Shown here: in pieces, positions 1 through 26,707 of the stretch
How positions within the stretch are numbered: the first letter of the stretch is position 1
Layout of the letters: every line of letters begins with the position of its first letter
Source of the DNA: a virus
DNA length: 26,707 nucleotides
Direction: 5' to 3' (one strand)
Virus record (IMG/VR): IMGVR_UViG_3300024519_000011
Span: 1 to 26,707 of that record
Notes under the pieces: generated by a model
What the model saw: the letters and a program-made list of their open reading frames with translations, nothing else
Told to the model about the DNA's origin: nothing
Database searches by the model: none
Made by a program: the position numbers and the translations under genes

Positions 1-885
1 GGAGCTAAAGCTTTAATTGATAAAGCCGCTACTGGTTCAGGTGCATTTGGTTCAGTAGCTAAAGTAGTATCAGGTGGTATTAAAGCCGCTGAGGGTATTG
101 AAGCAATGGCCAAGACCATAACTGGTATTGATGCTACATTGACTGGTAGTAGTTCTCTTAAACAAGTTCAGTCAGTTGGTATAAGTGGCTTTACAGTTAA
201 TTGTGGCTGGTATCTTCCAGAGCAATTAAATCTAGGTATGAGTTCGTTAAAAATATTAATTAGAATGGCATATCCACGACAAATAGCAGATAGAGTGTTT
301 CAGAGCTTTTTTGATAGTGTTAGCGATGGCGCAGGTGATATAACTAATGTAGTTGGTGAATTTGCTGAACGCGCTGGTGCTGTAATTGGAGCTGATAATG
401 CCACAGTTCAAAAAGGAACTGACGCTACTCGGGGTCTAAGTGAGTATGTTGCTGGTGGTGAGGCTTATACTGATTTTAACTCAATTGTAGGTAGAAACCT
501 AACGCTAGACCCACTTCCAGTTCGTGTAAGTATGGGACATTATTTAGATATTGAACCTATGGTAATAACCAATGTTAATATTAGTTTTAGTAAAGAGCAG
601 TGGGTAGCACCTAATGGTAGACACTTACCAATTTTTTTGAATGTAGACATTTCATTCGATATGTGGATGAGTCCTGCACCTAGACTTGAATTTATGCAAT
701 TTCTTGGTAATGAGATGTTTGGTACTGACTCATACCAATCGGGTATCATTAATAATCTGGAAGCAAAGGATAAAGCACGCGAACAACGTATTCAATTAGA
801 ACAAGATTCACGTCAACAAAATAAAGGTTCAGTTAAAAATGTAACACAAGGTATTGATGATACATTTACTAGGTGGGGTGTATAA
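1..885 (+). CDS. Tail-tube-fold baseplate protein, gp48/gp54-like (5' partial)
   Basis: The frame is open from base 1, so the gene starts upstream; the ATG at 106 is internal and 294 residues are visible. The visible N-terminal part is Gly/Ala-rich. The C-terminal half has the beta pattern of tail-tube-type proteins: a DPLPVRVSMGHYLDIEPMV segment, then FSKEQ, then a strand starting with RHLPIFLNVDISFD. T4 gp48 and gp54 are baseplate proteins with tail-tube-like domains that start tube polymerisation, and this is the closest role I can suggest. It is followed by a gp53-like gene overlapping as TAATG, which supports a baseplate role. The family assignment rests on pattern recognition only. Two other tail-tube-like genes lie at 8586-9668 and 9678-10304. 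Confidence 0.6.
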   Translation, partial: GAKALIDKAATGSGAFGSVAKVVSGGIKAAEGIEAMAKTITGIDATLTGSSSLKQVQSVGISGFTVNCGWYLPEQLNLGMSSLKILIRMAYPRQIADRVFQSFFDSVSDGAGDITNVVGEFAERAGAVIGADNATVQKGTDATRGLSEYVAGGEAYTDFNSIVGRNLTLDPLPVRVSMGHYLDIEPMVITNVNISFSKEQWVAPNGRHLPIFLNVDISFDMWMSPAPRLEFMQFLGNEMFGTDSYQSGIINNLEAKDKAREQRIQLEQDSRQQNKGSVKNVTQGIDDTFTRWGV

Positions 886-1313
886 TGTCTAGTTTTCCAA
901 GAATAAAACAGTTTAAGTTTGATATCGCTTCTACATTTAAAGTACCTGCATGGCAAACAGGTAGACTCGACTTAATTGCAATTGAGGTTTATGGTGATAG
1001 TAGATTTCATATAGCACTTGCAGCGGCCAATAATATTAGATTGAGTAGTGGATGTCGCACTGGTATTAGGCCATCAAATGAAGCACTAACTTTGGAATTA
1101 CAACGTAAGGGAGTTCCCTTAGCTGACATCCCTGCTATTGTAAATGAAAAAATATTAAACAGTCGACCTAATAATCTTGATTGGGATGATTACAATAACA
1201 TAAGTTATGGGTATATGTCTGATACATATGCAACATTAGGATTATTAGTACCTACCTTTGAAAGTGCTGATAAATACTTACAGACTTATGAATATATTGA
1301 AGTTAAAAATTAA
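885..1313 (+). CDS. Baseplate wedge protein, gp53-like
   Basis: A 142-residue protein. The ATG at 885 overlaps the previous stop codon (TAATG) and follows a GGGG-rich ribosome-binding stretch; a GTG at 873 would only add four residues. Residues about 22-50 read TGRLDLIAIEVYGDSRFHI followed by an ALAAANNI segment. This is the typical LysM-like signature of gp53-family wedge proteins (short aromatic strand, YGD, W/H-x-ALAxANNI). T4 gp53 is longer (about 196 residues), so this is a compact version. It sits between a tail-tube-like gene and a gp27-like hub gene, as expected for a baseplate cluster. The protein would join baseplate wedges. An alternative is another small LysM-like tail protein. 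Confidence 0.6.
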   Translation: MSSFPRIKQFKFDIASTFKVPAWQTGRLDLIAIEVYGDSRFHIALAAANNIRLSSGCRTGIRPSNEALTLELQRKGVPLADIPAIVNEKILNSRPNNLDWDDYNNISYGYMSDTYATLGLLVPTFESADKYLQTYEYIEVKN

Positions 1314-1341
1314 AGTAAACAATTAAATGAGCGAGTTATAA

Positions 1342-2646
1342 ATGGCTTTCACTAGAACAGATTCCGGAAGTAATTTAGGATTAATATTGGCAATGGACAA
1401 CAATTCATTCACTCATGCCAGTGTACCCAATTTTAACTTTAGTAATGTATTAAATGCAACTCCTTTATGTGAATTAAGTATCATAGATACTCAGAGTAGC
1501 TTTATACGAGAACGTTCATTGGGATTCTTATCGATTTACTTCACTAATACTACCGATGATGTTACTGACAAATCATCAGTTGTCACTGGTATCATAGATG
1601 ATATTGGAACTACTCAAGGCGTTAGTGGCAATACCACGCAAGTCATAAAATGGTCAGCAGGTACTCAATCACAATTATCAAATACTACGAATGCGTGGAA
1701 TGGTACTAGCGTACATGCACTTGCTAAAATATTTGAAGAACGTAAAGTTGATTTCAATAATATGGCTGAGGGTAAAGTTGATGTTGCTGATAATATGTGG
1801 TGGAGATTTCCTCAGGATACTATATGGGAATCATTAGATACATGCGTATCTCATTCATATATTAGAGATGATTATTTATTTTGGGCATGGGATGACGTTA
1901 ATGACATCTATAAAATATCATCATTTAATTTAGAGATGGCTCAGGATGATAGATATTTAATGATTCAGAGTGAATCAGCTAAGACATCAACATCTGCAGG
2001 TAAGTCATTATTAGATAATCCAAAAATTACTGTATGGGCATTTGATAATCACGTTAAGCGAAATGAATTAGGTAAAAATAGAGATAAACTATACCCTAAT
2101 TTATACCTATCCGGTTCCAAGGATGGTGAGTATAAATCATCTAGTGTAGAGAAAGGTTGTTTCAGTGCAGTATTGGGTGAGATGGGTGATACTAGTCAAG
2201 TAACTATAGCGGAAGCTACTGACATTAAAGACCCAAATACAACATTTGGGCCTCGTAAAGTCGTTAGACATTGGCCCAATAATACACATAAATTTTACTC
2301 ACTAGCTCAAATGTATAGAGAATATAAATTGGCTACATATGGTAAAGTAGTGTATGTACAAATATATAATCAAGTAGGTCCACCTATCGGCTCTAAGGTT
2401 ACTGTATTGTGTGCAGGCAATGATTATAAAATTCGTGTGTTTTCATTGGATAGACATAATTCTGATAAATATATACTAGCCGAGAAGTTCTTTGATTGGG
2501 GAACAGAAAAACCAAATAGATTATTGAAAACGGTTCCCACTTCAAGTGAATGGGTCACCACACTAAAATTTATTTCAAATAATGTGAATGATGGTGACCC
2601 CGACCATATCGCTTCTATATTGAAAGCATTGGGAGTTAATGCATAA
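1342..2646 (+). CDS. Baseplate hub protein, gp27-like
   Basis: A 434-residue protein, slightly longer than T4 gp27 (391). Its position directly before an OB-fold spike gene matches gene 27/gene 5 pairing. Residues about 157-197 contain a segment with IWESLDTCVSHSYIRDDYLFWA and then YKISSFN. This resembles the T4 gp27-type tube-like domain, in which W-D-x-L-x-x-x-x-x-R-A and an aromatic DYLFF strand recur. The N-terminal region, with LCELSIIDTQSSF, fits a beta-rich tube domain. Ribosome binding is by GAGCGAG, followed by an AT-rich spacer ending in the ATG. The stop codon overlaps the start of the next gene by one base, so the two are probably translated together. Trimeric gp27 would form the torus linking the spike to the tail tube. 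Similarity is inferred by eye. Confidence 0.6.
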   Translation: MAFTRTDSGSNLGLILAMDNNSFTHASVPNFNFSNVLNATPLCELSIIDTQSSFIRERSLGFLSIYFTNTTDDVTDKSSVVTGIIDDIGTTQGVSGNTTQVIKWSAGTQSQLSNTTNAWNGTSVHALAKIFEERKVDFNNMAEGKVDVADNMWWRFPQDTIWESLDTCVSHSYIRDDYLFWAWDDVNDIYKISSFNLEMAQDDRYLMIQSESAKTSTSAGKSLLDNPKITVWAFDNHVKRNELGKNRDKLYPNLYLSGSKDGEYKSSSVEKGCFSAVLGEMGDTSQVTIAEATDIKDPNTTFGPRKVVRHWPNNTHKFYSLAQMYREYKLATYGKVVYVQIYNQVGPPIGSKVTVLCAGNDYKIRVFSLDRHNSDKYILAEKFFDWGTEKPNRLLKTVPTSSEWVTTLKFISNNVNDGDPDHIASILKALGVNA

Positions 2647-3950
2647 TGGGTAAGTGGACTGAGAAATATTATGATGCTATCGTTATTACTGATGACGTTG
2701 ACCCGAATCATGCAGGTGCGGTTCGTGTTAAAATATTGGGTGTGACTGATGGTCTTACTGATGAACAACAACCATTCGCACTACCATCTGTTAATACAAT
2801 ACAAGCAGTTCCTACAAAAGGAACTATTATGCGTGTATCATTTGACGATGGTGATGTAAACAAACCAAAATACTTCCAAGTTAGTCCTGAGAAACAATTA
2901 CTTCCAATTGAATACGTAAGTAGCTATCCTAATATAAGTGTAGCCAATCTTGGTGGTGATTTCTTTAACATGACACATGATAGAGCTGAACGAAATACAA
3001 TTATTACACATCCGAGTGCGAGTAGAATACAATGGGATGGTAAAGGTCGTATTGCACATGATAGTGATAAAGGATATGCTAATGCAGGTAGAAAGGCATA
3101 TCAAGATGGTGGTGCTAAATTACATTCAGTATTAACTGAGGCTACAATTGATGTATTCTGTTGTACGCCTGTCGGAAATAATATTGATGATGGTGGAGCA
3201 TTTCAGGGGTCTGAGTATTTCTTTGTTACTCATATTTCTAAATCAACTGTTAATGCTATCAAGGGTGTACTTGATTCTGATTTTAATACCCAAGTTGAAA
3301 ATGCAAATGATATAGGTACGGAAAGTGCAGCTACTAGGGAATTGTTAAATGTAGATGAAATTGTAGTTAGAAATATTGAATTTGTAGCAACTGAGTCTAT
3401 AGTTGTTCGGGCCGATAAAGAAGTGCGAAAAATTATAATTGATTACACTGGCCAAAACAACTTCCCTGCAATGGGTGAGCAAATTCTTGATAGTAACAAT
3501 AAAGTAAGTTCTCATTATTTAATTGGACAGCAAGATGGTGCATCTAAAATAGAGGGTCAGAATGCTCCAGCGGATACACAAAGCGGTGCTGATTTAATAA
3601 AAGGATTTATACAATTTGCTGAGTTGAATGATGACTGTTATGCAGGTTCAAATTATCCACTTATAGGTCAGAAAGATAACGAAGACACAATAAGTATAAT
3701 GTTGGTTAGTGATGGATTGACATTCAGTGATTTTCAATATGCTAGTATTAACCAAATTATTCAAAATGCTCGAGTTGTATTTAAGGATGATGGTATAAGA
3801 GCTGCATTGCTACCTCAATCACTTGACCCACTCGATTTACTTATATCAGGCACCTCAGCGGCCGCTGGTGGACCTTTAACTAAATGGGCAGAGTTTGATG
3901 ACACTAAGGTACTTGGTGGCGTTGATGACGGTCTTACAGGACTAATATAA
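2646..3950 (+). CDS. gp5-like spike/hub protein with degenerate amidase-fold domain
   Basis: A 434-residue protein starting in a TAATG overlap. Residues about 8-88 look like the gp5/VgrG OB-fold: AGAVRVKILGV, then ALPSVNTIQAVPTKGT and VSFDDGDVNKP. Residues about 240-400 follow the order of an Amidase_2 (N-acetylmuramoyl-L-alanine amidase) domain: KIIIDYTG, VSSHYLIGQQDG, CYAG, then TISIMLVSDG and an FSDFQYASINQII helix. The catalytic positions are changed. The usual zinc His of IxIHxT is Asp266, the HAG His is Tyr332, the Glu of SIGIELV is Met352, and the C-terminal GHxD His is Gln391; only His290 of HYLIG remains. T4 gp5 carries a lysozyme in the comparable position. I infer a spike with a non-catalytic peptidoglycan-binding amidase relic. 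Confidence 0.65.
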   Translation: MGKWTEKYYDAIVITDDVDPNHAGAVRVKILGVTDGLTDEQQPFALPSVNTIQAVPTKGTIMRVSFDDGDVNKPKYFQVSPEKQLLPIEYVSSYPNISVANLGGDFFNMTHDRAERNTIITHPSASRIQWDGKGRIAHDSDKGYANAGRKAYQDGGAKLHSVLTEATIDVFCCTPVGNNIDDGGAFQGSEYFFVTHISKSTVNAIKGVLDSDFNTQVENANDIGTESAATRELLNVDEIVVRNIEFVATESIVVRADKEVRKIIIDYTGQNNFPAMGEQILDSNNKVSSHYLIGQQDGASKIEGQNAPADTQSGADLIKGFIQFAELNDDCYAGSNYPLIGQKDNEDTISIMLVSDGLTFSDFQYASINQIIQNARVVFKDDGIRAALLPQSLDPLDLLISGTSAAAGGPLTKWAEFDDTKVLGGVDDGLTGLI

Positions 3951-5746
3951 TGGCTAAGTGTATTAATCAAATAATAAATAGAGATGTTAAAGTTAGAGGA
4001 CCAGTTCCCCTAAGCAGTAAAGTTGCAGGTTCAAGTAAAGTTGACGACGAAAACTTCTTCATATCATTTAAAGATAGTATTGCTCGCAGTGCTAAGCGAC
4101 TTCGCAATGTAGACTGTAGTGAAGTGGTATTAGATTTCTTTAGTGGTGGTAATAGTGAGAGTGTTAAGACTGGATATGATTGGGTTTCAGATAATGTCAA
4201 TCTTCAGACCGCCATGGAACAATTTGGTGGACTTGCTGATAAATTATCACCTAGTGTAGGCTTTGATGCAAATAAACTCACTACAATATTCTGTGTAACG
4301 ATTACCAATATATTCAGAAGTCTTACATTTTTTATTGAGAATGCATTGAAAGTTGCTCTTGGATTATTCAAAATAATCGATAAGTATCTAAATCAATTAG
4401 AAAATGCAATCCAAGATTTCATTGACGTAGTTCGTGATTGCATTGTGTCAGTTATGGTTGATGCAAAACTTGCATTGAATAAGCTAGTAAATAATATTCT
4501 GGATTTTGATATTGTATCAGATTTGATGACCGCATGTCCATGCGTTGCTGAAATTTTTGCATCTATATTTAGTTGTACGGATGATAATGGCACCGCATTA
4601 ACTCACCCCGATGAAATACTTGAATGTATGGTAGATAAATATGCATTAGACCCATCGGAATTATTGGGTCCCGTTAATGAATTTATTGATGATACATTAA
4701 TTGCAAATATTCAACGTGGATATAATATTCTTCAGGAATCAGTTAGCTTCATGATGGAGTTATTGATTACACCTCTTCGTGAATTAATGAAGGCATACTG
4801 TTTCCTATTGACTGAAAAAATTAATGTAACGTATATAATTAAAACATTGGGTCCATCTAAATGTTTATTGGTATACACAACTGAAGTAGATGAATCAGGT
4901 CGTACATATGAAGGTATGAGTATTCTAGATATGATAGAAACTCTTAAGTTATGGACTGGATGTTTTGAATTTATATGTGCTCCCTTTATTGACGACACTA
5001 AGCTAACTATTAAAAAATTACGAGAAGACTTTAGATTAGATGCTAAATACTGGAATAATGTATTTGCACTTGATATTTATACGTCATGTGTAATGATAAA
5101 TATAACTGGACAAACAACTAGACCAACAGCAGTAAGAGAAGTCTATGCCGCCGGAAATGGTAAAGGTAAGGAAGTATTTACCGGTATAACTGATACATTT
5201 AAAGACCTTGGTAAAATTGATATAGAATCCAATGCAAATAATAACCCAATTGGTGAGGTATACTCATCTATTAAATTTAAAGGTGGTCCAGAAAATGAAG
5301 AGACTCCTATCATTCAAGGTACTGTTGATTTTAAAAGTGGTGTAGAAGATAAAATATTGGCAGTAACTCGTACAATAGGTGCTACAATTGGTGAAGAGCC
5401 GTATTATGAGCGTTTTATGAATCTACTTACATGGGATGCTAAATATCGTAAAAGTCAAGTACATATTGATTTAATTACATCAACTGTTGATAACTTTAGA
5501 GCATCTACTACACCAGTCAATGATACTAGACAAGTAACTAATGCGATAGATGATAGTAATGAATCACAAGTCATTTCAGGACCACCCACAGTAGTAACTG
5601 CATTACATTTGCCGAGTTATTCAATTCCAGATGATTTTAATGAAGAGAGTCAAGTTAATATTCTCACTAGTACTGCACCAAATCGAATGGATACTGAAAA
5701 TTTAGTTGAATATTATAATAGATGGTTCGGTGACATTGTGGAGTAA
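3950..5746 (+). CDS. Unknown 598-residue protein in the baseplate operon
   Basis: I do not recognise this family. The ATG overlaps the spike stop codon as TAATG, so the product is probably made together with the hub and spike and is likely a virion component. Residues about 110-320 are mostly helical with long hydrophobic stretches (around FRSLTFFIENALKVALGLF and VSFMMELLITPLRELMKAY). There are 13 cysteines, including ACPC near residue 196, which is many for a phage structural protein. The C-terminal third (from about 400) is polar and Gly/Asn/Thr-rich, like a flexible or beta-structured tail. It could be a hub or tape-measure-chaperone-like component, but nothing seen decides that. The predicted helices might act in membrane contact during DNA entry; this is speculation. 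Confidence 0.85.
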   Translation: MAKCINQIINRDVKVRGPVPLSSKVAGSSKVDDENFFISFKDSIARSAKRLRNVDCSEVVLDFFSGGNSESVKTGYDWVSDNVNLQTAMEQFGGLADKLSPSVGFDANKLTTIFCVTITNIFRSLTFFIENALKVALGLFKIIDKYLNQLENAIQDFIDVVRDCIVSVMVDAKLALNKLVNNILDFDIVSDLMTACPCVAEIFASIFSCTDDNGTALTHPDEILECMVDKYALDPSELLGPVNEFIDDTLIANIQRGYNILQESVSFMMELLITPLRELMKAYCFLLTEKINVTYIIKTLGPSKCLLVYTTEVDESGRTYEGMSILDMIETLKLWTGCFEFICAPFIDDTKLTIKKLREDFRLDAKYWNNVFALDIYTSCVMINITGQTTRPTAVREVYAAGNGKGKEVFTGITDTFKDLGKIDIESNANNNPIGEVYSSIKFKGGPENEETPIIQGTVDFKSGVEDKILAVTRTIGATIGEEPYYERFMNLLTWDAKYRKSQVHIDLITSTVDNFRASTTPVNDTRQVTNAIDDSNESQVISGPPTVVTALHLPSYSIPDDFNEESQVNILTSTAPNRMDTENLVEYYNRWFGDIVE

Positions 5747-5749
5747 TAT

Positions 5750-6250
5750 ATGGGCTTTAATTATAAAAAAGACACAAAAAAAGGTAAGTATGAGGTTCAA
5801 AATCCTGAGAAATATATAGGAAATAAAGCCACCATATATAAAAGTGGATGGGAACATACTGTATTCCGTGCACTTGATGTCAATAAATATGTAGAGAAAT
5901 GGGGATATGAATGTATTGAAATATACTACTATCACCCTGTATATATGAAATGGACCGTATATTTCCCTGATGTGTACTGTCAAATAGTTAATGAAAATAA
6001 TGTTCAACAGAAAATACTTGTAGAAATCAAACCGGCTAGATTCTGTAAATACCCAACACAACCCAAAAGACCTGCTGGTAGTGATTCAAAGACATTGAAA
6101 AAATATCAAAATGCACTTAAACGTTATGAAATAAATAAACGTGAATTTGTAGTTAATGCAGCCAAATGGGAGGCGGCTCAAAATTGGTGCTTGAAACATG
6201 GCGTAACATGGCGTATCTTAAATGAAGAGAATACAAAAGGATTGTTCTAA
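5750..6250 (+). CDS. Head completion protein, gp4-like PD-(D/E)XK nuclease fold
   Basis: A 166-residue protein; T4 gp4 is about 150. The family completes the packaged head before the neck joins and has a TnsA-like restriction-endonuclease fold. The expected motif order is visible: an N-terminal NPEKYIGN segment, IYKSGWEHTVFRALD with Glu35, VYFPD with Asp74, the strand VEIKPA with Glu92-x-Lys94, then a linker rich in Pro/Lys, the helix AAKWEAAQNWC and the terminal WRILNEE. These are the family's hallmark segments, including the candidate catalytic Glu/Asp/ExK set. A GGAG site eight bases before the ATG fits. It lies three bases after the 598-residue gene and overlaps the next gene by one base. 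Confidence 0.85.
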   Translation: MGFNYKKDTKKGKYEVQNPEKYIGNKATIYKSGWEHTVFRALDVNKYVEKWGYECIEIYYYHPVYMKWTVYFPDVYCQIVNENNVQQKILVEIKPARFCKYPTQPKRPAGSDSKTLKKYQNALKRYEINKREFVVNAAKWEAAQNWCLKHGVTWRILNEENTKGLF

Positions 6251-6663
6251 TGTCATGTTGTAAACAGGCCGCAATGAGTAATGAGTACCTACCATTAGAT
6301 GAGCGTCTTATAGCCTTTGGTGAGGAAATTTACCAAGGCAACGTACTTGAAAAATATAAAACAACAAAACTATGGGTTTTTTCATTCTATCGCGATGACG
6401 ACCTCTGTGATGATTGCGTGAATAAGTTTGTAGCCATGAATCAATGGTTTGAAAACTATAACTTTTTTAATGACCCGATATATAATGTTAAGTGGGTTGT
6501 AGAGGATGAGCCTGATAATAATCTAATTTATCTAGAAATGGGTTTCACAAAATCACCTATTCATATATTTGCGGACCCTAAAGGTCGTATTGTTGATATT
6601 ATTTCCGGGTTTCCCCCTCCAGAGTGGCTCGAAAAATATATCTTAAAGGTGATTAAAGAATAA
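6250..6663 (+). CDS. Thioredoxin-fold protein with CxxC
   Basis: A 137-residue protein beginning in a TAATG overlap with the gp4-like gene. Residues 40-60 form strand KLWVFSFYR followed by DLCDDC, giving the redox pair Cys53-x-x-Cys56. Residues 100-118 contain TKSPIHIFADPKGRIVDIISGF. There Pro103 matches the cis-proline before the fourth strand, and the following strand-turn-strand is typical of thioredoxins. An extra Cys3-Cys4 pair lies at the N-terminus. The fold and CxxC indicate a thiol-disulphide exchange role, perhaps for cysteine-rich virion proteins such as the neighbouring 598-residue product (inference). The CDDC active site differs from the CGPC of true thioredoxin, so redox potential and partners are unknown. 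Confidence 0.7.
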   Translation: MSCCKQAAMSNEYLPLDERLIAFGEEIYQGNVLEKYKTTKLWVFSFYRDDDLCDDCVNKFVAMNQWFENYNFFNDPIYNVKWVVEDEPDNNLIYLEMGFTKSPIHIFADPKGRIVDIISGFPPPEWLEKYILKVIKE

Positions 6664-6676
6664 AAGCGAAGTATAA

Positions 6677-7711
6677 ATGTTTGATAAATCAGCTGTCTAT
6701 ATAATAGGCTATAGTTTGGATGCGGTACTACTCGCAAGAGAACTTGCGGCTAAAGGAAAGAAAGTTACTTTCCTTCAGACCGGTAAGTTAGGGTATCCAT
6801 TAGATGATATAAATGACTACATATCATATGAGGATATGTTGCGTATTAAATCTATGCACATAAATATCCCTTTTAAAAAGTTAGTCAATTCAACTTATGC
6901 ATTTATTCCATATGAACAAGTTAAGTTTGTTAATAATCGGAATGGATTAATGAGTTGGCCACTCAATAGAACATCGATTGATTCCGCTGAAGAGTGGGAG
7001 CAAATGGAAGGATGTATTTCATCAATTGATGATTTTAGAGATAAATTAGAGAAAGCCACTAATTATATCAATATATATAAGAACTTTTTCCCTAAGTGGT
7101 TGTATGATACTATAATAAAACACATTGGTATCAAAAAATGGGGTGAATTTCGTCAGAGTAAGTTTAGTCGTGAGGGATTGGCAAGAGAAATTAACCTATC
7201 ATGTTTAGATGACACAACTACAGGCGTTGTATATTCCCCTACTGATGGTTATAAGAATCTATGTAATGTGGCTCTAACTCATGATAATATTACCATTAGC
7301 TCAATTCGATTGAATAATGTACGAAAATTCCTAACTCAGCGATTCTCCGATACAGAAGTAATTCTCATGGATAATCGAGTTGATGAAATATTTGGATATT
7401 TATACGGTGCCTTTGATAGAGTTCGATGGAACGTAGAATATACTAGAGAACAGAACCTAGAAGAATTTATTGATGTGGGGAATGGTATTGTATTTACACC
7501 TACTAAAGATTACTGGTGTATATCAAATGACCATGGAAACATTACTCGAATAACAACTGAGTTAATTGATGACATGAATACAGGTACGATTTCACAAATA
7601 TGTTACACATCGGCCAATAAAAAAATGTATAACGAATATAAAAAATTGGTTAAGTTACATTCTAATAAAATCTTGCGACTGAAGCCCATGACACAAACCG
7701 TTATTATGTAG
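6677..7711 (+). CDS. UDP-galactopyranose mutase-like flavoprotein (divergent)
   Basis: A 344-residue protein; bacterial UDP-galactopyranose mutase (UGM) is about 370-390. The N-terminus SAVYIIGYSLDAVLLARELA, then KKVTFLQTG, is a Rossmann FAD-binding unit, but the usual GxGxxG is changed to GYSLDA. Further UGM-like segments follow in order. These are a strand resembling the family's NGxLYSLPIN (NRNGLMSWPLNR near residue 90), a GGY-like turn (PTDGYKNL near residue 191) and a RVDEIFGYLYGAFDR segment resembling the UGM P(V/I)DxFFxxxxGxLxYRS region. UGM converts UDP-galactopyranose to UDP-galactofuranose. Because the nucleotide-binding loop is altered, activity is uncertain. A glycosyltransferase gene follows seven bases later, so the pair may make or attach a sugar on the virion or host surface (inference). 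Confidence 0.55.
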   Translation: MFDKSAVYIIGYSLDAVLLARELAAKGKKVTFLQTGKLGYPLDDINDYISYEDMLRIKSMHINIPFKKLVNSTYAFIPYEQVKFVNNRNGLMSWPLNRTSIDSAEEWEQMEGCISSIDDFRDKLEKATNYINIYKNFFPKWLYDTIIKHIGIKKWGEFRQSKFSREGLAREINLSCLDDTTTGVVYSPTDGYKNLCNVALTHDNITISSIRLNNVRKFLTQRFSDTEVILMDNRVDEIFGYLYGAFDRVRWNVEYTREQNLEEFIDVGNGIVFTPTKDYWCISNDHGNITRITTELIDDMNTGTISQICYTSANKKMYNEYKKLVKLHSNKILRLKPMTQTVIM

Positions 7712-7718
7712 AGTATTT

Positions 7719-8585
7719 ATGACAATAGACAAATTAGCGCTTCTCATTCCTATATATGAACAAGCTAAACACTGGAAACTTATTTTGGAGGGTATCAAAT
7801 CCAATAAGTTAATTCCCAGTAAAATTTATGCATTACTGGATAGAGCATCCGATGATGACTTTAATCATATTACCGAACTATCAAATAATAGCGACTTAAA
7901 TATAGAAGTTGTGAGATGCCCAGAACCTCCTGTTCATTTAGTTAAACGTGAAAGTAATGAAGGAGCTCCTTTCTATGTGGGATTTATTAGAAACTTTGGA
8001 ATAGATATCGCCTTGAGTGAAGGATATGAGCAATTTGTATTCATTGATGGTGATTGTATTCCTCAGTCAGGATTATTTACATCTCATTCTAAAAAACTTG
8101 ACTGTAATATTCCTGTCTTAAGTATTGGTCGTCGACGTGAACAACAGTTTAGATGGAGAGACCAACGTGAAATATCACCCGAATACACACATCTTAGTAT
8201 ATTTAGACCTGAAGGATTACTAATTAATAATCCAGATTTGATTACAAGTTGCGTAATTGTTTGGAGTTGTAATATTGGAATGAATATCGCCCATGTTAAG
8301 TTACTTAAGAAATTTAATGAGATGTATTACTCCCGGAGTGAAGTATTTTCAAGTGACTTCTTAGGTGCTTGGGGTGGAGAAGATGGATTTCTTGGAGTTC
8401 AATCTTGGTTCATTAAATCGTTTATTACTACGGTAGGTGACGTTAAGGGTGGAGTTCAACATATTGACCATCCACGCCCCGATAAGAAATATACGGTAAA
8501 CCATATGCAATATTTTCAAGAACAGCTACAGCGACTAAGAGTGAAGACTAAGCTCCACCCTCTCGATATAACATTCTTTCAATAG
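7719..8585 (+). CDS. GT-A glycosyltransferase (family 2/7C-like)
   Basis: A 288-residue protein. It starts with LALLIPIYEQ, the usual first strand of GT2 enzymes. Residues 86-112 contain YVGFIRNFGIDIALSEGYE followed by FVFIDGDC; Asp110-Gly-Asp112 is the DxD metal and sugar-nucleotide motif. Residues 217-225 read AWGGEDGFLG, matching the WGWGGEDxD acceptor/catalytic motif of the galactosyltransferase 7C type, and His248 and His251 follow in VQHIDHP. All expected catalytic features are present, so it is probably active. Its place directly after the UGM-like gene suggests a shared glycan pathway. The ribosome-binding site (GAG, five bases before ATG) is weak. The TAG stop is immediately followed by the stop of the converging next gene. 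Confidence 0.75.
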   Translation: MTIDKLALLIPIYEQAKHWKLILEGIKSNKLIPSKIYALLDRASDDDFNHITELSNNSDLNIEVVRCPEPPVHLVKRESNEGAPFYVGFIRNFGIDIALSEGYEQFVFIDGDCIPQSGLFTSHSKKLDCNIPVLSIGRRREQQFRWRDQREISPEYTHLSIFRPEGLLINNPDLITSCVIVWSCNIGMNIAHVKLLKKFNEMYYSRSEVFSSDFLGAWGGEDGFLGVQSWFIKSFITTVGDVKGGVQHIDHPRPDKKYTVNHMQYFQEQLQRLRVKTKLHPLDITFFQ

Positions 8586-9668
8586 TTATCTTGTCTTAGA
8601 TTGAATGTTCTGTTTAGTAGTTGAGCTATTCTGCGTATTTTTTTGAGTACCTGTCGTTTTTGTATTATTTTTCTTTGGTACCTCACCGTCAACATTATAA
8701 CTTTCGAATATAGATGCGCTATTTAAGTTACTTTGTTGTAAAACATCGTTCGTATCTTTGGCATACACTATACCATTATACCCACCTGTACCAATACCGT
8801 TATTATCAATAACCGAGCCATTTGAATATCCGCCTCTTTTACTACTGTTATTAGCCAATCCTCTAAAGGTAGTTTTGAATGAACCTTGAAATGTATTAGG
8901 TACTTGGAGTGTAACTTTAAATGAAACTTTATTTATATTTTCATGACTAAACTCGGGAGCAGCTACGTTAGTAACAACAACTGAATTAAACTCATATACC
9001 ATCATAGGAACATCGGTAATTATACCCTCTCTACGAGAACCATCTTCCATCATATTACCCAATGGGTCAAGCTTTTCTTCTTGGGTTATAGTTGTTGCTG
9101 GTAATACATCACCCTGCATAACAGCACAGTACATACCAATTTTATGGAATGAACTTTTTGGTTTAAGTACATTAGTACTATAAAACTGATTGTGTAGTGT
9201 ATTAAAGAAGTGCCACATCATCATATTACGGTCTTCTACAATAGTGAGTGTAACTGTTTTCATTCCACCATAGTCTGAAATTAATGGATATTGGATTGGT
9301 TTGATTGCATCAATTGAATATGCTCGGCCTTCATCGATTTTAGATTCAATAGTTGGTATTTGAATAGCACTACACGTCCATTTCAATTCAACTTCAGTAT
9401 TAGCACCCCGCCAATACAAATCTTTCCATCGATTCAATGCATTCTCAAATGTATATACATTTTTAGTTGACTGTTTCTTATCAAGATTACCCATAGAAGG
9501 GTCTACTCTGGAAGTTTGTTCTAATTCAGCAATTGTCGATTGTACATATTCACCCCATAGACCAACATAGAACATATTATTCTTAAATAGAGTTGAGTTA
9601 CCATAAAAATCATTAATTCGTTCTGTCATTGACTGATTATACACTGTATATAGCGACGGTCCGGGCAT
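8586..9668 (-). CDS. Tail-tube-fold structural protein (360 residues)
   Basis: A likely virion protein. Residues about 130-265 have the layout of a tail-tube/gp54-like domain: KTVTLTIVEDRNMMMWHFF, an MYCAVMQGD strand, then VYEFNSVVVTNVAAPEFS and VSFKVTLQVPNTFQGSF. The last 90 residues are Ser/Asn/Gly/Gln/Lys-rich and probably disordered, ending in a basic tail. The ATG is preceded by GGAG (AGGAGTAAACTATG on the minus strand). It follows the 208-residue tail-tube-like gene by nine bases, so the two form one minus-strand operon with the 2H gene. It could be a baseplate tube initiator or a decorated tail tube subunit. The exact T4 counterpart cannot be fixed by eye. Confidence 0.6.
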   Translation of the reverse strand: MPGPSLYTVYNQSMTERINDFYGNSTLFKNNMFYVGLWGEYVQSTIAELEQTSRVDPSMGNLDKKQSTKNVYTFENALNRWKDLYWRGANTEVELKWTCSAIQIPTIESKIDEGRAYSIDAIKPIQYPLISDYGGMKTVTLTIVEDRNMMMWHFFNTLHNQFYSTNVLKPKSSFHKIGMYCAVMQGDVLPATTITQEEKLDPLGNMMEDGSRREGIITDVPMMVYEFNSVVVTNVAAPEFSHENINKVSFKVTLQVPNTFQGSFKTTFRGLANNSSKRGGYSNGSVIDNNGIGTGGYNGIVYAKDTNDVLQQSNLNSASIFESYNVDGEVPKKNNTKTTGTQKNTQNSSTTKQNIQSKTR

Positions 9669-9677
9669 AGTTTACTC

Positions 9678-10304
9678 CTAATTAGTTATACACTTTGGTG
9701 GGGTTTCAGGGATAGAGTCGGAGCATCGAATAATTTTTTTAACTTCATATACCCAACTCATTGTGAATGATACTGGGTCTGGGCCCAAGAAGTTTAAGTT
9801 TAAGTCACTTAAATCAGTAGGCCAACATCTTTCATATCTAATTATCTGCCATTCTTGATATGAATCATCTGCAATATGAATCTCAATAAATGGAATCCAC
9901 ATTCTTCTATTTCGGTAATGCTTATCGGCACCATACACTCTATGTTTTGAATCAGTCTGAGGATATGCATTTGGTCCAGTCATACCACTTTGAATCGTAG
10001 ACATATAACGATGCAGGGTCCAATAGTTTTCGGTTCTATCATCTGCTATCATATTCATCGAGATAAGCTTATCATAATATTGATTGTCTTCAGTCACTGG
10101 AATATGAACCAGTCCTTTATAACTACCATCAATTTGATATTTTAAGCTCAATCCGGGTCCAATAAAGGAAGTGATATTTGCATTGATTGTTTCTGAAGAT
10201 GGAGCATCTTCCTCGGTATAAGATACAGGAAGGTCACCGATAATGCATCTTGCAGTACCTTGGTGGAGTCTACCTACCCATCTATCTAGAAGTGGTCCGT
10301 CCAT
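9678..10304 (-). CDS. Tail-tube-like protein (gp19-type fold)
   Basis: A 208-residue protein; T4 tail tube gp19 is 163. The C-terminal half contains EWQIIRYERCWPTDLSDLNL, then GPDPVSFTMSWVYEVKKI. This matches the tail-tube pattern of an aromatic strand, the (Y/W)PTS-I-x-x-L-D-x-S segment and a final FT(V/M)x-W-Y-Y/E strand. The middle, with RMWIPFIEIHIAD, fits the central beta-barrel. It stands next to another tail-tube-like gene. It could be the tail tube itself or a tube-completion or neck protein. The start is supported by GAGGA seven bases upstream of the ATG. The preceding gene ends nine bases upstream. Confidence 0.6.
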   Translation of the reverse strand: MDGPLLDRWVGRLHQGTARCIIGDLPVSYTEEDAPSSETINANITSFIGPGLSLKYQIDGSYKGLVHIPVTEDNQYYDKLISMNMIADDRTENYWTLHRYMSTIQSGMTGPNAYPQTDSKHRVYGADKHYRNRRMWIPFIEIHIADDSYQEWQIIRYERCWPTDLSDLNLNFLGPDPVSFTMSWVYEVKKIIRCSDSIPETPPKCITN

Positions 10305-10313
10305 TGGTTCCTC

Positions 10314-10967
10314 TTACAGGTTAATGTAATACTCAGTTCCTGCTTTAGAACTGAAGCATACTTGGTCAATAACATCATTTAATTTAGTGAAGAATCCACT
10401 TTTAACTAATTCTTCACATTCACCTTTTTTAACATATGCTAAAGTGGCGTGTGGGTTATATGAATCCCATTTTTTATCATTACTCATACCCTCTGATATC
10501 TTGTCATTCAGAGTTCTGAGTTGGTCACTTTCAACATTTACCTTGATAACATCAAAATTTGGATTGGTATCAAATTTATCAACTTTACCAAATTCAATTG
10601 TTATCAATCCACATCCATCACATATATCACTTAATGTATCGGGAGTAGTATCATGTAGACCATATTTAACGGTTACGTGAGGTACGAATTCATATCCATC
10701 AATGCCTTCATCTGCATTTATGTATAGAGATTCCTCAGGTATCATTTTACGCGTCCAGTACTTTAGGATAGCTCCCACATTATCATTTAATGGTAATAAT
10801 GCACAACTGTACGTATATGTATAGTCTCTCTTAGCTTTAACATCCTTAGAGTTTCCATTGTCCTTCTTAGTAGTCGCTTCAATCATAGGTAATAAAGGCG
10901 ACCTACGCTTTTGGGTGCGTGTAGGAAGAGCTAAGTCAGTTTCCATTTTCATAAAATCAAATTCCAT
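10314..10967 (-). CDS. 2H phosphoesterase-family protein
   Basis: A 217-residue protein. Two HxT motifs define the family: PHVTVKYGL (His97, Thr99) and NPHATLAYVKKG (His173, Thr175), 76 residues apart and each followed by a hydrophobic strand. The preceding YSCALLP strand and the GYEFVPHVT context fit the two-lobed LigT/2H fold. The first 45 residues are extra, basic and probably disordered. Family members hydrolyse 2',3'-cyclic phosphates, 2'-5' oligonucleotides or cyclic nucleotides; T4 Acb1 (gp57B) is a 2H enzyme that degrades CBASS signals. Both His/Thr pairs are intact, so activity is likely but the substrate is unknown. It is first in an operon with two tail proteins and begins about 31 bases after a TATAAACT promoter-like element. 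Confidence 0.75.
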   Translation of the reverse strand: MEFDFMKMETDLALPTRTQKRRSPLLPMIEATTKKDNGNSKDVKAKRDYTYTYSCALLPLNDNVGAILKYWTRKMIPEESLYINADEGIDGYEFVPHVTVKYGLHDTTPDTLSDICDGCGLITIEFGKVDKFDTNPNFDVIKVNVESDQLRTLNDKISEGMSNDKKWDSYNPHATLAYVKKGECEELVKSGFFTKLNDVIDQVCFSSKAGTEYYINL

Positions 10968-10998
10968 AATTAATACTTTCTTTAAGTGTGCTATAGCT

Positions 10999-11010
10999 AG
11001 TTTATAAACT
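10999..11010. promoter_or_regulatory. Palindromic divergent late-type promoter AGTTTATAAACT
   Basis: A perfect 12-base palindrome between divergent genes. Each strand presents TATAAACT, the element that recurs upstream of many genes here and resembles the T4 late promoter TATAAATA. On the minus strand it lies 31 bases before the 2H-gene ATG. On the plus strand it ends only eight bases before the ATG at 11019, which would give almost no leader. Confidence 0.55.
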
Positions 11011-11018
11011 ATCAGTGT

Positions 11019-11219
11019 ATGACAACTATTAATTTAAAACAAAACGAAAGTAATCCGACTTATAATCAATATCAGGATGAGCGCAACTGTCGTCGTATAT
11101 GGGATGTCAGTGGAGGTCCATATAAAGGATGTGTCGTAGGTGGGTGGATTACTGGAGATGGTGACACAGATACATGTAGCGATTGTTCCGATAATCGATT
11201 TCCTGTAACATGTGAATAA
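11019..11219 (+). CDS. Small cysteine-rich unknown protein (66 residues)
   Basis: No family is recognised. The protein has five cysteines, including a CSDC pair, and a Gly/Asp-rich centre (GGPYKGC, GDGDTDTC), which could bind metal or form disulphides. There is no Shine-Dalgarno sequence. The only possible in-frame start is the ATG at 11019, since a TAG lies at 10998 and no alternative codon is between. The TATAAACT element ends eight bases earlier, so the mRNA may be leaderless. A hairpin terminator follows the stop codon directly. This isolated unit with a promoter and a terminator supports a real gene, but its small size keeps confidence moderate. Confidence 0.6.
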   Translation: MTTINLKQNESNPTYNQYQDERNCRRIWDVSGGPYKGCVVGGWITGDGDTDTCSDCSDNRFPVTCE

Positions 11220-11220
11220 A

Positions 11221-11240
11221 AAAGGCTCGTAAGAGCCTTT
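11221..11240. terminator. Bidirectional rho-independent terminator
   Basis: AAAGGCTC-GTAA-GAGCCTTT forms an 8-bp stem with a 4-base loop, with A-rich and T-rich flanks on both sides. It lies between the converging genes at 11019-11219 and 11243-11821, two bases from each, so it can end transcription from both. Confidence 0.8.
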
Positions 11241-11242
11241 AA

Positions 11243-11821
11243 TTACATAAACTTACTGAAGTCTATTCCACCATAGGGTTCACCAAACTTACTTGTAATA
11301 GTCTTACTAGTTTCATCAGTTGCATCCCACTCAGTTACTTGTTTTTTAGTAGAAGTGTCCTTCAACTCATTTTTCTTAGGCTTTACAGCACCTACATTGT
11401 CTTTCTTAGGATTAGCCGCATTAGAGTTAACAGTTTTCTCAGCTCCTGATGTAGAATCCCACTCAGTTACTTGTTTTTTAGTAGAAGTGTCCTTTATGTT
11501 ATTTTTAGGTGCCTTTACCGCATTAGTCATATTAACCATTTCAGTATTTTTCACATTACCCATTACATCTTCTATGTGATTGATAAGAGTATTACCATCC
11601 TTTACGGAGCGCTCTTTCTTTTGCTTCGCAGTTAGGTATGACTCAGCGCTATAGTGAACTTCTTCTAGTTCAACTACATTCCAAAATGGAAATAACTGTT
11701 TCTGACCAGCCACTTCTTTCTCTTTCATTTCTAGAGGCTTAAGTGTTTGTAAGTTTTCCTGAAGTAGGTTCTCGAATTCCTCATTATTAGGTAATTCGTA
11801 ATTATTTCGTTCTGTAGCCAT
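11243..11821 (-). CDS. Unknown protein with internal duplicated segment (192 residues)
   Basis: No known family. The first 65 residues are acidic and helical. The second half is Lys/Asn/Thr-rich and carries a duplicated 13-residue segment KDTSTKKQVTEWD (near residues 110 and 154), encoded by an exact 39-base direct repeat, with weaker similarity around it. Both copies are followed by a Ser/Thr/Lys-rich linker. This looks like a short binding motif repeated in a disordered region. The gene stands alone: it has a TATAAACT element 29 bases upstream of its start and ends at a terminator. It could be a minor virion or scaffold-associated protein; nothing in the sequence settles that. Confidence 0.75.
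   Translation of the reverse strand: MATERNNYELPNNEEFENLLQENLQTLKPLEMKEKEVAGQKQLFPFWNVVELEEVHYSAESYLTAKQKKERSVKDGNTLINHIEDVMGNVKNTEMVNMTNAVKAPKNNIKDTSTKKQVTEWDSTSGAEKTVNSNAANPKKDNVGAVKPKKNELKDTSTKKQVTEWDATDETSKTITSKFGEPYGGIDFSKFM
11324..11362. repeat. 39-bp exact direct repeat, copy 1
   Basis: It starts ATCCCACTCAG and ends GAAGTGTCCTT, and is identical to 11456-11494. It lies in frame within the 192-residue unknown gene, with a spacing of 132 bases (44 codons). Confidence 0.9.
11456..11494. repeat. 39-bp exact direct repeat, copy 2
   Basis: The second copy of the repeat at 11324-11362, in the same reading frame. Identity at DNA level, including third codon positions, suggests a recent duplication or gene conversion, or selection on the DNA itself. 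Confidence 0.9.
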
Positions 11822-11850
11822 GATATTAAGCCCTTAGTTGTGTATAATAG

Positions 11851-11875
11851 AGTTTATAACGATACAGTATAAACT
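11851..11875. promoter_or_regulatory. Divergent late-type promoter pair
   Basis: AGTTTATA (11851-11858) and TATAAACT (11868-11875) form an inverted pair with a 9-base spacer in the gap between divergent genes. The minus-strand element lies 29 bases before the start at 11821, and the plus-strand element ends 26 bases before the ATG at 11902. Confidence 0.6.
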
Positions 11876-11901
11876 ATTATAAATATTCACTTGGGTCAAC
11901 G

Positions 11902-12231
11902 ATGAAACAGTTTTATGATTTTTTGGATTCAATTAATGAGGTAAATCCGACATTAGTTGAAGGAGTTAAACAAGCACATAAGATAATTTATGAAGGGCTT
12001 GGTACTGAAATGGCTGTAGATGAAGCCGATATGAAATTAGAGGAAAAATCTGAGCCTATACTTCCCGTATCTGAACCTTCTATTGATGATGATTTTAATA
12101 CATCACTTGAAGAAGTACCAGTCGATAGTATTGATGACTCATCAGGCTCAGATGATATGGCGATAGAAGGCGAAGACTTATCTACGCCCGATGACCTTCC
12201 AGTAATTGATGATGGTATAGAAGAGATGTAA
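11902..12231 (+). CDS. Small acidic unknown protein (109 residues)
   Basis: Two parts are visible. Residues 1-35 are helical and moderately charged, with FYDFLDSINEVNPTLVEG then a KQAHKIIYEG helix. The remainder is strongly acidic and Ser/Pro-rich with many Asp/Glu (for example SIDDDF, SIDDSSGSDD) and is probably disordered. Short helix plus acidic tail is seen in phage prohead core and scaffold-like proteins, but this is only a compositional resemblance. It is driven by its own TATAAACT element. It converges on the next gene with the two stop codons directly abutting and no terminator between them. Confidence 0.65.
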   Translation: MKQFYDFLDSINEVNPTLVEGVKQAHKIIYEGLGTEMAVDEADMKLEEKSEPILPVSEPSIDDDFNTSLEEVPVDSIDDSSGSDDMAIEGEDLSTPDDLPVIDDGIEEM

Positions 12232-13338
12232 TTATTTTTTATCAATAAGTGGGTTCAGTGACTGTCGGTCTCTACGAGCCTTCTTATTGTCTTCTTTCTC
12301 CAATTCACGTACTTTCTTTTTAATTTCACGTTCACGTACTTTGTTTTTATCTCGCGATGCTTGACGTATCTCTTTATTACGTTTACGACGTTTATTAGTC
12401 ACATTACCACGAACAATAAATGAATCAACTTCATCCAATACTCTACTCACTTTAACTTCTTCATCACTGAATGTATTAAGTGCATTTTTACGTTGATTTA
12501 TTTGTTCGTTATGTTCTTTCTTCATTTCATCAATCTGGTCCCATACACCATACATCGGTTCATAGTTTTGAGTGATGTATTTATTTAATCCACTACCAGT
12601 CAGTGCCTGTTTTGGTGTATTATCTTGAGGGATGTATCTATCATCTCTCCATGCTTTACCTTCAACAAATACTCGTTCAACTACAAATCTACCACTACCA
12701 GTCACCTTAACTAATGTCATATGTTCTGCATTTGCAGCCCAGTTGATACATTTGCTCATAGTCTCCTTTCCATCCACGTAGAAGAGCTTTACTGTTTCAG
12801 TACACTGGAAGACCACTCCCCAATAAAAACCCTTTGTATCGGGTGGAGAGATGTCCTTAAGCTCTCTAGTAAACATGTAACCATTACGTCTACCACCAAC
12901 TTCCTCTGGTTTAGTATTAGTATCCATTTTCCAAAATGAGTTTAGATTTGGATTACCATGAAAAATTTGAGTTTCTACAGTTTCACGAGCCTGTAATTCT
13001 GACTGTACCATTGCAATATACCATAGACCATCTTCCATTATAGTTGGATTAGATGTGTGGTAAAATACATTTAAAGTACCATCAATGAACTGAATCCAAT
13101 TTTCGTCTTCTTCATCTTGAAAATTCCATATCTCAAACCAACTTTCGTAATCAGCCTGTGCTTGGGTAGGTAACTCATCTACAAGGAACATATTTCTGAA
13201 CTGAATTGGATTATATCCGAAATCTTGAGATTTGTAAGTAATCCAGAAGTCTAAAATAATATCCTTATGGTCTTTCCAGTTAATGCCATCATTCAGATAG
13301 TTTACTAAACGAATTCCTGCTATTTTTATTGACTTCAT
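12232..13338 (-). CDS. Unknown 368-residue protein with basic C-terminal coiled coil
   Basis: No recognised family. The first 240 residues look globular and beta-rich, with many Trp/Tyr (segments such as DGINWKDHKDIILDFWITYK and DGLWYIAMVQSELQ). Residues about 270-360 are highly charged and helical, dominated by Lys/Arg/Glu (KKKVRELEKEDNKKARRDRQ), suggesting a coiled coil or nucleic-acid-binding tail. A GTTTATA element (minus-strand TATAAAC) lies 27 bases upstream of the start, so late expression is likely. The beta-rich front with a basic tail could fit a virion protein that touches DNA, but this is inference. Confidence 0.8.
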   Translation of the reverse strand: MKSIKIAGIRLVNYLNDGINWKDHKDIILDFWITYKSQDFGYNPIQFRNMFLVDELPTQAQADYESWFEIWNFQDEEDENWIQFIDGTLNVFYHTSNPTIMEDGLWYIAMVQSELQARETVETQIFHGNPNLNSFWKMDTNTKPEEVGGRRNGYMFTRELKDISPPDTKGFYWGVVFQCTETVKLFYVDGKETMSKCINWAANAEHMTLVKVTGSGRFVVERVFVEGKAWRDDRYIPQDNTPKQALTGSGLNKYITQNYEPMYGVWDQIDEMKKEHNEQINQRKNALNTFSDEEVKVSRVLDEVDSFIVRGNVTNKRRKRNKEIRQASRDKNKVREREIKKKVRELEKEDNKKARRDRQSLNPLIDKK

Positions 13339-13364
13339 AATATCTCTATATGGGTTATACTCTT

Positions 13365-13371
13365 GTTTATA
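13365..13371 (-). promoter_or_regulatory. Late-type promoter TATAAAC
   Basis: GTTTATA on the plus strand reads TATAAAC on the minus strand, 27 bases before the ATG of the 368-residue gene. Spacing and sequence match the other TATAAAC elements. The remaining 13372-13458 gap holds only the AAAGGAG ribosome-binding site of the next gene. Confidence 0.5.
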
Positions 13372-13458
13372 CTACTAAAAATAATTTATATGACAACGGA
13401 ATCAAAGTTTCTATATTTCTCATAGTAAATCAGACTATATCTAAAAAAGGAGCCACAT

Positions 13459-13953
13459 ATGCTAAATATAAACTGGCAGGGAGTTATGACCAGACATCTT
13501 CACGCAAAAGCTGATGAGGATGTTTACAGTAAAGTATCTATCAAACACACTAATGAAGGTGATATGCAATCATTTCTGAACTCATTTGAAGATACATTAG
13601 AGACAAATAATTTCAAGCAGCTGTTTACCTTCCCAGTTCGTTGGAAAAAGCTGGGAATTGATACCAGTGACTATGAAAAGAACCATTTCATCGTAGATTT
13701 TGACTCAGTCCAGTTTACAGCCAGATTAGTTGATATTGCAATTACTCGCAAATGTAAAAATGGTATTGATATTTTCGAATACGTGCTTTCATTTATGAAA
13801 GAGGTAGAGAACGAAGATACATCAATTGCAGTTGCTTATCTAAATCGCAAAGAAGAAGATGAGGATGGTAAAAAAAATATTGTTGAATATGATGTTAAAC
13901 TTACCTTAACAGATGAAAAAACAAAAATCGCACCAGATTTTGATGCATTTTAA
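13459..13953 (+). CDS. Unknown 164-residue protein
   Basis: No family recognised. It has a strong AAAGGAG site seven bases before the ATG. The protein looks globular, with alternating strands (HFIVDFDSVQFTARLVDIAI) and an acidic, Lys-rich surface; residues 120-150 form a likely beta hairpin interrupted by a KEEDEDGKK turn. There is no signal peptide or membrane segment. No clear TATAAAC element lies close upstream, so it may use a different promoter class from its neighbours. It ends at a strong terminator. A small soluble nucleic-acid or protein-binding phage protein is possible, but no function can be assigned. Confidence 0.75.
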   Translation: MLNINWQGVMTRHLHAKADEDVYSKVSIKHTNEGDMQSFLNSFEDTLETNNFKQLFTFPVRWKKLGIDTSDYEKNHFIVDFDSVQFTARLVDIAITRKCKNGIDIFEYVLSFMKEVENEDTSIAVAYLNRKEEDEDGKKNIVEYDVKLTLTDEKTKIAPDFDAF

Positions 13954-13967
13954 TAATATGAATATAG

Positions 13968-13994
13968 AAAAAGGTAGCATAAGCTACCTTTTTT
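13968..13994. terminator. Bidirectional rho-independent terminator
   Basis: AAAAAGGTAGC-ATAA-GCTACCTTTTT is an 11-bp stem with a 4-base loop followed by T residues. It serves the plus-strand gene ending at 13953. Its right arm meets the stop codon of the minus-strand secreted-protein gene (13993), so it can also stop that transcript. Confidence 0.85.
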
Positions 13995-15045
13995 AGTTTC
14001 TAAGTCTTACTTCAACATCACCATCAGGTACTTGGAATGTCTTTGATATAATTCCGCTTCTATTATAGTCAGTTTTTTTATCTATAAAGATATTCCAGTG
14101 CATAATTTGATGTCGAGCGGCCGAACCAAGTTGAAATCGAATTTCTTGTTTAGGTAATACATCTAAATACATGAAGGATTGGATATCTACACTAGATGAG
14201 TAGTATTTTTTATTCTTCTTACGCATCGTACTAGCATACTCTACGGTCACTTCTTTATATACCTTACCATTGACTAAGATTTCAAGAACATAGGCTCTAG
14301 GGCGCTTAAAACCGATGTAGATGCCTGTATAGTTCCCTCGTGTATTATGTTGGAACTCATATGGCGAGTCTTTCCAATATTGCTTTACATCCTCTAAATA
14401 TCTTGGCTCCAATCGACCACTTTTATCTACTACAAGGTCACGACAGTTATTGGTCCAAGGCATGAAATACTTTTTTAGATACTTAACCTCACCGTTACGA
14501 TTATATCCCGATGTATTTCCATGGAATATCCACTTCTTATTGTATTTAGGTATAAATGAGATAGTTACGTCTGTATCATATCTACGTTCTACGTCTACAT
14601 TTAATTTATGAGGAAATAGTGCCTCCGGAGTCATATTTGGATTAAGGAATGCACCCATCATTTCAATACATGCATGAATTCGTTTACGGAAATTACGTTC
14701 CTGTTTTAACAAACTAACTCTACTTTTGAAAAATGAATTATTCCATTTTGCATATGAATCAATGAATTTTTTACTAATTACGAAAAAATGGTCACATGTT
14801 TCATCGGGTAATGAATTGATAGACACTGAATTACATCGTCTAGAATATATAATCTCACTAAGATTAATTGCCTCTTTACGTAATTGGTTAAGTTGATTGG
14901 TTAATTTCGCAGGTAACTTACTGTTAGCTGATATCAGTTCTAGATTTTGCTTTGCGTTCAGAATTTTACGCTGTGCATCGAGGTCTATTATACTACCCCA
15001 AGCAGAGAGTGATAAGAATGCGATTATTAAGATAAATTTGTTCAT
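13993..15045 (-). CDS. Secreted unknown protein, moron-like (350 residues)
   Basis: The N-terminus MNKFILIIAFLSLSAWG is a typical Sec signal peptide with likely cleavage near residues 17-18. The mature part has a helical section with Cys pairs (RRCNSVSINSLPDETCDHFF) and a C-terminal beta-rich half with many Tyr/Lys strands (ending FQVPDGDVEVRLRN). I do not recognise the family. It has its own sigma70-like promoter (TTGACA-16-TATATT) and a good GGAGG site, and it ends at a terminator. This independent unit with an export signal is the usual form of a phage moron expressed early or constitutively. A role at the cell envelope, such as superinfection exclusion, is a guess. Confidence 0.8.
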   Translation of the reverse strand: MNKFILIIAFLSLSAWGSIIDLDAQRKILNAKQNLELISANSKLPAKLTNQLNQLRKEAINLSEIIYSRRCNSVSINSLPDETCDHFFVISKKFIDSYAKWNNSFFKSRVSLLKQERNFRKRIHACIEMMGAFLNPNMTPEALFPHKLNVDVERRYDTDVTISFIPKYNKKWIFHGNTSGYNRNGEVKYLKKYFMPWTNNCRDLVVDKSGRLEPRYLEDVKQYWKDSPYEFQHNTRGNYTGIYIGFKRPRAYVLEILVNGKVYKEVTVEYASTMRKKNKKYYSSSVDIQSFMYLDVLPKQEIRFQLGSAARHQIMHWNIFIDKKTDYNRSGIISKTFQVPDGDVEVRLRN

Positions 15046-15065
15046 GACGAACCTCCTTACTTCCT

Positions 15066-15093
15066 AATATAGAAAATGAAGGAGTTTTGTCAA
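15066..15093 (-). promoter_or_regulatory. Sigma70-type promoter of the secreted-protein gene
   Basis: On the minus strand TTGACA (15088-15093) and TATATT (15066-15071) are separated by 16 bases, 20-48 bases before the ATG at 15045. The -35 box is a perfect match to consensus. It differs from the TATAAAC class and is probably read by host polymerase. Confidence 0.65.
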
Positions 15094-15101
15094 TTAAGTT
15101 A

Positions 15102-15401
15102 TTAAATAAAATCAAATCCTTTAGCAGGAGGATTTATTTTACTGTTCTTATTAGATTTACTTACAGGTATATCTTTACTAAGAGCAGACATAGGACGACC
15201 TGTCATAACCTGCACTGTAGTTTTTTTAAACCCTGAAGCTTTTCTAGTAGGAACTTCCGGATTTACTGGAGTTACAGGAGTTTTTCTCTTTTTGGTTTTT
15301 GGTTTATTTTTTGGCACTTCGTCAACCACTTCGGCTACGTCGCTAATTGTATCTGAAGAAACTTCTTCTAGGAAGTCTTTTGTTTCATTATTGGAACTCA
15401 T
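15102..15401 (-). CDS. Small basic Pro/Lys-rich protein (99 residues)
   Basis: No family recognised. Residues 1-28 are acidic (NNETKDFLEEVSSD), while residues 30-90 are rich in Lys, Pro, Ser and Thr (KPKTKKRKTPVTPVNPEVP). The product is probably disordered and could bind nucleic acid. A GAGGTGACCT stretch just before the ATG gives a good ribosome-binding site. A TATAAACT element lies 25 bases upstream, as half of a divergent pair shared with the endolysin gene, suggesting late expression alongside lysis. The composition gives little evidence for a specific role. Confidence 0.65.
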   Translation of the reverse strand: MSSNNETKDFLEEVSSDTISDVAEVVDEVPKNKPKTKKRKTPVTPVNPEVPTRKASGFKKTTVQVMTGRPMSALSKDIPVSKSNKNSKINPPAKGFDFI

Positions 15402-15423
15402 AGGTCACCTCACTTAATTAATT

Positions 15424-15457
15424 AGAGTTTATATACTAGTAAGTAAGTATAAACTCT
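15424..15457. promoter_or_regulatory. Divergent late-type promoter pair, 10-bp arms
   Basis: AGAGTTTATA (15424-15433) and TATAAACTCT (15448-15457) form a perfect inverted repeat with a 14-base spacer. One arm serves the 99-residue gene on the minus strand and the other the endolysin on the plus strand, 22-25 bases from each start codon. Confidence 0.65.
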
Positions 15458-15477
15458 TTTAACTCAGGAGGTGTATA

Positions 15478-16440
15478 ATGAGAGCAAGTAAAATAACTGA
15501 ACATGAAAATAAATTTGCCAGTGATTATGTTGATATTAATGGGACTAAGTTTAAGGTTAGTTCGATTGAATCTATTACAGGTGGTGATATTATTAAGATA
15601 AATCCCGGATATAGTTCATATTTCTATCCAGCTAAATATACCAAGACTAAAATCATACTACATAATACAGTTGGTGTATTGAGAAGTGACATAGCAGCGC
15701 TGTCAAAAAAAGATTGGCATGTAAGCGTTCCATACGTAATTGCACGAAATGGGACAATATATGAACTATTCGACCCAACTATGTGGTCATATCATTTAGG
15801 TAAAGGTGCTATCGGTGGTAATAAAACTAATAGTAAAAGCAGTGTGGCGATTGAGTTATCGTCATATGGGCCATTAAATCGTGTCAAAGATAATCTTGAA
15901 ACTATGTATTCAAATGTTACTTATGTAGACCGTAATGGAAATAATAAACAAACGGGACGTGATGTGTATTGTACAGTCCATGAACGTGAACAGTTTATTG
16001 AAGTTCCCGTACCGTATAGAGGTTATAGATATTTTACTGGCTATACAGATGCACAACTTAAATCACTCAATAGTTTAATTGACTATCTATGTGAACGATT
16101 TGATATACCTAAACAGATTTTAGATGAAAATATTCGATATGATTTATTTTCATCAAGTAAAGAAGCTCGTGAATATACGGGGATATGTTCACATGTTAAT
16201 TTTATTGGAAATGGTAAATGGGATATCGGTCCTGAAATGGATTGGGATTACTTATGTCCCAAAGATGAGCCAGTTATTATCGAATCTGAACCGGAAGTTA
16301 ATGAGATTGAAATTGAAGATATTAAAATTAAACCGGAAGTGTCTATTAAAGCAGAAAGTACAAAAGTTATACCAAAACCAACTAAGAGGTTTTCAGTAAT
16401 TACTTTTGTACTTAATTTATTAAAGAAGTATATTGTTTAG
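15478..16440 (+). CDS. Endolysin: N-acetylmuramoyl-L-alanine amidase (Amidase_2)
   Basis: A 320-residue enzyme that cleaves the amide bond between muramic acid and the stem peptide. The AGGAGG site directly upstream is strong. The Amidase_2 domain spans about residues 50-262. KIILHNTVG gives zinc ligand His62, DWHVSVPYVIARNG is the usual strand pair, and WSYHLGKG (His106) aligns with the HAG motif. SSVAIELSSYG gives Glu126, and CSHVNFIGNGKWDIGP gives His239 and Asp249, spaced ten apart as in AmpD. All metal ligands are intact. The C-terminal 60 residues are acidic then basic, with a final hydrophobic stretch (FSVITFVLNLLKKYIV) that may touch the membrane. There is no N-terminal signal peptide. 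It converges on a two-helix membrane protein gene. Confidence 0.9.
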   Translation: MRASKITEHENKFASDYVDINGTKFKVSSIESITGGDIIKINPGYSSYFYPAKYTKTKIILHNTVGVLRSDIAALSKKDWHVSVPYVIARNGTIYELFDPTMWSYHLGKGAIGGNKTNSKSSVAIELSSYGPLNRVKDNLETMYSNVTYVDRNGNNKQTGRDVYCTVHEREQFIEVPVPYRGYRYFTGYTDAQLKSLNSLIDYLCERFDIPKQILDENIRYDLFSSSKEAREYTGICSHVNFIGNGKWDIGPEMDWDYLCPKDEPVIIESEPEVNEIEIEDIKIKPEVSIKAESTKVIPKPTKRFSVITFVLNLLKKYIV

Positions 16441-16739
16441 TCTTCGGTTTCTTCTTCTTTATCTTTATCCATATACTCAGTAACTAGCGTGACATATTGC
16501 GCTAATTTATCAGCAGGTGGCTTATTATTACTCATCAATCCCATACATAGCATAGAGATAACAAACCACATTACAGTAGTCGTATCTAATATACCCAGTC
16601 TAAATCCTTCAATAATAGTCATAATAGTCGTAAGTGTATAACCAATAAAGCATATAGCCATAACGGTCATATGTTTTTTAATATCCTCACCTAACTCTTT
16701 AATTTCGGTGAATAATTTTATACGTTCACTATCATCCAT
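16437..16739 (-). CDS. Two-helix membrane protein, holin candidate
   Basis: A 100-residue protein with two predicted transmembrane helices, about residues 24-45 (MTVMAICFIGYTLTTIMTII) and 54-71 (TVMWFVISMLCMGLM). Charged N- and C-terminal tails flank them, and the C-terminus is highly acidic (KDKEEETED). The size, two helices and position next to the endolysin fit a class II holin or another lysis-related membrane protein. It is on the opposite strand, and its stop overlaps that of the endolysin in the shared TTAG. Ribosome binding is weak. It follows IF-1 by 42 bases, and a TATAAATA element lies upstream. An alternative is a membrane-bound host-takeover protein. Confidence 0.6.
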   Translation of the reverse strand: MDDSERIKLFTEIKELGEDIKKHMTVMAICFIGYTLTTIMTIIEGFRLGILDTTTVMWFVISMLCMGLMSNNKPPADKLAQYVTLVTEYMDKDKEEETED

Positions 16740-16781
16740 AATTCTAAGTACTCAGTTCTCGGTTCATTAGCGATATTCATG

Positions 16782-17000
16782 TTATTTATACCTAAATGTA
16801 ATTCGACCACGAGTCAAATCATATGGACATAATACAATCTCTACTTTATCATCCGGTAATATTTTAATATAATTCTTACGAATTTTACCTGAGATGTGAC
16901 ATAATACTATGAATCCATTATCTAATTTACATCGAAACATCGCACTAGGCAATGCTTCGGTGACGATACCATGTACGGTAATTCCATCTACTTTAGCCAT
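16782..17000 (-). CDS. infA: Translation initiation factor IF-1
   Basis: The protein has 72 residues, exactly the length of Escherichia coli IF-1, and aligns without gaps: [20 protein letters not shown], then [37 protein letters not shown] and FRYK. The OB-fold S1-like motif and the basic RKNYI helix region that touches the 30S A site and helix 44 are conserved. The Cys at positions 24 and 34 and near residue 58 differ from usual. IF-1 helps IF-2 and IF-3 select the initiator codon. A GGAG site eight bases upstream supports the ATG. It is preceded by both a sigma70-like element and TATAAATA. Phage-encoded IF-1 is uncommon; a role in redirecting host ribosomes is inferred. Confidence 0.93.
16783..16790 (-). 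promoter_or_regulatory. TATAAATA element before the holin candidate
   Basis: Plus-strand TATTTATA reads TATAAATA on the minus strand, an exact match to the T4 late promoter core. It lies within the last codons of IF-1, 43 bases before the ATG at 16739. It could give late expression of the membrane protein separately from IF-1. Confidence 0.4.
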
Positions 17001-17022
17001 TAAGGGGCTCCTATTTTATCAT

Positions 17023-17050
17023 AATATAGAAATTATTTATATTCTGTCAG
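17023..17050 (-). promoter_or_regulatory. Composite promoter region of IF-1
   Basis: On the minus strand CTGACA (17045-17050) and TATATT (17023-17028) are 16 bases apart, the same geometry as the promoter at 15066-15093. A TATAAATA (17034-17041) lies between them, 33 bases from the start codon. IF-1 may thus be transcribed by host-type and late polymerase, as well as from the operon upstream. Confidence 0.45.
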
Positions 17051-17961
17051 TATGATGGAGTTATTTTAATTAGACCTTTAGTTGATTTTATATTCAAATC
17101 TGTAGGTTGTTGGTTTTTGTCTAATTCTCTGAAAGGTGACCTAGCAATTGATACATTTTGATAAATATCAACTTTTACTCGCCCAACATGACCATGTCCA
17201 CGTTTTAATTTTTTAGATAGTACTATTTCTTTCGTATCACGATTAAGTAGAACTTCTACAATATCACCTATTTCAAAGCCAGCCTTTTTAACATCAGCAA
17301 CTCTCACGTGATATCGACCTCGATTATCAAACAATTTTTTCGTAGTTACTGGGGTATCAATATTCAATAAGGTTGATGTATCAGGCATGGACTTAGTTGG
17401 TGTTATTTTAAACAGACGATGAGTTAATTGATATTGCATTCTTGAACCAAAATTACCACATAGCTTATTAATATAACGAGTTTCTTCCAACTTCATTAAT
17501 AACTTGTTAGTGGTGTAGTCTGTATGTCCTGTAAATTCTTTAACTTCTTTCCTAGTAAACTCTTTATCATGTAATTCACCAACCATTGAATGTAACTGAT
17601 TTGCAAATGTACGTAATTCGTCATTTAATTTAGGGGTTGTATTTAATGTAGTAATTGTATCGAGTACATTAGTCGAAGGTACTTTTGGTTGGATATCCAC
17701 TGTGCTAGGCATCAAGTCAGCTGAATCATACTCAGTTGCTGCTATATCGGCTGGATGGTAGACTGGTACAATAATTTCACATCCCATATCTTGAATAGTA
17801 CGAGTGTAGAAAATTGGATATCGATAATTTTTTACATATTCTGTGATTTTTTCATTAGAGAGCATACAGCCACGCTCTTGGGCTTCCGGTATAATATCAT
17901 ATACCGTAAATAACGCATTAGCCTGAATACATTCTTCGATTAGTTCATTCAATAATTTCAT
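17047..17961 (-). CDS. Putative DNA-binding regulator: winged helix plus AbrB-like domain
   Basis: A 304-residue protein. I chose the ATG at 17961, preceded by AGAGGA, rather than an upstream codon at 17997 that would extend into the previous gene; it still overlaps that gene by 17 bases. Residues about 130-180 resemble a winged helix (EFTRKEVKEFTG, then YTTNKLLMKLEETRYINKL). Residues 213-251 resemble a swapped-hairpin AbrB/SpoVT-like DNA-binding unit (NRGRYHVRVADVKKAGFEIG, DIVEVLLNRD, KEIVLSKK). The N-terminal 90 residues are helical. Together these suggest a transcriptional regulator, possibly a phage-specific switch factor. Both domain calls come from patterns and have not been tested by search. 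Confidence 0.6.
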   Translation of the reverse strand: MKLLNELIEECIQANALFTVYDIIPEAQERGCMLSNEKITEYVKNYRYPIFYTRTIQDMGCEIIVPVYHPADIAATEYDSADLMPSTVDIQPKVPSTNVLDTITTLNTTPKLNDELRTFANQLHSMVGELHDKEFTRKEVKEFTGHTDYTTNKLLMKLEETRYINKLCGNFGSRMQYQLTHRLFKITPTKSMPDTSTLLNIDTPVTTKKLFDNRGRYHVRVADVKKAGFEIGDIVEVLLNRDTKEIVLSKKLKRGHGHVGRVKVDIYQNVSIARSPFRELDKNQQPTDLNIKSTKGLIKITPSY

Positions 17962-18262
17962 TTTGTTCCTCTTTGAGTTTTTTAAGTAACTTATCAACGT
18001 GCTCTTTTAAATAAATAAACTCGCCATGAAAACAAAGTACTGTTTCATTTTGTATTAAAATAACTGGAAGATTACTGCTATGTCGAATGACTTCAATATA
18101 AGTATGCTCATTAAGTGATGTGATTCGCATTAGCTTATCATTATACACAAGTGCATCACCGGTATAACCCAGTAGTGAAATATTATCGTCAATACTTCCC
18201 TTAGATTTTAGAACATCAATTAAATCTAAAAGAAATTCTCGTTTTTCGACTGATAGAAGCAT
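17945..18262 (-). CDS. Unknown 105-residue protein
   Basis: No family recognised. The start at 18262 overlaps the stop codon of the DUF4326 gene as TAATG, so an upstream codon at 18322 is unlikely. The protein begins with a helix (SVEKREFLLDLIDVLKSKG) and continues with short strands (NISLLGYTGDALVYN, TSLNEHTYIEVI, VLCFHGEFIYL), then a C-terminal Lys/Glu helix. The fold is probably alpha/beta and soluble. The gene overlaps the regulator downstream by 17 bases, so it is a translationally coupled member of the operon that also encodes IF-1. Confidence 0.75.
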   Translation of the reverse strand: MLLSVEKREFLLDLIDVLKSKGSIDDNISLLGYTGDALVYNDKLMRITSLNEHTYIEVIRHSSNLPVILIQNETVLCFHGEFIYLKEHVDKLLKKLKEEQNEIIE

Positions 18263-18555
18263 TAAAAAATATCCTCGGCTGTATATTTCAATACAAGATT
18301 CTGTAAAATATCCCCATGACATTTCTTAGGTTTACAGTGACATCCCAATACTTTATCCTTAAGTTCATGTAAGGAATTAAATAAATCGGGACTGTCTTTA
18401 ACATATTGCTCATACATCGCAATACTTTCATTGCGAGTTGATACTTTATACTTTGCTAACGTACCATCATGATGGCTATATGGATTACCCCACTTAGAAG
18501 GTCTCCCAATATAGATATCATATCTGTCGTTATGCATGTTTACTATTTGACACAT
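18262..18555 (-). CDS. DUF4326 family protein
   Basis: A 97-residue protein with the family signature. Residues 14-25 read IYIGRPSKWGNP, and a helix with SIAMYEQYVKDSP follows. Residues 65-84 contain LKDKVLGCHCKPKKCHGDIL with Cys72, Cys74, Cys79 and His80, an apparent metal-binding CxC-CH set. The family is small, of unknown function, and common in phages and bacteria. No clear ribosome-binding site precedes the ATG at 18555; an alternative ATG at 18537 would still keep the core. A TATATT-like stretch lies upstream. It is the first protein gene after the tRNA on this strand and overlaps the next gene. Confidence 0.8.
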   Translation of the reverse strand: MCQIVNMHNDRYDIYIGRPSKWGNPYSHHDGTLAKYKVSTRNESIAMYEQYVKDSPDLFNSLHELKDKVLGCHCKPKKCHGDILQNLVLKYTAEDIF

Positions 18556-18599
18556 ACTTATAATATAGAATTATATGAGTCTAGTAAAAGTGAAATAAA

Positions 18600-18669
18600 C
18601 AGGATGTGAGGGAGTTGAACCCTCAAGTCACGCTTTTGGCGAGCGCTTAGTACGCCTATACGACACCCT
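18600..18669 (-). tRNA. tRNA-like gene, possibly tRNA-Trp(CCA), atypical
   Basis: On the minus strand the sequence starts AGGGTGT and ends ACATCCT, forming a full 7-bp acceptor stem (one G-T pair), then discriminator G. The T arm is canonical: GAGGG-TTCAACT-CCCTC. The anticodon arm is GCGCT-CGCCAAA-AGCGT, placing CCA at positions 34-36 with A37-A38; A1-U72 and G73 also fit tryptophan. Two features are abnormal: position 33 is G instead of U, and the D arm is short (GTA/TAC around a 6-base loop). No CCA end is encoded. A reading as Gly(GCC) would need an unpaired stem. It may be a diverged or decaying tRNA. Confidence 0.6.
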
Positions 18670-18674
18670 AAATT

Positions 18675-18818
18675 TTATTTGTATTTTAATGCAAGTTCAT
18701 ACTTAAGTTGCCAATAAGTAACTTGATTTTCTAATGAGCTAATTCTCATCGCATCAGTTATGACCATTGGCATATCAGGTGCATCACTCTTAGACATTTT
18801 TTTTTTTGGTTCATTCAT
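18675..18818 (-). CDS. Small 47-residue protein
   Basis: Starts at an ATG preceded by GGAGG with a 7-base spacing. The protein begins MNEPKKKMSKSDAPDMPM and ends in a helix (RISSLENQVTYWQLKYELAL), looking like a short coiled coil. No family recognised. An 11-base A run in the coding strand could allow slippage. It ends five bases before the tRNA on the same strand, so the two are probably co-transcribed. The good ribosome-binding site makes it likely to be real in spite of its size. Confidence 0.6.
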   Translation of the reverse strand: MNEPKKKMSKSDAPDMPMVITDAMRISSLENQVTYWQLKYELALKYK

Positions 18819-18880
18819 AGTATTGCCTCCAATGATAGCCTAAATTAAGCTAATTGTGTAAAGTTACTTAATTATTTTAG

Positions 18881-18932
18881 CCGGTTGCTGATAATATTAC
18901 TATAATTAATATTAAGGAAAACCGGAGGTCAC
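18881..18932 (+). promoter_or_regulatory. Sigma-gene leader: TATAAT inside a nested inverted repeat
   Basis: A perfect TATAAT (18901-18906) lies about 27 bases before the ATG. It is in the loop of AATATTA/TAATATT (18893-18899, 18907-18913), enclosed by CCGGTT/AACCGG (18881-18886, 18920-18925). The right outer arm runs into the GGAGG ribosome-binding site (18924-18928). No good -35 box is visible. It may be an operator around the promoter, or a structure controlling access to the ribosome-binding site. Confidence 0.4.
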
Positions 18933-19766
18933 ATGACTTCAACAAATACACCTGTGTATTCAGGTAGCAGTGAAGATGATTATGTAACTAAACTAATGTT
19001 ACATGAAGTGTCAAAAACTGCTGTAATTACCCGAGATGAAGAACAAGCTCTATTTAAAGAATATGAGACTGCATCAAATCGACGAAAGCAACAGATAAAA
19101 ACCAAGTTAGTTCAGTCAAACCTCAGATTTGTCCTTAAGATTGCACTGCAATATAAAGCAAAGATGTCAGTTGATGTAAATGAAGTAATGACTGAAGGTA
19201 AGATTGGGTTACTGAATGCAGTGGACCTATTTGATTGGCGTAAGGGAAATAAGTTTATTTCATTTGCAGTTTGGCAAATTAGATGTAGAATCAGTAAATA
19301 TCTTGAAGAACGTGACTTAATACGGTTACCGGCCCATCAGCGAGTTAAGCTTAACCGAGCTCGTAAAGAGATGGACTCTGAGGATTTCGATGATGATATT
19401 CAATATCTACATCGCATAGCCCAATCACATAGTTCACTTGATAGTCCAGTAGGTGATGAGGAAACTATATTAGGTGATTTAATTCATGATGAACATGCCG
19501 AAGATGCTGATATAAATTGCTTACTTAGAAGTATAAGAAACGTAACAAGAGATGTTCTTGAAACTGTTCTAAGTGATGATGAATATAAAGTCATTACACG
19601 GTTATTTGGGTTATGTGGTTATGAACAGATAACGTTACGTGAAACTAAAGAATTGATAGGTAAATCTCATGAACGAGTACGTCAACTAAGAGACCGTGCC
19701 TTAAAAAAACTATCTAAGCATAAAGATATCAAAGAATTCCGTTATTCACTTAAATATTTACTGTGA
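18933..19766 (+). CDS. Sigma-70 family RNA polymerase sigma factor
   Basis: A 277-residue protein that directs RNA polymerase to promoters. All main regions of a group 2/3 sigma factor are visible. Region 1.2 is about residues 14-46 (DDYVTKLMLHEV, DEEQALFKEYE). Region 2 is 58-127 (LVQSNLRFVLKIALQY, EVMTEGKIGLLNAVDLFDW, FISFAVWQIRCRISKYL, the -10-binding helix). A short region 3 starts near LIRLPAHQR. Region 4 is about 207-262 with a helix-turn-helix (ITLRETKELIGKSHERVRQL). T4 uses a reduced late sigma, gp55; this one keeps a region 4 and so could also bind a -35 box. GGAGG precedes the ATG. It may read the TATAAAC promoters seen here (inference). Confidence 0.9.
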   Translation: MTSTNTPVYSGSSEDDYVTKLMLHEVSKTAVITRDEEQALFKEYETASNRRKQQIKTKLVQSNLRFVLKIALQYKAKMSVDVNEVMTEGKIGLLNAVDLFDWRKGNKFISFAVWQIRCRISKYLEERDLIRLPAHQRVKLNRARKEMDSEDFDDDIQYLHRIAQSHSSLDSPVGDEETILGDLIHDEHAEDADINCLLRSIRNVTRDVLETVLSDDEYKVITRLFGLCGYEQITLRETKELIGKSHERVRQLRDRALKKLSKHKDIKEFRYSLKYLL

Positions 19767-19776
19767 AGTATGATGA

Positions 19777-20820
19777 ATGTTCAAATTCCTCAAAGATTTA
19801 TTTACAGTTGAAGGTCCTCATATACCCGATGGGTTAATTGATGATAAATTCAACTGCATTGAAACTAAAAAACGTAATTTAAATGTAGAAGAAGGAATTG
19901 ACGATGAGATATTTTATATTCATGAAATACCATCTCCATATCCGAGGACGCATATAATGCCAAGTAAATTAGAAACACCAGATAATATTAATACCAATCA
20001 AATCGAAATACTCGATGATAAGACTGGTAAAAAAATGATTTTGGATTCAGCTCAATTAGCTGAACGACAAGAGAAAATACCAGATGGTGTAAATGTACCC
20101 GGATTGGGTAAAATGGGCGGTAAGAAATCACAAGGCCGACAACAGGCTCGCCCACAAGGTCAATCACAGGGTCAGTCACAGGGTCAGTCACAGGGTCAAC
20201 CACAAGTTGCCACCAATCCCGGAAATCAATCCCCAATACCGCAACAAGGATATCCACAAACAGCTCCACAGCAGGGATACCCACAAGCGGCTCCACAACA
20301 AGGATATCCACAAACAGCTCCACAACAGGGATACCCACAAGCGGCTCCACAGCAGGGATATCCACAAGCGGCTCCACAGCAGGGATACCCACTAAATGAA
20401 TATGGTCAACAAGTACCTGTTCAGCAAGTGCCTGTTAATCAAGGAGCCGGTCAATATTTACCACCAAGTGAAATTGCCATGATTGAAGGTTCATATCATG
20501 TGTACATTGATTTACCGGGAGTTGCTAAAGATACTCTTAATGTAAGCTTTAATGCAGGTACATTGACGGTTAGTGGTGAAAGAGGTAGTAGTGTAGAGGT
20601 TTTAAGAAAAGGTATAAAGGGCCCTCGCGGACGCAAGGACCCAATATTATCTGAACACAATACAGTCCCACCATTTTTGGTTGGAAAGTTTGCATTTAAA
20701 TATCCGTTCCAAAGACTTATAGATGAGTCTAAGTTAGAAGCGAATATGGTCGATGGAGTATTACATGTAATGTTACCACATCGAGTAAAGGGTGAAGAAG
20801 TTTCAATTCCTATTATGTAG
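19777..20820 (+). CDS. Hsp20/alpha-crystallin protein with Gln-rich repeat linker
   Basis: A 347-residue protein, about twice a normal Hsp20 (about 140-160). Residues 1-110 are an unknown N-terminal domain. Residues 126-143 are QGQS repeats. Residues 155-208 are six tandem 9-residue units, PQQGYPQ(T/A)A. From about 232 comes the alpha-crystallin domain: [37 protein letters not shown], then [16 protein letters not shown], with an IPI (I-x-I) motif at the C-terminus (344-346). Small heat-shock proteins hold unfolded proteins, and some T4-like phages encode plain versions. The Q/G/Y/P tract resembles a phase-separating low-complexity region. The stop lies inside a terminator hairpin. It follows the sigma gene by ten bases. 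Confidence 0.85.
20155..20199 (+). repeat. 12-bp tandem repeats coding for QGQS
   Basis: The units run CAAGGTCAATCA, then CAGGGTCAGTCA twice, ending CAGGGTCAA. They encode three QGQS units plus QGQ in the Hsp20-repeat gene. The near-identity suggests slippage expansion. Confidence 0.85.
20239..20400 (+). repeat. Six 27-bp tandem repeats coding for PQQGYPQ(T/A)A
   Basis: Six in-frame 27-base units; ACAGCT and GCGGCT alternate for the final two codons of each, and the last unit diverges. The pattern alternates T-A and A-A units, suggesting duplication of a two-unit block. Confidence 0.9.
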
Positions 20821-20835
20821 GAATTATCTTTTTTT
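20805..20835 (+). terminator. Rho-independent terminator overlapping the Hsp20 stop
   Basis: AATTCCTA (20805-20812), loop TTATG, TAGGAATT (20818-20825), then ATCTTTTTTT. The TAG stop codon at 20818-20820 is the first part of the right arm. It ends the sigma-Hsp20 transcript; the 3' ends of the converging gene lie inside the T tract. Confidence 0.75.
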
Positions 20836-21168
20836 CTTACCACATCCACAGCCACCTCGAGTGGCTTTTTTTAATACAGTACGGACAGCAGAGGCGGTAT
20901 AATAAACAGCCTTTAATGCTGAAGTTCTGTATTTCTGTGGTAATAACCAAAAGAATTGGTTTACTTCACTGAAGTCTTTTGTTAATGCATCAATCGCTGG
21001 TGCACCTTCAAACATGACACCGTCTGCGTCAATATAACGAAATTCATCTAGACCACTTCCATTTGGGACATAATCTAGTTCATCTTCAGATATTTTTTTC
21101 TTTAGAATACGAATATAGTTAGCACATATCGGACAGCTATCATCGAAAATTAATTGGGGCTTAGCCAT
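20824..21168 (-). CDS. DCC family (DUF393) thiol-disulphide oxidoreductase-like protein
   Basis: A 114-residue protein. It begins with PQLIFDDSCPICANYIRIL; the family's DxxCPxC signature is present (Asp10, Cys12, Cys15). A second conserved segment follows, with a beta strand then FEGAPAIDALTKDF. The C-terminal 30 residues end in GGCGCGKKKR, an additional CxC and basic tail, possibly for metal binding or membrane or nucleic-acid contact. Family members are predicted thioredoxin-like oxidoreductases of unknown substrate. The ATG overlaps the previous gene by eight bases, so it is the last gene of a three-gene minus-strand operon. It converges on the Hsp20 gene with three bases between stop codons. 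Confidence 0.8.
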   Translation of the reverse strand: MAKPQLIFDDSCPICANYIRILKKKISEDELDYVPNGSGLDEFRYIDADGVMFEGAPAIDALTKDFSEVNQFFWLLPQKYRTSALKAVYYTASAVRTVLKKATRGGCGCGKKKR

Positions 21169-21460
21169 TTTGCTCTTCCTTTTTAAAGTTACTTATACCT
21201 TCCACAATGGAAGTTTTATTGATTAAATGACCCTCTTTGTGGAGAAGGTTATTCACAAAATTAGTTGCATTACTTTCATTGAGATTACTAAAACTACAGA
21301 ACCATTCTTTATCTAGTCCTTGCAGTCCGTAGGTATCCTCATTCTCAAAAACATAATGAATGAAATCAGACACATGTACGGGGTCAGCCGATTTCAGTAC
21401 AGGTTCAGCAACCCCATAGATTGCTTCAAGCTGGCTCAAGTGCTTATTGAAACGTGACAT
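21161..21460 (-). CDS. Unknown 99-residue protein
   Basis: No family recognised. The ATG at 21460 overlaps the previous stop (TAATG) and is preceded by a GGGGTGG stretch; a GTG two codons upstream is a less likely start. The protein is alpha-helical and mildly acidic (RFNKHLSQLEAIYGVAEPVL, DFIHYVFENED), ending in a Lys/Glu helix. It overlaps both neighbours, so expression is coupled to the acidic protein upstream and the DCC protein downstream. Confidence 0.75.
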   Translation of the reverse strand: MSRFNKHLSQLEAIYGVAEPVLKSADPVHVSDFIHYVFENEDTYGLQGLDKEWFCSFSNLNESNATNFVNNLLHKEGHLINKTSIVEGISNFKKEEQNG

Positions 21461-21969
21461 TACCACCCCTTTTTGACTTTCAATCCATCCACATCGATTT
21501 CAACATCAGTTTGTGGTTTAGACATATCATGAATATGCTTTTCATTACTCCCGTAATTTTTACCAAACATTTCACCAAACATTTCACCTACTCTATCTTG
21601 TGGAGTAACTTTTTCATGTTTATTACCATCGGCAAATTCTTGTGCGAAGTTACATGATTCCTCATCTACACTCTCACCGCCTTGGAAAGCTTCAGTACGT
21701 GACATTTCTTTACCTAAATCTAATGTAGAACCCAAGCCCATTCCACCTAATTGAGGCTCAGTACTTTCTTCGTTATCATCAACTGAATTACCTGCGCTAC
21801 CAGAGGGTTTGAAATTTTCATCCCCTAACTTAATAACTGAAACATTATCAAGCTCTGCTTGTTGTTCGTCAGTGTATTCATCTTCAGATGGAATCATCTC
21901 AGATTCCATCAATTTTTTACCTGCATCTCGTAATTCATCAATACGAGCGAAATATCCAAATCCGTGCAT
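21460..21969 (-). CDS. Unknown acidic protein (169 residues)
   Basis: No family recognised. The N-terminus MHGFGYFARIDELRDAG is amphipathic. The rest is rich in Asp/Glu/Ser/Gly and probably disordered, with a duplicated-looking GEMFGEMFG near residue 129 and a conserved-looking C-terminal strand (DVEIDVDGLKVKKGW). It is first in a three-gene operon, with a TATAAACT element 30 bases upstream and a GGAG site before the ATG. Its promoter lies just beyond the end of the terminase gene. It might be a terminase- or head-associated accessory protein because of this position, but nothing else supports that. Confidence 0.75.
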   Translation of the reverse strand: MHGFGYFARIDELRDAGKKLMESEMIPSEDEYTDEQQAELDNVSVIKLGDENFKPSGSAGNSVDDNEESTEPQLGGMGLGSTLDLGKEMSRTEAFQGGESVDEESCNFAQEFADGNKHEKVTPQDRVGEMFGEMFGKNYGSNEKHIHDMSKPQTDVEIDVDGLKVKKGW

Positions 21970-21998
21970 AATTACACTCCATTTAAGTTCTTTTCAAT

Positions 21999-22006
21999 AG
22001 TTTATA
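21999..22006 (-). promoter_or_regulatory. Late-type promoter TATAAACT
   Basis: AGTTTATA on the plus strand reads TATAAACT on the minus strand, 30 bases before the ATG at 21969 and five bases beyond the terminase stop. Sequence and distance match the other elements of this class. Confidence 0.6.
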
Positions 22007-22010
22007 CAAA

Positions 22011-23819
22011 TTATCTTCTAAAGAATAAGGTACTTTCTTCCCGGTCGTCCTCATCCTCTTCATAAATTTCTTCAGGTATATATTCAGCTGCATTTGAAAG
22101 GTCTTCTTGTTGCTGAGCAGCATCTGACATTTCCTGAAGCATTCTATCCCTACTATTCATTTCATCTTCACTGCTTAATATAATTTCATCCTCTGCTACT
22201 TGTTTGATATTTACTTCAACAATATTACCATAATATAAAGGTGATTGAAGATAATAAGGTATCCAATATAACGAAGTAATGTGGTCATCGTGATTACCAC
22301 CTAACGCACCCCATTTACTTTGAGTTACTTGACCAAATGAATGTAGTTCATTGATAGTTACTTCATCGTGAAGTTTTATGAATTTACGTTGAGTATATGT
22401 TTTTAATAGAATAACAGCATTCTGTTTTAATTTCTCACTTGCCCATAGGCCCATATGACGACCACTAGGGTCGAAGTGAAGTAGGTTATCATATTCTGCT
22501 GTGCTGTGGAAGTACTTAGTAGCGGCGATTCCCGGACCATTCTGCTCTACTATTAATGATGGGTCATTATACTTCTTTAACAGCACTCTAGCCTTTTTAC
22601 AGAACTCTTCAATCTCCATAGAATTCGAATACATAGTACATACTTGATGTGCGGTAATATTTGATTTAACTAAGAATATCTGAAGTACGGTATTATCTTT
22701 ATATACACCATAACCTGAGTCAAGAGATGCTACATATTCCCAATTCTTCGTATCCAATTCTTCTTTTTTACGAGGTAGTTCCCATATACTAATAAATTTG
22801 GGTAAAGTTGGTATTTTTAATGGGTCACTACTTTTCAATGTCTTTAAAAAGTGATGGTCAATTAATGTTGATACCGAGCCGATAAAATCACATTTATACT
22901 CTTGGTTAAATCGAATTTCACCGATACGATTTATTTCATCACGGGCCCACTGCTCATCACGTCCCGGTACAGCATTCCATGCAATTTCACTCTTGACATA
23001 ATCGACTGAGTTTGCATTTTCAGGTTCAACAGCTTTATTCCACATATGGAAGAAGTGATTCATACCCGATGGCGTTGATGTAATAATTACTTTAGTGGTT
23101 TTACCTGATGAAATTGTAGGGAATACAGATGCCATAAACTCATCGGCGATATGTGGTTTAATAAAGGCGAACTCATCAAGAAACAGTAGGTTAATTGAAA
23201 GACCACGGATACCATCAGGAGAAGTAGCAGCACAAATAATACGAGTGTTATTAGTAAACTGAATTCCACGCTTATTCCATTGCATTACACCCGGTTGCAT
23301 CCACATAGGAAGCATCATATAACTATCTCGTAGTTGTTGAAGCTGTTCCTGTGCAAGGTTCAATTTGTTACCAAGAACTGCAACAACTTTATCCGCATTG
23401 AATAAAGCATACCAAAGAATATAGGCACGAGTTGTCGCTGAATTGTGTGAAAGAATGTCACTCGTGTAAAATCGATGATTTTTGTCATTTAATTCTAAAT
23501 CATACATATGTGATTTAGAATCTAAATGAGTAACCGAAGTGACTATATCATACCCATCTTTAGTATGGATAAAATCACCTATAGAAAGGTCTTTTACGAA
23601 TACCTCATCAAGTACATCATTATTAACATTTGAGTGAAATACTATATGCGTATCAGCACATTTTAACGAATGTCTGGTTGTACATAATTCCCATACATCA
23701 TAATCAACTGTTTTATGACAATATTTTATATCAGACCAACCAGTATCCGTCTTGACTTTAAAACCTTTAGATTTTATCGATTCAATAAATTTTCGTTTTA
23801 CTTCATTTGATGGTTTCAC
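22011..23819 (-). CDS. Split intein C-fragment fused to terminase large subunit C-part
   Basis: A 602-residue precursor. It starts at a GTG preceded by AAGGAA, overlapping the endonuclease gene by 17 bases. Residues 1-126 are the intein C-part: a strand with FKVKTDTGWSDI, a block-B-like region (LCTTRHSLKCADTHIVF), and the C-terminal FYTSDILSHN with His125-Asn126. Ser127 is the first extein residue. Residues 127-602 are the terminase: SATTRAYILWYALF completes the Walker A loop, LLFLDE gives Walker B Asp215-Glu216, STP at 248-250 is the coupling motif, and the nuclease has Asp367 (SLDSG), Glu425 (VEQNG) and Asp511-Asp512. After splicing with the N-part it would give a 558-residue packaging motor; T4 gp17 has 610. 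Confidence 0.9.
   Translation of the reverse strand: MKPSNEVKRKFIESIKSKGFKVKTDTGWSDIKYCHKTVDYDVWELCTTRHSLKCADTHIVFHSNVNNDVLDEVFVKDLSIGDFIHTKDGYDIVTSVTHLDSKSHMYDLELNDKNHRFYTSDILSHNSATTRAYILWYALFNADKVVAVLGNKLNLAQEQLQQLRDSYMMLPMWMQPGVMQWNKRGIQFTNNTRIICAATSPDGIRGLSINLLFLDEFAFIKPHIADEFMASVFPTISSGKTTKVIITSTPSGMNHFFHMWNKAVEPENANSVDYVKSEIAWNAVPGRDEQWARDEINRIGEIRFNQEYKCDFIGSVSTLIDHHFLKTLKSSDPLKIPTLPKFISIWELPRKKEELDTKNWEYVASLDSGYGVYKDNTVLQIFLVKSNITAHQVCTMYSNSMEIEEFCKKARVLLKKYNDPSLIVEQNGPGIAATKYFHSTAEYDNLLHFDPSGRHMGLWASEKLKQNAVILLKTYTQRKFIKLHDEVTINELHSFGQVTQSKWGALGGNHDDHITSLYWIPYYLQSPLYYGNIVEVNIKQVAEDEIILSSEDEMNSRDRMLQEMSDAAQQQEDLSNAAEYIPEEIYEEDEDDREESTLFFRR
23442..23819 (-). other. Intein C-fragment (126 residues)
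   Basis: Codes for residues 1-126 of the downstream precursor. It carries the block B-like His residues, block F and the terminal His-Asn before Ser. Block B lies here and not in the N-fragment, so the split is much nearer the intein N-terminus than in ordinary split inteins. This is the arrangement known from atypically split inteins such as AceL-TerL. Confidence 0.85.
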
Positions 23820-25053
23820 TTTCTAGAAATTCCTTACAATTACGCAACTCTCGGTAAACATTTTTTTTAATATCTGAATGCCATATAACTAATACTTCAT
23901 AATCCTTAGATTTGGCTAACTCGATTTTATGCTTATCATAATCCCAAATTTCTTGAGCTGTTTTATCTTTATTAAATCTAATCATATGTTTATGTGGAGT
24001 ATCATCAGGTTTATATATAGCAGGGTTTGCGTGAGTTCTATCACCATTATATTCAATGATTTTGTTTTTGTATGTAAAATCAAACGCCCTATACCTTCTT
24101 GTATCAGTAGTAGATGTATATAGAATTAATTCAGATGACCCCATTAGGACCTCAGAACGGTCAATTCCTTCTGTGTCTATAAGATTCTCAAAAAATTTAA
24201 TTGAGACTGCACTGATTGAATTTGAACCCCTTAATCGTGTTCGGACAATTTCTTTCATTTCTTCAGGTGATTTTGAATTCATTGTATTCATCCATTTAGC
24301 GGTGATTTTATCTCTAACGATTTTAGCCTCATCGATTGATATATCATTTCTATTCGCAATTGCTTGTACCGTATTGGTTTGTTGCCTTTTATATACCATG
24401 TCAGCTGCGTGTTCTTCATCAATATTATATTTATTCATATAATATTCTATTCGAGTAGGTTCTGATTTAGGGCCTTTATTATTTTGTACGGTTTGTATAA
24501 ATTCTTGTTTTTTAATAATTGATTCTTCTATTGAAAACCCTTTTCGCATGTAAAACTCTTCTGACCATGGAGATAATTCAGACTTACCATTTCCATACAT
24601 TGGATTTTTATCACCTATACGACTTTCAGTTAAATATTTAATATATTCATCAGTCTCTAGTCGCTCTTCAAATTGTTTTTTATAATCATCAACTTTCATA
24701 TCATGAATAGTGGATATGTGTTTGTATAATTGTTTACCACGAAATTTACATATTTGACATTCAGGTAATTTATAGAACTCATCATCCCCTATTTTTAATC
24801 TGAGTTTTTCAGTCTCTTTTTTAATTCGTTCAGGGTCTCTGAGACGTTTTTTACTAGCTTCCGCTGTATACGCTCTATGGTCAACTATATAAGATTCGTC
24901 AATCAAATCATTAGTTCGTAACTCTTTAGCATTTATCTTATGCTGCCGACTAACATGACCTATTAAAGATGAAAAACACGCTCCTTTCCTAAACGATGTT
25001 GAATTGTAGTTACAATATGGACATTTAAGTATATGAGAATTATTCATTTTCAT
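23803..25053 (-). CDS. Vsr-like (EDxHD-type) homing endonuclease
   Basis: A 416-residue protein. Two zinc-finger-like motifs start it: Cys11-Cys14...His33-His38 and Cys99-Cys102...His112-His117. Then RIGDKNPMYG (NUMOD3-like) and helical repeats around residues 160-270 follow, probably binding DNA. The C-terminal domain, about 300-400, has RAFDFTYKNKIIEYNGDR, then HANP, then AQEIWDYDKHK and EVLVIWHSD. This is the Vsr/EDxHD nuclease pattern, with candidate catalytic Asp325, Glu334, His341 and Asp373. This family is known as free-standing nucleases of fractured intein genes. The first ATG (25053) overlaps the terminase N-part by 14 bases; an ATG at 25047 has better spacing from the AAAGGA site. 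Confidence 0.85.
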   Translation of the reverse strand: MKMNNSHILKCPYCNYNSTSFRKGACFSSLIGHVSRQHKINAKELRTNDLIDESYIVDHRAYTAEASKKRLRDPERIKKETEKLRLKIGDDEFYKLPECQICKFRGKQLYKHISTIHDMKVDDYKKQFEERLETDEYIKYLTESRIGDKNPMYGNGKSELSPWSEEFYMRKGFSIEESIIKKQEFIQTVQNNKGPKSEPTRIEYYMNKYNIDEEHAADMVYKRQQTNTVQAIANRNDISIDEAKIVRDKITAKWMNTMNSKSPEEMKEIVRTRLRGSNSISAVSIKFFENLIDTEGIDRSEVLMGSSELILYTSTTDTRRYRAFDFTYKNKIIEYNGDRTHANPAIYKPDDTPHKHMIRFNKDKTAQEIWDYDKHKIELAKSKDYEVLVIWHSDIKKNVYRELRNCKEFLESETIK

Positions 25054-25393
25054 TTTCCTTTAGTAGATTAAAAAATTCTTCGACGGTAAATTCCATTTCT
25101 TCACCATCTTCATTTTTAATATACATTAATTCATCAGGAAAAATGCATTTTCCACATTGTCTGGGAAATTTTACAATATTATATCGGTATGCGTCAAACT
25201 TTGCGATTAATTCTTCTTGGAAATCCCACATCCCAAATAATTGCATACCATGGTCTTTGGTATTAATGTAAACATAATTCTTAATAAAGTAATTAGGGTC
25301 CTTAACACACTTCTTAATTTCACGAAGCTGCCAAGGCTCAACTGGTACGGACTCAGTGGAATCACGTAGATTATTGATTCCATTAAACGCCAT
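25040..25393 (-). CDS. Terminase large subunit N-part fused to split intein N-fragment
   Basis: A 117-residue protein. I chose the ATG at 25393 (GAGGT seven bases upstream), which overlaps the previous gene by 11 bases; a TTG at 25399 is less likely. Residues 1-82 are the terminase N-extein: EIKKCVKDPNYFIKNYVYIN, then MWDFQEELIAKF and NIVKFPRQCGK, which is the Walker A motif up to its lysine. Residue 83 is Cys, starting a 35-residue intein N-fragment (CIFPDELMYIKNEDG, then MEFTVEEFFNLL) that stops before block B. It needs the C-part precursor at 22011-23819 for protein trans-splicing. Without splicing, the ATPase loop and nuclease would be on separate proteins, so packaging should depend on it. 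Confidence 0.9.
   Translation of the reverse strand: MAFNGINNLRDSTESVPVEPWQLREIKKCVKDPNYFIKNYVYINTKDHGMQLFGMWDFQEELIAKFDAYRYNIVKFPRQCGKCIFPDELMYIKNEDGEEMEFTVEEFFNLLKENENE
25043..25147 (-). other. Intein N-fragment (35 residues)
   Basis: Starts with Cys directly after the Walker A Lys, followed by a typical intein block A (a D-x-x-M/V strand, an acidic EDG turn, then a helix TVEEFFNLL), and ends at a stop codon. The Cys1 nucleophile is intact. Its shortness is unusual; standard split-intein N-fragments have about 90-120 residues. Confidence 0.85.
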
Positions 25394-26360
25394 GTCCAAT
25401 ACCTCGGCGATATATGAATTTACACTCGAACTCCTGTTGAAAACGTTCTATACCAATGTTTTCTATCATATGTTCTTTCCATTGCACATCTTTCCCGGGA
25501 ATACCAACATCCCATGGAATCTCCATTGCGTAAAAATTACTATAATTACATATAGCATCACTGAACATCCTCATAAAATGATTGGGTCCATTTGGAGTTG
25601 ATAGTATATGGATTTGAGTGTCTCTCCCTGCCATCAATGTTGGCATAACTGAAGCCATAAGCTCATCAAAAATTTCTCTTTTAATATATGCAGCTTCGTC
25701 TATGAATAGATAGTTAACGCCATATCCTCTCATAGAATCAGTCGTACATGCAGCTGCAATTACTCTACATCCATTTTCTAATCGTATAACTTTTTTATTT
25801 TTTTCTAATAACTTCGGTTGCATGAATTCAGGTAGAGAGTCTAATATTTCTCTAACTTTAGTAAGTAACTCAGTAGTTGTATTGAATTTATTTGACATAA
25901 GTACTATGGTTTTATCACAGTTGGATATCATATAGTGAACTATATTTACTAACTGCAGCATAGTCCCTCCAATTTGACGAGACTTATTTGTGATAGTTCG
26001 CTTGCGGTGATTAAATTCACTTAATAAATCTCGCTGGAAATCATGTAATATCAAATTTGTATAACCATTATCAACGGTGTTATATGATATAGCATTCTCG
26101 GCGAAAAATATAGGGTCATCTATACATTGCTTATAGAATTTTAATTGCGATGCAGTAACACGGGCTTCTTCATCGATATCAACATCTACGTCGTCGAATA
26201 CAAGACCATCGAGAAAATTATCTATCTTACTTTGTCTAGTATCAGCAAATTCTCGGACTGCTAACCGAATAATTTCACTTCGATTACTATCAAGTATCTC
26301 AGATAAATGGTCGATAGTCTTATCTTCATCTTCTTTGATGTATATGTTCACTCGCTTCAT
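25383..26360 (-). CDS. Terminase ATPase paralogue with ribbon-helix-helix N-terminus, Walker A changed
   Basis: A 325-residue protein. I chose the ATG at 26360; a GTG at 26396 would sit almost on the promoter. Residues 1-42 look like a ribbon-helix-helix DNA-binding domain (MKRVNIYIKEDEDKTIDHLS, then SNRSEIIRLAVREFA). Residues about 71-320 align along their length with the terminase ATPase domain encoded next door: DFQRDLL, SRQIGGT (126-133), LFIDEAAYI (Asp221-Glu222), STPNG (254-258) and FQQEFECKFI. The Walker A lysine is replaced by Gly132, so ATP hydrolysis is doubtful. The nuclease domain is absent; the gene ends overlapping the terminase N-part. It may serve as a pac-site-binding small-terminase substitute or motor regulator (inference). 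Confidence 0.8.
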   Translation of the reverse strand: MKRVNIYIKEDEDKTIDHLSEILDSNRSEIIRLAVREFADTRQSKIDNFLDGLVFDDVDVDIDEEARVTASQLKFYKQCIDDPIFFAENAISYNTVDNGYTNLILHDFQRDLLSEFNHRKRTITNKSRQIGGTMLQLVNIVHYMISNCDKTIVLMSNKFNTTTELLTKVREILDSLPEFMQPKLLEKNKKVIRLENGCRVIAAACTTDSMRGYGVNYLFIDEAAYIKREIFDELMASVMPTLMAGRDTQIHILSTPNGPNHFMRMFSDAICNYSNFYAMEIPWDVGIPGKDVQWKEHMIENIGIERFQQEFECKFIYRRGIGHGV

Positions 26361-26399
26361 TGGTAAAGGTCTCTTTTTTTGGAGGTGTATATACACACT

Positions 26400-26406
26400 G
26401 TTTATA
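26400..26406 (-). promoter_or_regulatory. Late-type promoter TATAAAC before the packaging operon
   Basis: Plus-strand GTTTATA reads TATAAAC on the minus strand, 40 bases before the ATG at 26360. With the terminator just upstream it would start the transcript covering the paralogue, the terminase parts and the endonuclease. Confidence 0.5.
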
Positions 26407-26437
26407 AAAGAGGTTTAATTTTTTAATTTATTGACAA

Positions 26438-26469
26438 ATAAAGGGAATTGCTATAGCGATTCCCTTTAT
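26438..26469. terminator. Long hairpin terminator, near-perfect 32-base palindrome
   Basis: ATAAAGGGAATTGCTATAGC and its partner CGATTCCCTTTAT form a stem with one T-G pair and no true loop sequence, flanked by T- and A-rich stretches. It ends the Arg-rich gene on the minus strand. The central GCTATAGC is also palindromic, so it could be a protein site as well. Confidence 0.65.
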
Positions 26470-26479
26470 ATTTATGATA

Positions 26480-26707
26480 TTAACCTCGATTAAGTTGACG
26501 AGCTCTTCTCATTCGTTCCTCTGATATATTTCGTCTTCGTCTAGGTCTAGGTCGTCTAGGTCGTCTAGATTGACGAGGGGGGATTACAATTACTTTACGC
26601 TTTTTAAGTAAATCGGCAATAAACTTTCTAAATAACTCAATTCGTTTAAGTCGAGCTACTTCCTGAGCTTTTCTGAATTGAGCTTCTCGGATACGTCTTA
26701 ACTCACG
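26480..26707 (-). CDS. Arg-rich protein, 3' part only (75 residues visible)
   Basis: The frame is open to the window edge, so the 5' part is missing. Visible residues begin RELRRIREAQFRKAQEVARL, a helical basic segment, then a hydrophobic strand (KVIVIPP), then an Arg/Pro-rich tract (RRPRRPRPRRRR) and a short helix ending RRARQLNRG. The Arg-rich tail suggests binding to nucleic acid or to an acidic protein surface. It precedes the packaging operon and ends at a hairpin terminator. No family recognised. Confidence 0.65.
   Translation of the reverse strand, partial: RELRRIREAQFRKAQEVARLKRIELFRKFIADLLKKRKVIVIPPRQSRRPRRPRPRRRRNISEERMRRARQLNRG

What the first reader, a model, noticed from the sequence alone, without database searches (positions are those of the whole stretch)
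22011..25393. Terminase large subunit split by an atypical split intein with a nuclease gene in the gap
The sequence shows the terminase Walker A motif broken at GK|S. The upstream product ends in a 35-residue intein-like piece starting with Cys, and the downstream product begins with 126 intein-like residues ending in His-Asn before Ser. A separate endonuclease gene lies between, and all three reading frames overlap (14 and 17 bases). Fractured genes with split inteins and Vsr-like nucleases, and atypically split inteins with short N-fragments such as AceL-TerL, are known. Here the insertion is in the P-loop of an essential motor and the N-fragment is only about 35 residues. Packaging would depend on trans-splicing. 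The Cys1, His-Asn and Ser+1 residues are intact, so splicing is expected.
Basis: partly seen in the sequence, partly recalled or inferred. Interest (0 to 1): 0.95.

Follow-up and report, generated by a model that had tools for sequence, protein, structure and literature searches.

The report
Fractured phage terminase with split intein
A phage's DNA-packaging motor gene is broken in two inside its ATP-binding loop by a self-splicing protein element, with a DNA-cutting gene in the gap; the arrangement looks real and functional, and it belongs to a known kind of selfish element that proves common in the ATPase genes of large phages.

Summary
On the minus strand TerL-N (25393-25040) ends ...PRQCGK + 35 intein residues. 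A 416-aa nuclease ORF (25053-23803) follows, then TerL-C (23819-22011), which starts with 126 intein residues ending HN before Ser. Overlaps are 14 and 17 nt. A second contig carries the locus at 99.95% identity, and a diverged relative (L019-L021) has the same three-piece layout. Intein fragments and nuclease are under purifying selection (dN/dS 0.11, 0.10, 0.28). A close relative (L004) has the uninterrupted site ...CGKSATT.... The C-fragment model is a HINT fold (top hit VidaL intein); the nuclease's nearest solved folds are I-Bth0305I and Vsr. The neighbouring terminase-like gene is no substitute: it lacks the Walker A lysine and any nuclease domain. Trans-splicing is therefore the best reading, untested at the bench.

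It is a new member of a known kind (fractured genes; AceL/GOS-TerL split inteins). In 308 phage records, nearly all those inspected contiguous, the same TerL P-loop site carries a related intein. A survey adds split relatives at GK|S/T in gp41-type helicase, Rad50-like and ABC ATPases, and three contiguous TerL inteins whose endonuclease is encoded entirely in another reading frame.

The parts
25148..25393 (-). TerL N-extein (82 aa, ATG start at 25393) ending in Walker A ...FPRQCGK
   Evidence: PHROG TerL families match (phrog_5989 4e-15); 93.9% aa identity to the intact TerL of L004
25043..25147 (-). Split-intein N-fragment, 35 aa, Cys1
   Evidence: aligns with contiguous TerL inteins of Kuja and KpS110 at the same site; 76.5% aa identity and dN/dS 0.114 against L019
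23806..25053 (-). Free-standing Vsr-like homing endonuclease, 416 aa, with Zn-finger-like N-terminus and NUMOD3-like segment; overlaps TerL-N by 14 nt and TerL-C by 17 nt
   Evidence: hits annotated VSR endonuclease; weak NUMOD3; consensus YDF..KKIIEFNGDYWH.NP; nearest solved folds I-Bth0305I 3r3p and Vsr 1cw0/1vsr; dN/dS 0.279
23442..23819 (-). Split-intein C-fragment, 126 aa (GTG start), with CADTH block, HN end
   Evidence: dN/dS 0.103 against L019
22014..23441 (-). TerL C-extein (476 aa): Ser+1 (P-loop Ser), rest of ATPase and RNase H-like nuclease domain
   Evidence: Terminase_6N 1e-13; phrog_2 and phrog_36964; 91% aa identity to L004 over 267 aa
25386..26396 (-). Terminase ATPase paralogue with ribbon-helix-helix N-terminus, Walker A lysine lost (SRQIGGT), no nuclease domain; probably starts at ATG 26360
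   Evidence: Terminase_6N 6.8e-15, RHH_1 3.1e-7; 42% identity to TerL-C; same gene in L004 and L019

Best explanation
This is a fractured terminase large-subunit gene. A class 1 intein, split after its first helix, sits in the Walker A motif between GK and S. A free-standing Vsr-like homing endonuclease gene lies between the halves. The three overlapping ORFs are probably made from one transcript by coupled translation. The 35-aa N-fragment docks on the 126-aa C-fragment, Cys1 and Ser+1 ligate the exteins, and a 558-aa T4-type TerL with a rebuilt PRQCGKSATT P-loop is released. The P-loop Ser is both the +1 nucleophile and a future Mg-coordinating residue. The nuclease would cut uninterrupted terL alleles at the GK|S coding site, and repair would copy in the whole 1.7-kb cassette. 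Shown: anatomy, homology, fold of the C-fragment, empty site, selection. Inferred: splicing, cutting, homing, translational coupling.
For: Exact anatomy. Second contig and diverged relative with the same layout. Empty site. Homologous contiguous inteins at the same GK|T/S site in phage isolates (308 records match the C-fragment). Low dN/dS for IN 0.114, IC 0.103, nuclease 0.279 and exteins 0.05-0.12, with dS 1.2-2.4. HINT fold. Vsr/I-Bth0305I-like nuclease. Split relatives at GK|S/T in TerL, gp41-type helicase, Rad50-like and ABC ATPases. P-loop Ser as +1 nucleophile is documented for mycobacterial DnaBi1 (PMC6195587).
Against: No experiment. No known intein profile passes its curated cut-off for the window pieces; recognition rests on the alignment profile and fold. 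The nuclease model is weak (pLDDT 68; Foldseek E 0.35 at prob 0.94). dS is near saturation, so ratios are approximate.
Confidence: 0.87

Rival explanations
1. The split terL is a decaying pseudogene and another terminase in the unsequenced part of the genome packages DNA.
For: The record is only a 26.7-kb fragment. The paralogue next door shows that terminase genes do duplicate here.
Against: All splicing residues and TerL motifs are intact; dN/dS about 0.1 across fragments and exteins; two virus lineages keep the structure; relatives have their intact TerL at this locus.
Confidence: 0.05
2. The two halves work as separate subunits without splicing, as reported for a ribonucleotide reductase split by a homing endonuclease (PMC10448857).
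For: Precedent for functional two-piece enzymes in phages.
Against: The break lies between K and S of the P-loop, and both halves carry conserved intein pieces, which that model does not need.
Confidence: 0.02
3. The neighbouring RHH-ATPase paralogue is the working motor and the split gene only supplies the nuclease half.
For: Paralogue conserved upstream of terL in L004 and L019, with a terminase-like ORF in the same place in L005; it keeps Walker B-like LFIDEA and the TPNG motif.
Against: Walker A lysine lost (GGT in window and L004, GMS in L019), no nuclease domain, higher dN/dS 0.50 against L019. Intact TerL coexists with it in L004 and L005.
Confidence: 0.03
4. Assembly or sequencing error splits a contiguous intein with an in-frame nuclease.
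For: Contiguous inteins at the same site exist.
Against: Second contig 99.95% identical and an independent diverged relative with the same layout; the nuclease is in its own frame with 27 and 83 stops in the other two.
Confidence: 0.02

Closest known systems
Fractured genes with split inteins and Vsr-like homing endonucleases (Dassa et al. 2009; paper not held, recalled from knowledge and cited in PMC11766414 and PMC13014065)
   Same: Enzyme gene broken in two by a split intein with a free-standing Vsr-like endonuclease gene in the gap
   Different: Those I recall are mainly DNA synthesis and repair enzymes, mostly with the canonical split; here it is TerL, the P-loop, and a short N-fragment. 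I could not read the paper to check whether TerL was among its loci.
AceL-TerL and GOS-TerL atypically split inteins (PMC11766414, PMC13014065)
   Same: Split intein in a phage TerL, split after the first helix (S2), N-fragment 25-37 aa
   Different: From memory their native C-extein is CEFL, i.e. the later CEFLGS site, not the P-loop. That other TerL site is also occupied by inteins in L026, L030 and Serratia phage 92A1.
Contiguous TerL P-loop inteins of Ackermannviridae (Kuja, KpS110, Vi01, 3M, BX-1) and a contiguous TerL intein in Campylobacter phage IBB_35
   Same: Homologous intein; the same GK|T/S site in the Ackermannviridae examples read here
   Different: One polypeptide, no free-standing nuclease in the gap
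VidaL intein
   Same: Best fold and profile match to the C-fragment; atypically split, Ser at +1 in the crystal construct
   Different: N-fragment about 16 aa, split at S1 (PMC13014065)
P-loop inteins of DnaB (mycobacteria) and RadA
   Same: Insertion in the Walker A P-loop, P-loop Ser as +1 residue in DnaBi1 (PMC6195587)
   Different: Contiguous, cellular, class 3 for DnaBi1
I-Bth0305I / Vsr nucleases
   Same: Catalytic-domain resemblance of the gap nuclease
   Different: I-Bth0305I is intron-associated; Vsr is a mismatch-repair nicking enzyme (both from general knowledge)

Membership tests
Fractured gene (split intein + free-standing endonuclease) | Conserved enzyme gene in two ORFs that together equal the intact homologue | tested here: met
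   82 + 476 aa exteins match the intact TerL of L004 across the junction
Fractured gene (split intein + free-standing endonuclease) | Complementary intein fragments at the break | tested here: met
   35 + 126 aa, homologous to contiguous inteins at the same site
Fractured gene (split intein + free-standing endonuclease) | Separate endonuclease gene in the gap, of the Vsr-like family | tested here: met
   416-aa ORF; hits annotated VSR endonuclease; motif and nearest folds 3r3p, 1cw0, 1vsr. Match by fold is weak.
Fractured gene (split intein + free-standing endonuclease) | Endonuclease cuts the empty allele | not testable with these tools
   Empty allele exists (L004); cutting needs an assay
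Class 1 split intein | Cys/Ser/Thr at 1, block B His, terminal His-Asn, Cys/Ser/Thr at +1 | tested here: met
   C1, CADTH with invariant H58, H125-N126 invariant, S+1
Class 1 split intein | HINT fold | tested here: met
   C-fragment model pLDDT 87.5; 37 PDB matches at E up to 0.001, all inteins or intein-like domains. Whole N+C complex not modelled.
Class 1 split intein | Protein trans-splicing | not testable with these tools
   Needs co-expression
AceL/GOS-TerL group | TerL host, split after helix 1 (S2), short N-fragment | tested here: met
   35-aa N-fragment whose end aligns after the block A strands and EFTVEEFFNLL helix-like segment; literature split sites in PMC13014065. Helix itself not modelled.
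AceL/GOS-TerL group | Same insertion site | tested here: inconclusive
   Window site is the P-loop; AceL site recalled as CEFL, not verified here
T4-type terminase large subunit | Terminase_6N ATPase with Walker A/B and RNase H-like nuclease | tested here: met
   Terminase_6N 1e-13; phrog_2 match through residue 536; Walker A complete only after ligation. Nuclease domain by PHROG alignment, no Pfam Terminase_6C hit.

The most novel reading that the evidence does not exclude
The window is one state of a large, largely undescribed lineage of atypically split inteins specialised on the GK|S/T junction of P-loops. It has spread between unrelated phage ATPase genes (TerL, gp41-type helicase, Rad50-like, ABC ATPase) together with Vsr-like nucleases. 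It exists in three coding architectures: fractured; contiguous without nuclease; and contiguous with the nuclease gene overprinted in another reading frame (L062/L064, L103, L113), where the precursor frame is kept free of stops across the whole nuclease.
Probability: 0.55. Interest if true: 0.72.

Novelty: new member of a known kind. Interest (0 to 1): 0.52.

Why it matters
DNA packaging by this phage would depend on two peptides splicing through the ATP-binding loop of the motor, so an essential late function is tied to a selfish element that the phage cannot simply lose. Diverged alleles, an empty-site relative and contiguous homologues at the same site make a good system for asking how split inteins arise and home. 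The family is also a source of short-N-fragment inteins with Ser or Thr at +1, useful for protein labelling. The overprinted-endonuclease variant offers a testable case of overlapping genes inside an intein.

Tried and rejected
Pfam, NCBIfam and single-sequence searches with the joined 161-aa intein were near or below threshold, so the aligned family profile and the fold were used instead. Pfam found no domain in the window nuclease above its cut-offs. The C-fragment tree is mostly unresolved: contiguous and split forms and host genes intermix (6 host-gene changes, 7 split/contiguous changes), so I claim shared ancestry but no direction. Conservation of the overprinted polypeptide itself was tested and is only marginal (11-24 of 500 shuffles as high), so I claim only stop avoidance. 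The split intein in the RecA/UvsX-like gene of L024 appears to sit a few residues earlier in the P-loop and was left out of the GK|S/T set. Paper searches found no description of split P-loop TerL inteins or of an endonuclease overprinted in an intein, but the library is open-access only and Dassa 2009 is not held.
Full report
WHAT WAS CHECKED. The window is an IMG/VR virus record of exactly 26,707 bases. On the minus strand three ORFs overlap: TerL-N (25393-25040), a 416-codon ORF (25053-23803) and TerL-C (23819-22011), with overlaps of 14 and 17 nt. TerL-N ends ...FPRQCGK followed by 35 residues starting with Cys. TerL-C begins with 126 residues ending ...SDILSHN, followed by SATTRAYILW. Joining the exteins gives 558 aa from ATG 25393. 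Each start has a plausible ribosome site (GAGG, AAAGGA, AAGGA upstream).

REAL, NOT AN ARTEFACT. A second contig, L003, matches the window at 99.95% over 7,917 nt. Three further contigs (L019-L021, nearly identical to each other and about 70% nt identity to the window) have the same order: RHH-ATPase paralogue, TerL-N with intein N-fragment, 415-aa nuclease, TerL-C with intein C-fragment, with short ORF overlaps. Between window and L019/L020 the NG86 dN/dS is 0.114 (N-fragment), 0.103 (C-fragment), 0.279 (nuclease), 0.116 (TerL-N extein) and 0.045 (first part of TerL-C extein). dS is 1.2-2.4, so these are approximate, but they speak against neutral decay. L004 carries the uninterrupted gene, PRQCGKSATTRAYILW, with 94% and 91% aa identity to the two exteins. 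The insert is therefore window 25147-23442, 1,706 nt, placed between the K and S codons of Walker A. L005 is a more distant intact allele.

WHAT THE PIECES ARE. The C-fragment family profile hits solved inteins: VidaL 4.9e-11, gp41-1 3.3e-8, the Cat atypical split intein 2.5e-6. The AlphaFold2 model of the C-fragment alone (pLDDT 87.5) matches inteins and intein-like domains throughout the top of the list, VidaL first (E 8.4e-7, query TM 0.75). Splicing residues are present: Cys1, invariant CADTH, invariant HN, Ser+1. The gap ORF matches phage proteins annotated VSR endonuclease. It shares the KIIE(Y/F)NGD..H.NP motif of the gap-ORF alignment. The nearest solved structures are the homing endonuclease I-Bth0305I and Vsr (family profile E 0.0019 for 3r3p; Foldseek prob 0.94 and 0.93 at weak E). 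TerL itself is T4-type (Terminase_6N; PHROG TerL families).

IS THERE A BACK-UP TERMINASE? The ORF just upstream (25383-26396) has a ribbon-helix-helix domain and a terminase ATPase domain, 42% identical to TerL. Its Walker A reads SRQIGGT, without the lysine, and it has no nuclease half. The same gene precedes terL in L004 and L019; L005 has a terminase-like ORF in that place with an intact Walker A but no detected RHH domain. The window paralogue is not an intact TerL. The record is a fragment, so a copy elsewhere cannot be excluded, but relatives keep their TerL at this locus.

MECHANISM. Best-supported reading: coupled translation of three overlapping ORFs; docking of the short N-fragment on the C-fragment; N-S acyl shift at Cys1; transfer to Ser+1; Asn cyclisation; release of a TerL with a rebuilt P-loop. 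Mycobacterial DnaBi1 is a published case in which the P-loop Ser is also the splicing residue, and for RadA the P-loop intein disrupts ATPase function (PMC6195587). The nuclease would spread the cassette into empty terL alleles. Anatomy, homology, fold and selection are shown here; splicing, cutting and homing are inferred.

HOW COMMON IS IT. The C-fragment finds 308 phage records, mostly Ackermannviridae. Those inspected are nearly all contiguous; Kuja and KpS110 show the intein at the same GK|T site, and Vi01, 3M and BX-1 read the same way. Delftia phage PhiW-14 is an isolate with a split P-loop TerL and no nuclease; its TerL-N ORF is unannotated. Serratia phage 92A1 has TerL fractured at a different site with a separate ORF between. 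In viral contigs 261 relatives were found. Of 63 distinct loci inspected, 47 are split (26 TerL, 13 gp41-type helicase, 7 Rad50/gp46-like, 1 ABC) plus one split locus whose C-extein was too short to assign; 4 were scored contiguous by script and L101 is contiguous by eye; the rest had no located N-fragment. The junctions located read GK|S or GK|T, but the search pattern for N-fragments required a G-x-C junction, so this is partly by selection. Pfam confirms DnaB_C (2.5e-18) and ABC_tran (1.7e-19) for two hosts; the gp46/Rad50 assignment rests on my reading of the sequence. N-fragments are mostly 32-47 aa, so the window's 35 is typical.

COMPARISON WITH THE KNOWN. The arrangement is that of fractured genes. 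AceL-TerL (25 aa N-fragment) and GOS-TerL (37 aa) are split at the S2 position in TerL (PMC11766414, PMC13014065), though I recall their site as CEFL. A contiguous TerL intein is also reported in phage TaPaz (PMC8228797). I therefore class the window as a new member of a known kind.

A VARIANT SEEN ON THE WAY. In L062/L064, L103 and L113 the TerL-intein frame runs unbroken (739 to over 1,000 codons) across a Vsr-like nuclease gene of 301-318 aa coded in another frame (offset 2). Stops in the TerL frame within the nuclease: 0, 0 and 0, against 17.7, 19.1 and 18.1 expected from synonymous-codon shuffles (minimum seen 7-10; none of 5,000, 5,000 and 3,000 reached zero). Split controls L122-L125 show 37 stops against about 39 expected. 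The three nucleases are 34-44% identical, so the open frame has survived much divergence. This suggests a contiguous precursor with an overprinted endonuclease, which I have not seen described in the papers available.

SCORE. The window finding is solid, but its kind is known and the site is populated: interest 0.52. The family-level pattern and the overprinted variant deserve more.

Noticed in passing
L062:2765-4984 with nuclease 3099-4013; L103:1475-4516 with nuclease 1830-2786; L113:2521-5670 with nuclease 2897-3802: Contiguous TerL + P-loop intein ORFs stay open across an entire Vsr-like nuclease gene coded in another frame (0 stops against 17.7, 19.1 and 18.1 expected): an endonuclease overprinted inside an intein gene.
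   Followed up: partly
window 25383-26396; L004:2984-3955; L019:2054-3091; L005:1872-2696: A terminase ATPase paralogue with RHH DNA-binding N-terminus and (in window, L004, L019) a lost Walker A lysine sits directly upstream of terL, where a small terminase would be expected; in L005 a terminase-like ORF there keeps Walker A and shows no detected RHH domain. Possibly a repurposed packaging or regulatory protein.
   Followed up: partly
L026:4989-6059 (and L027): TerL of a 242-kb viral contig appears broken into three pieces by two split inteins, one at the P-loop and one at the CEFLGS site.
   Followed up: no
L014:1979-2446 and 2495-4252 (Delftia phage PhiW-14): Cultured phage with TerL split at the P-loop by a split intein without nuclease; the TerL-N ORF is not annotated in GenBank.
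   Followed up: partly
L011:1133-4110 (Serratia phage 92A1): Cultured phage with TerL fractured at the later (FKQEH|CAEFHG) site, a 236-aa ORF between the halves, annotated as separate terminase and hypothetical genes.
   Followed up: no
L029 and L045 (same contig 3300029268_000006): One 132-kb viral contig carries homologous P-loop split inteins in both an ABC-type ATPase and a gp41-type helicase, raising the question of cross-splicing.
   Followed up: no
L020:2902-5394: A second, contiguous intein with a LAGLIDADG-like region (by eye) interrupts the same TerL at the ITS|TPNG motif, so one TerL needs one trans- and one cis-splicing event.
   Followed up: no
window 19777-20820: Hsp20-like protein (PF00011, 9.7e-8) with a proline/glutamine-rich repeat region (PQQGYPQ-type) near the packaging genes.
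   Followed up: no
window 18933-19766: Phage-type sigma-70 family factor (phrog_351, 2.4e-40), possibly a late-gene sigma factor.
   Followed up: no
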